Origin: Candidatus Woesebacteria bacterium GW2011_GWB1_39_10 | GTDB taxonomy: Bacteria > Patescibacteriota > Microgenomatia > UBA8517 | Assembly: GCA_000993205.1 (NCBI GenBank) | Contig: LBVU01000002.1 | Location: forward strand, 181,079-226,623 | Direction of reading: 5' to 3' | Length of the DNA: 45,545 bases | Shown: positions 1 to 45,545 of the stretch, piece by piece | Position numbering within the stretch: the first letter of the stretch is position 1 | Layout of the letters: each line of letters starts with the position of its first letter | Position numbers and translations under genes: made by a program | Notes under the pieces: generated by a model | What the model was told of the DNA's origin: nothing | Databases searched by the model: none | Seen by the model: only the letters and a program-made list of their open reading frames with translations

Positions 1-614
1 CCAACAATCTCGCCTCCCAGCATAACAACCCGCAAGTCAACTGCATTCGGCAAAAACCTTTGAAAAAGTAAGGCTTTCACTTTAAAATTTGAATTAAATT
101 TTTTAAGAAGTTCATCAAGTTCATCATCACCCGAAATTTTAAAAACACCCGTTCCACAACTTCCTATTACGTCTTTTGCAATAAAGGGATAATTACTTTT
201 GCCCCATTTAACAAGTTCTTCAATTGATGCAAAACTATAACTTTCAGCGACCGGAATCCCCGCTGTTGCCAGATTGATATATTGCGTCGTCTTATCTAAC
301 GACGGCCATTTGTCATATGACAATTCATTCAGAATTTTTGACCCCTTAGATTTGTACCATAAAAGAATCGCGGTTCTTAGAGGATTGTAAATACTATCCT
401 CCCCTAATCCCCTTAAAAAAACCCCTTTTGGAATTGGCATTTTTTCACCCTTTAAATTGAGTTCCATGCCATTATTTGAATAAGTTATGTTTATATCTTT
501 ATAGTGAATCACTCGAAGATCGACATTAAGTTTCTTTGCCTCTTCACTCAACCTTTTTGGAGCATAGGCCGAAGGCCCCGTTGTAAATAAAATTATGTCG
601 CAATCAAAATCCAT
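1..614 (-). CDS. RimK-like ATP-grasp ligase, C-terminus outside window
   Basis: Reading the minus strand from the ATG at 614 gives an open frame to the window edge, beginning MDFDCDIILFTTGPSAYAPK. The middle carries an ATP-grasp core: a lysine strand (NYPFIAKDVIGSCGTGVFKI, near residues 125-145) and the strand LRVVMLGGEIVG at the edge. RimK-like ATP-grasp enzymes activate a carboxylate as acyl phosphate and ligate it to an amine, commonly of an amino acid or peptide. It is the last visible member of a five-gene operon and its start overlaps the preceding gene by 22 nt. Its substrate cannot be read from sequence. The catalytic C-terminal part lies outside the window. Confidence 0.8.
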   Translation of the reverse strand, partial: MDFDCDIILFTTGPSAYAPKRLSEEAKKLNVDLRVIHYKDINITYSNNGMELNLKGEKMPIPKGVFLRGLGEDSIYNPLRTAILLWYKSKGSKILNELSYDKWPSLDKTTQYINLATAGIPVAESYSFASIEELVKWGKSNYPFIAKDVIGSCGTGVFKISGDDELDELLKKFNSNFKVKALLFQRFLPNAVDLRVVMLGGEIV

Positions 615-1440
615 AGTGGGTATTGTACTATACTAAACACCGGATTGTCAAATTCATCATAGAATTTTTTGGATATTATTCTGACTATATTTTTGACTGA
701 CTCGGGAACCACTTCATAATCAACTTCTGTTAAATTTCCACCCTGGGCAGCATTTGCCAAAAACGTTCCCGGGGCGGGAACTCGTGCGTGACACCATACA
801 ACTTCGCCATTTATAACAACAACCCGTAAATCATGTTTGCCAGGTGTTATACCGGGAATGCCATTTGACGTATCAACAAATTCTTGCAATATGAATTTGG
901 TGTCCTCTTTTTCGGGTTTAAATTCTTTGAATTTTTCTTTAGAACCAATAAAAATTCCTTTGCCACGCAACCCATTATAAGGCTTTAGAACTATATTTTC
1001 TGTAGAGATTTTATCGAACAAATTTTCTCTGTTTACCCTGAGCGAAGTCGAAGGGCCTATCCAAAAAGTCTTTGGCATGTACTCTTCCAGAATTTTATAC
1101 GCCGCCCATTTATCACATGTCAACTCTTTGAATTTTCTGGTGTTAACAACCCTGAGACCGTCAAATTCTTTTGGCGGAAATTCAAGGTCTCCTACCCAAT
1201 CAAAAACTAAATCCATTTTTACTTCTTTCTTCAATCTCTCAAATATCCCATTTGTAAATAACCACACACCGTTAAAAACTCCATTACCTTTGTATGTTTT
1301 TTTGTTACCACGTAAACGTCCCAACCTTGATTTTGACAAAGTTCCAGGAGACGGATGTAGACAGGCCTTTTGACAGTGATGTGACTAAGAGGGTTGTCTC
1401 CCACAAAATCCTTGCCGAAACACATTCCAAATCGAATCAT
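593..1440 (-). pseudogene. Degenerate RimK-like ATP-grasp ligase, frameshifted and C-terminally truncated
   Basis: Two overlapping minus-strand frames together make one ATP-grasp protein. The N-terminus starts at the ATG at 1440 (MIRFGMCFGKDFVGDNPLSH), overlapping the upstream stop as ATGA, and runs to DVYVVTKK. The rest is in another frame, resuming at TYKGNGVFNGVWLF. The frames meet at a run of seven A (1297-1303); one more A, or a -1 slip there, restores a continuous protein. It keeps the lysine strand (NIVLKPYNGLRGKGIFIG) and LRVVVINGEVV. The end (DNPVFSIVQYPLWILIAT) lacks the final Asp/Glu/Asn metal-binding strand seen in the neighbouring paralogue, as if deleted up to the promoter-like sequence of the next gene. 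Most likely a pseudogene; a slippage-expressed truncated product is possible. Confidence 0.75.
1036..1055. repeat. Short palindromic element inside ATP-grasp gene (family C)
   Basis: CCCTGAGCGAAGTCGAAGGG lies inside the degenerate ATP-grasp gene and encodes part of GPSTSLRVN. Related sequences occur at 31162-31181 (inside a ComEC-related gene) and around 9503-9561 (intergenic). This sequence type is a widespread short dispersed repeat in bacteria. Confidence 0.6.
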
Positions 1441-2333
1441 TTTGAAAGTTTCTTGTCTAAAAATTTTATCACCTCCGATATTTCCGGACCTACTGACGTG
1501 TCGTAATTAAATCCTGGTCCACGGTTTACTTCAAATATGTAAGCCTTTCCTGTACCCTTTTCGACTGCCAAGTCCACCCCGGCGATTTGAATATTCAAAC
1601 ACTTTGCAGCATTAACCGCAATTTCCTGCATTTCGGAACTAATAGAATCAACCTTCAGGTATTTTTCATATTCGTCCATATTTGAATAATTTAATTTTAA
1701 TTGGGAATAGTCTCTTGGAACTTTTGTATGAACTACTTTTACTTCGTCTCCCAATACTAACAATCTGTATTCACTCTCCAATGGAATGTATTTCTGAAAA
1801 AGATATTTTGCTGTTCTGCCTTTTTCTCCGACTTTTTTCGGCAACTCTTCAAATTGTTTTTTATCGCTAATTGCATAAATTCCCGTCATGTGTTGCCCGA
1901 CCAATTCCTTTGCAACAATCGGAAAACCCAACTCCGAAATAATATAATCTTCATACCTTTCAATATTAACGCCCATGCAAAATATTGTTGGAGGAACAGG
2001 GATACCTCCAATCGACAACTTTAAATAAGAAGTAAGCTTATCTCCGGCGGCGCCAATTTCACTAAAACTTCTGTCGAAGTAAGGAACTTTCAATTTATCC
2101 AAGCATCTTGCCAAACTTCCCGCCAACGCAAAATGTGAATGATCCGCGCGGCGGATATAGACCAAGCCAAACTCTGAGATGTCTACTCCCTTTACCAAGA
2201 CTTGAAGATTGCTACCATTTATATCAAACAAGAGGTCTGTAAATGTCGCTATTTGTGCTCCCGATTTTTCACCTAAAAATTCCGCTTTTGACCCAATTTT
2301 ATCGAACAGAATTAGCGTTCTTTTTTTCGTCAT
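1437..2333 (-). CDS. RimK-like ATP-grasp ligase
   Basis: Intact 298-residue ATP-grasp protein. The N-terminal pre-ATP-grasp domain ends around residue 95. The core has a lysine strand (FPIVAKELVGQHMTGIYAI), the substrate-facing strand EYRLLVLGDEVKVVHTKVPRDY, and the metal-binding end AGVDLAVEKGTGKAYIFEVNRGPGF, with Asp, Glu and Asn in the expected places. Its start overlaps the upstream stop by 4 nt (ATGA) and its own stop overlaps the next start the same way, so the genes are translationally coupled. Expected to form an amide bond using ATP in the cytoplasm, probably adding an amino acid to a peptide or protein. Substrate unknown. Confidence 0.88.
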   Translation of the reverse strand: MTKKRTLILFDKIGSKAEFLGEKSGAQIATFTDLLFDINGSNLQVLVKGVDISEFGLVYIRRADHSHFALAGSLARCLDKLKVPYFDRSFSEIGAAGDKLTSYLKLSIGGIPVPPTIFCMGVNIERYEDYIISELGFPIVAKELVGQHMTGIYAISDKKQFEELPKKVGEKGRTAKYLFQKYIPLESEYRLLVLGDEVKVVHTKVPRDYSQLKLNYSNMDEYEKYLKVDSISSEMQEIAVNAAKCLNIQIAGVDLAVEKGTGKAYIFEVNRGPGFNYDTSVGPEISEVIKFLDKKLSK

Positions 2334-3622
2334 TTTGTGTAATCATCAACCTTAACCAAAAAATTTTGTAAATCTCGGCGGCCTATTATCATGGCGTGCT
2401 TTAACCCTTTACGCTTAGCAATAGTTCCAACCGTATTGACAAGCCGTCCTGCTATATAATACCTCAAATTAATTGTTAGTCGCATCTCTGACCCCATTGA
2501 GGTTGTAACTTTCTTTTCCCAAAGTATGTTTTCTTTAGTTAAAAGTCCCAAATTTTCGGCTAATTCTTTATCAATTGAACTATTCCAGGCCCCGGTATCA
2601 ACCTTAGCCAAAACCGCGACTTTCTTCTTATCTCCAGCCACGACCTTTATCATCTCCTTCGTTCCTATTGTCTTAATCCCCTCTTCCAACTGTTCAGCAT
2701 CCTGATATCTGCCGGCAAATAAAAGTTTGGCTATACGAACCCCATGTTTAGCATCGGTAATTTCTAAATCATCAACTCTGTCAAGTCTGCGTCTTAACCC
2801 CTCGCCGTTTGCGATTTGAATCTGAAGTCCGGGTTGAGCGTTCATTTCGAGTACCATAGGGCCCTTTTCCGGGTGAATTACTATATCAATTCCCGCATAG
2901 CCAAGTTTGGAAGCAATGGAGGCGTTTACTGCGGTAGTCAATACCAAATCCCAATTGGGTATTTTTATTCCTCGTAACTTCTTTTCTGTCCCGGGTTTGA
3001 ATACAATTTGATTTCCATGCCATATCGCTTTTGTTGTAACTCCCGTCGCTATGTCTACCCCAAGCCCCAAAGCTCCTTGATGAAGATTGGCACGGCCTCC
3101 GCTCTCCTTGGTTGGCAACCTAAGCATTGCCATAACCGGAATTTTATTAAAAACTATTACGCGGACGTCAGGAGTCCCCCTATATGCCCACTTTCTAAAT
3201 GCCTCGGCCCTACCCACATATTCCTGCGCAAAAGCGACGTCTGGCTCATTTCCCATTGAGTAGGCACCTTCGAGAATATCCAACGTGTGAAGTTTTAAGT
3301 CTGCCGTTGTTGTTTTTTCTTTTTGTGTGGTCAACCAGACGCCATCCTTAAGTTTCTTTTTTACAACTATTATCCCTTCTCCTCCCAAACCGCGGCTTGG
3401 TTTAAGAGCAAACCTATCGGGAAACAAGTCCCAGTTGAAACTCAAAATATCATTAGGATCTCTGAATATTTTTATGATTTTAGGAGAAGGCACTCCGACC
3501 GCTTTCAATACTCTAGCTGTCTGGATTTTGGAATCGGCTATTTTCTTGCCACGATGGCTGTTATATCGATAAGCGTATAGCTGGGTGCGGGCATTGAGAC
3601 CGAGGATGGAAGAAATTTTCAT
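2330..3622 (-). CDS. Alpha-L-glutamate ligase-like ATP-grasp fused to retropepsin-like domain
   Basis: 430 residues with two domains. Residues 1-290 match the RimK-related glutamate-ligase-like ATP-grasp family: DRFALKPSRGLGGEGIIVV, PDVRVIVFNKIPVMAMLR, and the metal-binding end AGIDIVIHPEKGPMVLEMNAQPG. Residues about 330-430 look like the retropepsin-like ATP-dependent zinc protease family, with the aspartate motif VDTGAWNSSID and the second strand HAMIIGRRDL. In other bacteria these two domains and the 7TM protein are usually separate neighbouring genes, so the fusion supports a physical link. It overlaps its neighbours by 1 nt upstream and 4 nt downstream. Inferred role: one protein that both ligates and hydrolyses a peptide-type bond. 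Confidence 0.87.
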   Translation of the reverse strand: MKISSILGLNARTQLYAYRYNSHRGKKIADSKIQTARVLKAVGVPSPKIIKIFRDPNDILSFNWDLFPDRFALKPSRGLGGEGIIVVKKKLKDGVWLTTQKEKTTTADLKLHTLDILEGAYSMGNEPDVAFAQEYVGRAEAFRKWAYRGTPDVRVIVFNKIPVMAMLRLPTKESGGRANLHQGALGLGVDIATGVTTKAIWHGNQIVFKPGTEKKLRGIKIPNWDLVLTTAVNASIASKLGYAGIDIVIHPEKGPMVLEMNAQPGLQIQIANGEGLRRRLDRVDDLEITDAKHGVRIAKLLFAGRYQDAEQLEEGIKTIGTKEMIKVVAGDKKKVAVLAKVDTGAWNSSIDKELAENLGLLTKENILWEKKVTTSMGSEMRLTINLRYYIAGRLVNTVGTIAKRKGLKHAMIIGRRDLQNFLVKVDDYTK

Positions 3623-4509
3623 TACGACTTTATCAATTTTCTAAAACGGTAAAACTCCATAACCCTTAGGCCTGTATATCTGCCGAGGACCAAATCAAGC
3701 ACAGCTACTCCTATTAAAGAAATCTCCGGGTTCAAAAGAACATAAGATTGAAGAGGTTTAAGTGTAAGAAAAAAGAAAGATATAAAAGAAATAAGGAGAG
3801 TTTCAAAGGTCAGATTCGCAGCCGTCTCCACACTTTTGCCCAACTGTACCCGAGTAAAGTCTTCAGCCAAAAGAATCATGATGAGAACCGCGAAAATTGA
3901 TACGTTGGCAAGATCGGGAAACTTGATTAAAGGAGCCGAAAAAAGAATGGCCAGAACTCCGACTACAACGGCCCAAAGGATTAGGGCCATGCGGGGCAAA
4001 TATTGCAATTTGATTTTTACTTTACGAAGAATCATGCGAGTTGCTGTGGAAACCGCAACGATAACAAGAAATAATCCAATCCCTACAATTGGCCCAGTGG
4101 CCACAAATACCACAGAAAGGGCGGCAGGAAGAAAGATTCCAAATCCCCTAACACCTATAACATTCCTCGTAAAGGCTATTACAAAGGCAACCAGGGGAAG
4201 AAGAAGTAGAAGAACTATAGTGTTTGCAGGAACTCCTGCTGTGATTGCCCCTCTTATTGCGTATTTTATGGGATTTGTTGGCCAAACTGAACCCAATTTT
4301 TGATCTTTTAAAATCATCTCAAGTGGCCCTAAAGACTCCTGTGATTTTTGAGTAATGTCGATTCTGGGAGCCTCGGGTGTGGGTGCGGCTGAGGGTGTTG
4401 CGGTAGTTGTGACCAAAGGGCTGGGCGTGGGAAGGGCTAAGGCATAAACAGGTCTAGGCACAAAAAGAAAACCTGCGGCCACGAACAATGTAGCTATGAA
4501 CTTTCGCAT
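3622..4509 (-). CDS. 7TM protein of the inactive-transglutaminase/ATP-grasp system
   Basis: 295 residues. An N-terminal signal peptide (MRKFIATLFVAAGFLF...YALA) is followed by a Pro/Thr-rich segment (residues 27-50), a short extracytoplasmic stretch and about seven hydrophobic helices from residue 88. Segments such as GVRGFGIFLPAALS and GRYTGLRVMEFYRFR match the 7TM domain that is usually fused to an inactive transglutaminase. Here the transglutaminase domain is missing; only a short linker precedes the helices. It is first in the ATP-grasp operon and overlaps the ligase-retropepsin gene by one base. It probably anchors the ligase/peptidase activities at the membrane. Confidence 0.85.
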   Translation of the reverse strand: MRKFIATLFVAAGFLFVPRPVYALALPTPSPLVTTTATPSAAPTPEAPRIDITQKSQESLGPLEMILKDQKLGSVWPTNPIKYAIRGAITAGVPANTIVLLLLLPLVAFVIAFTRNVIGVRGFGIFLPAALSVVFVATGPIVGIGLFLVIVAVSTATRMILRKVKIKLQYLPRMALILWAVVVGVLAILFSAPLIKFPDLANVSIFAVLIMILLAEDFTRVQLGKSVETAANLTFETLLISFISFFFLTLKPLQSYVLLNPEISLIGVAVLDLVLGRYTGLRVMEFYRFRKLIKS

Positions 4510-4536
4510 GGGTTAATTTCTCTAAAGAGTATGTAT

Positions 4537-4542
4537 AGTATA
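4537..4542 (-). promoter_or_regulatory. -10 box for the 7TM/ATP-grasp operon
   Basis: TATACT on the minus strand, 27 nt upstream of the 7TM start. No convincing -35 is visible. Unlike many host genes here, this implies a 5' leader of about 20 nt. Confidence 0.5.
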
Positions 4543-4545
4543 CCA

Positions 4546-4827
4546 TTAGGTAAACTTAATCTCCAGCTTTTTGCCCATGGCTTCGGCAATTCTCTGAACA
4601 AGCGCCAAAGTTGGGCTTACGCTTGAATTCTGAATACGCGAAATAACGGCTTGAGTGGTTTTGGCCCTTCTTGCTAACTCCTTCTGAGTCATCTTCTTAT
4701 CAATTCGAGCTCTAATTATTGCCCTATTCAATTGATATTCAGGCTCACTTCGTTCCCACTCCTTCCTAAACTCAGGGTCTTTCATTAATTCTCTTTTAAC
4801 TTCTTCGTGTGTAACCATTCTTCTCAT
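4546..4827 (-). CDS. higA: XRE-family antitoxin (HigA-like)
   Basis: 93 residues. A lambda-repressor-type helix-turn-helix occupies about residues 35-88 (KKMTQKELARRAKTTQAVIS, then SPTLALVQRIAEAMGKKLEI). The N-terminal 30 residues are charged (HEEVKRELMKDPEFRKEWER), as in antitoxins of this type. It lies 17 nt downstream of a RelE/HigB-type toxin, and the toxin-first order is typical of higBA. It should neutralise the toxin and autoregulate the pair. Confidence 0.85.
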   Translation of the reverse strand: MRRMVTHEEVKRELMKDPEFRKEWERSEPEYQLNRAIIRARIDKKMTQKELARRAKTTQAVISRIQNSSVSPTLALVQRIAEAMGKKLEIKFT

Positions 4828-4844
4828 ACAATTAATATATCTTT

Positions 4845-5186
4845 TTAGGTATATTTTGTCAAGCCTTTGTATCTTTGAAGAGAAATTTTAATATCTCCAG
4901 GTGGTGTTTTGTTGCTTTTCTTTTTGAAGATATGAAGTACAACAACGGTTTTTTCAATCACGGCAACGCTGATTATTCTCGTATTATCACCTCCTAAAAT
5001 CCGGGATTCCCAAAGTGGTGTTCCTGATAATTTTCTTAAATATCTATTTTGTACAGTGAGCCCAAATTCTTCCAAATAATCGATTTGACGGACTATTTTT
5101 CTTCGAAGTCGGGCTTCAGATCTGTTAATAAATTCTTTTATGGGAGATTTCCCGCTTGGCGAGGTGTAATAGACTATTTTATACAT
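4845..5186 (-). CDS. higB: RelE/HigB-type toxin (phage-derived Gp49-like family)
   Basis: 113 residues of the RelE-fold Gp49-like family: it begins MYKIVYYTSPSGKSPIKEFI, has helices RLRRKIVRQIDYLEEFG, and a core LSGTPLWESRILGGDNTRII and VVVLHIFKKKSNKTPPGDI. Members cleave mRNA, usually on the ribosome. The conserved arginine-containing core and the K-x-K tail are present, so it appears intact. It precedes the XRE antitoxin in the same direction. Confidence 0.85.
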   Translation of the reverse strand: MYKIVYYTSPSGKSPIKEFINRSEARLRRKIVRQIDYLEEFGLTVQNRYLRKLSGTPLWESRILGGDNTRIISVAVIEKTVVVLHIFKKKSNKTPPGDIKISLQRYKGLTKYT

Positions 5187-5316
5187 TAATTAATAATATT
5201 CTCTCTTTTGAAACTATTCCAGTTTACCCCTAAAAATATTCCACAAGCTACGGCTTGTAGCCTACGCTAGCAAGCGAGGCACCCTATAACCGATGTGTTT
5301 TTTGGCAAAAATTCTA

Positions 5317-5322
5317 TATAAT
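5317..5322 (+). promoter_or_regulatory. -10 box upstream of the ABC exporter pseudogene
   Basis: TATAAT about 50 nt before the ATG at 5372. The 170-nt gap before it (5187-5371) otherwise holds a short palindromic stretch and a leader hairpin. Confidence 0.45.
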
Positions 5323-5340
5323 AAAGTCTCGCCGTAAGAT

Positions 5341-5358
5341 AACCCCTTCGGGGGTTTT
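5341..5358 (+). terminator. TTCG tetraloop hairpin in the leader
   Basis: AACCCC-TTCG-GGGGTT followed by a run of four T, 14-30 nt before the ATG at 5372. The stem and stable tetraloop resemble a small intrinsic terminator or attenuator; the T tract is too short for a confident call. Confidence 0.4.
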
Positions 5359-5371
5359 GTGGTGTTTCAAA

Positions 5372-6345
5372 ATGTTTAAAATCTTTAAACGATTTTACGG
5401 TTTCATTTGGAAGCACAAGTGGTGGTTCATCCTAGCGCAGCTGGCCACGACCATTGCTATCGTGCTTGAACTCATTACCCCCTACTTTTTTAAACTTTTT
5501 GTGGAAACTCTTCAAAGAAATGACTTGGATCACCTTTATACATTAATTCTGGTCTTCATTGGAGTTTTGTTTGGTAATCTTGTTTTTGATAATCTAAAGT
5601 TTTTTCTTGGCGACATTGTCTCGGTAGACACAGCCATAGACATACGAACAACTATATTTAAATATGTTCAAGAGTTGGACTTCTCTTTTCATGCCGGAAA
5701 AAGCACCGGTGCTTTGATTAGTGCTTTCAAGCGCGGTGACAACGCCTTTTGGGAACTTTAGTAAAACAACTTTGGCAAAACCTCTCATGAGGTTCTACGA
5801 TCTTGACTCCGGAGAAATAACAATCGACGGAGTAAATATTAAGGACTTTACAAAAAGCACCCTCCGGGGATTCGTCGGAGTTGTTCCCCAAGAACCCATT
5901 CTTTTTAATAACACCATCGCTTATAACATTGGGTATGGATTTGGACAGGGTCGGACCCTGTCAATGAGCCTGTCTGAAAAGGGTCCGACCCTTTCAGAAA
6001 TCAGAAATGCCGCCAAACTTGCCAATATTGATGACTTTATTGAAAGTCTAAAGAAAAAATATGACACGGAGGTTGGTGAACGCGGAGTCAAACTTTCCGG
6101 AAGCCAAAAACAGCGCTTGGCCATAGCACGGATGATATTAAGCGACCCTGATATTGTTGTATTTGATGAGGCTACAAGCCATCTTGATAGCGAGAACGAA
6201 AAACTTATCCAGGATGCATTTTGGAAAGCCAGACGAGGTAAAACTACTATTATTATTGCCCACCGCTTGTCTACTATTATGAGGGCTGACAAAATTGTGG
6301 TTATGGAACATGGGCATATTAAAGAAACCGGCACCCACTCAAGCT
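5372..6345 (+). pseudogene. ABC exporter (ABCB-like half transporter) with large internal deletion
   Basis: The N-terminus (MFKIFKRFYGFIWKHKWWFI) to DNAFWEL is the start of an ABC exporter membrane domain with about three helices, and stops at 5761. Another frame then resumes inside Walker A (FSKTTLAKPLMRFYDLDSGE), followed by the Q-loop (VVPQEPILF), a signature-like KLSGSQKQRLAIARM, Walker B (DIVVFDEATSHLD) and the H-loop (IIIAHRLST). The rest of the membrane domain and the glycines of Walker A are gone, consistent with a deletion of roughly 0.7-1 kb. The end is also lost: after HIKETGTH homology stops close to an opposing HTH gene. It cannot encode a working transporter. Confidence 0.85.
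5944..5997. repeat. Pair of in-ORF palindromes, family A
   Basis: GACAGGGTC-G-GACCCTGTC (5944-5962) is a perfect 9-bp-arm palindrome. Eleven bases later comes CTGAAAAGGGTC-C-GACCCTTTCAG (5974-5997). The central bases are complementary (G, C), so the two look like inverted copies of one GGGTCGGACCC core. They sit in the exporter's nucleotide-binding domain and encode an extra segment (GQGRTLSMSLSEKGPTLSEI) where relatives have a short variable loop. Confidence 0.8.
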
Positions 6346-6355
6346 GGACTGAAGC

Positions 6356-6571
6356 CTATTCTTCCTTAGACTGCATTCCGAGTAACCAGAGTACGGCTTC
6401 CTTTTTGTATCTTCTATCCCCTCTTGAATTAATGCGAATCGCCGGAAGCTTTCCCCGTTTACCCCATCTTTTAATTGTTAAAGGAGAAACACGAAGGACG
6501 TCTGCAACTTCACGAACCGTAAGAAGGTCGGGTAGATTTTCTAATTTAACTTTTTTCTTTGGTTCATCCAT
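6356..6571 (-). CDS. Excisionase/MerR-type helix-turn-helix protein
   Basis: 71 residues from MDEPKKKVKLENLP. It holds one HTH_17-type winged HTH (LLTVREVADVLRVSPLTIKR, then WGKRGKLPAIRI and DRRYKKEAVLWLL), as in excisionases and small regulators. I chose the ATG at 6571 because a TATATA-like -10 lies just upstream; the frame is open to 6616 but that extension looks unconserved. It is convergent with the truncated exporter, and its 3' end abuts the point where exporter homology ends. Confidence 0.75.
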   Translation of the reverse strand: MDEPKKKVKLENLPDLLTVREVADVLRVSPLTIKRWGKRGKLPAIRINSRGDRRYKKEAVLWLLGMQSKEE

Positions 6572-6686
6572 TTTGTTTATGTTATATATACTTTGTTCCT
6601 GTACCCTGCCTATCAACGATCTATCTTAATCAGAAGATATCAAAGCGAAACAAGGCCGTCAAGTACCAATTTACAACAATTGTATA

Positions 6687-6715
6687 TTGCAAATAAAATT
6701 TCGTGTTGTTATATT
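6687..6715 (+). promoter_or_regulatory. Promoter of the dCMP deaminase-like gene
   Basis: TTGCAA (-35) and TATATT (-10, 6710-6715) with a 17-nt spacer. The ATG follows 13 nt after the -10, so the leader is only a few bases. Confidence 0.6.
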
Positions 6716-6728
6716 GGCTGACAAATGA

Positions 6729-7223
6729 ATGGAAAGAACGAGTGAATATTTAAAAGAAGCCTACAAATTTGCAGCTGCAAATTCGACTGATCTGAGTACC
6801 CAAATAGGTGTTATCCTTGTTAACAATTCTGGCACACCTGTTGCATGGGGAGCTAATCATTTTCCCAGAGGTGTTATCGAAACTCCCGAAAGACTTCAGA
6901 GACCAACCAAATACCTGTACGTTGCCCATGCTGAACTAGAATCAATCCTTGACGCAGCGAGAAATGGCATAAGAACTGAAGGTCTCAGTATGTACGGCAC
7001 ATGGGTCGCTTGTAACGAATGTGCAAAGTCAATAATTGATTCAGGAATCATTAAAGTAGTCGGACATAAAAAAACAATGGATACAGCGCCTGAGCGATGG
7101 CTTGAACCGATAAGAATCGCCGCAGAAATGTTTAATGAAGCTGGTGTTATATTCGAAAACTGGGAAGGCGATATCGGCGGGGGTATTGAAATCCGTTTTA
7201 ATGAACAACCATTCAGACCCTAA
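6729..7223 (+). CDS. dCMP/cytidine deaminase-family protein
   Basis: 164 residues. Zinc ligands are recognisable: the HAE motif (VAHAELESILDAARNG, around residue 70) and a downstream CxxC (WVACNECAKSIIDSGI). This is the deoxycytidylate deaminase type of the CDA fold, giving dUMP for dTMP synthesis or acting in nucleotide salvage. Length suits dCMP deaminase. The Pro normally before the CxxC is Ala, and the C-terminus (GGGIEIRFNEQPFRP) is unusual, so the exact substrate is uncertain. It overlaps the M32 peptidase tail-to-tail by 4 nt. Confidence 0.75.
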   Translation: MERTSEYLKEAYKFAAANSTDLSTQIGVILVNNSGTPVAWGANHFPRGVIETPERLQRPTKYLYVAHAELESILDAARNGIRTEGLSMYGTWVACNECAKSIIDSGIIKVVGHKKTMDTAPERWLEPIRIAAEMFNEAGVIFENWEGDIGGGIEIRFNEQPFRP

Positions 7224-8707
7224 AAATCATATATTTTTGAATATTTTTCCTCCAAATATTTAAGGTTCACGCCCGGATCAAACCTCATTTTATTTTTCGC
7301 CAGCAAATCTTCCAAAGTATAAGTCGACCCATACTGATGAACGTGATCCCGAAGCCATAACTTTATGTCTTCATAATTTACAATTTTCAATTTACAATTT
7401 ACAATTTCTTGCTCAAACTGGGTACCAAGGAAAGTTCCTAAGCTATAAGTTGGAAAATATCCCACCGTTCCCCCGCTCCAGTGGATGTCCTGGAGTACAC
7501 CTTCAGAATCATTTTTTGGAACTATTCCAAGGTATTCTTTTATCTTACTGTTCCAGATCTCTCTTAAATCAGATATTTTAAATCTTCCCTCTATCAGTCC
7601 CCTTTCTATTTCAAACCTGAGCATGATATGGAAGTGGTACGTAACTTCATCTGCCTCTACCCGAAGAAGGCTTGGTCGGACTTTGTTAATATAAGAATAG
7701 ACATCGTGAACAGTGAATGGTGAACCGTGCACAGTGTTATTTATATCCGGCAAAAACTTTTCGATAAATTCCTCACTGCGTCCTACGAAGTTTTCCCAGA
7801 ACCTGCTTTGAGATTCGTGGGTTACCAAACTGGACCCCCCGCCAACTGGTGTCATCTCAAGCTCCGGCGCGGATTGAAGGTCGTAAAGAGCGTGGCCAAA
7901 CTCATGAATTACAGCTAAAAGACTCCTTCCAAAATCGCGCTCATGATACCAAGTGGTGATCCTCGTATCCTGATTTGAAAAAGATGTTGTAAAAGGATGC
8001 GCGGAAGTATCCAAACGGAAATTTTGTCCGAAATCTTTCCATAAATATTTTAATACCTTGTCATTTAGTTCTGACATCTTTTGTTTGTCATATTTCGCGC
8101 TTTCCAAAGGATGGGTCGACTGAAAAAGGTCGGACCTTTTTATTTTTTCAAGCAATGTTTCAAGTGGTTCGCGAATCTCTGCAAAAAAAGGTCCGACCTT
8201 CTCAACCGTAAGTCCTTCCTCATATTGATCCAAAAGCGCGTCGTAAGGCGAATCTGTATAACCTAAATACTCCGCGGCTTGTTTATTCATGTCAAAGATT
8301 TTTGACAAAGATTTTTCAAATATCTTAAAATCATTCTTTTCTTTCGCCTCCCTCCAAATGACAGTGGCTGTATTGGTTAATCTTTCAAAATCTTCAATGA
8401 ATTTTGGAGGAAGTTTTTCGTAGTATTTGAGCGAACGCAAGAGAATACGAACGACTCCCCTCTCTTGGTCGGTTAAATGCTCTAAACCAGATGCTGCATG
8501 CAATAAGGCAACAAAATCTTTGTCGAGGAACATCTTTTGTCTGATAACCGAGAGCCTGCCAAGAGCCTCCCCGCGGGCTGAAGCGCCTTTTTGCGGCATA
8601 TAAGTCTCCAGGTCCCAGTGGGCAATTGCCGAAGTGTAGCTTAGTGCCCAAAGATTTTTATAATAATCGAGGATTTGGAGAATTGTTTTGTTTTTGAAAG
8701 GCTTCAT
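7220..8707 (-). CDS. M32 family metallocarboxypeptidase (Taq carboxypeptidase type)
   Basis: 495 residues, normal for the family. It has the zinc motif HEFGH (AVIHEFGHALYDLQS), the downstream glutamate in SLVTHESQSRFWENF, and the M32 segments RITTWYHERDFG and DIHWSGGTVGYFPTYSLG. It releases C-terminal amino acids from peptides in the cytoplasm. The gene has absorbed repeats: two family A palindromes (8123-8141, 8188-8200), a seven-base tandem repeat encoding EIVNCKLKIVNYED (7374-7408) and another encoding NNTVHGSPFTVHDV (7705-7736). All keep the frame open. It follows the alpha/beta hydrolase by 9 nt, probably as one transcript. Confidence 0.93.
   Translation of the reverse strand: MKPFKNKTILQILDYYKNLWALSYTSAIAHWDLETYMPQKGASARGEALGRLSVIRQKMFLDKDFVALLHAASGLEHLTDQERGVVRILLRSLKYYEKLPPKFIEDFERLTNTATVIWREAKEKNDFKIFEKSLSKIFDMNKQAAEYLGYTDSPYDALLDQYEEGLTVEKVGPFFAEIREPLETLLEKIKRSDLFQSTHPLESAKYDKQKMSELNDKVLKYLWKDFGQNFRLDTSAHPFTTSFSNQDTRITTWYHERDFGRSLLAVIHEFGHALYDLQSAPELEMTPVGGGSSLVTHESQSRFWENFVGRSEEFIEKFLPDINNTVHGSPFTVHDVYSYINKVRPSLLRVEADEVTYHFHIMLRFEIERGLIEGRFKISDLREIWNSKIKEYLGIVPKNDSEGVLQDIHWSGGTVGYFPTYSLGTFLGTQFEQEIVNCKLKIVNYEDIKLWLRDHVHQYGSTYTLEDLLAKNKMRFDPGVNLKYLEEKYSKIYDF
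7374..7408. repeat. Heptanucleotide tandem repeat in the M32 gene
   Basis: Five 7-nt units of the type CAATTTA (TAATTTA, CAATTTT, CAATTTA, CAATTTA, CAATTTC) inside the M32 coding region, near the C-terminus. Confidence 0.75.
7705..7736. repeat. Second heptanucleotide repeat in the M32 gene
   Basis: Units CGTGAAC, AGTGAAT, GGTGAAC, CGTGCAC, AGTG with a seven-base period, encoding TVHGSPFTVH. Confidence 0.7.
8123..8200. repeat. Pair of in-ORF palindromes, family A
   Basis: AAAAAGGTC-G-GACCTTTTT (8123-8141) and AAGGTC-C-GACCTT (8188-8200). As in the ABC exporter, two copies occur with complementary central bases, i.e. in opposite orientation, this time 46 nt apart. Both are read through in frame by the M32 gene (KRSDLFQS and VEKVGPFFAE). 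Confidence 0.75.
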
Positions 8708-8716
8708 CAGGAGATT

Positions 8717-9454
8717 TTACCACATAAAATATTTATCAATAAATTCTCCTATTACTCTATTAACCTCCTCGACAATTTCCCTATGGCGGCGGTAGCCATG
8801 GTCTGAATTCAACTCGTGGAGCATTTTTGGCCCAGGAACAGATTCATATATTTCTTCAATTTCTTTCGGTGTGTAGTACCTGTCATCAGTTCCTGAGAAC
8901 AACAACTTCGGTTTCTTGCTCTTTTTTAGGATGGCTAAAGTATCAAATTTTTTTCCATCTTCGAAATAGTTAAGAGGCAAAGCAAATTCCTTCTGCTCGC
9001 GCGTCCTTTCACTACCGGGTGGTATATCCCTATGCTCTATTTGGACTCCGTTCTCGGAAGATTTTGGTGGTGTTGGTGCCTCATATGAAGATATTACCAA
9101 AATAATACCGATTACATTTGGATTAACACTTGCCAATATGGCTACATTTCCACCTCGAGAGTGACCAAGTAACAAAGTTGGCTTATTTCCATAATATTCA
9201 ATTAATTCATTAACGGCTTTAAGATAGTTTGAAGTTGTAAAAAGTTCGATTCCCCCAGGGCTTTCCCAGGTGCCGGGCGGATCAACCGCCACAGTATAAA
9301 AACCTTTGCCGGCCAAATATTCCTGATGGCTAACAAAGTTGGCGTAATCTTTGGTATCAAGTTTGCCGGGAAGCATAAACGCAACTTTTTCTGAATTTTC
9401 ATCCCCCTTCGTATTAACGGCCAGGTCGAAAGATGTGGTTTTGACCAAGTTCAT
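8717..9454 (-). CDS. Alpha/beta-hydrolase fold protein
   Basis: 245 residues. The nucleophile elbow is GHSRGG (TLLLGHSRGGNVAILASVNP, around residue 100), a likely oxyanion region is FMLPGKLDTKDY, the acid sits in LLFSGTDDRYYTP and the catalytic His in LNSDHGYRRH. Substrate unknown; probably an esterase or peptidase-like enzyme. It is the first gene of a two-gene unit with the M32 carboxypeptidase. A TATACT box ends 6 nt before its ATG, so the mRNA is probably leaderless. Confidence 0.82.
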   Translation of the reverse strand: MNLVKTTSFDLAVNTKGDENSEKVAFMLPGKLDTKDYANFVSHQEYLAGKGFYTVAVDPPGTWESPGGIELFTTSNYLKAVNELIEYYGNKPTLLLGHSRGGNVAILASVNPNVIGIILVISSYEAPTPPKSSENGVQIEHRDIPPGSERTREQKEFALPLNYFEDGKKFDTLAILKKSKKPKLLFSGTDDRYYTPKEIEEIYESVPGPKMLHELNSDHGYRRHREIVEEVNRVIGEFIDKYFMW

Positions 9455-9460
9455 AAGGAA

Positions 9461-9466
9461 AGTATA
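9461..9466 (-). promoter_or_regulatory. -10 box, leaderless start of the alpha/beta hydrolase
   Basis: TATACT on the minus strand with a 6-nt gap to the ATG at 9454. Confidence 0.65.
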
Positions 9467-9502
9467 CCAAATTTATCCTTTTACAATTCTGAACGCATCA
9501 TG

Positions 9503-9561
9503 ATCCTGAGCCTGTCGAAGGAGAAGTCTGGGACTGAGGTAGTCTGAGGCTGACGAAGGAT
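9503..9561. repeat. Intergenic copy of the family C repeat, imperfect pair
   Basis: ATCCTGAGCCTGTCGAAGGA and, about 20 nt on, a diverged relative TCTGAGGCTGACGAAGGAT, between divergent genes. The first half matches the widespread CCTGAGC...GAAGG repeat also found at 1036. Confidence 0.55.
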
Positions 9562-9568
9562 TAAAGAC

Positions 9569-9596
9569 TTGATTATTTTGACTTATAGTGTAAAAT
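9569..9596 (+). promoter_or_regulatory. Promoter of the 104-aa gene
   Basis: TTGATT, 16-nt spacer, TAAAAT (9591-9596). The ATG follows after 7 nt, implying a leaderless transcript. Confidence 0.6.
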
Positions 9597-9603
9597 ACCG
9601 CAT

Positions 9604-9918
9604 ATGAAAGAACAAGAAAAACCTGTTATCACAGATAGAGGGATGCCTATTGTCACAAGTGAAACATTTAATAAAATCCTAGATGCAGACAGAAAGGGTT
9701 CGGAGCCGTGGGGAGAAATGCTCAACAGAGTTAAAGACAGATTAGTTAAAGAACAGCCCGTGTTGGCAGGATTTCTTGAAAGTCAGGGGTCGAAATTTGA
9801 ACCCGAAGAAATGCTCCACATTCTCGAAGTTGCTATAGGGGTCTATGCTCTTTTGGAGCAACAGGCCAACATCAACAAAATGTCAGATACTTTCTCGGTA
9901 ACTCCAGAGCCAAAATAA
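9604..9918 (+). CDS. Hypothetical protein, 104 aa
   Basis: Soluble, charged, mostly helical protein starting MKEQEKPVITDRGMPIVTSE, with no cysteine, signal peptide or membrane segment. I do not recognise a family. The start is supported by a promoter placing the -10 seven bases upstream. The gene is convergent with UppS; the 61-nt gap between them contains a weak hairpin (ATCTC-TTTTT-GAGAT). Confidence 0.7.
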   Translation: MKEQEKPVITDRGMPIVTSETFNKILDADRKGSEPWGEMLNRVKDRLVKEQPVLAGFLESQGSKFEPEEMLHILEVAIGVYALLEQQANINKMSDTFSVTPEPK

Positions 9919-9979
9919 CTTCGGGAAAAACCCCAATCTCTTTTTGAGATACCTTGAACAAAAAATGAAGCAAATCCTA

Positions 9980-11254
9980 TTATGCAACCCTCTCCTTCAG
10001 GGCTCTGTAATACTTTTGAAGATAGTCTTCGGCTTTGGCCCAGTGGGATTCTCCTGCCCCGGCGATTGCCAAATTGCGCTCGACTGCGGCCAAGATTCGG
10101 AGGTGAGCCGCTTTCGCCGCTTGAAACAATGAAATGCGATAGACCTCGGCATAAAGTTCTTTGGCGGTTTGCTCTGCCTCAAAAGAAGATTCCACAGAGT
10201 CCTTGCCGGCAAGTTCCCTATTCATTTTAACCTCGAGTGAGGCAACAATTTCCGGTTCAAATGCTAATTTGAGTTCGTCTTTCACTAATTTGTAAAATTT
10301 CTTCATTTTTCCTTTCGCCTCTATGAACTTACTTGCTTTCTCATAGACAAATGCTTCTATCAAAAGCTTTGCCGCCTGAAGCGCCAGAGTTTTGCTTAGT
10401 CCATACTGCTCTTTGATGTGTTTCATCGCATAGTCGCGGATGCGGACGCCTTCGGGAATGTTTTTAAGCCTCCACCACGAAAGTTCCAAGCGAGCTGCGA
10501 TTTCCGGATTGAATTTGAGGTGCTCTTCTGCGTCATTTCCACCAAATCTTCGCCTGCGGCGGCTAAAATCCAAAACCGCTTCTTTTAACTTCTCGGGAGA
10601 GAAGTCCGGAAAATGATCGTTTTCGAAATAGTATTCCGTATAGGGTGACTGCCAAAGCAACATTCCGCTGGTTCTCTGCTCCCCGCTGGTTCGTATCATC
10701 AAATCAACGTATGGATAAGGCTGGCCTTTTGTGTCAAGGTAAGTTTCAAACAATTTTTTGTCAATACCCCCGGCAGGAACCTTGTCTACCACCATTTTTT
10801 GAACAGCTCTGACGATTTCATCGTGCCCGCCGTAATCAATGGCAATGTTCATAATATATTTTTTATTATCTTTCGTTTCTTTTTCAGCCTTGGCAATTTT
10901 TGATAAAAGGAATTCTGGCAGACGGTCTTTTCGCCCCAGGTGAACTATTTTTACGTAATCTTTTTTGGCATCCGCCAAGTATTGGTCTATCATTCTCGAA
11001 TACAGCTTCATCAGGTAGCCGATTTCCTCTGCGGTTCTGTCCCAGTTCTCGGTAGAAAAACCCCACAAAGTAACCGTATGAATTCCCCAGCTCCTTGCCG
11101 ATCTACAAACTTCGACAGCCGTGTCAAATCCCTTTTTGTGCCCCTGAAGTGTATTTAACCCCCTGGCCCTTGCCCATCTGCGATTGCCATCGGGAATAAT
11201 TGCGATATGGTTTGGAACAACTGTGTCTTTGGGAAGAGTGGTTTTTTCAATCAT
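9980..11254 (-). CDS. uppS: Polyprenyl (undecaprenyl-type) diphosphate synthase with C-terminal helical extension
   Basis: Residues 15-250 are a cis-prenyltransferase: IAIIPDGNRRWARARG (catalytic Asp, Gly-Asn-Arg-Arg), TLWGFSTENWDR, NIAIDYGGHDEIVRA, and DLMIRTSGEQRTSGMLLWQS with YTEYYFEND. It condenses IPP units into the cis-polyprenyl diphosphate that carries cell-envelope precursors. Residues about 255-424 are an extra all-helical domain (ARLELSWWRLKNIPEGVRIR, IEAKGKMKKFYKLVKDE, AAVERNLAIAG, KAEDYLQKYYRALKERVA) absent from the usual ~250-residue enzyme. A TATAAT box ends 7 nt before the ATG. An isopentenyl phosphate kinase, able to supply IPP, lies 0.8 kb away. Confidence 0.92.
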   Translation of the reverse strand: MIEKTTLPKDTVVPNHIAIIPDGNRRWARARGLNTLQGHKKGFDTAVEVCRSARSWGIHTVTLWGFSTENWDRTAEEIGYLMKLYSRMIDQYLADAKKDYVKIVHLGRKDRLPEFLLSKIAKAEKETKDNKKYIMNIAIDYGGHDEIVRAVQKMVVDKVPAGGIDKKLFETYLDTKGQPYPYVDLMIRTSGEQRTSGMLLWQSPYTEYYFENDHFPDFSPEKLKEAVLDFSRRRRRFGGNDAEEHLKFNPEIAARLELSWWRLKNIPEGVRIRDYAMKHIKEQYGLSKTLALQAAKLLIEAFVYEKASKFIEAKGKMKKFYKLVKDELKLAFEPEIVASLEVKMNRELAGKDSVESSFEAEQTAKELYAEVYRISLFQAAKAAHLRILAAVERNLAIAGAGESHWAKAEDYLQKYYRALKERVA

Positions 11255-11261
11255 CTCTAAA

Positions 11262-11267
11262 ATTATA
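11262..11267 (-). promoter_or_regulatory. -10 box, leaderless start of uppS
   Basis: TATAAT on the minus strand with a 7-nt gap to the ATG at 11254. Confidence 0.65.
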
Positions 11268-11285
11268 CCAGATTAAAATTGCCTT

Positions 11286-11612
11286 CTAATTGTTATTTTC
11301 AAACGCGGCGGCATGGTACGCATATTCCTTGATATTCTCTTCGACTTCTTCCCCCTTATAATCCCCGGCAACAACTTCAGAAACCCAGATCGGTCTAACT
11401 CTGTCCTCGGGTCCAACGGCTGGATTTGGACAAAATTCCACTCTCAGATGGTCGTCGACTTCTATCCCGCCCGCTTTCATTAATACAGAGACAACTTCTC
11501 TTACTGCAGCATCATCCAACATCACCCCCATGGGGTCAAGATTCTCCTCTCTTTTTTCCATTTCAACTGCAAAAATCACCGGAATCCCGATTCTGATAAT
11601 TCTTTCTTTCAT
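11286..11612 (-). CDS. Hypothetical acidic protein, 108 aa
   Basis: Starts MKERIIRIGIPVIFAVEMEK and continues with an acidic, beta-rich body (EVDDHLRVEFCPNPAVGPED, RPIWVSEVVAGDYKGEEVEE). No family recognised. The frame is open upstream, but TATACT at 11621-11626 sits eight bases before this ATG, so the shorter start with a leaderless mRNA is preferred. Confidence 0.65.
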   Translation of the reverse strand: MKERIIRIGIPVIFAVEMEKREENLDPMGVMLDDAAVREVVSVLMKAGGIEVDDHLRVEFCPNPAVGPEDRVRPIWVSEVVAGDYKGEEVEENIKEYAYHAAAFENNN

Positions 11613-11620
11613 ATGACACC

Positions 11621-11626
11621 AGTATA
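11621..11626 (-). promoter_or_regulatory. -10 box for the 108-aa gene
   Basis: TATACT, 8-nt gap to the ATG at 11612. Confidence 0.6.
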
Positions 11627-11647
11627 GCAAGGATTCTAAAAAATACG

Positions 11648-11785
11648 CTAAAGAGTTTCCAGATCATTTTCCCGTCTTTCGGTCGGTTCATGTACAATAG
11701 GTGCCCCTTCCCCTTCGTGTCCGTTCCCAATTGTGCCCAATTCATTATCTAATTGTTCGTCATAAACTAGATTTTCTGCTGTCAT
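11648..11785 (-). CDS. Possible small acidic protein, 45 aa
   Basis: ATG at 11785 to TAG at 11648; begins MTAENLVYDEQLDNELGTIG and is strongly acidic and polar. A TAATAG hexamer ends 5 nt before the ATG, matching the leaderless pattern of the region. It is divergent from the 75-aa gene at 11821. No homology recognised; could be a chance ORF. Confidence 0.4.
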   Translation of the reverse strand: MTAENLVYDEQLDNELGTIGNGHEGEGAPIVHEPTERRENDLETL

Positions 11786-11808
11786 ATGCACTATTAGTCT
11801 CCATCTGG

Positions 11809-11814
11809 TACAAT
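11809..11814 (+). promoter_or_regulatory. -10 box for the 75-aa gene
   Basis: TACAAT with a 6-nt gap to the ATG at 11821. Confidence 0.6.
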
Positions 11815-11820
11815 CACCCC

Positions 11821-12048
11821 ATGACACTTACAGAGTTAGACAAGATTGACGACCCGGAAGTCCGCACCTGGGCCATGATTTGGAAAGTTGTTCCAGTTTT
11901 ACAAAAAGACAGGTCGGAAAACGAAGTTTCCAGACTGATAGTCGATGAAATATCCAGGCTCAGAACTGAAGGAAAGTTAACAGATGCTCAAAAAAAAGTA
12001 TTGGATATGATTGGAATGAATGTCTCAATTGACTACGACGGCTTTTAA
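11821..12048 (+). CDS. Hypothetical small protein, 75 aa
   Basis: Begins MTLTELDKIDDPEVRTWAMI and is amphipathic helical (KDRSENEVSRLIVDEISRLR, GKLTDAQKKVLDMIG). Unrecognised. The frame is open 120 nt further upstream, but the -10 at 11809 fixes the start here. It overlaps the IPK gene tail-to-tail by 4 nt. Confidence 0.65.
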   Translation: MTLTELDKIDDPEVRTWAMIWKVVPVLQKDRSENEVSRLIVDEISRLRTEGKLTDAQKKVLDMIGMNVSIDYDGF

Positions 12049-12836
12049 CATACGCGCGTACCCGTTGTCTTTTTATCCATTACTGCATTTTTGAGATTAT
12101 TTTTTTCGTTTCCATTTACAATTAAGGTCAAAATATCATATTTTTTGGCTAAAGAAAGCGCCTGTTCAACTTTATGGAGCATTCCACCTGTCACATCTAC
12201 ATTTTTTGCTCCGACAATTGATGATTTTAGTTGATCAAAATTCTTGCTCGTTATGACCGGAATTGTCATACCCTTTTCGTCATGAACACCATTAACATCA
12301 GTGACATAAATCATGCGGATTTTATAATCTTTTAGCAGTTCTTTTGCGATAATGGAGAGCACTTTTTCGGTAGAAAAAATAGTACAACCAGTTGTTTTGT
12401 CCATTATCACATCCCCATATATGACAGGGTGCGACCCTGTCATCAAGGCGTGTCTTATGGGATCAATATATGATTTAACACCACTATCTGGATCATTTAA
12501 AATGAAGCTTGCAGGAGAAAATGGAAAAACCGGGAGATTTTCTTTAATAAATTCTTTAATAACGATGGCATTTAGTTGCCTTGCAGCATCCTCCACAATC
12601 GACATTCCCATCAAACTTTTTGAATTTATAAACCCTTTTTTTGTTTGATATTTTTTTGCGGGCAAATGGGCAAATGACCCCGCACCATGACCGATAACAA
12701 TCGCGCCTTTAAACACTTTTAACGCCGATTTTATTTCCCCTGCCAGTCTTTTAATGTTTTCCGGTCGTGCAGTAAACTCCTTTGACTTATCCGTAATCAC
12801 ACTTCCTCCGAGTTTGATCAAAACCAGTTCCTTCAT
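12045..12836 (-). CDS. Isopentenyl phosphate kinase (amino acid kinase family)
   Basis: 263 residues. The N-terminal LIKLGGSVITDKSKEF phosphate loop, the GHGAGSFAHLPAKKY segment with the histidine that distinguishes IPKs from other amino acid kinases, HPVIYGDVIMD, MIYVTDVNGVHDEKG and DVTGGMLHKVEQAL are all present. The enzyme phosphorylates isopentenyl phosphate to IPP. IPK is best known from archaea and also occurs in some bacteria. IPP is the substrate of the nearby UppS. A family A palindrome (12421-12443) is read within the gene as TGSHPV. A TAGAAT box ends 6 nt before the ATG. Confidence 0.88.
   Translation of the reverse strand: MKELVLIKLGGSVITDKSKEFTARPENIKRLAGEIKSALKVFKGAIVIGHGAGSFAHLPAKKYQTKKGFINSKSLMGMSIVEDAARQLNAIVIKEFIKENLPVFPFSPASFILNDPDSGVKSYIDPIRHALMTGSHPVIYGDVIMDKTTGCTIFSTEKVLSIIAKELLKDYKIRMIYVTDVNGVHDEKGMTIPVITSKNFDQLKSSIVGAKNVDVTGGMLHKVEQALSLAKKYDILTLIVNGNEKNNLKNAVMDKKTTGTRVC
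12421..12443. repeat. In-ORF palindrome, family A, in the IPK gene
   Basis: Arms ATGACAGGGT and ACCCTGTCAT around GCG. The central 21 bases (TGACAGGGT, GCG, ACCCTGTCA) recur exactly at 33212-33232 inside comEA, read in the same frame (TGSHPV) in both genes. Confidence 0.8.
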
Positions 12837-12842
12837 TCCGCT

Positions 12843-12848
12843 ATTCTA
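12843..12848 (-). promoter_or_regulatory. -10 box, leaderless start of IPK
   Basis: TAGAAT on the minus strand, 6-nt gap to the ATG at 12836. Confidence 0.55.
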
Positions 12849-12867
12849 ACAGATTGAAATCTAGTGG

Positions 12868-12873
12868 TATACT
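12868..12873 (+). promoter_or_regulatory. -10 box of the ECF sigma gene
   Basis: TATACT, 18 nt before the ATG at 12892. It is divergent from and close to the IPK promoter. Confidence 0.5.
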
Positions 12874-12891
12874 TACTGTTAATCTCGAAAT

Positions 12892-13449
12892 ATGGCCAAC
12901 ACCACACACTTCGACTCGCAAAGCTCGCTCAGTGCAAGCACTTTTGAGGCAGTTTTTGAAAAATTGGCAATTCCTTTAACAAAATTTGTAATCAAAAGGG
13001 TGTCCGGCGATTCTGAAGCGGTCGAAGAAGTACTTTCCTCGACAATGGTGGCCGCCTGGCGCGGGTGGAATTCATTCCGACATAAATCAAGCTATTTTAC
13101 CTGGATGTGCAGAATCGCTCTAAATAAAATCGCCGACTATTACCACGATCAGGTAAATCGCAACTCAAAAATTATCGTACCCCTGATCGATGCTTTTAAC
13201 AATGTTGACAGCAAATCGCTCTCTCCTGAAGAAACTTTAGCTCTTAACGACTTAAGAAAATCGGTTAACGATTGTTTAAACCTTCTTCCGCCAGAAAAAC
13301 GGCGTTTGCTGCAGTTTAGATACTGGTACGATCTCTCCTACTCTGAGATAAGCAAGATTGTTGGTATCAGTGAAAGGGCAGTTGAAGGGCAACTCTACCG
13401 CGCCCGTCACGAATTTGCCGAAGTGTGGTCACGTGAGAGCAAGGATTGA
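12892..13449 (+). CDS. ECF-type RNA polymerase sigma factor
   Basis: 185 residues. Region 2 spans about 25-90 (EAVEEVLSSTMVAAWRGWNS, SYFTWMCRIALNKIADYYHD) and region 4 about 125-180 (LLPPEKRRLLQFRYWYDLSY, SEISKIVGISERAVEGQLYRAR). No anti-sigma gene is adjacent. Its 3' end overlaps the convergent RelA/SpoT-like gene by 43 nt, a sense-antisense arrangement that could couple their expression. Confidence 0.9.
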   Translation: MANTTHFDSQSSLSASTFEAVFEKLAIPLTKFVIKRVSGDSEAVEEVLSSTMVAAWRGWNSFRHKSSYFTWMCRIALNKIADYYHDQVNRNSKIIVPLIDAFNNVDSKSLSPEETLALNDLRKSVNDCLNLLPPEKRRLLQFRYWYDLSYSEISKIVGISERAVEGQLYRARHEFAEVWSRESKD

Positions 13450-14009
13450 CCATTTGAATACCCGTCCCTGGTTTGTTTATAAACTGCCAGTTCTTTGTGT
13501 GTCATTATTTGCACCTCACCAATGTCGAGTAGTTTCGAATCCCTCCTTTGAAAAATAAAGTTTATATGCAAAGCGGAATAAATCGGGCTCATGTGGGGGT
13601 TTGATTTCTCTATATGACTTGCGCGCACTTCCGGATTTCTATAATCTCTAATGCTGGGTTTTCCCCACGGGAATACATTTGGCGTTAACGAATATGCCGA
13701 TTGAATCAAACGGGAAAGAGCCCCCCTATCTTCCTCTTCGGTAATAAACCTGACCCCATAAATATCTCCTCCCGGCACTACGGAATCTCTCCTTTTGATC
13801 TTGTTTTCAATTCTTGACAGCCTTTTTGCCCTATACCCACTTTCCTCCCAATCAATTTTTATATTATTTAAAATCAGAAAGTAAGAAAACCCAACAAACA
13901 ACGATTTAGCAATCTTTTCCCGCGTTTCAATATCCGGAAGACTATTTTTTTGCTCATAAACGTCTTCAGGTATTCTGATAGCAATATTAGAATCTCTCTC
14001 TATGTTCAT
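13407..14009 (-). CDS. RelA/SpoT-domain-like protein
   Basis: 200 residues. The central and C-terminal parts resemble the (p)ppGpp synthetase domain: DIYGVRFITEEEDRGALSRL matches the usual DIIGVRI... strand and helix, RDYRNPEVRASHIEKSNPH takes the place of the D-Y-I/P-K segment, YSALHINFIF matches the GYRSLH strand, and GEVQIMTHKELAVY matches the EIQIRT...A-E motif. There is no HD hydrolase, TGS or ACT domain. Several catalytic-loop residues deviate, so it may be a divergent small alarmone synthetase or a nucleotidyltransferase of the same fold. Confidence 0.65.
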   Translation of the reverse strand: MNIERDSNIAIRIPEDVYEQKNSLPDIETREKIAKSLFVGFSYFLILNNIKIDWEESGYRAKRLSRIENKIKRRDSVVPGGDIYGVRFITEEEDRGALSRLIQSAYSLTPNVFPWGKPSIRDYRNPEVRASHIEKSNPHMSPIYSALHINFIFQRRDSKLLDIGEVQIMTHKELAVYKQTRDGYSNGQSLLSRDHTSANS

Positions 14010-14055
14010 CGGAAGAAAATCTTAACATGAACAAACGCACTTACAAGACCGTAAT

Positions 14056-14844
14056 TTAGAGGTGCGTCAGTTTGTACCAGAAAATTTTGATGGGGAAAAT
14101 TGGGAAGGCATTAAGAATGCGTAATGCGCGTCTTGGTTCTGTCAAAAGCCTGAAAAACCACTCTAGGCCCGCCTTCTCCATCCAGACAGGTGGAAGAGGT
14201 GAAAGGCCCGCAATATAACGGAAGGTTCCCCCCACAGTCATCGCCCCACCAATTTTAAGTTTTGAAAGATTGTCATGAATCCAAATCTCCTGTTTGGGAT
14301 TCCCAAATGCCACGAATAACAAATTCGGGACGAATTTGTTTATTTTGTCAATTACATCTTTATATGATTTTACATCAACTTCTATAGCAAGATTGGCCGA
14401 TTCGTCTAATTTGAAAAATTTGTCAAATTGGATTTGTAATTTAGGATACTGAGATTGTAATTTTTGCGAAGCTATCTCAGCTTCGTCCCCCAACCCACCG
14501 AGAAGAAATACCTTCCAATTTTTTTTTACCGCCAGTCGGATAAGTTCTTCAAAAAGTTTTCTGCCCGGAATAATATCTAAGCTCTTTCCAAAGAGAAATC
14601 TTGAAGCATAGGCAAGGCCTACTCCGTCCGGAACTGGGTAGTCTGCCGAATTGAGAGCCTTCTTAAGCAATTTGTTCTTCTGAGCCATCAAAACAAGCTC
14701 AGGATTAGGTGTCATAATACTAAATTTTGTATTACAGGATATATTTTTCTCCACTCCTGTTAGCAGTGAGTTAATCGAACTGCTAAGAACGTTAATTCCT
14801 AGGATTTGCCCGACTCTTTGGTCTTTTTTTGGTTTTATTTTCAT
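14056..14844 (-). CDS. WecG/TagA/CpsF family glycosyltransferase
   Basis: 262 residues. Family motifs: TPNPELVLMAQKNKLLKKAL, NSADYPVPDGVGLAYASRF, FLLGGLGDEAEIASQKLQSQ, LLFVAFGNPKQEIWIHDN, and GGAMTVGGTFRYIAGLSPLP with PPVWMEKAGLEWFFRLLTEP. These enzymes add N-acetylmannosamine or a related sugar to a polyprenyl-linked acceptor for wall or surface polysaccharide, at the cytoplasmic membrane face. They depend on the lipid carrier that UppS helps make. Confidence 0.92.
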   Translation of the reverse strand: MKIKPKKDQRVGQILGINVLSSSINSLLTGVEKNISCNTKFSIMTPNPELVLMAQKNKLLKKALNSADYPVPDGVGLAYASRFLFGKSLDIIPGRKLFEELIRLAVKKNWKVFLLGGLGDEAEIASQKLQSQYPKLQIQFDKFFKLDESANLAIEVDVKSYKDVIDKINKFVPNLLFVAFGNPKQEIWIHDNLSKLKIGGAMTVGGTFRYIAGLSPLPPVWMEKAGLEWFFRLLTEPRRALRILNAFPIFPIKIFWYKLTHL

Positions 14845-15277
14845 TGTTTGTTTCTCTAATTATTAATTATTAACTCATAATTATAAATTAATTTGTCATT
14901 AGCCTCATATTCTCCGCAAGCAACTGTATCCTATACTGTAAATAGTATATCGTATATAGTATATAGTATATTGGGATGAGGCGAACAATACTAAAGGCTA
15001 TAAATACTAACTCTCCTATCTGCTTAAACACACAATATTGAACAAGTTTTTACATCTTTTTTCAAATACTTATTTTAAAACTTATCCTCAAACAATCCTC
15101 AACTCGATTGGTATAATTTGACACTTACTATAAGTAAATATTTTAAAAGATATTACTTACAACCCCCTTCATTTAATTTAAATCAATAAGTGTAAATTGT
15201 ACAAAAAATTTAAACCTATAGCTTCCCTATGTCTCGATTTTTCCTCATATCCTATATACTACATACAATATACTAAT
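14845..15277. other. 433-nt AT-rich intergenic region
   Basis: No gene found. It contains tandem heptamers at 14944-14971, a TTAATTA-type repeat near 14862-14880, a TATAAT at 15113-15118 and an imperfect inverted repeat (AAGTAAATAT ... ATATTACTT, about 15133-15160). Both neighbouring genes are on the minus strand. It could include the promoter of the WecG/TagA gene. Confidence 0.5.
14944..14971. repeat. Intergenic heptanucleotide tandem repeat
   Basis: AGTATAT, CGTATAT, AGTATAT, AGTATAT: four perfect-period 7-nt units. Units of this type contain -10-like hexamers. Confidence 0.8.
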
Positions 15278-16288
15278 TTATCCTCTGGTGCTGACACTTC
15301 TTTTCCAAAGCTCGATATTTTCAAGAACTAAGCCCGTGCCCCTTACAACGCATAACAACGACTCGTCGGCAACGTGCGCGGGAACGCCGGTTTCTTGAGT
15401 CATCAGCTTATCAAAATTCCTAAGTAGCGACGTTCCCCCGCTCATTACAATCCCTTTATCTATTATATCTGCCGCTAGTTCCGGCGGAGTATCTTCCAAA
15501 ACCGCCTTTACCCCTCCCACTATTTGCATCAAAACAGGATTTATTGCCTCGCCAACCTCCGAAGAAGTAATAATTACGCTCCTGGGGAGGCCAAATACAA
15601 GGTCTCTGCCCGAAATCTCAAGCTTTTCCTCCTTGACAAGAGGGGTAGCTGAACCGATTTTCAATTTGATATCCTCAGATGTTTGGTCGCCTACTATTAA
15701 ATTGTGCTTCTTTTTCAAATAATTCTGTATCGCCTCGTCAATTTTATTTCCGGCAACCCTGACGGATTTGTGAGCCACGACCCCGCCCAAGGAAATCACA
15801 GCCGCCTCGGTTGAGCCTCCACCAACGTCCACTATCATATGCCCGGAAGGAGCGGATACCGGTATTCCCGCTCCAATCGCCGCAGCCAGAGGTTCATCGA
15901 TCAAATAGGCGTGAGAGGCCCCCGCGGAAAGAGTCGCATCCAAGGCTGCGCGGCGCTCTACCTGGGTGCATCCGGCAGGTACACAAACCATTACATTTGG
16001 TTTAAAAAACTGAAATCTCCCGACAACTTTACCAATAAAATACTTTAGCATTGCCTCGGTAATCTGATAATCTGCTATTACCCCGTCTCTCATGGGACGA
16101 CTTGCCACAAGAGCTTCAGGAGTCCTGCCAAGCATTTTTTTTGCCTCTTCCCCCACCGCAACCACTTTATTATCATCTGCAGAAATAGCCACAACTGTAG
16201 GTTCATTGACAATTAACCCTTCGCCAGCCAACCAAACCAAAGTGTTGGCTGTTCCAAGATCTATGGCTATATTTTTTCGTAAGCTCAT
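15278..16288 (-). CDS. mreB: Rod shape-determining protein MreB
   Basis: 336 residues, normal length. Actin-fold nucleotide-binding motifs: IAIDLGTANTLVW (phosphate 1), GHMIVDVGGGSTEAAVISLG (phosphate 2), DEPLAAAIGAGIPV, and the adenosine motif GIVMSGGTSLLRNFD. MreB polymerises under the membrane to organise cell-wall growth. It is alone here, without mreC or mreD. TATAAT at 16297-16302 ends 8 nt before the ATG. Confidence 0.95.
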   Translation of the reverse strand: MSLRKNIAIDLGTANTLVWLAGEGLIVNEPTVVAISADDNKVVAVGEEAKKMLGRTPEALVASRPMRDGVIADYQITEAMLKYFIGKVVGRFQFFKPNVMVCVPAGCTQVERRAALDATLSAGASHAYLIDEPLAAAIGAGIPVSAPSGHMIVDVGGGSTEAAVISLGGVVAHKSVRVAGNKIDEAIQNYLKKKHNLIVGDQTSEDIKLKIGSATPLVKEEKLEISGRDLVFGLPRSVIITSSEVGEAINPVLMQIVGGVKAVLEDTPPELAADIIDKGIVMSGGTSLLRNFDKLMTQETGVPAHVADESLLCVVRGTGLVLENIELWKRSVSTRG

Positions 16289-16296
16289 GTAATCGG

Positions 16297-16302
16297 ATTA
16301 TA
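16297..16302 (-). promoter_or_regulatory. -10 box of mreB
   Basis: TATAAT, minus strand, 8-nt gap to the ATG at 16288. Confidence 0.65.
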
Positions 16303-16324
16303 CCAGAGAATCAGAATACTCTGT

Positions 16325-16380
16325 TATGACACCCTCCTCGCATTGAAATGCGAGGTTTCCCTTAAGGGTGGGTGACATAT
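16325..16380. repeat. Intergenic hairpin with imperfect outer inverted repeat
   Basis: CCTCGCAT-TGAA-ATGCGAGG (16336-16355) is a perfect 8-bp hairpin, enclosed by TATGACACCC (16325-16334) and GGGTGACATA, which are near-complementary. It sits between divergent mreB and the PEGA gene. It resembles a REP or IS200/IS605-end type palindrome, but no transposase is nearby. Confidence 0.55.
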
Positions 16381-16406
16381 CGCTGCGAAGTTTTCTTGAA
16401 TGCTGT

Positions 16407-16412
16407 TATAAT
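16407..16412 (+). promoter_or_regulatory. Extended -10 of the PEGA gene
   Basis: TGTTATAAT: TATAAT with an upstream TG (extended -10), 7-nt gap to the ATG at 16420. Confidence 0.65.
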
Positions 16413-16419
16413 ATGATCC

Positions 16420-17610
16420 ATGACCAAAGTTCGTATTTTTGTGTTTTTGTCTACCCTGATAATTGTCGGGGTAATCGGTATTTTTGTTTCCTTTTATGCC
16501 CGAGGCTTTCGACTAAACTTAAAAACTTTTAAGTTTGAGCCTAATGGAATACTGGTTATCAAATCTGAGCCCGACGGAGCTTCGGTCTATATTAACGGAG
16601 AACTCAAAACCGCAACAAATACATCTCTTTCAATATCTCCCGGCGTTTATGATGTTGAAGTCAAAAAAGACGGTTTCTTCCCTTGGTATAAGCGACTCGC
16701 AATTGATAAAGAGATTGTGACCAACGTAAACATTTCATTATTTAGAAATGTTCCTTCGCTCTCGCCGGTGACTTTTTCGGGGGCGGTAAACCCAATGGTG
16801 TCTCAAGACGGAACAAAAATCGCTTTTCTTGTACCTAAAACGGGGCTTTGGAGTCTGGATACCTTTAACTTTCCCTTAGGATTTTCCAATGATCCCAAGA
16901 GGATTACGGACGGCGACCTGACAGGCTCAACATATATATTTTCACCTGATGCCAGACAGATTTTGCTAACTACATCTAACGGCATCTTTCTACTCGATTC
17001 CGGATCTTTTATTTCTCAATCCCAAAGAGTTAATATTGCCTCGCAAGCTCCATCTATACTTAATCAGTGGCAAAATGAAAAAAAGCTGAAAGCTGAAAGT
17101 TTAGTAAAATATCTGCCTCCCGAGCTTGCTGACATTTTGAAAAGAAAGACTGGCAGTTTTATTTTTTCACCTGACGAAGCAATGATCCTTTATGCGGCAA
17201 GTTCTTCGGGAACATTGCCCGACAACTTAATTAGACCACTACCGGGATCTTCTACCCAAAAACAGGAAAGAGCCATCAAGGCCGGTTCAACCTACGTATA
17301 CGACACCAAAGAAGATAGGAATTTCCTGATTACCAACCAGGAAGCAACAGTCAACGGTCAACAGTCAACGGCAAACAGTTTGCAAGGACTAGCCCTGCGC
17401 TGGATGCCTTCCAGCAGGCATATCCTGCTTGCCCAACCAAACCAAGTGATTATCATGGATTATGATGGTACAAATAGACAGACAATCTACTCCGGAAGCT
17501 ATTTTGCACCTTTTGCCTTTCCGTATAGAAATTCGACAAAACTACTTATTCTTACCAACCTTGGAGCCACATCCCTAATCCCCAATCTTTACGCACTAAC
17601 AGTAAAGTAA
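16420..17610 (+). CDS. Membrane-anchored PEGA-domain protein with beta-propeller-like C-terminus
   Basis: 396 residues. One N-terminal membrane segment (IFVFLSTLIIVGVIGIFVSF), then a PEGA domain at about 45-110 (GILVIKSEPDGASVYINGEL, LSISPGVYDVEVKKDGFFPW), then a region with TolB/WD40-like blades (DGTKIAFLVPKTGLWSLD, FSPDARQILLTTSNGIFLLD, FSPDEAMILYAASSSG, WMPSSRHILLAQPNQVIIMD). It is probably displayed outside the membrane and may bind wall or protein partners. Two heptanucleotide repeats are read in frame (KKLKAESL; ATVNGQQSTANS). Confidence 0.82.
   Translation: MTKVRIFVFLSTLIIVGVIGIFVSFYARGFRLNLKTFKFEPNGILVIKSEPDGASVYINGELKTATNTSLSISPGVYDVEVKKDGFFPWYKRLAIDKEIVTNVNISLFRNVPSLSPVTFSGAVNPMVSQDGTKIAFLVPKTGLWSLDTFNFPLGFSNDPKRITDGDLTGSTYIFSPDARQILLTTSNGIFLLDSGSFISQSQRVNIASQAPSILNQWQNEKKLKAESLVKYLPPELADILKRKTGSFIFSPDEAMILYAASSSGTLPDNLIRPLPGSSTQKQERAIKAGSTYVYDTKEDRNFLITNQEATVNGQQSTANSLQGLALRWMPSSRHILLAQPNQVIIMDYDGTNRQTIYSGSYFAPFAFPYRNSTKLLILTNLGATSLIPNLYALTVK
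17345..17379. repeat. Heptanucleotide repeat in the PEGA gene
   Basis: CAACAGT, CAACGGT, CAACAGT, CAACGGC, AAACAGT. A shorter one (AAGCTGA twice, then AAG) lies at about 17083-17099 in the same gene. Confidence 0.75.
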
Positions 17611-17626
17611 ATTTCCAACAAATTTG

Positions 17627-17698
17627 TGCTCCCAGCAAGAATTGAACTTGCATCTTGCCCTTAGGACGGGCCTACTCTATCCGTTGAGCTATGGGAGC
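17627..17698 (-). tRNA. tRNA-Arg (CCU anticodon)
   Basis: Cloverleaf on the minus strand: acceptor GCTCCCA/TGGGAGC, D-stem GCTC/GAGT, anticodon stem core GCCC/GGGC around loop GTCCTAA (anticodon CCT), T-stem GCAAG/CTTGC with loop TTCAATT, discriminator A. CCA is not encoded. The 27-43 pair is a mismatch. It is 4 nt from a tRNA-Pro. Confidence 0.92.
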
Positions 17699-17702
17699 TT
17701 GG

Positions 17703-17774
17703 TCGGGGTGCTGGGAATTGAACCCAGTGTCTTTACGTCCCGAACGTAACGTGATACCGATTCACTACACCCCG
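17703..17774 (-). tRNA. tRNA-Pro (CGG anticodon)
   Basis: Minus-strand cloverleaf: acceptor CGGGGTG/CACCCCG, D-stem GTGA/TCAC, anticodon stem TTACG/CGTAA around TTCGGGA (anticodon CGG), T-stem CTGGG/CCCAG, discriminator A. CCA is not encoded. Probably cotranscribed with tRNA-Arg. Confidence 0.94.
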
Positions 17775-17837
17775 AGGTGCTAAGGCTAATTATAACAGGA
17801 AAGTGGGTGTTCACACTACGTGATAATATTATTTTAT

Positions 17838-18374
17838 ATGCCCACTTCCCGTCCAGGTTATGAATATCTTTCTGCTTATACGCTTGGAAAAGTTATTCAG
17901 GATTTGACAGTTGAATTTAGTAATAAATATATCGATTACAAAAGTAGAACTCACGACCAAATGGTGCAAGCTGCACGTTCGAATTGCCAAAATGTTGCAG
18001 AAGGCTTCAGTAACCCATCATTAAAAGGTTACATTAAACTTGCAGGCATAGCTTACGGTTCAAACGAAGAATTAACAAAAGATTACCAAGACTTTTTACG
18101 ACAACATAATTTACCAATTTGGGGAAAAAATAACGAAAAAGTTAGGGTTTTTAGGGAATTTAGGGCGTTTTGGACTTCTCCAACATCCCTAAATACCCCA
18201 AAACCCCCAAACACCCCAACTGAGTTTGCAAATATGCTTCTCACTTTTTGTAATATGGAAGGTTTTTTACTTAAAAAGTTAGTTGCATCCCTATTAGAAA
18301 AACACGAGAAAGAAGGTGGCCTAACAGAAGAGTTATATAGAAAAAGAGTTGAATATAGGAAAGACCATTCCTAG
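17838..18374 (+). CDS. Four-helix bundle protein (23S rRNA intervening-sequence type)
   Basis: 178 residues from MPTSRPGYEYLSAYTLGKVI. It has the helix pattern of the S23/four-helix bundle family (VIQDLTVEFSNKYIDYKSRT, QMVQAARSNCQNVAEGFSNP, YIKLAGIAYGSNEELTKDYQ) and a last helix FANMLLTFCNMEGFLLKKLV. Function in the family is unknown. A low-complexity insert between helices (VRVFREFRAFWTSPTSL, NTPKPPNTPT) is made of TTAGGG-like units followed by their approximate complement. The frame opens at 17820, but a TATTAT box 5 nt before 17838 favours this start. Confidence 0.8.
   Translation: MPTSRPGYEYLSAYTLGKVIQDLTVEFSNKYIDYKSRTHDQMVQAARSNCQNVAEGFSNPSLKGYIKLAGIAYGSNEELTKDYQDFLRQHNLPIWGKNNEKVRVFREFRAFWTSPTSLNTPKPPNTPTEFANMLLTFCNMEGFLLKKLVASLLEKHEKEGGLTEELYRKRVEYRKDHS
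18142..18217. repeat. Inverted G-rich/C-rich repeat inside the four-helix gene
   Basis: Three TTAGGG-type units (18142-18173) are followed by CCCTAAATACCCCAAAACCC and similar (from 18187). Segments such as AATTTAGGG/CCCTAAAT and GTTTTGG/CCAAAAC can pair, giving a hairpin within the coding sequence. Confidence 0.55.
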
Positions 18375-18992
18375 TTATTTCTGGGTTAGTTCTTTTCGAG
18401 CACCTTCCCACTCTCTGGAGTATAAAATCTTTTCTATGGCAAGTTCATAATCGTTGATTTCGTCTGTTTTGAACCAAAGATCTATTTCCCTATTCGCTTC
18501 CTCGACACTGCCTGAAGCATGAACCAGGTTACGAATAGCGCGTTCGTCCGGGTCGGATAGAAAATAGGAATCAATTGTATAATCGGCCGTAATCGTACCA
18601 ACATCAGCAGCTAAGGGGTTGGTAGCCCCTCTGATCTTTCGTACATTTTGGATTGCATGAGCGCCTTCTATGACCATAGCGACAACAGGACCGGTAGTAA
18701 GATACTTAACCAACCTTTTTTGAACATTTTCAGCAATTTCTACCGGTTTCTTTTTGAGGTCTACCCCTTTTTCTTTATACGAAGCAATTGTGCGTTCTCC
18801 TAATAAAATTTTATCCGATTCCGGCATGTCATAATGCTTCTGAGCCAAACCAGAATCCGGCCAAGCCATGCGCATAGCGATGATTTTAAGACCTTTTTTC
18901 TCAAATCTTGTAAGAATTTCCCCAATTAAGCCCCTTTGAACCCCATCTGGTTTGATTAAAACTAAAGTTCTCTCGTGTAATGACGTTTTCAT
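18375..18992 (-). CDS. ndk: Nucleoside diphosphate kinase, extended form
   Basis: 205 residues against about 150 for typical NDK. Core motifs: ERTLVLIKPDGVQRGLIGEI, GPVVAMVIEGAHAIQNVRKI, GATNPLAADVGTIT, and the active-site region RNLVHASGSVEEANREIDLW with the phosphate-accepting histidine. A 25-residue insert (PESDKILLGERTIASYKEKG) lies before the GPVVAM strand, and there is a C-terminal tail. It balances NTP pools using ATP. TATAAT ends 7 nt before the ATG. Confidence 0.92.
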   Translation of the reverse strand: MKTSLHERTLVLIKPDGVQRGLIGEILTRFEKKGLKIIAMRMAWPDSGLAQKHYDMPESDKILLGERTIASYKEKGVDLKKKPVEIAENVQKRLVKYLTTGPVVAMVIEGAHAIQNVRKIRGATNPLAADVGTITADYTIDSYFLSDPDERAIRNLVHASGSVEEANREIDLWFKTDEINDYELAIEKILYSREWEGARKELTQK

Positions 18993-18999
18993 CTTATTG

Positions 19000-19005
19000 A
19001 TTATA
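19000..19005 (-). promoter_or_regulatory. -10 box, leaderless start of ndk
   Basis: TATAAT on the minus strand with a 7-nt gap to the ATG at 18992. Confidence 0.65.
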
Positions 19006-19095
19006 TTCTTTAAAGCTTTGTTTAATCAACTCCAGTTTTGATGTAGAAAGATATATAAATACTTATTCTGTTTGTTAACGAATAACCTCCTCAAA

Positions 19096-20382
19096 CTATA
19101 TCAAGAGCTTTTTATATTTCTCCACATCCTTGTATGGCCCTATTATTGCCAAGTTCAAGTGGTCTTTAATAAAAATCTTTTTGGCTTCTTGGACAACTTC
19201 TTCCACCGTCACATTATCAATTCTTTTATACAACGCGTCGGGAGTTAAGATTTCATCTAAAAACATAATTTGTTCCGCAAAAAAGTCCCCAGCAACCTGT
19301 GTATCCTCCAAAGAAAGCGCAATGTGACCCTTAAGATATTCCTTTGTCTTTTCCAGCTCTTTGGGGGAAATTGGAAATTTGCCGTCTGCCAGGCCGTAAA
19401 GTTGATCCAAAATCACCTTAATCGCCTCCTCGCTTTTTGCCACGTTTACTCCGGCATAAACTCCGGTATACCCAACTTCATTAAATTTATCATTGGCAGG
19501 TTTAACGGCATAGGCAAGCCCCCGTCGTTCCCTTACTTCAATAAAAAGCCTGGAACTCATGGGGCCACTTAAAATTGTAGAAAGCACACTTTGGGCAAAT
19601 CGGCCCGCGTATCCCCTGCCCTCACTCAAGAAACCAAGAATGACATGCGCCTGTTCAACCTTTTTGGTTTTGAGTTGGAATTGTGGCTTTGTCTGTACAC
19701 CTTTAAAGACCGTGTCTTTAAAGGTAGTTTTTCGATCTTCGCTTTTAGCTTTTAGCTGATTAAAATACTTTTCAACCAACTCCAAAGCTTTTTTCTCTTC
19801 GATTCCACCAGAAACCGACACAAACATATTTTCCGGATAGTAATGCAGTGCCCTGTAAAGTTCAAAATCGCTTTTAGTTATTCGTTTTACGCTCTTCGCT
19901 TCCCCACCTATGTCCCAACCCAAAGAATTTTCTTTAAAAATCAATCCTTCAAACACATCGTGGATTTTTATCATAGGGGTATCCTCATACATCGCCAATT
20001 CCTGAATAATTGTTCCTTTTTCGCGTTCAATCTCCTCAGATTTAAGAAGCGGAGAAAGCACCATGTCACTTAAAACATCCATTGCGATTTCGGCGCTGCC
20101 AGAACGGGATTTTATGTAAAAATTTGTCCAATCTTTGCTTGTCCCAGCATTAAACTCTCCGCCAATCGAATCCACCGCCTCACTGATAGCCTTGGCCGAT
20201 GGGCGCTTGACGCTTCCCTTGAATACCATGTGTTCAAGAAAATGGCTGATACCGTTTATCCTTTTATCCTCAAATCTTGACCCAGTTTTGACCCATACGG
20301 TCACCGTAACCGATTCAAGACCCGGCATGGGAACGGTTATTACTCTTAGGCCACTTTCCAATTTATGAAGTTTGTAATCCAT
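19096..20382 (-). CDS. M16 family zinc peptidase (processing-peptidase-like)
   Basis: 428 residues from MDYKLHKLESGLRVITVPMP. The inverted zinc motif HFLEH (GISHFLEHMVFKGSVKRPSA) and a downstream glutamate in the ERGTIIQELAMYED-like segment are present. The C-terminal half has the typical RGLAYAVKPANDKF stretch. It cleaves peptides in the cytoplasm or at the membrane. The start at 20382 is chosen over the longer frame (20418) because TATACT (20389-20394) ends 6 nt upstream, and the longer start would fall inside the divergent gene's promoter. A family B palindrome (19699-19725) is read in frame as TFKDTVFKG. Confidence 0.9.
   Translation of the reverse strand: MDYKLHKLESGLRVITVPMPGLESVTVTVWVKTGSRFEDKRINGISHFLEHMVFKGSVKRPSAKAISEAVDSIGGEFNAGTSKDWTNFYIKSRSGSAEIAMDVLSDMVLSPLLKSEEIEREKGTIIQELAMYEDTPMIKIHDVFEGLIFKENSLGWDIGGEAKSVKRITKSDFELYRALHYYPENMFVSVSGGIEEKKALELVEKYFNQLKAKSEDRKTTFKDTVFKGVQTKPQFQLKTKKVEQAHVILGFLSEGRGYAGRFAQSVLSTILSGPMSSRLFIEVRERRGLAYAVKPANDKFNEVGYTGVYAGVNVAKSEEAIKVILDQLYGLADGKFPISPKELEKTKEYLKGHIALSLEDTQVAGDFFAEQIMFLDEILTPDALYKRIDNVTVEEVVQEAKKIFIKDHLNLAIIGPYKDVEKYKKLLI
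19699..19725. repeat. In-ORF palindrome, family B, in the M16 gene
   Basis: Arms ACCTTTAAAGAC and GTCTTTAAAGGT around CGT: a perfect 12-bp-arm palindrome. A copy with one mismatch in 27 nt occurs in argS at 26450-26476. Both are read in the same frame, TFKDTV followed by FKG or LQG. A CTTTTAG heptamer repeat adjoins at 19742-19756. Confidence 0.85.
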
Positions 20383-20388
20383 TGGAGT

Positions 20389-20410
20389 AGTATATTGTAT
20401 GTAGTATACT
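20389..20410. promoter_or_regulatory. Overlapping divergent leaderless promoters
   Basis: TATACT on the minus strand (20389-20394, 6-nt gap to the M16 ATG at 20382) and TATACT on the plus strand (20405-20410, 6-nt gap to the DUF1003 ATG at 20417). The 22 bases between and including them form GTAGTAT-type heptads. Two polymerases could not use both at once. Confidence 0.65.
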
Positions 20411-20416
20411 TTAGTC

Positions 20417-20929
20417 ATGTCCCAAAATCCTCATGGTAAATCCAGTCAGATCATAAAGAGTTTTGAGGCTAAATCACTTAGTAAAAGGTCGTTTGTGGCC
20501 AAAGTTGTAGATTTCCTTACCTCTTACTTCGGAACAATAGGATTTCTTTTCGCAAACGCGGCTGTTTACGGAATTTGGGTTTTGGGAAATTCGGGAAAAA
20601 TCCCTGGGTTCCCCCAAATCGACCCCTACCCCTATTCATTCATGAACTCGTTCGTTTCGATTGAGGCAATTATTCTTTCAGTTATAGTATTAATGAGTCA
20701 GAACAGAGAAAGTCAGCGTGATGTATTGCGGAACGAACTAGGGCTACAGGTTGAGCTAATTTCCGAAAAAGAAATCACCAAAATACTCAAAATTCTCAAG
20801 GAAATCCGCTCGGAACAAAAGAACGCTAAACCTGATCCGGAGCTTGAAGAAATGACTAAGGAAATTGACGCAGGGTATATTGAACGAAAACTGGAAAAGG
20901 AACTAACGGAATCAGAAAAAATAGCTTGA
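20417..20929 (+). CDS. DUF1003 membrane protein (copy 1)
   Basis: 170 residues. Two hydrophobic helices flank the family signature: FGTIGFLFANAAVYGIWVLG, IDPYPYSFMNSFVSIEAIIL, and SVIVLMSQNRESQRDVLRNE. A long charged helix (ISEKEITKILKILKEIRSEQ) follows into the cytoplasm. Function of DUF1003 is unknown. A clear paralogue lies 4.6 kb downstream at 25536, on the far side of an unrelated gene block. Confidence 0.9.
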   Translation: MSQNPHGKSSQIIKSFEAKSLSKRSFVAKVVDFLTSYFGTIGFLFANAAVYGIWVLGNSGKIPGFPQIDPYPYSFMNSFVSIEAIILSVIVLMSQNRESQRDVLRNELGLQVELISEKEITKILKILKEIRSEQKNAKPDPELEEMTKEIDAGYIERKLEKELTESEKIA

Positions 20930-20984
20930 CTTTAAACTTCTATAGGCTTAAACTTCTCCCAAAGTTTGCAGAAAACTTTAATAG

Positions 20985-21003
20985 TGTAAAGTGCACCTTT
21001 ACA
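20985..21003. promoter_or_regulatory. Palindrome upstream of the 409-aa gene
   Basis: TGTAAAG-TGCAC-CTTTACA, 7-bp arms, in the 120-nt leader of the membrane-protein operon. Placement suggests an operator, but no matching regulator is visible. A direct repeat AAACTTCT (near 20935 and 20950) is also present. Confidence 0.45.
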
Positions 21004-21049
21004 TCATCAATTTTAATTTTGATTCCACAACCCGTGAAAGGAGGTTGAA

Positions 21050-22279
21050 ATGGAAAACTATTTGAGTGCGTTTCCTAATACAGGTTCGGCAACAAAGCAC
21101 CAACTGCGCCACCTTCTTTCGCAAGTTGGTAACGCAGACGAAGTTTTGAGGAAGGCAACCGAAAACGGTGTATCACCGGAGAGTTTGGTCCAATGGCTTG
21201 ATAACGGCATTCAGAAACAACAAAAAGCTACCAACAGTCAACCGATTGTTGAAGCGACGGGATCGAAACGAACCGAGGTTCAACCATCTGAACAAAAAAA
21301 GGAAGAACCAGAAAAACCGGCTGAAGAGAAGCCAGGATTGCGCGAACGATTGGCAAGCAGATTCAGCCGTGGCAAGCCAAACAAGAGGCCCAAAGCTGAT
21401 CGGAATGAAGCTGGCAATCGGGACAACCAACAGAAATCCGGTTTACCATGGATGTGGATCGGAATCGGGATTGCAATTGTGGCAGTTGGTCTTGCCGGCT
21501 GGCAGTTTACGAAGAACGGCATAGCCCTTCCCAGTTTCAGCGGCAACAGAACAGATTTCAATCTCTCTGGGGCGCCAAGTTTTATCATAACTCTGCTGTT
21601 TGCCCCAACTATTCTTGTAGCCATAAACATTATCTCATTCGCCGAAGCATTTTCCAGAAAAGAAAGATTGCTCCTTGACTGGTGGATCGCAATACTAACA
21701 GTTGTAACTCTGGTTGAACGGGTCGCTATCGGCGAAAAGCTCTGGTTGTTCCTTTTGGGCGCATGCACCTTTGGAATGGCTGTAGCCATCTTTTTAAACG
21801 AATCTCAAGAACAAGGTGGTTGGTTCGATGCAATCGACTTAACCCCGTTGGGGAACGCTGCCGGAATGCTTTTGATCATACACGCCGCCAATTGGGCCGC
21901 CATTCCATATCCTACATATGTTCCAATCTGGATCGTATGGGTTGTTTTTGGCGTTTCTATGATCAAGGAACTCGCACGAACATTTTGGCTTGGGGTATTT
22001 GCAGTCGTAACCGGTGTGGCGGCAGCAATTACACTTAATGCCTCTGTGATTTCAATCTGCCTTGCAGCATCTGTCATTGCGGTAACCGTAGGTTCACGCA
22101 AGGGATGGGTTCCAACGTCTCGGCACCGCAGCGATACCTCTGTTTTCTCGGGAAGCGGTCGAGAGCTTTCGATCATCATTCCCTATGATGTGGTCCTTGG
22201 ACAAGTTTATGCGTTCGCGTTAACAGCGTTTGCCCTGTACGGCAACTTTTTGGTTGCGACATTTACAGGCGGGCAATAA
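21050..22279 (+). CDS. Unrecognised polytopic membrane protein, 409 aa
   Basis: A cytoplasmic-looking N-terminus has a short helical domain (residues 1-50, HQLRHLLSQVGNADEVLRKA), then a Lys/Glu/Pro-rich linker (70-125). From residue 130 there are about nine hydrophobic helices (LPWMWIGIGIAIVAVGLAGW, FIITLLFAPTILVAINIISF, IWIVWVVFGVSMIKE and others). A textbook Shine-Dalgarno, AAAGGAGGT (21037-21045), precedes the ATG, unlike most genes outside this block. It is first of four genes ending at a strong terminator. I cannot assign a family. Confidence 0.8.
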   Translation: MENYLSAFPNTGSATKHQLRHLLSQVGNADEVLRKATENGVSPESLVQWLDNGIQKQQKATNSQPIVEATGSKRTEVQPSEQKKEEPEKPAEEKPGLRERLASRFSRGKPNKRPKADRNEAGNRDNQQKSGLPWMWIGIGIAIVAVGLAGWQFTKNGIALPSFSGNRTDFNLSGAPSFIITLLFAPTILVAINIISFAEAFSRKERLLLDWWIAILTVVTLVERVAIGEKLWLFLLGACTFGMAVAIFLNESQEQGGWFDAIDLTPLGNAAGMLLIIHAANWAAIPYPTYVPIWIVWVVFGVSMIKELARTFWLGVFAVVTGVAAAITLNASVISICLAASVIAVTVGSRKGWVPTSRHRSDTSVFSGSGRELSIIIPYDVVLGQVYAFALTAFALYGNFLVATFTGGQ

Positions 22280-22301
22280 CAAATTTCACATCAACCAATC
22301 T

Positions 22302-22352
22302 CCCCCGTGGGACAGATTTTTCTTCTCAACAAAGAAAATCATCTCACGGGGG
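22302..22352 (+). other. Intercistronic hairpin
   Basis: CCCCCGTG (22302-22309) pairs with CACGGGGG (22345-22352), and inside it ATTTTTCTT faces AAGAAAAT. A long hairpin between the first and second genes of the block, with only a weak T run downstream (TTTTT, 22363). It may stabilise mRNA or partly terminate. Confidence 0.6.
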
Positions 22353-22388
22353 CTACGTATCGTTTTTGTAAATTGGAAGGAGATACAA

Positions 22389-22589
22389 ATGAAACTGTTT
22401 AGTAGAAAAAATCGCACAGCTCCCCCACCGTTACCGGGATGGAAACGATTCCTGGTTGGCCTTGCCACGCTTACGATCATAATGATCTCAGCCGGCTTGG
22501 CAATCGGCGTTGACTGGCGCTTGGGTGCGGGACTGTTCGTGATCATGCTAATTGCAAGTCCCTTCATCAACGCCAAGTGGAATTTTTAG
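22389..22589 (+). CDS. Small membrane protein, 66 aa
   Basis: Begins MKLFSRKNRTAPPPLPGWKR with a basic, proline-rich cytoplasmic end, then two helices (FLVGLATLTIIMISAGLAIG; LGAGLFVIMLIASPFINA). A strong ribosome site (GGAAGGAGAT, about 22375-22384) lies just upstream. Unrecognised; second gene of the block. Confidence 0.75.
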   Translation: MKLFSRKNRTAPPPLPGWKRFLVGLATLTIIMISAGLAIGVDWRLGAGLFVIMLIASPFINAKWNF

Positions 22590-22601
22590 TAGGAGGAAGA
22601 G

Positions 22602-23435
22602 ATGTTTAGAAAATTCAAAATCAGTGAGCAAGGGGGTAGCCAGTGGCTATTTGCGATACTGCTTGTTGCAGTTGTGGTGATTGTCATCATATCCCTTTTC
22701 GGCGCATATGCCATAAACACCACCGTCGTTCTGGAAGAAATTGAGAGGGAAAAAACAATGGGGATCCTAATTCAGATCCCAAGTTCAAGTTTGCCACCCG
22801 AACTGAAGATCGATAAACGCGGAGTAGATCAATACATCGTATTCAAATATTTTTCGATCGTCGGAGACGGTGTCGAAATCCCCGGTGACCAAGAATACGC
22901 GGCCGCTTACGCCACCAATACAGAATTGGCAACTCTCGATTGCGGTGACCAAATCACCTCGGTTGGTATTATTTCCAAGGCTTTTGAGCCGGAAATCGGT
23001 GCAGCCGAAGCTGGTGCCAAGGTAAGCATTATGATTTTGGGCGGCCGGGCAATAACAAACGGTGGATGTGAAGTTGGGCCTTTGGTTAGAAATCCATTAT
23101 ACGATGAGAATTTCGAACCCTACGCCGCTTACCCTTCCATCTGGAACATTCCGGGGTGCCTTCTGCGCGTATGGACCGCCCCCGGTATTTACAGGGAGAG
23201 TTCTTGCCTTGAGGGCGGATATCGTCCAACAGCAAACTGGCAACGGATTGGTGCAATCGACATCCCGAACGGTCAGGGATTATTCCGTCTTGTTGCGACA
23301 GATAACGGCCTTTGGATGCATGCGATTAGCACCATTGACTTAAATCAGATCTACAACACCTACGGTGTTGCCGGAACGATTCAGGAAAAGATCAAGAACA
23401 TTCTGCAAAAGGTTTTTGGAGGAAATGCACAATGA
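22602..23435 (+). CDS. Single-pass membrane protein with extracytoplasmic domain, 277 aa
   Basis: A short cytoplasmic N-terminus (MFRKFKISEQGGSQ), one membrane helix (WLFAILLVAVVVIVIISLFG), then about 240 residues outside, with four cysteines that could form disulfides (TLDCGDQ, GGCEVG, PGCLLRVW, SSCLEGG). The SD is TAGGAGGAAG just before the ATG. It overlaps the next start by 4 nt. No family recognised. Its layout resembles an accessory subunit of a membrane complex. Confidence 0.78.
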   Translation: MFRKFKISEQGGSQWLFAILLVAVVVIVIISLFGAYAINTTVVLEEIEREKTMGILIQIPSSSLPPELKIDKRGVDQYIVFKYFSIVGDGVEIPGDQEYAAAYATNTELATLDCGDQITSVGIISKAFEPEIGAAEAGAKVSIMILGGRAITNGGCEVGPLVRNPLYDENFEPYAAYPSIWNIPGCLLRVWTAPGIYRESSCLEGGYRPTANWQRIGAIDIPNGQGLFRLVATDNGLWMHAISTIDLNQIYNTYGVAGTIQEKIKNILQKVFGGNAQ

Positions 23436-23920
23436 CTAAAAATACCAATCAACCTGCCAAGAAAAATCCTTGGCTTGTATGGACCCTGGTAATCGTCGTC
23501 CTTTTCTATGTGGCATTCAACGGCCGGGCGATAGGCAGGGACTTAGGTTACCTCCTTTCCGGTTTGATCTTAGCCGGAATTGGATACTTGGCATTTGAAT
23601 ATTTCCGAAGCAAAAAGAATGGCACTTTGATTGCGTTCGCAATCATCGCCGGACTGGTGCTCATGGGAAACAAAACCGGTCTATTCGGTTTCGCCGGAAA
23701 TCGCGGCGCCAGTTTTGGCAACGGTTTGCAGTGCGTCGCACTCAGTCTTATATGCGTCGTATTGGCTGCCGCCATAGCTATTACCGCTTTTATGTACAAC
23801 CGGCACCAAGATGAGGTGAACAAACACGTCAGCAGCGGCCTGGACAAACTCGATGTAAAGTTAACAGCCCAAGCCCGGAAACGTGGCATTCATATTTTCG
23901 AGGATGACGACAAACAATAA
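23432..23920 (+). CDS. Polytopic membrane protein, 162 aa
   Basis: About four hydrophobic helices (WLVWTLVIVVLFYVAFNG, YLLSGLILAGIGYLAFEYF, LIAFAIIAGLVLMGN, CVALSLICVVLAAAIAITAF) and a charged C-terminal tail (DEVNKHVSSGLDKLDVKLTA, ending EDDDKQ). The ATG overlaps the preceding stop and is preceded by GGAGGAAA. Last gene before a strong terminator. Unrecognised. Confidence 0.78.
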   Translation: MTKNTNQPAKKNPWLVWTLVIVVLFYVAFNGRAIGRDLGYLLSGLILAGIGYLAFEYFRSKKNGTLIAFAIIAGLVLMGNKTGLFGFAGNRGASFGNGLQCVALSLICVVLAAAIAITAFMYNRHQDEVNKHVSSGLDKLDVKLTAQARKRGIHIFEDDDKQ

Positions 23921-23933
23921 TACGTGAGTAATT

Positions 23934-23980
23934 ACCGCTCGTTGCGCTTTAATAACAAAAAGCAACGGGCGGTTTTTTTT
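23934..23980 (+). terminator. Rho-independent terminator of the four-gene block
   Basis: ACCGCTCGTTGC (23934-23945) pairs with GCAACGGGCGGT (23962-23973), one G-T wobble, followed by eight T. A strong intrinsic terminator. Confidence 0.9.
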
Positions 23981-23996
23981 GGGGGAAAACGCTCAC

Positions 23997-24025
23997 TTGA
24001 CAAACAATACCTATAGGCCTATACT
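23997..24025 (+). promoter_or_regulatory. Near-consensus promoter with overlapping palindrome
   Basis: TTGACA, 17-nt spacer, TATACT (24020-24025). The perfect palindrome TATAGGCCTATA (24012-24023) overlaps the -10, a natural place for a repressor. Confidence 0.75.
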
Positions 24026-24043
24026 GCCGGCAAGTTAGAAAAC

Positions 24044-24901
24044 ATGACATTACCAGGACCTGAAATCGAAGCAATTGGTAGCGATCCCTCACAGGAAGCG
24101 GATTCAACCATTCTTGCAAAAATCCCCAATTTGCTGGATTCAATTGAAGAAAACCATCTTCAGCTCGCACCCTACAAAGATGATAAGGGCAATGTTACCG
24201 CCTACGACATTAAGTCGCGTGGAGGCCACCAATTATTTAGGGTGTCGGCGAATGATATGGCTTTTGCCGTAGTCAAAGACACTATTTTGAATGCCGCTGC
24301 AGATAAAGAAGAAGTTGCCGGAGCGTTTGATGTCATGGAAAATGTGCAAAGATCCCTTCATCGTTTAGGCATTGCTGACAAGGATATTCCCAGAACTCCC
24401 CACGATATTGCAGAACAGGTAATCAGCCTTATGAGCGATTTCGAAAGAATTCAACAGGCCAAAAGCAAAATTGACCTTCAAAATAATTTTCAGGCCTTTT
24501 TGTCTATGTCTCAAAGAGTTTTTGCAGGAGGAAAAGCCGAATGGAATAAACTAGCTCCCGCCCAACAGAGATGGATGCTGGTATTTGGTGATACATTGCT
24601 GGTTAGAGCTCTTCAAGAGTTGGGGGTAGGCCAAGAAACCAGGGCAACTTCAGAGACAGTTATGCAAATAGCAGAAAATCTATCTTCAATGAGGAGGGAA
24701 GCGTCATGGTATACCGGAGCAGGTAGAGCATTGCAACAGCTTGGCAGTGGTGCGATTGGACTTATCGTCGATAAAGAAAAAGGCCTAATCCCGGGAGTTG
24801 TTGGCATAGCCGGGGAAATCGTCGAGGGTATTGTCGACAAAACAGGTGATACTTTTGGCCGCGCACTCGATGGTGTCGCTAGCAGGAAAAAAAAAGAATA
24901 G
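24044..24901 (+). CDS. Unrecognised soluble protein, 285 aa
   Basis: Begins MTLPGPEIEAIGSDPSQEAD. Predominantly helical and soluble (DVMENVQRSLHRLGIADKDI, AEWNKLAPAQQRWMLVFGD). A glycine-rich amphipathic stretch lies near the end (LGSGAIGLIVDKEKGLIPGV, VGIAGEIVEGIVDKTGDTFG) and the tail is KKKE. No signal peptide. It has its own near-consensus promoter and a leader of about 12 nt. It sits between two membrane-protein transcription units, which suggests but does not prove a shared role. Confidence 0.72.
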   Translation: MTLPGPEIEAIGSDPSQEADSTILAKIPNLLDSIEENHLQLAPYKDDKGNVTAYDIKSRGGHQLFRVSANDMAFAVVKDTILNAAADKEEVAGAFDVMENVQRSLHRLGIADKDIPRTPHDIAEQVISLMSDFERIQQAKSKIDLQNNFQAFLSMSQRVFAGGKAEWNKLAPAQQRWMLVFGDTLLVRALQELGVGQETRATSETVMQIAENLSSMRREASWYTGAGRALQQLGSGAIGLIVDKEKGLIPGVVGIAGEIVEGIVDKTGDTFGRALDGVASRKKKE

Positions 24902-24952
24902 CGATGAAGTTAAAAACGCTTAGCAGTTTTTACTTTTGACACTTCCCCATTC

Positions 24953-24981
24953 TTGCAATACCTCAAAAATAAACCTATAAT
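24953..24981 (+). promoter_or_regulatory. Promoter of the 146-aa gene
   Basis: TTGCAA, 17-nt spacer, TATAAT (24976-24981). The GTG start is at 25033 after a normal leader with AAGGAGA. Confidence 0.75.
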
Positions 24982-25032
24982 CCCTTGGCTATTTAAAATC
25001 ACCCTAAAAAGGGAATCAAAAAGGAGAATTCT

Positions 25033-25473
25033 GTGTTTACAAAAAGCAATCTGATATTGATTCTGATCATTGTTCTACCTATTGCGATCGGTTTTGTCAT
25101 CGCCAACCTTATACTTTGTCGCGCGAACAAAAAGGTGAAACAGAAGGCCGATGAAAAACGTGGATTACGGGAGAAGAACCCAATTTCCTTCGGCCTCAAT
25201 TACTTCTTTGCCGGAAACGACAGGATCGAAGCTGCCGTCACCGACGTTGACTATGAAGCCGGAGAATTATCTATCGACGTCACCTTGCATACAGCAGATG
25301 GCGATACTATCCTAAGTGCCCCGGATGACAGTGATTTGAGCAATGTTAGACTACCGGTAAGACACGGTGATGGGACACCTGAAACATTGTCGTTTGACCT
25401 TGTAAATGACAGACCTGTCGCCTTTGACGGGTGGGAAATTGTAATAGATTATGTCTTTGCCAAAGCCGGCTAA
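25033..25473 (+). CDS. Single-pass membrane protein, 146 aa
   Basis: GTG start preceded by AAGGAGA. One N-terminal helix (LILILIIVLPIAIGFVIANLIL), a basic stretch, then a beta-rich domain of about 95 residues (RIEAAVTDVDYEAGELSIDV, GWEIVIDYVFAKAG). Unrecognised. It has its own promoter and a strong terminator, and belongs to the SD-using block between the DUF1003 genes. Confidence 0.75.
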   Translation: MFTKSNLILILIIVLPIAIGFVIANLILCRANKKVKQKADEKRGLREKNPISFGLNYFFAGNDRIEAAVTDVDYEAGELSIDVTLHTADGDTILSAPDDSDLSNVRLPVRHGDGTPETLSFDLVNDRPVAFDGWEIVIDYVFAKAG

Positions 25474-25483
25474 TTTCACCCAA

Positions 25484-25521
25484 AGACCAGCGAACGAATA
25501 GGACGCTGGTCTGTTTTTTTT
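25484..25521 (+). terminator. Rho-independent terminator
   Basis: AGACCAGCG / CGCTGGTCT, perfect 9-bp stem with an 11-nt loop, followed by G and eight T. Closes the 146-aa gene; the promoter of the next gene starts within a few bases. Confidence 0.9.
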
Positions 25522-25523
25522 GG

Positions 25524-25529
25524 TACAAT
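25524..25529 (+). promoter_or_regulatory. -10 box, leaderless start of DUF1003 copy 2
   Basis: TACAAT with a 6-nt gap to the ATG at 25536, directly after the preceding terminator. Confidence 0.6.
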
Positions 25530-25535
25530 CCAAGT

Positions 25536-26060
25536 ATGCCGGGAGATCATGTAAAGTCCAGTCACCGCCTAATCCAAAGTTTTGAGGCAGATCAGATCAA
25601 GAATCGCCCGAAATTCATACAAATTGCAGACCGGCTAACTCTTTCGTTTGGAAGCATCAGTTTTTTTGTACTTAACGCTCTGCTTTTTGTTGTCTGGATT
25701 GCCGTAAACACCGGGTCAGTTCCATTTATACCGGTTTTTGACCCCTACCCTTTTATTCTTTTGACCATGTTTGTTTCCCTTGAAGCAATTTTTCTTTCCA
25801 TAATCGTTCTTATGAGCCAAAACAGGCAGGGACACATTTTTACTTTAAGAGAAGAACTGGATATGCAAGTTAACCTTCTTGCAGAGCGCGAAATAACCAT
25901 GTCTCTGAAAATTTTGAAGCTGATGGCAAACAAGATGGGAGTAAAAATTAAGGGTAAAGAACTGGGAGAGATGGTTAAAGAAACCGATATTTCTTATATC
26001 CAAAGGGAAATTCAGGAGCAAATCCAGGAAAGAAAACGTCTTTCCAAAAATACAAAGTAA
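25536..26060 (+). CDS. DUF1003 membrane protein (copy 2)
   Basis: 174 residues from MPGDHVKSSHRLIQSFEADQ; the track start further upstream is not supported. It has the same layout as copy 1: FGSISFFVLNALLFVVWIAV, FDPYPFILLTMFVSLEAIFL, SIIVLMSQNR, then a charged helix (LAEREITMSLKILKLMANKM) and a C-terminal EISYIQ-like segment shared with copy 1. Both copies use leaderless starts, unlike the genes between them, which suggests an old DUF1003 pair separated by an insertion. Confidence 0.9.
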   Translation: MPGDHVKSSHRLIQSFEADQIKNRPKFIQIADRLTLSFGSISFFVLNALLFVVWIAVNTGSVPFIPVFDPYPFILLTMFVSLEAIFLSIIVLMSQNRQGHIFTLREELDMQVNLLAEREITMSLKILKLMANKMGVKIKGKELGEMVKETDISYIQREIQEQIQERKRLSKNTK

Positions 26061-26075
26061 AAACAATAAGCAAGT

Positions 26076-26147
26076 GTCCTTGCGAGGAGCGGTAAGCGAC
26101 GCGGCAATCTATAACGGATGAGATTGCTTCGTATGACTCGCAATGAC
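26076..26147. repeat. MITE-like palindromic repeat, copy 1 (reverse orientation)
   Basis: 72 bp. Ends GTCCTTGCGAGGAGC and GACTCGCAATGAC, with inner halves GCGGCAATCT and AGATTGCTTCGT. It lies between convergent DUF1003 copy 2 and argS. Three more copies are at 31804, 32958 and 40729. Confidence 0.85.
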
Positions 26148-26155
26148 AAAAAGCA

Positions 26156-28747
26156 TCACATTCGTTCTGGCGACTGTATACCAAGAAGGTTCAAACCGTT
26201 TTTAAGTACTTGACCTGTTCCTGCAGTTAGTGTGAGTCTGAAATTCCCCACTTCTTCGTTTTTCGTTTTTCCTTCTTCGCTTATTATTCTATTATGAGCG
26301 TAAAAAGTATTGAATTTCGAAGCCAAATCATATAAATAATTACATAGTAAGTTGGGTGAGTAAGTTTTAGCAGCAATTGATATTACCTCAGAAAATCGGG
26401 GCAAACTTCTTAACACCGACAATTCTTCTTCGTTTAAATTACTATATGCACCTTGTAAGACCGTGTCTTTAAAGGTAGGCGCTTTTTGTATCACACTATT
26501 ACAACGAGCGACAGTGTACTGCAGATACGGGCCGGAGTTACCTTCTAAAGACAGGGAACTTTCAAAATCGAATGCAATGTCCCCGCCTATCCCTTGCTTC
26601 AAAAATGCATATTTAACGGCTCCAAGGGCAACCTGTTCTGCAATTTCGTCTTCCATATCGTGTGCGTCAAGGAGTTTTTTCCTAGCTTCGTCCAAAACCC
26701 ATTCCCCCCTGATAATTTTTCCAGTTCTACTACTCATCTTTCCTTCGGGAAGACGGACCATCCCATGTCCTATGTGTGTTGTAGCCTCTGAAAGATCCTT
26801 TTTGTACATAAATAGGGCTTTAAGGACAACGTCAAAATAGGCATCAATCTCGTTACCGGTCACGATAATCGATTTGTCATAAGGAAAATCCTTGTATTTT
26901 GCAACTGCATTGCCAAAATCTTTGGTTTCGTATGTGGGCAAATTAAGAGCATTTATAAAAACCCTATTATGCAAACCGTATTTTTCTCCAGGGAAAATTA
27001 CAGCGCCACGCTCACCCTTCTCAAAGATTCCTTTGGCCAAACCGTCCAAAACCATTCCATAGCCAAATTCTCCGGTTCTGCTTTCCGGATAATAACCATC
27101 AAACTTCATCCCAACCCTTTTATAAATTGATTCGAAATATTCCAAACTCCATGCCCTACCAATTTCATAAATATTTTTGATTTCAGAATAAGAATACTTG
27201 CCGTCTTTTTTGATATATTGATCGTAGTTTACCTGTGGAGATTCATTGAATTCCGGTAAAACCACTTCCTGCGCAGCCTTGAAGATTAAAAAATTAAGCT
27301 CTTTCATATCTTCTGCCGCAGCAGCATTTTCTTCGAAAGCTGTCGCTCCTTTTGCATAAGCTTGCCCAAAATACTCGATTCTTTCTTTTAGAGGCTTTTC
27401 GGTAAGGTCTTTAATATCAACTTTGTCCTCTGAAAACTTAAACATTAAACCCCAAATCGCCTTGGCAGCATGCATGCCAACATCGCCAAAATAATCGGCT
27501 CGCCAAACACTGGCGCCAATCGCGCTTTGCAAGCGGCTAATCGATTCACCAACCGTATTGGTATATAAATGGCCTATATGAAACTCTTTGAAGGGGTTGG
27601 GGTCGGTATATTCCACGACCACTTTTTTGCCCTTTAGAAAGTCAGATTGACCATACTTTTCTTTTTCCTCTTCAATCTGCATCAAATTACTAACTAGGAC
27701 ATCAGTTTTCAGCCAAAAATTGATAAAACCAGGGCCGTCAACTTCAATTTTGTCTACAAATTTGGATAATTCGGGAGATTTGGATAATTTGATTCTAATT
27801 TCTTCCGCCAGTTCTCTTGGGTTTTTCCCTTCGCTTTTTGCCAAAACTAAAGCAACATTACATGAGTAATCACCAAATTCAGAGTTTTCTGCAAACTCAA
27901 CATCAGCGTTATCTATCCCCAAAGTCTGATTAATTATACCCGCGATAATTTTCGCATATCCAAAATGTTCTTTTTTTACGATTTTTATAGGTTTACTTTC
28001 TCTTTTTTGTTTTAAATTATTTTGACTTATCTTCTTGGATTCAAAAGGAATTTCGACCTCGGGGTGTTCTTTGTCTAACCAATAAATTTTTCCATCTCCG
28101 CCAAAATGTTTATTTACAAGATCGAGAAATTTTGTGGCAGCTTTTTCAATGTTTTCTCTATTAACATTAGAAAACCCATCCATAATGAAATACCCGTTTT
28201 TAGAGTTTTTAGTGAGCTTGGTTCTGTCGCATTGTCTCCAATTCAAAGCCCGTGTAGAAAGGTCTAGGTCATCCCGCCAAATTAATTCGCCCTTTACTGC
28301 AGGTCTAGACTTTGTGCCACCAATCGGAATCCATTGCTCCCCTCCTTCAGCAAACTTTAGAACAAAATCACCATATAGAGAATTTAAATCCTCGCCACCG
28401 AAAGGCGTAAGATATTTGATACTTAGGGCGTTGTAGATATTAACTAGAGGATTTATATCGGGCAATTCTCCACCCTCAAGTACTCTTTTTGCCAAAGCAA
28501 CATGTGCAGGTAAAAAAACTTCCGGATCAACCCCAAACTTTTTGAATGCATCGATATAAATAGCTACTCGCTTATCTTTTACTAGTGAATCAAGGTCGAG
28601 GTTTGCACGAAGATCCGTTTCTTGCCCCCTAAGATATTTAAGTGATTCCACAGAAGACTTATTGTTATCAAAGTCCAAAATTATCGGCAAAGCCACAACA
28701 AGATTGGGGAATTTATCAAAAACTTCTTTTTCGATTTTGAATTTCAT
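26156..28747 (-). CDS. argS: Arginyl-tRNA synthetase with N-terminal B3/4 editing-type domain
   Basis: 863 residues. Residues 1-235 match the solo B3/4 domain of PheRS-beta (FGVDPEVFLPAHVALAKRVL, NIYNALSIKYLTPFGGEDL, GELIWRDD, and the hallmark ALNWRQCDRTKLT followed by GYFIMDGFSNVN). Residues 260-863 are ArgRS: the N-terminal tRNA-binding domain (EFAENSEFGDYSCNVALVLA), HIGH (EFHIGHLYTN, 390-393), KMSS (GKMSSRTGKI) and a DALR C-terminus (LYDLASKFNTFYAHNRII). It attaches Arg to tRNA-Arg. B3/4 domains deacylate mischarged tRNAs, so this enzyme probably proofreads in cis. The start at 28747 is preferred over 28765 because TATAAT ends 6 nt upstream. A family B palindrome is read as TFKDTVLQG. Confidence 0.92.
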   Translation of the reverse strand: MKFKIEKEVFDKFPNLVVALPIILDFDNNKSSVESLKYLRGQETDLRANLDLDSLVKDKRVAIYIDAFKKFGVDPEVFLPAHVALAKRVLEGGELPDINPLVNIYNALSIKYLTPFGGEDLNSLYGDFVLKFAEGGEQWIPIGGTKSRPAVKGELIWRDDLDLSTRALNWRQCDRTKLTKNSKNGYFIMDGFSNVNRENIEKAATKFLDLVNKHFGGDGKIYWLDKEHPEVEIPFESKKISQNNLKQKRESKPIKIVKKEHFGYAKIIAGIINQTLGIDNADVEFAENSEFGDYSCNVALVLAKSEGKNPRELAEEIRIKLSKSPELSKFVDKIEVDGPGFINFWLKTDVLVSNLMQIEEEKEKYGQSDFLKGKKVVVEYTDPNPFKEFHIGHLYTNTVGESISRLQSAIGASVWRADYFGDVGMHAAKAIWGLMFKFSEDKVDIKDLTEKPLKERIEYFGQAYAKGATAFEENAAAAEDMKELNFLIFKAAQEVVLPEFNESPQVNYDQYIKKDGKYSYSEIKNIYEIGRAWSLEYFESIYKRVGMKFDGYYPESRTGEFGYGMVLDGLAKGIFEKGERGAVIFPGEKYGLHNRVFINALNLPTYETKDFGNAVAKYKDFPYDKSIIVTGNEIDAYFDVVLKALFMYKKDLSEATTHIGHGMVRLPEGKMSSRTGKIIRGEWVLDEARKKLLDAHDMEDEIAEQVALGAVKYAFLKQGIGGDIAFDFESSLSLEGNSGPYLQYTVARCNSVIQKAPTFKDTVLQGAYSNLNEEELSVLRSLPRFSEVISIAAKTYSPNLLCNYLYDLASKFNTFYAHNRIISEEGKTKNEEVGNFRLTLTAGTGQVLKNGLNLLGIQSPERM
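26450..26476. repeat. In-ORF palindrome, family B, in argS
   Basis: Arms ACCTTGTAAGAC and GTCTTTAAAGGT around CGT, one base different from the copy in the M16 gene at 19699-19725. It lies at the start of the C-terminal region, where synthetases vary in length. Confidence 0.85.
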
Positions 28748-28753
28748 TTCTTT

Positions 28754-28759
28754 ATTATA
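28754..28759 (-). promoter_or_regulatory. Internal -10 box for argS
   Basis: TATAAT on the minus strand with a 6-nt gap to the ATG at 28747. It overlaps the last codons of the upstream gene, so argS could be made both from the T-box transcript and from its own leaderless mRNA. Confidence 0.55.
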
Positions 28760-29558
28760 TTCCAATCCAGTCCAAAAAATCTTGGGTAGCTTTATTTACT
28801 GTGAATTCACCATGGTCTCCATTTTTATATAATCTGAGTTTGAATTGGTTTAATTTATCCGGAAAATCTTTTTTGATAGCTCCAAGATATTTAACAGCCT
28901 TGGAATAATGAACTATATCGTCTTTTTTTCCGTGGGCGATAAAAACTCTTGCATTTTTAAGATATTTGACGTTATCCATAGGAGAAAGTCCATCCAAATC
29001 GTTTAAATGTCTCCACCACAGTTTTTTATGCCCCACAAAACCTCTATATAGATGTCTGTATCCACCCTCTTCGATTGTTCTAACAAAATCTTCATTTGAT
29101 TCTTCCGGTTTGACCTTGCCCTGCTCGCTTTGGTCTACTGCCCCACAAAAAATTCCGATTTCTTTAATTTCTTTATTAAATCTTGGCAAAAGTGGTACAT
29201 ATGTCCCACCCAAACTTTTTCCGACAAAAATGATTCTTTTATACTTAAGGAAAACTTTTGAGTTATCATACGAACCAACCCCCCTCGCCCCATATTTGAG
29301 ATGCTTATATACTAGAAGTAGTGTATTGATACAGTTTTTTGGTGTAAAAACACCATCGCTTCTGCCAAATCCCAAATAGTCGGGAACAAATATGTCAACC
29401 TTTTGTTTCAAAATTATGGAAGCTGAAGATAAATCGCCATTATCAGGCACAGTTGGGCCTCCAACTGCCCAAACCAATACGGTATCGGTTTTGTTACCAC
29501 AGGAATAATATGTTCCAACAATATTACCTATTTTTAAAGTCTTGTATTCAAATTCCAT
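28755..29558 (-). CDS. Alpha/beta-hydrolase fold protein
   Basis: 267 residues. Nucleophile elbow GKSLGG (IIFVGKSLGGTYVPLLPRF), an oxyanion-type segment VWAVGGPTVPDNGD, PDYLGFGRSDG, the acid in VFIAHGKKDDIVHYSKAV and the His in YKNGDHGEFTVNKA. Serine hydrolase of unknown substrate. It lies 2 nt after the preceding gene and its end meets argS, so it belongs to the T-box-controlled operon. A role in handling an amino acid derivative or analogue is possible but is only suggested by context. Confidence 0.82.
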   Translation of the reverse strand: MEFEYKTLKIGNIVGTYYSCGNKTDTVLVWAVGGPTVPDNGDLSSASIILKQKVDIFVPDYLGFGRSDGVFTPKNCINTLLLVYKHLKYGARGVGSYDNSKVFLKYKRIIFVGKSLGGTYVPLLPRFNKEIKEIGIFCGAVDQSEQGKVKPEESNEDFVRTIEEGGYRHLYRGFVGHKKLWWRHLNDLDGLSPMDNVKYLKNARVFIAHGKKDDIVHYSKAVKYLGAIKKDFPDKLNQFKLRLYKNGDHGEFTVNKATQDFLDWIGI

Positions 29559-29560
29559 GT

Positions 29561-30376
29561 TTATGCTTTTAATTGAACTCTGGTTAATCCTTTTAAGCTT
29601 TCGGTAAATTTAGCTATTCCAAACAACGGCTCAAATCTTTCTGCGGCAATATATATTCCTGTTGGCCCTACTATATTTGCTATATTATCATCAAACGCCA
29701 AATACCCGGCAATGAGCCAAAATGCCGCGTTGTAATCCACACCCATAGACAGAGTCCTCTCTACAGTATGTCTATTCTTTTTATTGTCGATGATGTTTTT
29801 GCCAAAATATGTATTTAGCTGGGCAATCATTTTTGATTCCGGTAAGTATTTAATACCCAGTACCTCCTGCAAATCCGTAGGGACAGTAGCTTTCGGATCG
29901 ACAAACACCGGAAATTTGACTCCCCAATCATCGTAATCTGAAAATTCGATGCCTATTTTGTTCAACCTCCCAAACCTATTCCACGCCTCGGTATATACGT
30001 CTTTGTGATGTAACAAAGCCTTTTCTTGAACTGGACCATGTTTACCAGCAAAAAGAACTCCCTTATTGGCAAAGACCATGTTAAGATGCATTTGTCCACC
30101 AAGCCCTGACAAATACCCATTCATAGCATAGATAGTAGTCATATATGCATTTACTTTGTTTGCAACTCTGGAATCCTTAATACTTGCCGGCGGTAGCATC
30201 AAAGTTGACTCGTCCAGTTTGCCGGGTGAATACAACGGACAAAGAACAACACATACTTCGATTTTTTCTCCTAATACAATTTCCCTTTTGTCGGCCACGT
30301 AAGTATCTGGCCACGACTTTTCAACTTGCGACCAGAAAACTTCCGAATGTATTTTTTGTTTTTCAAATTCAGTCAT
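29561..30376 (-). CDS. Unrecognised protein under T-box control, 271 aa
   Basis: Begins MTEFEKQKIHSEVFWSQVEK. Soluble, mixed alpha/beta, with no signal peptide or membrane helix. Notable stretches are CVVLCPLYSPGKLDESTLML, NGYLSGLGGQMHLNMVFAN, IEFSDYDDWGVKFPVFVDP, and NIVGPTGIYIAAERFEPLFG near the end. I do not recognise the family. It is the first gene after a T-box leader and a tRNA-like minihelix that ends one base before its ATG, so its expression should respond to an uncharged tRNA. Cotranscribed with the hydrolase and argS. Confidence 0.75.
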   Translation of the reverse strand: MTEFEKQKIHSEVFWSQVEKSWPDTYVADKREIVLGEKIEVCVVLCPLYSPGKLDESTLMLPPASIKDSRVANKVNAYMTTIYAMNGYLSGLGGQMHLNMVFANKGVLFAGKHGPVQEKALLHHKDVYTEAWNRFGRLNKIGIEFSDYDDWGVKFPVFVDPKATVPTDLQEVLGIKYLPESKMIAQLNTYFGKNIIDNKKNRHTVERTLSMGVDYNAAFWLIAGYLAFDDNIANIVGPTGIYIAAERFEPLFGIAKFTESLKGLTRVQLKA

Positions 30377-30377
30377 G

Positions 30378-30414
30378 TGCGCCTGGTGGGAATCGAACCC
30401 ACAACCACAGGCGC
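30378..30414 (-). ncRNA. tRNA-like minihelix (acceptor plus T-arm only) in the 5' leader
   Basis: Minus strand: GCGCCTG, a 5-nt connector TGGTT, T-arm GTGGG-TTCGATT-CCCAC, then CAGGCGC and discriminator A. The 7-bp acceptor and 5-bp T-stem pair perfectly and the T-loop is canonical. D-arm and anticodon arm are absent. It ends one base before the ATG of the 271-aa gene. The TGG after the acceptor is typical of tRNA-Leu, and GCGCCTG-type acceptors occur in tRNA-Arg. Either an internally deleted tRNA gene or a tRNA-mimicking regulatory element. Confidence 0.7.
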
Positions 30415-30696
30415 AAAAAAACCAAAAAAGCCCCTTCAGCTCCCGAGAAAATAAATCTCAGAAACTAAAGGGGCTCTTCGCTTTGCGCGAAGGGCGGTAC
30501 CACCCTCGTTCAACTATCCCTATTAAAAAGAAAAACCGGCCTGACGCCGGTTAATTCAAACTTAAAGGATAATCCTTATTATTTGAGTTCTCCGTTTGAC
30601 GACAAACTCTAGCTTATTTTTACGGTTTGCTTCCGTATCCGATTTTGCGGATCTGCTCCCGAGTCGCGACCCCGGTCAAACGCATTTATTAAACTA
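30415..30696 (-). promoter_or_regulatory. T-box leader with antiterminator and terminator
   Basis: The minus strand carries the conserved T-box GAACGAGGGTGGTACCGC (about 30495-30512), whose TGGT bulge would pair with an ACCA tRNA end. Upstream is a stem III-like hairpin (AACCGGC-GTCAG-GCCGGTT) and a long pairing CGTTTGAC/GTCAAACG that may close Stem I. Downstream is an intrinsic terminator, AGCCCCTTTAG / CTGAAGGGGCT with six T (about 30425-30475). Uncharged tRNA would favour the antiterminator and expression of the operon. I could not identify the specifier codon confidently; arginine is inferred only from argS. Confidence 0.85.
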
Positions 30697-30702
30697 AGGG
30701 GC

Positions 30703-30732
30703 ATATTACAACAATTTAGATCTTCCTGTCAA
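30703..30732 (-). promoter_or_regulatory. Promoter of the T-box operon
   Basis: Minus strand TTGACA (30727-30732), 18-nt spacer, TAATAT (30703-30708). Transcription would begin near 30696 and make a leader of about 320 nt. Confidence 0.7.
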
Positions 30733-30780
30733 ATTTGGCCGGCCGACCCATCTCAATTTCTTTTTACTTCCCCTTTCGAA

Positions 30781-30786
30781 TACAAT
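30781..30786 (+). promoter_or_regulatory. -10 box of the 30-aa ORF
   Basis: TACAAT with a 6-nt gap to the ATG at 30793. Confidence 0.4.
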
Positions 30787-30792
30787 GCTGGC

Positions 30793-30885
30793 ATGTCAAA
30801 AGAAAGACCAGCTAAACCTGAATTAACTATCCCCAACCCCACCGATAGCGAACCAGCTAAACGCACCCAAAAAAACAAACCATGA
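30793..30885 (+). CDS. Possible 30-aa proline-rich peptide
   Basis: Begins MSKERPAKPELTIPNPTDSE and ends KNKP. Charged and proline-rich, with no membrane segment. Support comes only from the leaderless-type -10 box in the same position as at confirmed genes. Divergent from the T-box operon. Confidence 0.4.
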   Translation: MSKERPAKPELTIPNPTDSEPAKRTQKNKP

Positions 30886-30921
30886 AGGTTAACTATATCT
30901 TATCAATCCGTAAAACTTGAT

Positions 30922-31758
30922 TTAGTTTTTATTTACCCAATATTTTTCTCCATCAGTTACAACTTCCACATCCCCCATTTCGTCAGTTCTCAAAACTTTT
31001 ACATTATATTTACCTAACAAGTCTAAAATTTCCTTATGTGGATGGCCGTAAATATTATTCTTCCCGTCACTAATTACACCCACTACCGGCCTTAATTTTT
31101 CCAGCAGGTTTTGCGTTAATCCATTCTTACTTCCATGATGATTCACTTTGAGATAGTTAACCCCTTCGACTTGGCTCAGGGTTGACAGCTCATCACTAAT
31201 TTTGTTTTCAACATCCGCTGTAAAAATAGCCTTAAATTTACCAAATTTAAGTAGATCTACGATGCCGATATTGTTAGCGTTTGGGTCTGTAAAACCAGCT
31301 GGGGGGTTAAGTATATCCAAATAGATCATTCCCACCCTAATGACTTGGCCTGCAAAGGGTCTTATGACGTTTACCCCACTACCCCCCACCACTTTCTCTA
31401 GCACTTGATAATCTAGATTGCCAGAATCAATGTCGTTATACAAATAATTGTCCAACTTATATCTTTTAAAGACCTCTATAAGCCCAAAATAGTGATCTTT
31501 CTGGGGATGAGTTGAAATTACGAGTTCTATCTCCCGGTCCCAAAAAGGAATATGTTTACCTAAACATTCCAAGACTTTATTATCCGGCCCTCCATCGGTT
31601 AAAATTTGAATATTTTTATAAGTAACAAGAATTGCATCCCCCTGACCAACATCGCAAGCGATGATATGAAGATTGCTGTCTGGCAGTTGAAAAAGTGCAA
31701 TGACAATAAGCGCAAGAATCATTAATAAAAAAATGAAAATGTTGTTCCAGAATTTCAT
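30922..31758 (-). CDS. ComEC-type metallo-beta-lactamase-fold protein (stand-alone)
   Basis: 278 residues. One N-terminal membrane helix (NIFIFLLMILALIVIALFQL), then the MBL domain of ComEC: IIACDVGQGDAILVTYKN, ILTDGG, STHPQKDHYFGLIEVFKRY (metal-binding motif), FTADVENK and LKVNHHGSKNGL. In most bacteria this domain is the C-terminal part of one ComEC polypeptide. Here it follows the channel part as a separate gene, with a MITE-like repeat between them. It probably degrades or processes incoming DNA outside the membrane. A family C repeat is read in frame as TLSQVEGV. Confidence 0.88.
   Translation of the reverse strand: MKFWNNIFIFLLMILALIVIALFQLPDSNLHIIACDVGQGDAILVTYKNIQILTDGGPDNKVLECLGKHIPFWDREIELVISTHPQKDHYFGLIEVFKRYKLDNYLYNDIDSGNLDYQVLEKVVGGSGVNVIRPFAGQVIRVGMIYLDILNPPAGFTDPNANNIGIVDLLKFGKFKAIFTADVENKISDELSTLSQVEGVNYLKVNHHGSKNGLTQNLLEKLRPVVGVISDGKNNIYGHPHKEILDLLGKYNVKVLRTDEMGDVEVVTDGEKYWVNKN
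31162..31181. repeat. Short palindromic element, family C, in the ComEC-MBL gene
   Basis: CCCTTCGACTTGGCTCAGGG, the reverse-oriented relative of the element at 1036-1055. Confidence 0.6.
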
Positions 31759-31803
31759 AATTTATACGAGTTTCAAATTTAATGCCGTTGCAAACGTTTT
31801 ATT

Positions 31804-31875
31804 GTCATTGCGAGTCATACGAAGCAATCTATTTCGCTTAGGATTGCCACGTCACCTACGGCTCCTCGCAATGAC
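31804..31875. repeat. MITE-like palindromic repeat, copy 2
   Basis: 72 bp from GTCATTGCGAG to CTCGCAATGAC, with inner GAAGCAATCT and GGATTGCCACGTCACC. It occupies the gap between the two halves of ComEC, ending 5 nt before the stop of the channel gene. Confidence 0.88.
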
Positions 31876-31880
31876 ATCAA

Positions 31881-32939
31881 TTAATTAAAAATTGCGACGA
31901 TCTTAACAAACCAATATAACAAAGGATAAGTTAGCAACAAGATCAACTTTCCTAAAAATGGAAAAATTAATCCCACAATCCCCCCAATGCTTCCTATGAT
32001 CATAATACCGGGAACCGTCCAAAGAACTAAAGCGTTAATCAAGGGAGACCATATATTAAACTGTCCAAATGTAACAAACAGTATCGGAGCCACACCAATT
32101 TGAGCCGCGAGAGAGGTGGAAAGTCCCTCTCTAAGAAACTTGGGTATCTTAAGTAACTTAGAATGAATTCTTTTTTCGAAAAGTATAAGCGAGGCCGTAG
32201 AGACAAAAGATAAAATAAAGCCAATGTCGACTATCCAACCAGGATTATAGATAAGCATCAGACCTGCGGTAATAAATAGAACGCGCCAGGTAGACACCAA
32301 CCTGCCAGTTTCTTGTCCTAAAAATAAGACTGAAGACATTATTGCCGCACGAATCAAAGGCGCATCAAAACCCGATATAAAAAGATATAAAATAATACCT
32401 ACTATAGCAAACACTATCGCTTTTCTCCTGGTCAAGAACAATGTAAGAACTCCCATCAGAAATGAAACAACAAATGTAACATTCGCTCCTGAAGCTACAA
32501 CTACGTGCGCCACGCCTGCGAGTTTTGTCTGATTATAAAAATCAGGTGAAAGCGCTCCTTTGGCGCCTATTACGATTCCACCCAAAAGTCCCCCTTCCGG
32601 TTCCGGTAAAACTTCTTGATAAAAAGAAATTATTGAATTTCTGATACCGGAAAAAAAGGTCTTTCTATCCTCTATTTTGACAAGTTTAGAATTTTTTAAT
32701 TTTCCATTATTAACGGTTCCTTCTACAACAATTTTGTCACCGTATGAAATTTCCGGAAAAAGCGGAAGATAAGTTGCCAGTCCCGCAACTTTTAAATATT
32801 GGGAAGAGGGGTAACGGACGGGGTCGGACATTACCGTAGTTGTTATACGGACTCGGTCGCCGGTGTGGTAAACAGGACGGGTGGTTAGATACCTTACAAA
32901 AATTAATAATAAAAGTATGGGCCAGATGAGATGTTTCAT
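31881..32939 (-). CDS. comEC: ComEC channel part (OB-fold and competence domain)
   Basis: 352 residues. An N-terminal membrane helix is followed by an OB-fold-like region (DRVRITTTVMSDPVRYPSSQ, YGDKIVVEGTVNNGKLKNSK), then the Competence domain with GLLGGIVIGAKGALSPDFYN, LAGVAHVVVASGANVTFVVS, FDAPLIRAAIMSSVLFLGQE, and several membrane helices. It forms the DNA uptake channel for transformation. The MBL part is encoded separately downstream. The partner ComEA is the next gene upstream, separated by another MITE copy. Confidence 0.92.
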   Translation of the reverse strand: MKHLIWPILLLLIFVRYLTTRPVYHTGDRVRITTTVMSDPVRYPSSQYLKVAGLATYLPLFPEISYGDKIVVEGTVNNGKLKNSKLVKIEDRKTFFSGIRNSIISFYQEVLPEPEGGLLGGIVIGAKGALSPDFYNQTKLAGVAHVVVASGANVTFVVSFLMGVLTLFLTRRKAIVFAIVGIILYLFISGFDAPLIRAAIMSSVLFLGQETGRLVSTWRVLFITAGLMLIYNPGWIVDIGFILSFVSTASLILFEKRIHSKLLKIPKFLREGLSTSLAAQIGVAPILFVTFGQFNIWSPLINALVLWTVPGIMIIGSIGGIVGLIFPFLGKLILLLTYPLLYWFVKIVAIFN

Positions 32940-32957
32940 TTATATTCGTCATTGTTT

Positions 32958-33030
32958 GTCATTGCGAGGTATCCGAAGCAATCTATTTCTGTTGAAGATT
33001 GCCGCGTCGCTTACTGCTCCTCGCAATGAC
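32958..33030. repeat. MITE-like palindromic repeat, copy 3
   Basis: 73 bp from GTCATTGCGAG to CTCGCAATGAC, in the gap between comEA and comEC, same orientation as copy 2. Confidence 0.88.
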
Positions 33031-33038
33031 ACAGGCTT

Positions 33039-33668
33039 TCAGTAAACAGTAATTCTATCTTTTATCTTTTCGTACAAACTTTGCTTGATAGCCCCCTTGG
33101 ATACCAATTCCCCTGTAGTTGAGTACGGTCTGTGTTCAATTATGTTTTGGCCGTAAACTTGACCAATTCCCGGTAGCGTATCCAGTTCCGAAAGGCTTGC
33201 AGTGTTTATGTTGACAGGGTGCGACCCTGTCACCCCTAAAACGGCTTGATCCACTTTGATGCCCCCGTCCGTTTTAGCACTTAAGCTGTCGGACTGCTTA
33301 TCGACACTTGGTATGTACACCTTTTGTCCATCGGTTAATTTTGCCGCGCGATTTAGATATTTATCGGTCCAAACCCTATCTGCGTTAACGGAAAATCCGC
33401 CGGAGATAACCAAAAGATCCTCAATGCGACTATCACCCGAAAGTTTATAAACACCGGGTTTAACTACCTCTCCGGCGATTTCCACTGTTAAATCCTGATG
33501 TACATCAGGACCTTCATTATTATTAAGTACTTCTACTTTTGTTGACGGAGACGCCAGTCCGCTTTTAATAAAGAAAACCCCGGCTCCGGTAGCGATTAAC
33601 CCCCCGAGAAGTATTAAAAGAGGATAACGAAAACGGGTTAACAGTTCATCGATGTCGAAGCTCTGCAT
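33039..33668 (-). CDS. comEA: ComEA-like DNA receptor (SLBB plus helix-hairpin-helix)
   Basis: 209 residues. Membrane anchor at residues 16-38 (LLILLGGLIATGAGVFFIKS), SLBB domain at about 60-120 (VEIAGEVVKPGVYKLSGDSR), and a C-terminal HhH DNA-binding region (VNINTASLSELDTLPGIGQV). It binds incoming double-stranded DNA and passes it to ComEC. A family A palindrome identical over 21 bp to that in the IPK gene is read just before the HhH as TGSHPV. TATAGT ends 6 nt before the ATG. Confidence 0.92.
   Translation of the reverse strand: MQSFDIDELLTRFRYPLLILLGGLIATGAGVFFIKSGLASPSTKVEVLNNNEGPDVHQDLTVEIAGEVVKPGVYKLSGDSRIEDLLVISGGFSVNADRVWTDKYLNRAAKLTDGQKVYIPSVDKQSDSLSAKTDGGIKVDQAVLGVTGSHPVNINTASLSELDTLPGIGQVYGQNIIEHRPYSTTGELVSKGAIKQSLYEKIKDRITVY
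33212..33232. repeat. In-ORF palindrome, family A, in comEA
   Basis: Arms TGACAGGGT and ACCCTGTCA around GCG; exact 21-nt match to 12422-12442 in the unrelated IPK gene. Confidence 0.85.
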
Positions 33669-33674
33669 TACTAA

Positions 33675-33680
33675 ACTATA
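33675..33680 (-). promoter_or_regulatory. -10 box, leaderless start of comEA
   Basis: TATAGT on the minus strand, 6-nt gap to the ATG at 33668. It overlaps the stop of leuS. Confidence 0.5.
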
Positions 33681-35637
33681 CTACAAAATTAATTACCTTG
33701 CCGGATATGAAAATTGTCTTTTTAATGGTGATGCCCTCCAGCCACTTTGTCACATTGGGATCAGATTTGGCCAACTTGACAACTTCCTCTTCAATTTTTA
33801 ATTTTTCACTATTAATTATTAATTGCCCTCTGACTTTTCCGTTGACCTGAACCACAACCGTGACCTCATTCTGAACAATAAGTTTAGGATCGTAGGAAGG
33901 CCAAGGAGCCTTGTGAATACCAAAAGGCATACCTAATACCTCCACCCATATTTCTTCCATCATGTGAGGCGCAAATGGCGCGAGCAATCGCGCCAGGATA
34001 CTAAGATACTCGATATTGGATATTTTATACTCAACGAAAACATTTACCAGCTCCATAAGGGAAGAGATGGCTGTGTTAAATTTGTAGTTTTCAATATCTT
34101 CTCCAACTTTTTTAATGGTTTGATGAAGTTTAGACAAAACGTCATCCTGGAACGAGGCTTTAGCCGAAGTGGTAGGATCCTGATGGGATTCCATCGTCCG
34201 CTCTAAGCGGTCTCCAGAATGACTGCTTTCAAATAGTCTCCATACCCTGCCTAAAAATCTACTCGCCCCTTCTACACCGGTTACGCTCCATGGCTTCATT
34301 ACATCAAATGGTCCCATAAACATTTCATAAACCCGAAGCGTATCTGCCCCAAATTTGGGAATAATATCGTCGGGAGTGACTATATTCCCCCATCTTTTGC
34401 TCATCTTGCGGGAATCAGGGCCCAAAATCCAACCCGGAGCGCGAAGTTTTAAGAATGGTTCGTCGCCAACAGATTTGTCGATTAGACCTTGGTCAAATAA
34501 AAATTTCCAGAAAAATCTGGCAAAGAGCAAATGCTGAACAACATGTCCGCCGCCAACATAGTCATCGACAGGAAGCCAAGCCTTTGTGACTTCAGGATCC
34601 CAAGGATTTTCCAGTTTCCAGTTTCCTTTTTCCTCGGATTTAGGATTTAAGTTAACCGAAGGGTAACGCAAGAAGTACCAGCTTGAATCAACATAGGTAT
34701 CCATTGTGTCGACTTCTCGCTTTGCCTGCTTTCCACAAATAGGACAAACTACATCTTTCTGGAAAGTTTTAGATCTGGCAATGGGACTTTCACCGTGAGG
34801 TAAAAAGTCTACATCAGAAGGTAACTTAACAGGTAGCTCTGTATCAGGAACTGGCTGCCAACCATCATCTTCACAATAAACCATGGGGATCGGACAACCC
34901 CAATAGCGTTGACGGGAAATCAACCAATCATGAATATGATAAGTAACTCCTTTTTTACCTTTTTCCCTACCTATCCAATTTTTTTGTTGAATTTTTACAT
35001 CTTCCGGCCAATCAATTTTCTCCAATCCTGAAATTAAACGATCGGCATAGGCGGTAATTTTAAAGAACCATTGATCCATATCTTTCTGTATTACTTCTGT
35101 ATCACACCGTTCGCATTTACCTTCAACTACTTGTTCATTAGCCAAAACTGTTTCATCTTTGGGACACCAGTTAACGGGAGATTTCTTTTTGTAAGCCAGT
35201 CCCGCTTTAAATAGCTGAATAAATATCCACTGAGTCCACTTGTAAAATTCGGGAGAGCTTGTGTCGATTTCTTTGTCCCAATCATAAGACATGCCGCTTG
35301 TCTCCAATTGACGCTTAAAAGTTTTTATATTTTCGTGAGTAGACTTATCGGGGTGGATTCCCGTCTTGATTGCATAGTTTTCAGCGGGAAGACCGAATGC
35401 GTCCCATCCCATAGGGTGAAGAACAGAATACCCTTTCATACGAAAATATCTGGAAAGGATATCTGTACCTACATAACCCTCAAGGTGCCCAACATGCATA
35501 GATGCCCCGGACGGGTAAGGAAACATATCTAAAATGTATCTCTTCTTTTTCCCAACTTCAGGAGTTTGGTAAACACCATCCTTCTCCCATCTCTCCTGCC
35601 ACTTTTTTTCCACCTTTGTATGATCGTATTTGTCCAT
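33676..35637 (-). CDS. leuS: Leucyl-tRNA synthetase lacking the CP1 editing domain
   Basis: 653 residues from MDKYDHTKVEKKWQERWEKD; typical bacterial LeuRS has over 800. HIGH-type motif at 48-51 (SMHVGHLEGY), zinc-like CPKDETVL and CERCDTEV cysteines, and the KMSKS motif (SRKMSKRWGNIV). At residues 221-247 WIGREKGKKG runs almost directly into DWLISRQRYWG. Other bacterial LeuRSs have about 180-190 residues here, the CP1 domain that hydrolyses norvalyl-, isoleucyl- and related mischarged tRNA-Leu. The C-terminal part is complete (VVVQVNGKVRGQLI). I prefer the ATG at 35637 to the longer frame (35664). Confidence 0.93.
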   Translation of the reverse strand: MDKYDHTKVEKKWQERWEKDGVYQTPEVGKKKRYILDMFPYPSGASMHVGHLEGYVGTDILSRYFRMKGYSVLHPMGWDAFGLPAENYAIKTGIHPDKSTHENIKTFKRQLETSGMSYDWDKEIDTSSPEFYKWTQWIFIQLFKAGLAYKKKSPVNWCPKDETVLANEQVVEGKCERCDTEVIQKDMDQWFFKITAYADRLISGLEKIDWPEDVKIQQKNWIGREKGKKGVTYHIHDWLISRQRYWGCPIPMVYCEDDGWQPVPDTELPVKLPSDVDFLPHGESPIARSKTFQKDVVCPICGKQAKREVDTMDTYVDSSWYFLRYPSVNLNPKSEEKGNWKLENPWDPEVTKAWLPVDDYVGGGHVVQHLLFARFFWKFLFDQGLIDKSVGDEPFLKLRAPGWILGPDSRKMSKRWGNIVTPDDIIPKFGADTLRVYEMFMGPFDVMKPWSVTGVEGASRFLGRVWRLFESSHSGDRLERTMESHQDPTTSAKASFQDDVLSKLHQTIKKVGEDIENYKFNTAISSLMELVNVFVEYKISNIEYLSILARLLAPFAPHMMEEIWVEVLGMPFGIHKAPWPSYDPKLIVQNEVTVVVQVNGKVRGQLIINSEKLKIEEEVVKLAKSDPNVTKWLEGITIKKTIFISGKVINFVV

Positions 35638-35647
35638 CACTTTGCAA

Positions 35648-35653
35648 ATTCTA
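35648..35653 (-). promoter_or_regulatory. -10 box of leuS
   Basis: TAGAAT on the minus strand, 10-nt gap to the ATG at 35637; within 15 nt of the divergent -10 at 35664. Confidence 0.45.
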
Positions 35654-35663
35654 ACACTTGTCA

Positions 35664-35669
35664 TATACT
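35664..35669 (+). promoter_or_regulatory. -10 box of the surface-locus membrane protein
   Basis: TATACT, 10-nt gap to the ATG at 35680, divergent from leuS. Confidence 0.5.
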
Positions 35670-35679
35670 TTTAGAAGAT

Positions 35680-36360
35680 ATGCAATTTGTATCGCCTATT
35701 TTGGCTATCATGACCGTTGTTCTTGCTTTTGTAATCTCGGTCAGCCCACTTTCGGGCTGGGGTCTCCAGATTACGGCTCTAATGGTCATCATTTATATAG
35801 GGACTTCTTTTTTGATAAGAAAAGGTGTGCTTTCGGATAGCATCAAAGTTACCTTGGATGTTATTATCTTTTCCCTTTCTGTTTCTCTTTTACTATTTAC
35901 AACAGGGGGTTTTAACTCGCCCGTCTTCTTTTTAAGTTATTTTTTGCTTTTTGGAGTTTCATTATTTTCCTCACCAATTACCGCAACAGCAATTACAATT
36001 ACATTTGCTCTGCTTTTTGTTGTCTCACCCAAACAAGACTTCTGGATCGATCTGCTTCAAATCGGATCATTGTTGGCCATTGCCCCCTTATCTGTCCTTT
36101 TTGGAAAACAATATCTAAAAGTCCTGGAGGATAAAAAAATGATTACGGGCTTGTCCCAAAAGATTCAAAAAAATAAAGTTGATGTTACCGTTTGGACCGA
36201 GGGAGATTTTAGAAAGCGCGTACTGAGAATTCAGGAATATCTGCAAAAACTTCTTAACGACCCGGAAGTCGCAACTGACAAGAAAGAAAGAATCAAATCT
36301 TTATATAGACAGATTTATGACTTATTTTTAAGCGGGAGAACGATGGAAAAAAATGTTTAG
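35680..36360 (+). CDS. Polytopic membrane protein with cytoplasmic coiled tail
   Basis: 226 residues from MQFVSPILAIMTVVLAFVIS. About six hydrophobic helices up to residue 145, then a charged helical tail (LEDKKMITGLSQKIQKNKVD, FRKRVLRIQEYLQKLLNDPE). The architecture resembles the membrane sensor half of a regulator without any kinase domain. No family assigned. Its stop overlaps the next start by 8 nt, which couples it to the surface proteins. Confidence 0.78.
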   Translation: MQFVSPILAIMTVVLAFVISVSPLSGWGLQITALMVIIYIGTSFLIRKGVLSDSIKVTLDVIIFSLSVSLLLFTTGGFNSPVFFLSYFLLFGVSLFSSPITATAITITFALLFVVSPKQDFWIDLLQIGSLLAIAPLSVLFGKQYLKVLEDKKMITGLSQKIQKNKVDVTVWTEGDFRKRVLRIQEYLQKLLNDPEVATDKKERIKSLYRQIYDLFLSGRTMEKNV

Positions 36361-37090
36361 TATGAGGAAATTTCTTCTGTCTGCATTCTTACTTTGTACT
36401 CTGTACTTTGTACTCTGTACTGGCGTAGCTTACGCCCAGGCTGAAGTTATATCTCCAAATTATATTATTCAAATGCCAAATTTAAACTCCGGCGCCGGAC
36501 TTCCCAGCTCCAGTAATTACAAGGTCAGTTCAACCATAGGCCAAAACGCAGCCGGTCTATTTTCCTCCGCCGGTTTTCGTGTTAAATCCGGATTCCAATA
36601 CATTTATTCAATAATTCCATTCTCTTTTACGGTTTCCTCAACTTCGATTAATTTTGGAAGTTTGATTGCCCAAACCCCGTCAACAGCCACAAACACATTA
36701 ACCGTGAGCAGTGGTGGTGCGGGTGGATATCAGGTTAAAGCTTCCGAAAACAATCCCCTGAAAATTGGCAGCACCGGAACTACGATCCCTGATACGAGCT
36801 GTGATACCTCCTGTAGCGAGACCACAGCCGGAGCCTGGACTTCATCTTCCAGATACGGGTTTGGATTTAACATGTCCGGCGACGACGTTCCGGCTGATTT
36901 TACCAACTCAACTTACTATCGTCAGTTTGCGAATAGAGATGGAGCCGAAAGCCCCCAAATTGTAATGTCATCGATTTATGTAGGAACCGGCAGAGAATCA
37001 ACGGTGACCTATAAAGTAAATATCTCCGGTGTTCAACCAGCGGGTGTTTACAATAATATGATTACGTATACGGCGATACCGGCATACTAG
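36353..37090 (+). CDS. Exported surface protein, pair 1 (WxL/pilin-like)
   Basis: 245 residues. A signal peptide (MRKFLLSAFLLCTLYFVL, cleavage near VAYAQA) is partly encoded by a heptanucleotide repeat (36391-36421). The mature part has FSFTVSSTSINFGSLI, a Ser/Thr-rich repeat (TLTVSSGGAGGYQVKASENN), paired cysteines (SCDTSCSE) and the end ISGVQPAGVYNNMITYTAIP. The C-terminal half matches the end of the 506-aa protein at 38082. The next gene encodes a membrane-anchored DUF916-like protein. This pairing recalls WxL proteins and their DUF916 partners, though no WxL motif is present. Confidence 0.8.
   Translation: MFSMRKFLLSAFLLCTLYFVLCTGVAYAQAEVISPNYIIQMPNLNSGAGLPSSSNYKVSSTIGQNAAGLFSSAGFRVKSGFQYIYSIIPFSFTVSSTSINFGSLIAQTPSTATNTLTVSSGGAGGYQVKASENNPLKIGSTGTTIPDTSCDTSCSETTAGAWTSSSRYGFGFNMSGDDVPADFTNSTYYRQFANRDGAESPQIVMSSIYVGTGRESTVTYKVNISGVQPAGVYNNMITYTAIPAY
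36391..36421. repeat. Heptanucleotide repeat in a signal peptide
   Basis: ACTTTGT, ACTCTGT, ACTTTGT, ACTCTGT, ACT: it encodes the hydrophobic core of the signal peptide, so unit number would set its length. Confidence 0.8.
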
Positions 37091-37094
37091 AATT

Positions 37095-38048
37095 ATGATT
37101 TACGATTTAAGATTTAAGATCAAAACAAAAATTCTGCTGTTTGTGTTACTTTCTCTATTCATAAATCTTAAATCTTTATTCTTAAATCCGGGTTTAGTTT
37201 TTGCCCAGGAGGTTTCACTTTCAATCTCTCCCCCTCTAACAGAAATTGCAATTCGTCCCGGCAAAAGTATTAATCAAACCATAACTGTCAGAAATGACGG
37301 TGTTCCGGTGACTGTTGTGGCCAGAATAGTTCCGTTTGTTCCACTCGATACAAGCGGACATGTAGAATTAATCGAGGATCAAACCTCTATTGAAACTTTC
37401 TCTTCCTGGTTTTATTTTGACCCGCGCCCAACTTCACTCGGAGCAAATGAGAGTCACCAATACATTATAAAAATATCTCCCCCGGAGTCGGCAGAACTTA
37501 GAGACTATTATTTTACTTTCATAATAGAAGTGCAAAACAATAATAATTTAGGGGTCGGAGTAAATAATACACAGTCCCAAGCAAGAATTGGGGCAAATAT
37601 ACTATTAACCGCAACTAAAGACGGTAACCCGCAGAAAAAAGTCTCGATCGTTAAATTTGCAGCACCCAGTCTTATCGATTCGTTTTCCGGTTTTTCCTAT
37701 CAGGTCATCCTGTCAAATTCAGGCGGAGGGTTCTTTAAACCGATCGGGAAAATCACAGTTGACCAGATTTTTGGCACAACTACGACGTTTAACCTGGCAC
37801 CTCTTAACGTACTTGTGGGAAGCGAGCGGGAGATTGGTTGTCTTGATGGGCAAGAGATAATTCCATGCAAACTTCCCGGAAAATTTTTGATAGGAATTTA
37901 TAGGGCTAACTTAAGCTTTACCGTTGACGGAGTAGGAGAAAGTCATGAAAAACAAATTTATACAGTGGCATTTCCGTTTACGATTTTGCTGGGACTTATT
38001 ACGATAGCGGTAACTTACGGCATAATAAGGAGGCTCAATCCCCAGTAA
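37095..38048 (+). CDS. Membrane-anchored DUF916-like surface protein, pair 1
   Basis: 317 residues. Signal peptide (TKILLFVLLSLFINLKSLFL ... VFAQE), an Ig-like domain opening SLSISPPLTEIAIRPGKSIN and QTITVRNDGVPVTVVARIVP, a second beta domain, and a C-terminal membrane helix (FPFTILLGLITIAVTYGIIR). This is the layout of DUF916 proteins that accompany WxL surface proteins in Firmicutes. The first 13 codons (MIYDLRFKIKTKI) and 6 bases upstream are identical in DNA to the start of the paralogue at 39612. It is 4 nt after the preceding gene. Confidence 0.82.
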   Translation: MIYDLRFKIKTKILLFVLLSLFINLKSLFLNPGLVFAQEVSLSISPPLTEIAIRPGKSINQTITVRNDGVPVTVVARIVPFVPLDTSGHVELIEDQTSIETFSSWFYFDPRPTSLGANESHQYIIKISPPESAELRDYYFTFIIEVQNNNNLGVGVNNTQSQARIGANILLTATKDGNPQKKVSIVKFAAPSLIDSFSGFSYQVILSNSGGGFFKPIGKITVDQIFGTTTTFNLAPLNVLVGSEREIGCLDGQEIIPCKLPGKFLIGIYRANLSFTVDGVGESHEKQIYTVAFPFTILLGLITIAVTYGIIRRLNPQ

Positions 38049-38081
38049 TTAATATCCCCCCACCTTGACATTGCTTAGATT

Positions 38082-39602
38082 ATGTATAAGAATTTTAATA
38101 ATATGTTTTTAGATAGATATAAGTTTGCGCTTTTATCGGTCGTTCTTGTTGCGACTCTTGTTGCTTCATCGTCTCTGTCAATTAACAATGTATACGCATC
38201 AACAATGACCGCCGCTTCTGTCACGATGGGAAATTCCAGAATGTCATTTAAGGCGCCTATTACTTCCGGTTCGGCCGGAAGTTCGCTGGTTACGATAAGC
38301 GGTGCCGTTCCCGATACAACAACAAACCATTTATTCCCCGGGGATGCCGTTTGTTTTACAGATGCCGGCAATAACGTTTGTAGGGATAACACAACTTATA
38401 CAGTAGCCAATGTACCATCAACAACCACTTTCAATGTAACTACACCGCTTACAACAGCGCTGACAGCCACAGACTATGCAGTTGCTTCGCAATCGGGAAC
38501 TCTAACAATTACAGCAACAACAGTTAACCAGGTTCCCATAGGTGGAAAACTTATCATCACCATTCCGGCTAACGATGCCAATTCTACAGCCAAAAACAAT
38601 GACGGAATGCCTGATAGCGCGGCAAGTGTTGCCTTAAACGGTTTTGATTTAAGCAGTTTTGCAGTAGCAAGGGCAACTGTCACAGGAGCTTCCTGTACCG
38701 CTGCAAATTGGGGTACTGCGGGAGTGGCCACAACATTTGCAACCGGCGGCGGTGGAACAACAGATACCACGATTTCATGGACAAGGGCAACTTCTATTTG
38801 CTCTGCGGGTAGTGTGCTTACAATTTCTATTACAGGAATTATTAACCCCTCTCCGATTACAGGACACACCCAAGGGACGGCGGATGTTTATGGCATTACT
38901 GTTGCAACAACAGATAGCTCATCAAATACAATCGATTCGGTTGTCCCGAGAGTTGCGCCGGTTGAGGCCGTGCTTATTTCGGCTACGGTTGATGAAAGTT
39001 TGACCCTTACCATCGCAGGACTTACAGGAGGCGCTCAAACATATTGTGGCAGCCAAACTTACGTAACAAGTACCGCAACTTCAATTCCGTGGAGTACGCA
39101 AACCGGTGGCGCCGGATTTAAATATTCAGCTCAGCAATTGACGGTTAGTACAAACGCCACATCGGGTTACATTGTAACTCTCCAGGAAAATGACCAAATG
39201 GGTAAAAATGGAAATACCTGTACCGGCACTGCGCCTTCTTCCGGACAATTTACTTTTAGCGCAGGAACTTGTATAAGAGACACTGTTTGTACCGTTTCGG
39301 CTTGCGATGAGTCTACTGCCGGAGACTGGACAACCACAACAAATTACGGACTTGGTTATTCGTTGGCTTCCCAAAGCGGAAGTGATGCGCCCTTCTTCTA
39401 TAATGAAAAGAACAGAACATACAGCGCCAAACAGTTGGCTGACGTCACACAAGGCGGAGAAACAGCGCAGTCAATTATGAGCAATTCAGCACCCGTTTCC
39501 GCAAGCAGTATTTACGTTTGCTATACTTTAAGCATTCCCGGTACCCAGCCATCCGGTTACTATTACAATATAGCAAAGTACACGGCAACGGCAACGTTCT
39601 AA
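38082..39602 (+). CDS. Exported surface protein, pair 2 (WxL/pilin-like, larger)
   Basis: 506 residues. Signal peptide around residues 8-40 (YKFALLSVVLVATLVASSSL). The Thr/Ser/Ala-rich body has a repeat of alternating beta strands (GTLTITATTVNQVPIGGKLI, SLTLTIAGLTGGAQTYCGSQ) and several cysteines. The C-terminal half is homologous to the pair 1 protein (TVSTNATSGYIVTLQENDQM ... IPGTQPSGYYYNIAKYTATA). Probably a secreted fibre or coat subunit. A second start at 38103 (MFLDRYKF) is possible and would shorten the signal peptide. It is followed after 9 nt by a DUF916-like partner. Confidence 0.8.
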   Translation: MYKNFNNMFLDRYKFALLSVVLVATLVASSSLSINNVYASTMTAASVTMGNSRMSFKAPITSGSAGSSLVTISGAVPDTTTNHLFPGDAVCFTDAGNNVCRDNTTYTVANVPSTTTFNVTTPLTTALTATDYAVASQSGTLTITATTVNQVPIGGKLIITIPANDANSTAKNNDGMPDSAASVALNGFDLSSFAVARATVTGASCTAANWGTAGVATTFATGGGGTTDTTISWTRATSICSAGSVLTISITGIINPSPITGHTQGTADVYGITVATTDSSSNTIDSVVPRVAPVEAVLISATVDESLTLTIAGLTGGAQTYCGSQTYVTSTATSIPWSTQTGGAGFKYSAQQLTVSTNATSGYIVTLQENDQMGKNGNTCTGTAPSSGQFTFSAGTCIRDTVCTVSACDESTAGDWTTTTNYGLGYSLASQSGSDAPFFYNEKNRTYSAKQLADVTQGGETAQSIMSNSAPVSASSIYVCYTLSIPGTQPSGYYYNIAKYTATATF

Positions 39603-39611
39603 ACAAGAATT

Positions 39612-40706
39612 ATGATTTACGATTTAAGATTTAAGATCAAAACAAAAATTAATATAAAATTTATAAAAATTATAATAGTTTTAATGGTTATAGTTTTTGC
39701 AACAAAAGTTGCAAAAACAGTGTTTGCCCAAGAGGTTCTTCCCCTTACCGTTGTTCCCCCTAAGCAGGAAGTTTTGGTTAATCCGGGTGAAAAGTTTACC
39801 ACTACTGTTAAATATCTAAATCAAAGTAGCTCCCCTGTAAACGGAACTATTAGTGTTCTTGATTTTATTGTGGAAGACAATGTTGGAACTCCGGTATTTT
39901 TGGATAATCCAACGGTAGTTGGCACAACGACAATCTCTGCAAAATATTCGGCCGCAAAGTGGATTAGCTTCCCGACAGAAAATGTGACAATTGCAGGAGA
40001 CGCCAATATCGCCGTACCGGTCACGATTAACGTTCCGAAAAACGCAGCCGCCGGAGGACGTTACGCAGCAATTTTGTTCCAACCAACAGTCAATCAGGTT
40101 GGAGGTGGTCAGGAAGGAACGGCCATAACCCCTACGGCAATCAGACTAGCCTCTTTAATTTATATTAGGGTTGCCGGGCCAATCACGGAAAAGGCCCGTA
40201 TTGTCGATTCTCGGGCGCCGGAGTTTTTGGAGTACGGGCCAATCGGAATTTCAACAACAATTCTAAATGAAGGAAGTTACCACATTACTCCCAAAGGCAA
40301 TATCACATTGAAAGATATGTTTGGTCGGGTGATAAATAGTTCCCCGCTGGATATAAAAAATATTTTTCCGGGTACCACCAGAATCTATAACAACAATATC
40401 GGACCAAAATTAATGTTTGGTAAATTTACAGCCACCTTAAATGCAACTTACGGTGAAAAGGGACAACTACTTACATCTACCTTAGTTATCTGGTTATTCC
40501 CATGGAAAGCCGCACTCGCCGTCACCCTTGCGGTCATCATTGTCATCTTGATATTCAAAATATGGTACAAAAGGATCACTAAAAAAGAAACTAAGTTGAC
40601 CGAGGAGCTTAAGGAGGAAACGGCGGAATTGGAAGCACTAAAAGCAAAGTATAAGGATAGAATTCCGAGCGATAACAACCCAGACCAAACTCCTCCAACT
40701 GCTTAA
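39612..40706 (+). CDS. Membrane-anchored DUF916-like surface protein, pair 2
   Basis: 364 residues. Signal peptide (FIKIIIVLMVIVFATKVAKT, AQE), Ig-like domain (VVPPKQEVLVNPGEKFTTTV, KYLNQSSSPVNGTISVLDFI), a second domain (GPITEKARIVDSRAPEFLEY), a C-terminal membrane helix (AALAVTLAVIIVILIFKIWY) and a cytoplasmic coiled tail (ETKLTEELKEETAELEALKA). Same architecture as the protein at 37095, with longer ends. It shares 45 identical bases at its start with that gene. Confidence 0.82.
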   Translation: MIYDLRFKIKTKINIKFIKIIIVLMVIVFATKVAKTVFAQEVLPLTVVPPKQEVLVNPGEKFTTTVKYLNQSSSPVNGTISVLDFIVEDNVGTPVFLDNPTVVGTTTISAKYSAAKWISFPTENVTIAGDANIAVPVTINVPKNAAAGGRYAAILFQPTVNQVGGGQEGTAITPTAIRLASLIYIRVAGPITEKARIVDSRAPEFLEYGPIGISTTILNEGSYHITPKGNITLKDMFGRVINSSPLDIKNIFPGTTRIYNNNIGPKLMFGKFTATLNATYGEKGQLLTSTLVIWLFPWKAALAVTLAVIIVILIFKIWYKRITKKETKLTEELKEETAELEALKAKYKDRIPSDNNPDQTPPTA

Positions 40707-40728
40707 GATACAAAAGCGAATATACACT

Positions 40729-40801
40729 GTCATTGCGAGCCATACGAAGCAATCTCATCCTGTTTAGGATTGCCGCGTCGCCTACGTCTCCTCGCAATGA
40801 C
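40729..40801. repeat. MITE-like palindromic repeat, copy 4
   Basis: 73 bp from GTCATTGCGAG to CTCGCAATGAC, between two surface-protein genes. Reading frames through this repeat give a spurious MPRRLRLLAMT start for the next gene. Confidence 0.88.
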
Positions 40802-40835
40802 AACTTTCTTGTGTATCACCCAAGTATTGATTAAT

Positions 40836-41693
40836 ATGAATGTAATGACTAAAACTCCATTTGTGTTGCTCATTTTAACGAGCCTTTTTTTAATAGATAA
40901 TGAGTTAGTCGTTTATGGACAAACACCACCGAATTATTCGATTACAGGGCTTTTAGTATCAATCTCCGCAAGTATCGGGGCACCAATATTAAAACTTTGG
41001 GGATATGGCGCTCCCAATTCAAGAGTTGAACTTAGTGGTGACAGGGTCAGCGACTTTGCCTACACCAGAGTCGACGGCTACTTTGAATTTCCAAAAACAT
41101 ATCTTCCACAAGCGACAGACATTTTCTACCCGGAGCTTTGCTTAACGGAGATTGACCAGGCCGGCCGCGTCACCCCGCCGACCTGTATTCCCAGACTTCT
41201 CGCAATTAAAGATAGTTATAATGTCGGGCCTGTGATTTTGCCACCTACACTAAGTCTTACAGAAGGTGTTATTGGAGCTACTGCGCAATCCGAAGCCGGT
41301 GGAATAACTATTCCAAACTCGGAAGTCAGAGTCGTTCTTGCCGAGGACAACGCAAACCAGCGTCTTGTAAATTTCAATATCGTTAAGCCTGCGTTAGCCT
41401 ATTACATTCCAAATTACACCATTAAATCGGATAATCAAGGCCACTTCAGTTTTAATATGCCCGGAGTAAATCCTAATGACTGGCGTGTCTTTGTTTTTAC
41501 AAATTATTCACAAGAAGCCAGGTCTCCAAAAAGCAATACTCTAAAGTTCGTGATAATTTCCCCCACCGCAAGCGCAATAGAAAATATCTGGACATTTATT
41601 TTGTCTTTGTTCACTTTTCCCGCACTTATTATTCTGGAGATAGTGGTTATTTTGCTAATCGTCTCAAAGGACAAGAAGAGTCCCTGTACGTAG
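40836..41693 (+). CDS. Exported beta-rich surface protein with C-terminal anchor
   Basis: 285 residues from MNVMTKTPFVLLILTSLFLI; the frame upstream is MITE sequence and not part of the protein. After the signal peptide come two carboxypeptidase-like/Ig-like beta domains (ISASIGAPILKLWGYGAPNS, RVDGYFEFPKTY; and GGITIPNSEVRVVLAEDNAN, SDNQGHFSFNMPG), then a membrane helix (FPALIILEIVVILLIVS) and a short basic tail. The GAPNS-VEL ... DG-F-F pattern is that of surface-exposed repeat domains. It ends exactly where the convergent next gene ends. Confidence 0.78.
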   Translation: MNVMTKTPFVLLILTSLFLIDNELVVYGQTPPNYSITGLLVSISASIGAPILKLWGYGAPNSRVELSGDRVSDFAYTRVDGYFEFPKTYLPQATDIFYPELCLTEIDQAGRVTPPTCIPRLLAIKDSYNVGPVILPPTLSLTEGVIGATAQSEAGGITIPNSEVRVVLAEDNANQRLVNFNIVKPALAYYIPNYTIKSDNQGHFSFNMPGVNPNDWRVFVFTNYSQEARSPKSNTLKFVIISPTASAIENIWTFILSLFTFPALIILEIVVILLIVSKDKKSPCT

Positions 41694-42164
41694 TCAATCA
41701 AAAGTGATTGTCGCCTGCTGAATCAAGTTTATTCCGTCTACGGAGGCCTGGATTATATAAACTCCGGTTGAAGATTCGGAAGAAATATCAAAAGTGGCCC
41801 TCCCCTGAGGGTCTGTAACAGGCTGAACTGCCGTTACCTGCAATAAATTGCCGCCGCCAACTACAACTGTCTTTCCGGAGATACCCAAGCCACGATTATC
41901 TAAAATAAATACCGTAATCCTAATCTTTTCACCTCCGGCTTTTGCCCTTAACGGCGAGGCAAAAATGTATGAATTTTCAAGTGACAGAGATGCGGATATG
42001 CCGGATTCGGCGGGCGAAGTTGTTAATGAATATGCGGAACTTCTAAAAAACAAGGGGCTGCGTATAAAATATAAAATAACAATAAGAATAAGCAGAAGAA
42101 TTACAATTACTACCAATGTATAAACAGCATATTTAGGCCATCTGACAGATTTTTCATCATTCAT
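41694..42164 (-). CDS. Single-pass membrane protein with Ig-like (Big_1-type) domain
   Basis: 156 residues. Membrane helix at residues 13-34 (VYTLVVIVILLLILIVILYF), then a linker and an invasin/Big_1-like Ig domain (IRITVFILDNRGLGISGKTV, QVTAVQPVTDPQGRATFDIS, STGVYIIQASVDG). It probably sits on the outer face of the membrane with the other surface proteins. Convergent with the preceding gene. Confidence 0.82.
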   Translation of the reverse strand: MNDEKSVRWPKYAVYTLVVIVILLLILIVILYFIRSPLFFRSSAYSLTTSPAESGISASLSLENSYIFASPLRAKAGGEKIRITVFILDNRGLGISGKTVVVGGGNLLQVTAVQPVTDPQGRATFDISSESSTGVYIIQASVDGINLIQQATITFD

Positions 42165-42686
42165 GATATAATGATATTAATAATATGCTTAATAACCTCC
42201 CGTTTGCAACTCCCCTGCCTCCGGTAAATATAATAGTCTAAAGTTCGGTCCAAAAGGGCTTCAAAATTTCCTAGCGCTCAACTTGGTTAATTGCCAATTA
42301 TTTACAAAAATACTTAAATTTGAAACGAAGGACCGAATGCCATTATACCTGGGTAAAATTGTGGCTCTATTCGTTAAAAAGAAGGTCATTTCCCGCAATA
42401 TTGGTATTTTAAAAAATTAAACGCAGTTTTCCGCAAAAAACAACTCATGCCTATTTTTTTAGTAAAAAATAGGCAAATATAATAATTATAAGTATTATAA
42501 AATTTGTAAATATTATACTTTCGTGCGGAAAAGCCGTGCGGTAATTATACTATACCACCTGTGAAATTATTTGCTTATTTGGTTATTTACTTATTCGCTT
42601 ATTGTCTCAAAAGCCCCTTGACAGGCTTGTTAATTATTTTAATAATAGTCTAATTAGTATAATTCGTATAATCTAGCCTTGAAAAC
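42165..42686. other. 522-nt structured non-coding region
   Basis: No gene found. It contains a long-range inverted repeat TTCGGTCC / GGACCGAA (about 42245 and 42331), a perfect 12-bp hairpin (42448-42475), an outer inverted repeat TTTTCCGCA / TGCGGAAAA (42427-42435, 42524-42532), two direct CGTGCGG copies (42522, 42535) and an octamer-type repeat TTATTTGC (about 42570-42605). TATAAT-like boxes precede the gene at 42687. It may contain a structured RNA or a mobile-element remnant. Confidence 0.55.
42448..42475. repeat. Perfect 12-bp hairpin
   Basis: TGCCTATTTTTT-TAGT-AAAAAATAGGCA. It can act as a bidirectional intrinsic terminator, since each strand ends the stem with a T run inside it, but the T tract is part of the stem. 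Confidence 0.7.
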
Positions 42687-43181
42687 ATGCTCAACAATTC
42701 GAATGATTTTACCAGAAAAAACTTCATCAAACACTTGGACACTCTTGAACTGTCTGCAAAAACTCACAAAAACTACAGAAGCGATCTTGGTCATTTTGTC
42801 GGTTGGTTAATTCTCCGTATCCGATCACTTGGTTCTTACGTTACAACTTTGACTGAGACCGTTCCCTTCATGAACAAGGATATCCCATTTGAATACAAGT
42901 CGTTCTTGATGGAAAATAATATTCCTGTCAAAACAATTAACAGGCGTCTTTCTACGCTACGACACCTGGCTAAATTTCTGGTTATTTCGAACCTGATTAA
43001 TACAAATTTAATGGATGGTGTTGAAAATATTAGTCAATCAAATAAAGTAGTAAAAAATACATCAGACCCACTCATCGATGAATTTCGAATTCACCTGGAA
43101 ACAGAAAAAGTTTCTAAAAACACAATCAAAAATTATGTAAGCGACGTTAGACAGTTTTTAGTCTGGCTGGAAAAAACATAA
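42687..43181 (+). CDS. Tandem integrase-type core-binding (SAM-like) domain protein
   Basis: 164 residues. Residues 8-110 form a complete N-terminal core-binding domain of the tyrosine recombinase type (RKNFIKHLDTLELSAKTHKN, then FMENNIPVKTINRRLSTLRH-like helices, AKFLVISNLINTNLMD). Residues 125-163 are the first half of a second one (LIDEFRIHLETEKVSKNTIK, DVRQFLVWLE). There is no catalytic Arg-His-Arg-Tyr domain. The frame stops at TAA (43179-43181), and the next base begins an ATG in the same frame whose protein supplies the missing second half. It is therefore probably the 5' part of one gene interrupted by a stop codon. Confidence 0.75.
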   Translation: MLNNSNDFTRKNFIKHLDTLELSAKTHKNYRSDLGHFVGWLILRIRSLGSYVTTLTETVPFMNKDIPFEYKSFLMENNIPVKTINRRLSTLRHLAKFLVISNLINTNLMDGVENISQSNKVVKNTSDPLIDEFRIHLETEKVSKNTIKNYVSDVRQFLVWLEKT

Positions 43182-45545
43182 ATGAATACACTACCCAAAT
43201 TAACACTAGGATTAATTAAAGCCTATCAAGCTGAGATTGCCAGAAGTGGTTCAACTGCAACCGCGAAGAGAAAAATGGTTTCTTTAAAAAAGTTTCTTGA
43301 CTGGGCAGCCAAAGAAGGCAAGATCCAAGATGTAGGATTTAAGATTTACGATTCAGAATCTAAGAATCAAAATGAAAGAATTTCCGCAAAAAAAGCGGTA
43401 AATACCAGATTCAGTAACTTATACAAAAGATATCGTAGTATACCGGGAACTTCGTATCTTAATATTGCCATCTTGGTGATTTTATCCTCCGCCCTGGGGC
43501 TTGGTATATACAATCAATTCTTTAAAAATACCACAAACCCATTTGCTGCAACGTCTTTAATTCGACCGAATCGTTATCTTTCCTTTCAAGGCAGGTTAAC
43601 TAATCAATTTTTAAATCCGATTACAGCAGTAACCAGTGTAGTTTTTACTTTATATGATGCGGCAAGCGCCGGAACTACCCTTTGGACCGGCACCTGCGAT
43701 GTTACTCCGGATACGGACGGAGTATTTTCAACACTTCTTGGGAGCGACTGCGGTTCGGAGATTTCCAGTAGCGTTTTTTCTGACAATGCCAGCGTTTGGT
43801 TGGGAGTTAAGGTTGCGGCTGACGCGGAGGCTACTCCCAGAATTCAAATTGCAACTGTTGCCTATGCTCTAAATTCCGAAACTTTGAAAGGCTACCCAGC
43901 CTCTTCGAGTGCAACAATTAACACAGTGCCAGTAGTTAATAATTCCGGGCAAATTGTTTTGGCGGTGAGCTCCCCCAAAATCCAATCTACAACGGGCACT
44001 TTCGCAATCGAAGGCCAGGCCATAACAATACAAACTCCAAGCGCATCAAACGGTAATGTTACTATAGCACCCGATGGCACGGGACAGCTTAATTTGACTT
44101 TTACCGGCGCCTCCCCAGGAAGTGGCACAGGAATGGTGAATGCAACCGATGCGAATTTAACCTCCGGCTCTTTGTATTACGGTTCAGTTGCGTCTGACGC
44201 TTCGGGCTACAACCTTTTGCAGTTACAATCCGGTTCGTCCCTTACAAATAAATTTGTGGTTGATTCGGCCGGAAACTCCAGCCAGTCAGGAACATTGACA
44301 TTTGGTGGCACTGCAACGATTCAATCAACTGCTTCAAGGGCTTTGACTTTAGGAGGTTCTACAACCGGAAACATCACACTCAATCCTCTGAATGCGGTTG
44401 CGGGAGGCTATGTAGCTCCAAATACAACCAATGTAACAGATCTTGGTACCTCTTCCCTTCTCTTCCGAAATATATACGGAACAACTTTGTACCAGGGGAC
44501 AAACCAAGTCTGTGATGAGTCAAATAACTGTAATTTTGCAACCGGTACCAATTACTGGCAACTTAATACTTTAACTCTCTCCCCTGCCAATAATACATAT
44601 GATTTGGCAATAGGTGGAACTGCAACTTCCTCAGCCAAATTCCAGGCTTTTGCTTTGGAAAAGGCGGCTGATGCCACAAGCAGACTTGCCAAACTTAATT
44701 CAAGTGTAATAACAACGGGAACTTTGTTTGAAGCAACAGCCAGCGCCATAACTAGCGGAAACATAATCAAACTTGGGCAAGGTGGAAACTCGGCATTCTC
44801 GGGTAATGGACTATATATGGATTTTGATAATACCGGGGGCGGGGGCGGAACATTCACCGGAAACTTCTTAAAGTTTGATGATGCTACAACAACCAAATTT
44901 ACAGTTGACGCCAGCGGAAACGTTGGCGGGGCCGGAGTTGGACAATTTGGAGGAATAACAACAACAATATTTTCCAGATTCGGTACTGCAGCTTCCGGAC
45001 ACGCCCTTTCGGTGGCCAGTGATGTTTTGGTCGGAGGAAAACTGGAACTTGACGGCACATTCTTCCTGGACGGAGGAACAATCGCCAACTCAGCCGGCAC
45101 CGGAACTATTACATTTTCTGCTACCCCGACAACTTCCTCCAACGCTCTTTCTGCCAGCAACTGGCTTATAGAAAATACCGCCAATGTTGGCCAGGCTGCT
45201 TTAATTGTTAATCAACAAAAAGCGGGAGATATTTTTACCGCCAGCGCCTCAGGAACGCCTAAATTTACAATTCAAAATGATGGAGATGTAAACATGGTTG
45301 GTGACATAACAGTTGGTGGCGGAAATATAAATACAGGTAATATTGCCTTTGTAATTGGAGATGCAACAACAGATGGAATAACTTTTACAACAGACGGAAC
45401 AGGAAATGGAGAATATACTTTCTCGGTAGATGGTATAGGAGATGCAGATCTTGATTGGGGTACTGGAGCGGGACAAATTGATGTTACTGATGTTGAAAAT
45501 GGATCAGTAAACATACTTCTTGAAACTGAAATTGATGCCTCTAGC
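43182..45545 (+). CDS. Giant fibre-like surface protein with core-binding-like N-terminus, partial
   Basis: Open frame of 788 codons to the window end. Residues 5-48 look like the second half of a core-binding domain (LGLIKAYQAEIARSGSTATA, LKKFLDWAAKEGKI). Residues 92-112 are a membrane helix (YLNIAILVILSSALGLGIYN). Then comes a beta domain opening RYLSFQGRLTNQ, with LYDAASAGTTLWTG, and several hundred residues of Gly/Thr/Ser/Ala-rich repeats like tail-fibre shafts (FVVDSAGNSSQSGTLTFGG, DLGTSSLLFRNIYGTTLYQG, FTVDASGNVGGAGVGQFGG). Probably N-inside, with a very long extracellular stalk. In the opposite frames the repeats give spurious ORFs. Confidence 0.82.
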   Translation, partial: MNTLPKLTLGLIKAYQAEIARSGSTATAKRKMVSLKKFLDWAAKEGKIQDVGFKIYDSESKNQNERISAKKAVNTRFSNLYKRYRSIPGTSYLNIAILVILSSALGLGIYNQFFKNTTNPFAATSLIRPNRYLSFQGRLTNQFLNPITAVTSVVFTLYDAASAGTTLWTGTCDVTPDTDGVFSTLLGSDCGSEISSSVFSDNASVWLGVKVAADAEATPRIQIATVAYALNSETLKGYPASSSATINTVPVVNNSGQIVLAVSSPKIQSTTGTFAIEGQAITIQTPSASNGNVTIAPDGTGQLNLTFTGASPGSGTGMVNATDANLTSGSLYYGSVASDASGYNLLQLQSGSSLTNKFVVDSAGNSSQSGTLTFGGTATIQSTASRALTLGGSTTGNITLNPLNAVAGGYVAPNTTNVTDLGTSSLLFRNIYGTTLYQGTNQVCDESNNCNFATGTNYWQLNTLTLSPANNTYDLAIGGTATSSAKFQAFALEKAADATSRLAKLNSSVITTGTLFEATASAITSGNIIKLGQGGNSAFSGNGLYMDFDNTGGGGGTFTGNFLKFDDATTTKFTVDASGNVGGAGVGQFGGITTTIFSRFGTAASGHALSVASDVLVGGKLELDGTFFLDGGTIANSAGTGTITFSATPTTSSNALSASNWLIENTANVGQAALIVNQQKAGDIFTASASGTPKFTIQNDGDVNMVGDITVGGGNINTGNIAFVIGDATTDGITFTTDGTGNGEYTFSVDGIGDADLDWGTGAGQIDVTDVENGSVNILLETEIDASS
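43335..43369. repeat. Heptanucleotide repeat in the giant surface gene
   Basis: GGATTTA, AGATTTA, CGATTCA, GAATCTA, AGAATCA: five degenerate 7-nt units between the core-binding part and the membrane helix. Same motif class as the starts of the genes at 37095 and 39612. Confidence 0.65.

What the first reader, a model, noticed from the sequence alone, without database searches (positions are those of the whole stretch)
26156..28747. Arginyl-tRNA synthetase with a fused B3/4 editing-type domain
ArgRS is a class I synthetase with no known editing domain. Here its N-terminus carries about 235 residues matching the solo B3/4 domain of PheRS-beta, including the hallmark NWRQCDRTKLT stretch, joined by a charged linker to a complete ArgRS. 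B3/4 domains hydrolyse mischarged tRNAs. From memory, a stand-alone B3/4 protein has been reported to deacylate canavanyl-tRNA-Arg, so a cis-acting version fused to ArgRS is a natural prediction: this enzyme would clear canavanine or another arginine analogue from tRNA-Arg. I am not aware of a description of this fusion.
Basis: partly seen in the sequence, partly recalled or inferred. Interest (0 to 1): 0.88.

Follow-up and report, generated by a model that had tools for sequence, protein, structure and literature searches.

The report
Arginyl-tRNA synthetase with built-in proofreader
A tiny uncultured bacterium has fused its only arginine-loading enzyme to a tRNA "proofreading" module closely related to one known to remove the plant toxin canavanine from arginine tRNA, and related bacteria have attached relatives of this module to at least five other amino-acid-loading enzymes.

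Summary
Confirmed and broadened. The minus-strand ORF 26156-28747 encodes one 863-aa protein: a B3/4 domain (residues 1-~235), a disordered charged linker (244-261), and a complete ArgRS (266-863), the only ArgRS in the genome. The closest solved structures of the N-domain are the two CtdA (canavanyl-tRNA-Arg deacylase) entries, by sequence (E 1e-23) and fold (TM 0.86-0.89). In a careful tree it groups with CtdA (95/97). The fusion recurs in 24 sampled Patescibacteria genomes; in five more a solo B3/4 gene lies directly upstream of argS. The B3/4 and ArgRS trees conflict strongly (dlnL 502), so related modules sit on several unrelated ArgRS lineages. B3/4 is also fused to class-I LysRS, class-II LysRS, TyrRS, TrpRS and MetRS in this phylum. 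Aligned position 119 follows the partner: Glu with Arg, mostly Phe/Tyr with Lys, mostly His with Tyr. Best reading: a cis-acting post-transfer editing domain that clears canavanine or a similar analogue from tRNA-Arg. No activity is shown and the natural substrate is unproven. I found no description of such fusions in the open papers I could search ('B3/4' itself cannot be searched). Novelty: new variant of a known kind.

The parts
26156..28747 (-). whole fusion gene, 863 aa (P0001), B3/4-linker-ArgRS
   Evidence: sole ArgRS in the genome
28043..28747 (-). B3/4 (CtdA-like) domain, residues 1-235
   Evidence: PF03483 E 9.9e-19; PDB 9f7e/9mkl by sequence and fold TMt 0.86-0.89
28430..28432 (-). 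N106, aligned with Tt PheRS-beta Asn250 (water-positioning residue)
   Evidence: alignment; role from PMC12447630; N in 22/24 ArgRS fusions and 27/27 other fusions
28391..28393 (-). E119, the position that best tracks the synthetase partner
   Evidence: highest mutual information with partner; E in 22/24 ArgRS fusions, 0/27 other fusions
28211..28243 (-). NWRQCDRTKLT motif, residues 169-179; NWRQ shared with CtdA
27962..28042 (-). charged linker, residues 236-262 (244-261 predicted disordered)
   Evidence: pLDDT <50 at 244-261
27713..27952 (-). ArgRS N-terminal domain, residues 266-345
   Evidence: PF03485 E 1.2e-19
26564..27676 (-). ArgRS class I catalytic domain, residues 358-728, with HIGH (390-393) and KMSSR (670-674)
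   Evidence: PF00750 E 4.9e-25; motifs read
26159..26524 (-). ArgRS DALR anticodon-binding domain, residues 742-863
   Evidence: PF05746 E 2e-30
28755..29558 (-). upstream gene, alpha/beta hydrolase-like; its stop lies just before the fusion start, probable same transcript; link to editing unknown
   Evidence: PF00326 E 1e-7
29561..30376 (-). second upstream gene, 271 aa, no Pfam family; probable first gene of the same transcript
   Evidence: terminator-like hairpin at 30475-30429 in front

Best explanation
The protein is an arginyl-tRNA synthetase with its own post-transfer editing domain. ArgRS charges tRNA-Arg. When the amino acid is not arginine but a close analogue, most probably canavanine, the 3' end of the mischarged tRNA moves from the class I active site to the N-terminal B3/4 domain, which hangs on a flexible ~20-residue linker, and a positioned water hydrolyses the ester. 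Shown here: the domain architecture, CtdA-like sequence and fold, phylogenetic placement beside CtdA, retention of the Asn aligned with the PheRS water-positioning Asn250, and repeated coupling (fusion or gene neighbourhood) to ArgRS. Inferred: hydrolysis, tRNA-Arg as the tRNA, E119 and the NWRQ residues reading the guanidino side chain, and canavanine as substrate. I put editing of some mischarged tRNA-Arg at about 0.8, canavanine as a substrate in vitro at about 0.6, and canavanine as the main natural pressure at about 0.4.
For: B3/4 domain and complete ArgRS in one frame. Only PDB hits of the N-domain at E up to 10 are CtdA 9f7e (9.5e-24) and 9mkl (2.3e-21). AlphaFold model, pLDDT 91.9, finds ArgRS structures and then CtdA at TMt 0.86-0.89, rmsd 2.3-2.9. 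Careful tree: window clade plus CtdA and solo NWRQ proteins of Pseudomonadota, Deinococcota and Cyanobacteriota 95/97. CtdA deacylates canavanyl- but not arginyl- or homoarginyl-tRNA-Arg, and a 35%-identical C. perfringens homologue also prevents canavanylation. 24 genomes carry the ArgRS fusion, 5 more a directly upstream solo gene. ArgRSs bearing clade-1 B3/4 are not one clade: dlnL 502, p-AU 5e-91, so the pairing arose or was exchanged several times. No second full ArgRS in the carriers.
Against: No activity data. No guanidine-I riboswitch in the genome and no Rfam regulator in the window, so the canavanine/guanidine link of CtdA is not seen here. Nothing found ties this organism to canavanine. 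Two fused ArgRS (L161, L169) and four of six argS-neighbour solos lack E119, and L161/L169 lack N106 too, so in those the domain may have another role or substrate. The residue-119 pattern follows clades: only 1-2 phylogenetically independent contrasts exist, so it is not statistically independent evidence. pTM 0.72: relative placement of the domains is not predicted.
Confidence: 0.8

Rival explanations
1. Editing domain, but for another mischarged amino acid on tRNA-Arg (for example another arginine analogue, lysine, ornithine or citrulline), canavanine being incidental.
For: No canavanine link seen in this genome; NWRQ and NWRE subgroups may differ in substrate; several Arg-coupled domains lack E119.
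Against: Placement beside CtdA and the shared E119/NWRQ signature; CtdA itself did not edit homoarginyl-tRNA.
Confidence: 0.3
2. The domain is a non-catalytic tRNA-binding or docking module that raises tRNA affinity.
For: Some members have degenerate pockets (L161, L169); appended tRNA-binding domains are common in synthetases; B3/4 sits beside tRNA_bind or DUF2000 domains in some LysRS-II fusions.
Against: Pocket-motif residues are kept in most fusions (N106 22/24, E119 22/24); the solo relatives are enzymes (PMC10018355).
Confidence: 0.1
3. The domain is a broad aminoacyl-tRNA deacylase acting in trans on other tRNAs and merely tethered to ArgRS.
For: CtdA works without ArgRS; the same fold family is tethered to Lys, Tyr, Trp and Met synthetases.
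Against: Different synthetases carry different B3/4 subgroups, even within one genome (G145, G207: Arg domain E119/E172, Lys domain F119/D172); solo genes sit next to argS.
Confidence: 0.1

Closest known systems
CtdA, canavanyl-tRNA-Arg deacylase (Pseudomonas canavaninivorans; PDB 9f7e, 9mkl; PMC10018355)
   Same: B3/4 fold, GGE(D/N) and NWRQ motifs, phylogenetic neighbour, presumed tRNA-Arg substrate
   Different: CtdA is a separate trans-acting protein, often under guanidine riboswitches; here the domain is covalently joined to ArgRS with no riboswitch found
PheRS-beta B3/4 editing domain
   Same: same Pfam family, same hydrolytic fold, Asn250 (Tt) matches N106
   Different: the adenine-stacking His (His275 in M. 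tuberculosis PheRS) is replaced by Gly117; PheRS is class II and edits Tyr-tRNA-Phe; very divergent in sequence
Bacterial ArgRS (E. coli 5yym) and archaeal ArgRS (P. horikoshii 2zue)
   Same: all ArgRS domains present, HIGH and KMSSR motifs, same fold over the C-terminal ~600 residues
   Different: known ArgRSs have no editing domain (statement of PMC10018355); here ~265 residues precede the ArgRS
Class I synthetases with built-in editing (IleRS, LeuRS, ValRS; established knowledge)
   Same: post-transfer editing in cis by a class I synthetase
   Different: those use the CP1 insertion, an unrelated fold; here a B3/4 domain is at the N-terminus

Membership tests
CtdA / Arg-type B3/4 | B3/4 (PF03483) fold and sequence | tested here: met
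   E 9.9e-19; TMt 0.86-0.89 to 9f7e/9mkl
CtdA / Arg-type B3/4 | phylogenetic grouping with characterised CtdA | tested here: met
   joint clade 95 UFBoot / 97 SH-aLRT; the CtdA rows were ~147-residue fragments
CtdA / Arg-type B3/4 | deacylates canavanyl-tRNA-Arg, spares Arg-tRNA-Arg | not testable with these tools
   needs a biochemical assay
CtdA / Arg-type B3/4 | stand-alone protein | tested here: not met
   single open frame with ArgRS, no internal start with a ribosome site; hence 'CtdA-like domain', not CtdA
CtdA / Arg-type B3/4 | frequent guanidine riboswitch control | tested here: not met
   no Rfam hit near the gene, no RF00442 in the genome; this is a frequent, not a universal, feature of CtdA genes
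ArgRS (TIGR00456) | above equivalog cut-off with all domains and both class I motifs | tested here: met
   351.9 bits vs 261.65
Synthetase with cis-editing domain | domain of a hydrolytic editing family on the same polypeptide as the synthetase core | tested here: met
Synthetase with cis-editing domain | measured editing in cis | not testable with these tools
   needs AMP-formation and deacylation assays

The most novel reading that the evidence does not exclude
In Patescibacteria the B3/4 hydrolase has been used as a plug-in proofreading cartridge: fused at least once each to ArgRS, class-I LysRS, class-II LysRS, TyrRS, TrpRS and MetRS, with the amino-acid pocket (positions 119 and 169-172) retuned to each partner, giving these synthetases a dedicated cis-editing domain of a kind not described for them.
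Probability: 0.6. Interest if true: 0.88.

Novelty: new variant of a known kind. Interest (0 to 1): 0.78.

Why it matters
ArgRS was described as having neither an editing domain nor, until CtdA (2023), any known editing partner (PMC10018355). A built-in version in the sole ArgRS means editing of tRNA-Arg would be part of housekeeping translation in some of the smallest bacterial genomes, not only a response to legume toxins. Repeated capture by six kinds of synthetase makes the question of which synthetases need editing, and against what, directly testable with natural domain swaps, and the partner-linked residues suggest a specificity code for B3/4 domains. The LysRS, TyrRS, TrpRS and MetRS fusions predict editing activities that can now be looked for.

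Tried and rejected
Single-sequence AlphaFold of P0001 gave pLDDT 34.5 and was discarded; a 46-sequence alignment gave 91.9. Coordinates of the model were not available, so pocket distances were not measured; positions 119 and 169-172 are placed by alignment only. An out-of-phylum genome survey was not possible, so absence of the fusion elsewhere is untested; the annotated plasmid hits among those listed were solo-type proteins, and the phage hits listed covered only the ArgRS part. Chance match rejected (independent HMM, PDB, fold and phylogenetic support). MAG chimaera or assembly artefact rejected (24 genomes, sole ArgRS in the carriers). Separate translation of the two halves rejected. Phylogenetically independent contrasts for residue 119 had too few pairs (1-2) for any test. 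Literature searches with the term 'B3/4' cannot be run because of the slash and the length limit; substitute terms found no description of the fusions, which is weak evidence of novelty since most subscription papers and all preprints are not held.

Full report
WHAT IS THERE. The reported interval is an 863-codon gene on the minus strand. Pfam finds B3_4 (68-206), Arg_tRNA_synt_N (266-345), tRNA-synt_1d (358-728) and DALR_1 (742-863), all above curated cut-offs; NCBIfam calls it argS at 352 bits. HIGH and KMSSR motifs are intact. The genome (1.08 Mb, 17 contigs, 97% complete) holds no other full ArgRS and only one other B3/4 domain, in PheRS-beta. A same-genus genome, apparently the Woesebacteria record L004 (identical match statistics), has an unfused ArgRS (L013), 54% identical. 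The gene starts a few nucleotides after an alpha/beta hydrolase-like gene, itself behind a 271-aa gene without Pfam match; a long terminator-like hairpin precedes that pair (terminator-like matches in the region are no more frequent than in shuffles). There is no usable start codon between the domains.

FOLD. A 46-sequence AlphaFold2 model has mean pLDDT 91.9; only residues 244-261, the charged linker, fall under 50. Foldseek against the PDB lists ArgRS structures first and then, for the N-domain, CtdA 9f7e and 9mkl (TM 0.86-0.89 over the target, rmsd 2.3-2.9). By sequence the N-domain hits only those two entries. pTM 0.72 leaves the relative position of the two halves open, as a flexible tether would.

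RELATIVES. I searched 374 genomes of the class and 380 of the phylum with the N-domain, fetched most of the matching frames and classified them. ArgRS fusions with the domain at the N-terminus occur in 24 genomes (16 of the class sample, window included, and 8 more from the phylum sample); one is cut by a contig end (L041), one split between contigs (L089) and one shows a frame break near the end (L078). In five genomes a solo B3/4 gene lies directly upstream of argS on the same strand (L070, L105, L149, L156, L157; in the last three the open frames overlap); in a sixth it is near (L141). In the carriers checked no second full ArgRS was found.

A LARGER PATTERN. The same search brought up B3/4 at the C-terminus of class-I LysRS (12 loci read), at or near the C-terminus of class-II LysRS (7 loci, some with HD, tRNA_bind or DUF2000 domains), at the N-terminus of TyrRS (6), before TrpRS together with a second editing domain, tRNA_edit (L163), and at the C-terminus of MetRS (L168). 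Several genomes carry two different fused synthetases (G145 Arg+Lys-I, G207 Arg+Lys-II, G415 and G637 Tyr+Lys-II, G573 Tyr+Met), each with its own B3/4 type.

HISTORY. In the B3/4 tree the window domain falls with seven others in a clade of 100/99 support, seven of the eight on ArgRS and one solo next to argS; with L139 this is sister to CtdA plus solo NWRQ proteins of three other phyla, the joint clade 95/97. The ArgRS halves of these same proteins do not form a clade: forcing them together costs 502 log-likelihood units, p-AU 5e-91. The window ArgRS is nearest to unfused ArgRSs of its own family. So closely related editing domains sit on at least four ArgRS lineages: by repeated fusion, by domain exchange, or both; I cannot tell these apart. 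The trees are quick searches; one search is a careful one.

POCKET. Aligned with PheRS-beta, N106 matches Tt Asn250, which with Thr249 and Thr354 is said to position the catalytic water (PMC12447630; alignment, residue equivalence through the conserved TN..H motif); the adenine-stacking His is Gly117 here. Among aligned positions, 119 carries the most information about the partner: Glu in 22 of 24 ArgRS fusions and both CtdAs, Phe/Tyr/Met in 18 of 19 LysRS fusions (Asp in L140), His in 5 of 6 TyrRS fusions; position 172 is Gln or Glu in 23 of 24 ArgRS fusions and Asp in 18 of 19 LysRS fusions. The mutual-information ranking left out L161, L169 and L140, which depart from the pattern; the counts include them. 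The contrast follows a few clades, giving only 1-2 independent contrasts, so I treat it as a lead. That 119 and 169-172 lie in the substrate pocket is inferred from alignment, not measured.

MECHANISM. The most likely reading is post-transfer editing in cis: the ArgRS core misloads an analogue, the 3' end swings to the tethered B3/4 domain, and water hydrolyses the ester. CtdA supplies the precedent: it deacylates canavanyl-tRNA-Arg, spares arginyl- and homoarginyl-tRNA, and needs no ArgRS. Canavanine is the leading candidate because of the CtdA kinship and shared motif; no guanidine riboswitch or other canavanine link was found. Hydrolysis itself is not shown.

NOVELTY. Hauth 2023 states that no ArgRS editing domain was known and does not mention fusions. 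Searches of the open literature found none, with the limits stated. I file it as a new variant of a known kind: a CtdA-like editing domain moved into the synthetase.

Noticed in passing
L035, L036, L092, L095, L097-L099, L101, L102, L107, L154, L164: Class-I LysRS with a C-terminal B3/4 domain, common in this class; motif GAFD / NYRD instead of GGED / NWR(Q/E).
   Followed up: partly
L091, L103, L140, L155, L158, L160, L162: Class-II LysRS with B3/4 at or near the C-terminus, some with HD, tRNA_bind or DUF2000 domains; L140 carries an Arg-type B3/4 domain (D119, NWRE).
   Followed up: partly
L093, L100, L151, L159, L166, L167: TyrRS with an N-terminal B3/4 domain (His at the position of E119 in five of six).
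   Followed up: partly
L163:1900-4158: TrpRS preceded by two different editing domains, tRNA_edit (YbaK/ProX type) and B3/4.
   Followed up: no
L168:2980-5415: MetRS with a C-terminal B3/4 domain.
   Followed up: no
L161, L169, L149, L156, L157: Arg-coupled B3/4 domains that lack E119 (L161 and L169 also N106): possible loss or change of editing function.
   Followed up: partly
window 29561-30376 (-): 271-aa protein with no Pfam match, first gene of the probable transcript that ends with the fusion.
   Followed up: no
window 17626-17774 (-): tRNA-Arg(CCT) and tRNA-Pro(CGG) genes side by side.
   Followed up: no
window 30922-32939 (-): ComEC-like Competence domain and a separate metallo-beta-lactamase-like gene, perhaps a split ComEC.
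   Followed up: no
L003:3518-4981: 487-aa ORF directly upstream of the Amesbacteria B3/4-ArgRS fusion, different from the window's upstream genes; not identified.
   Followed up: no
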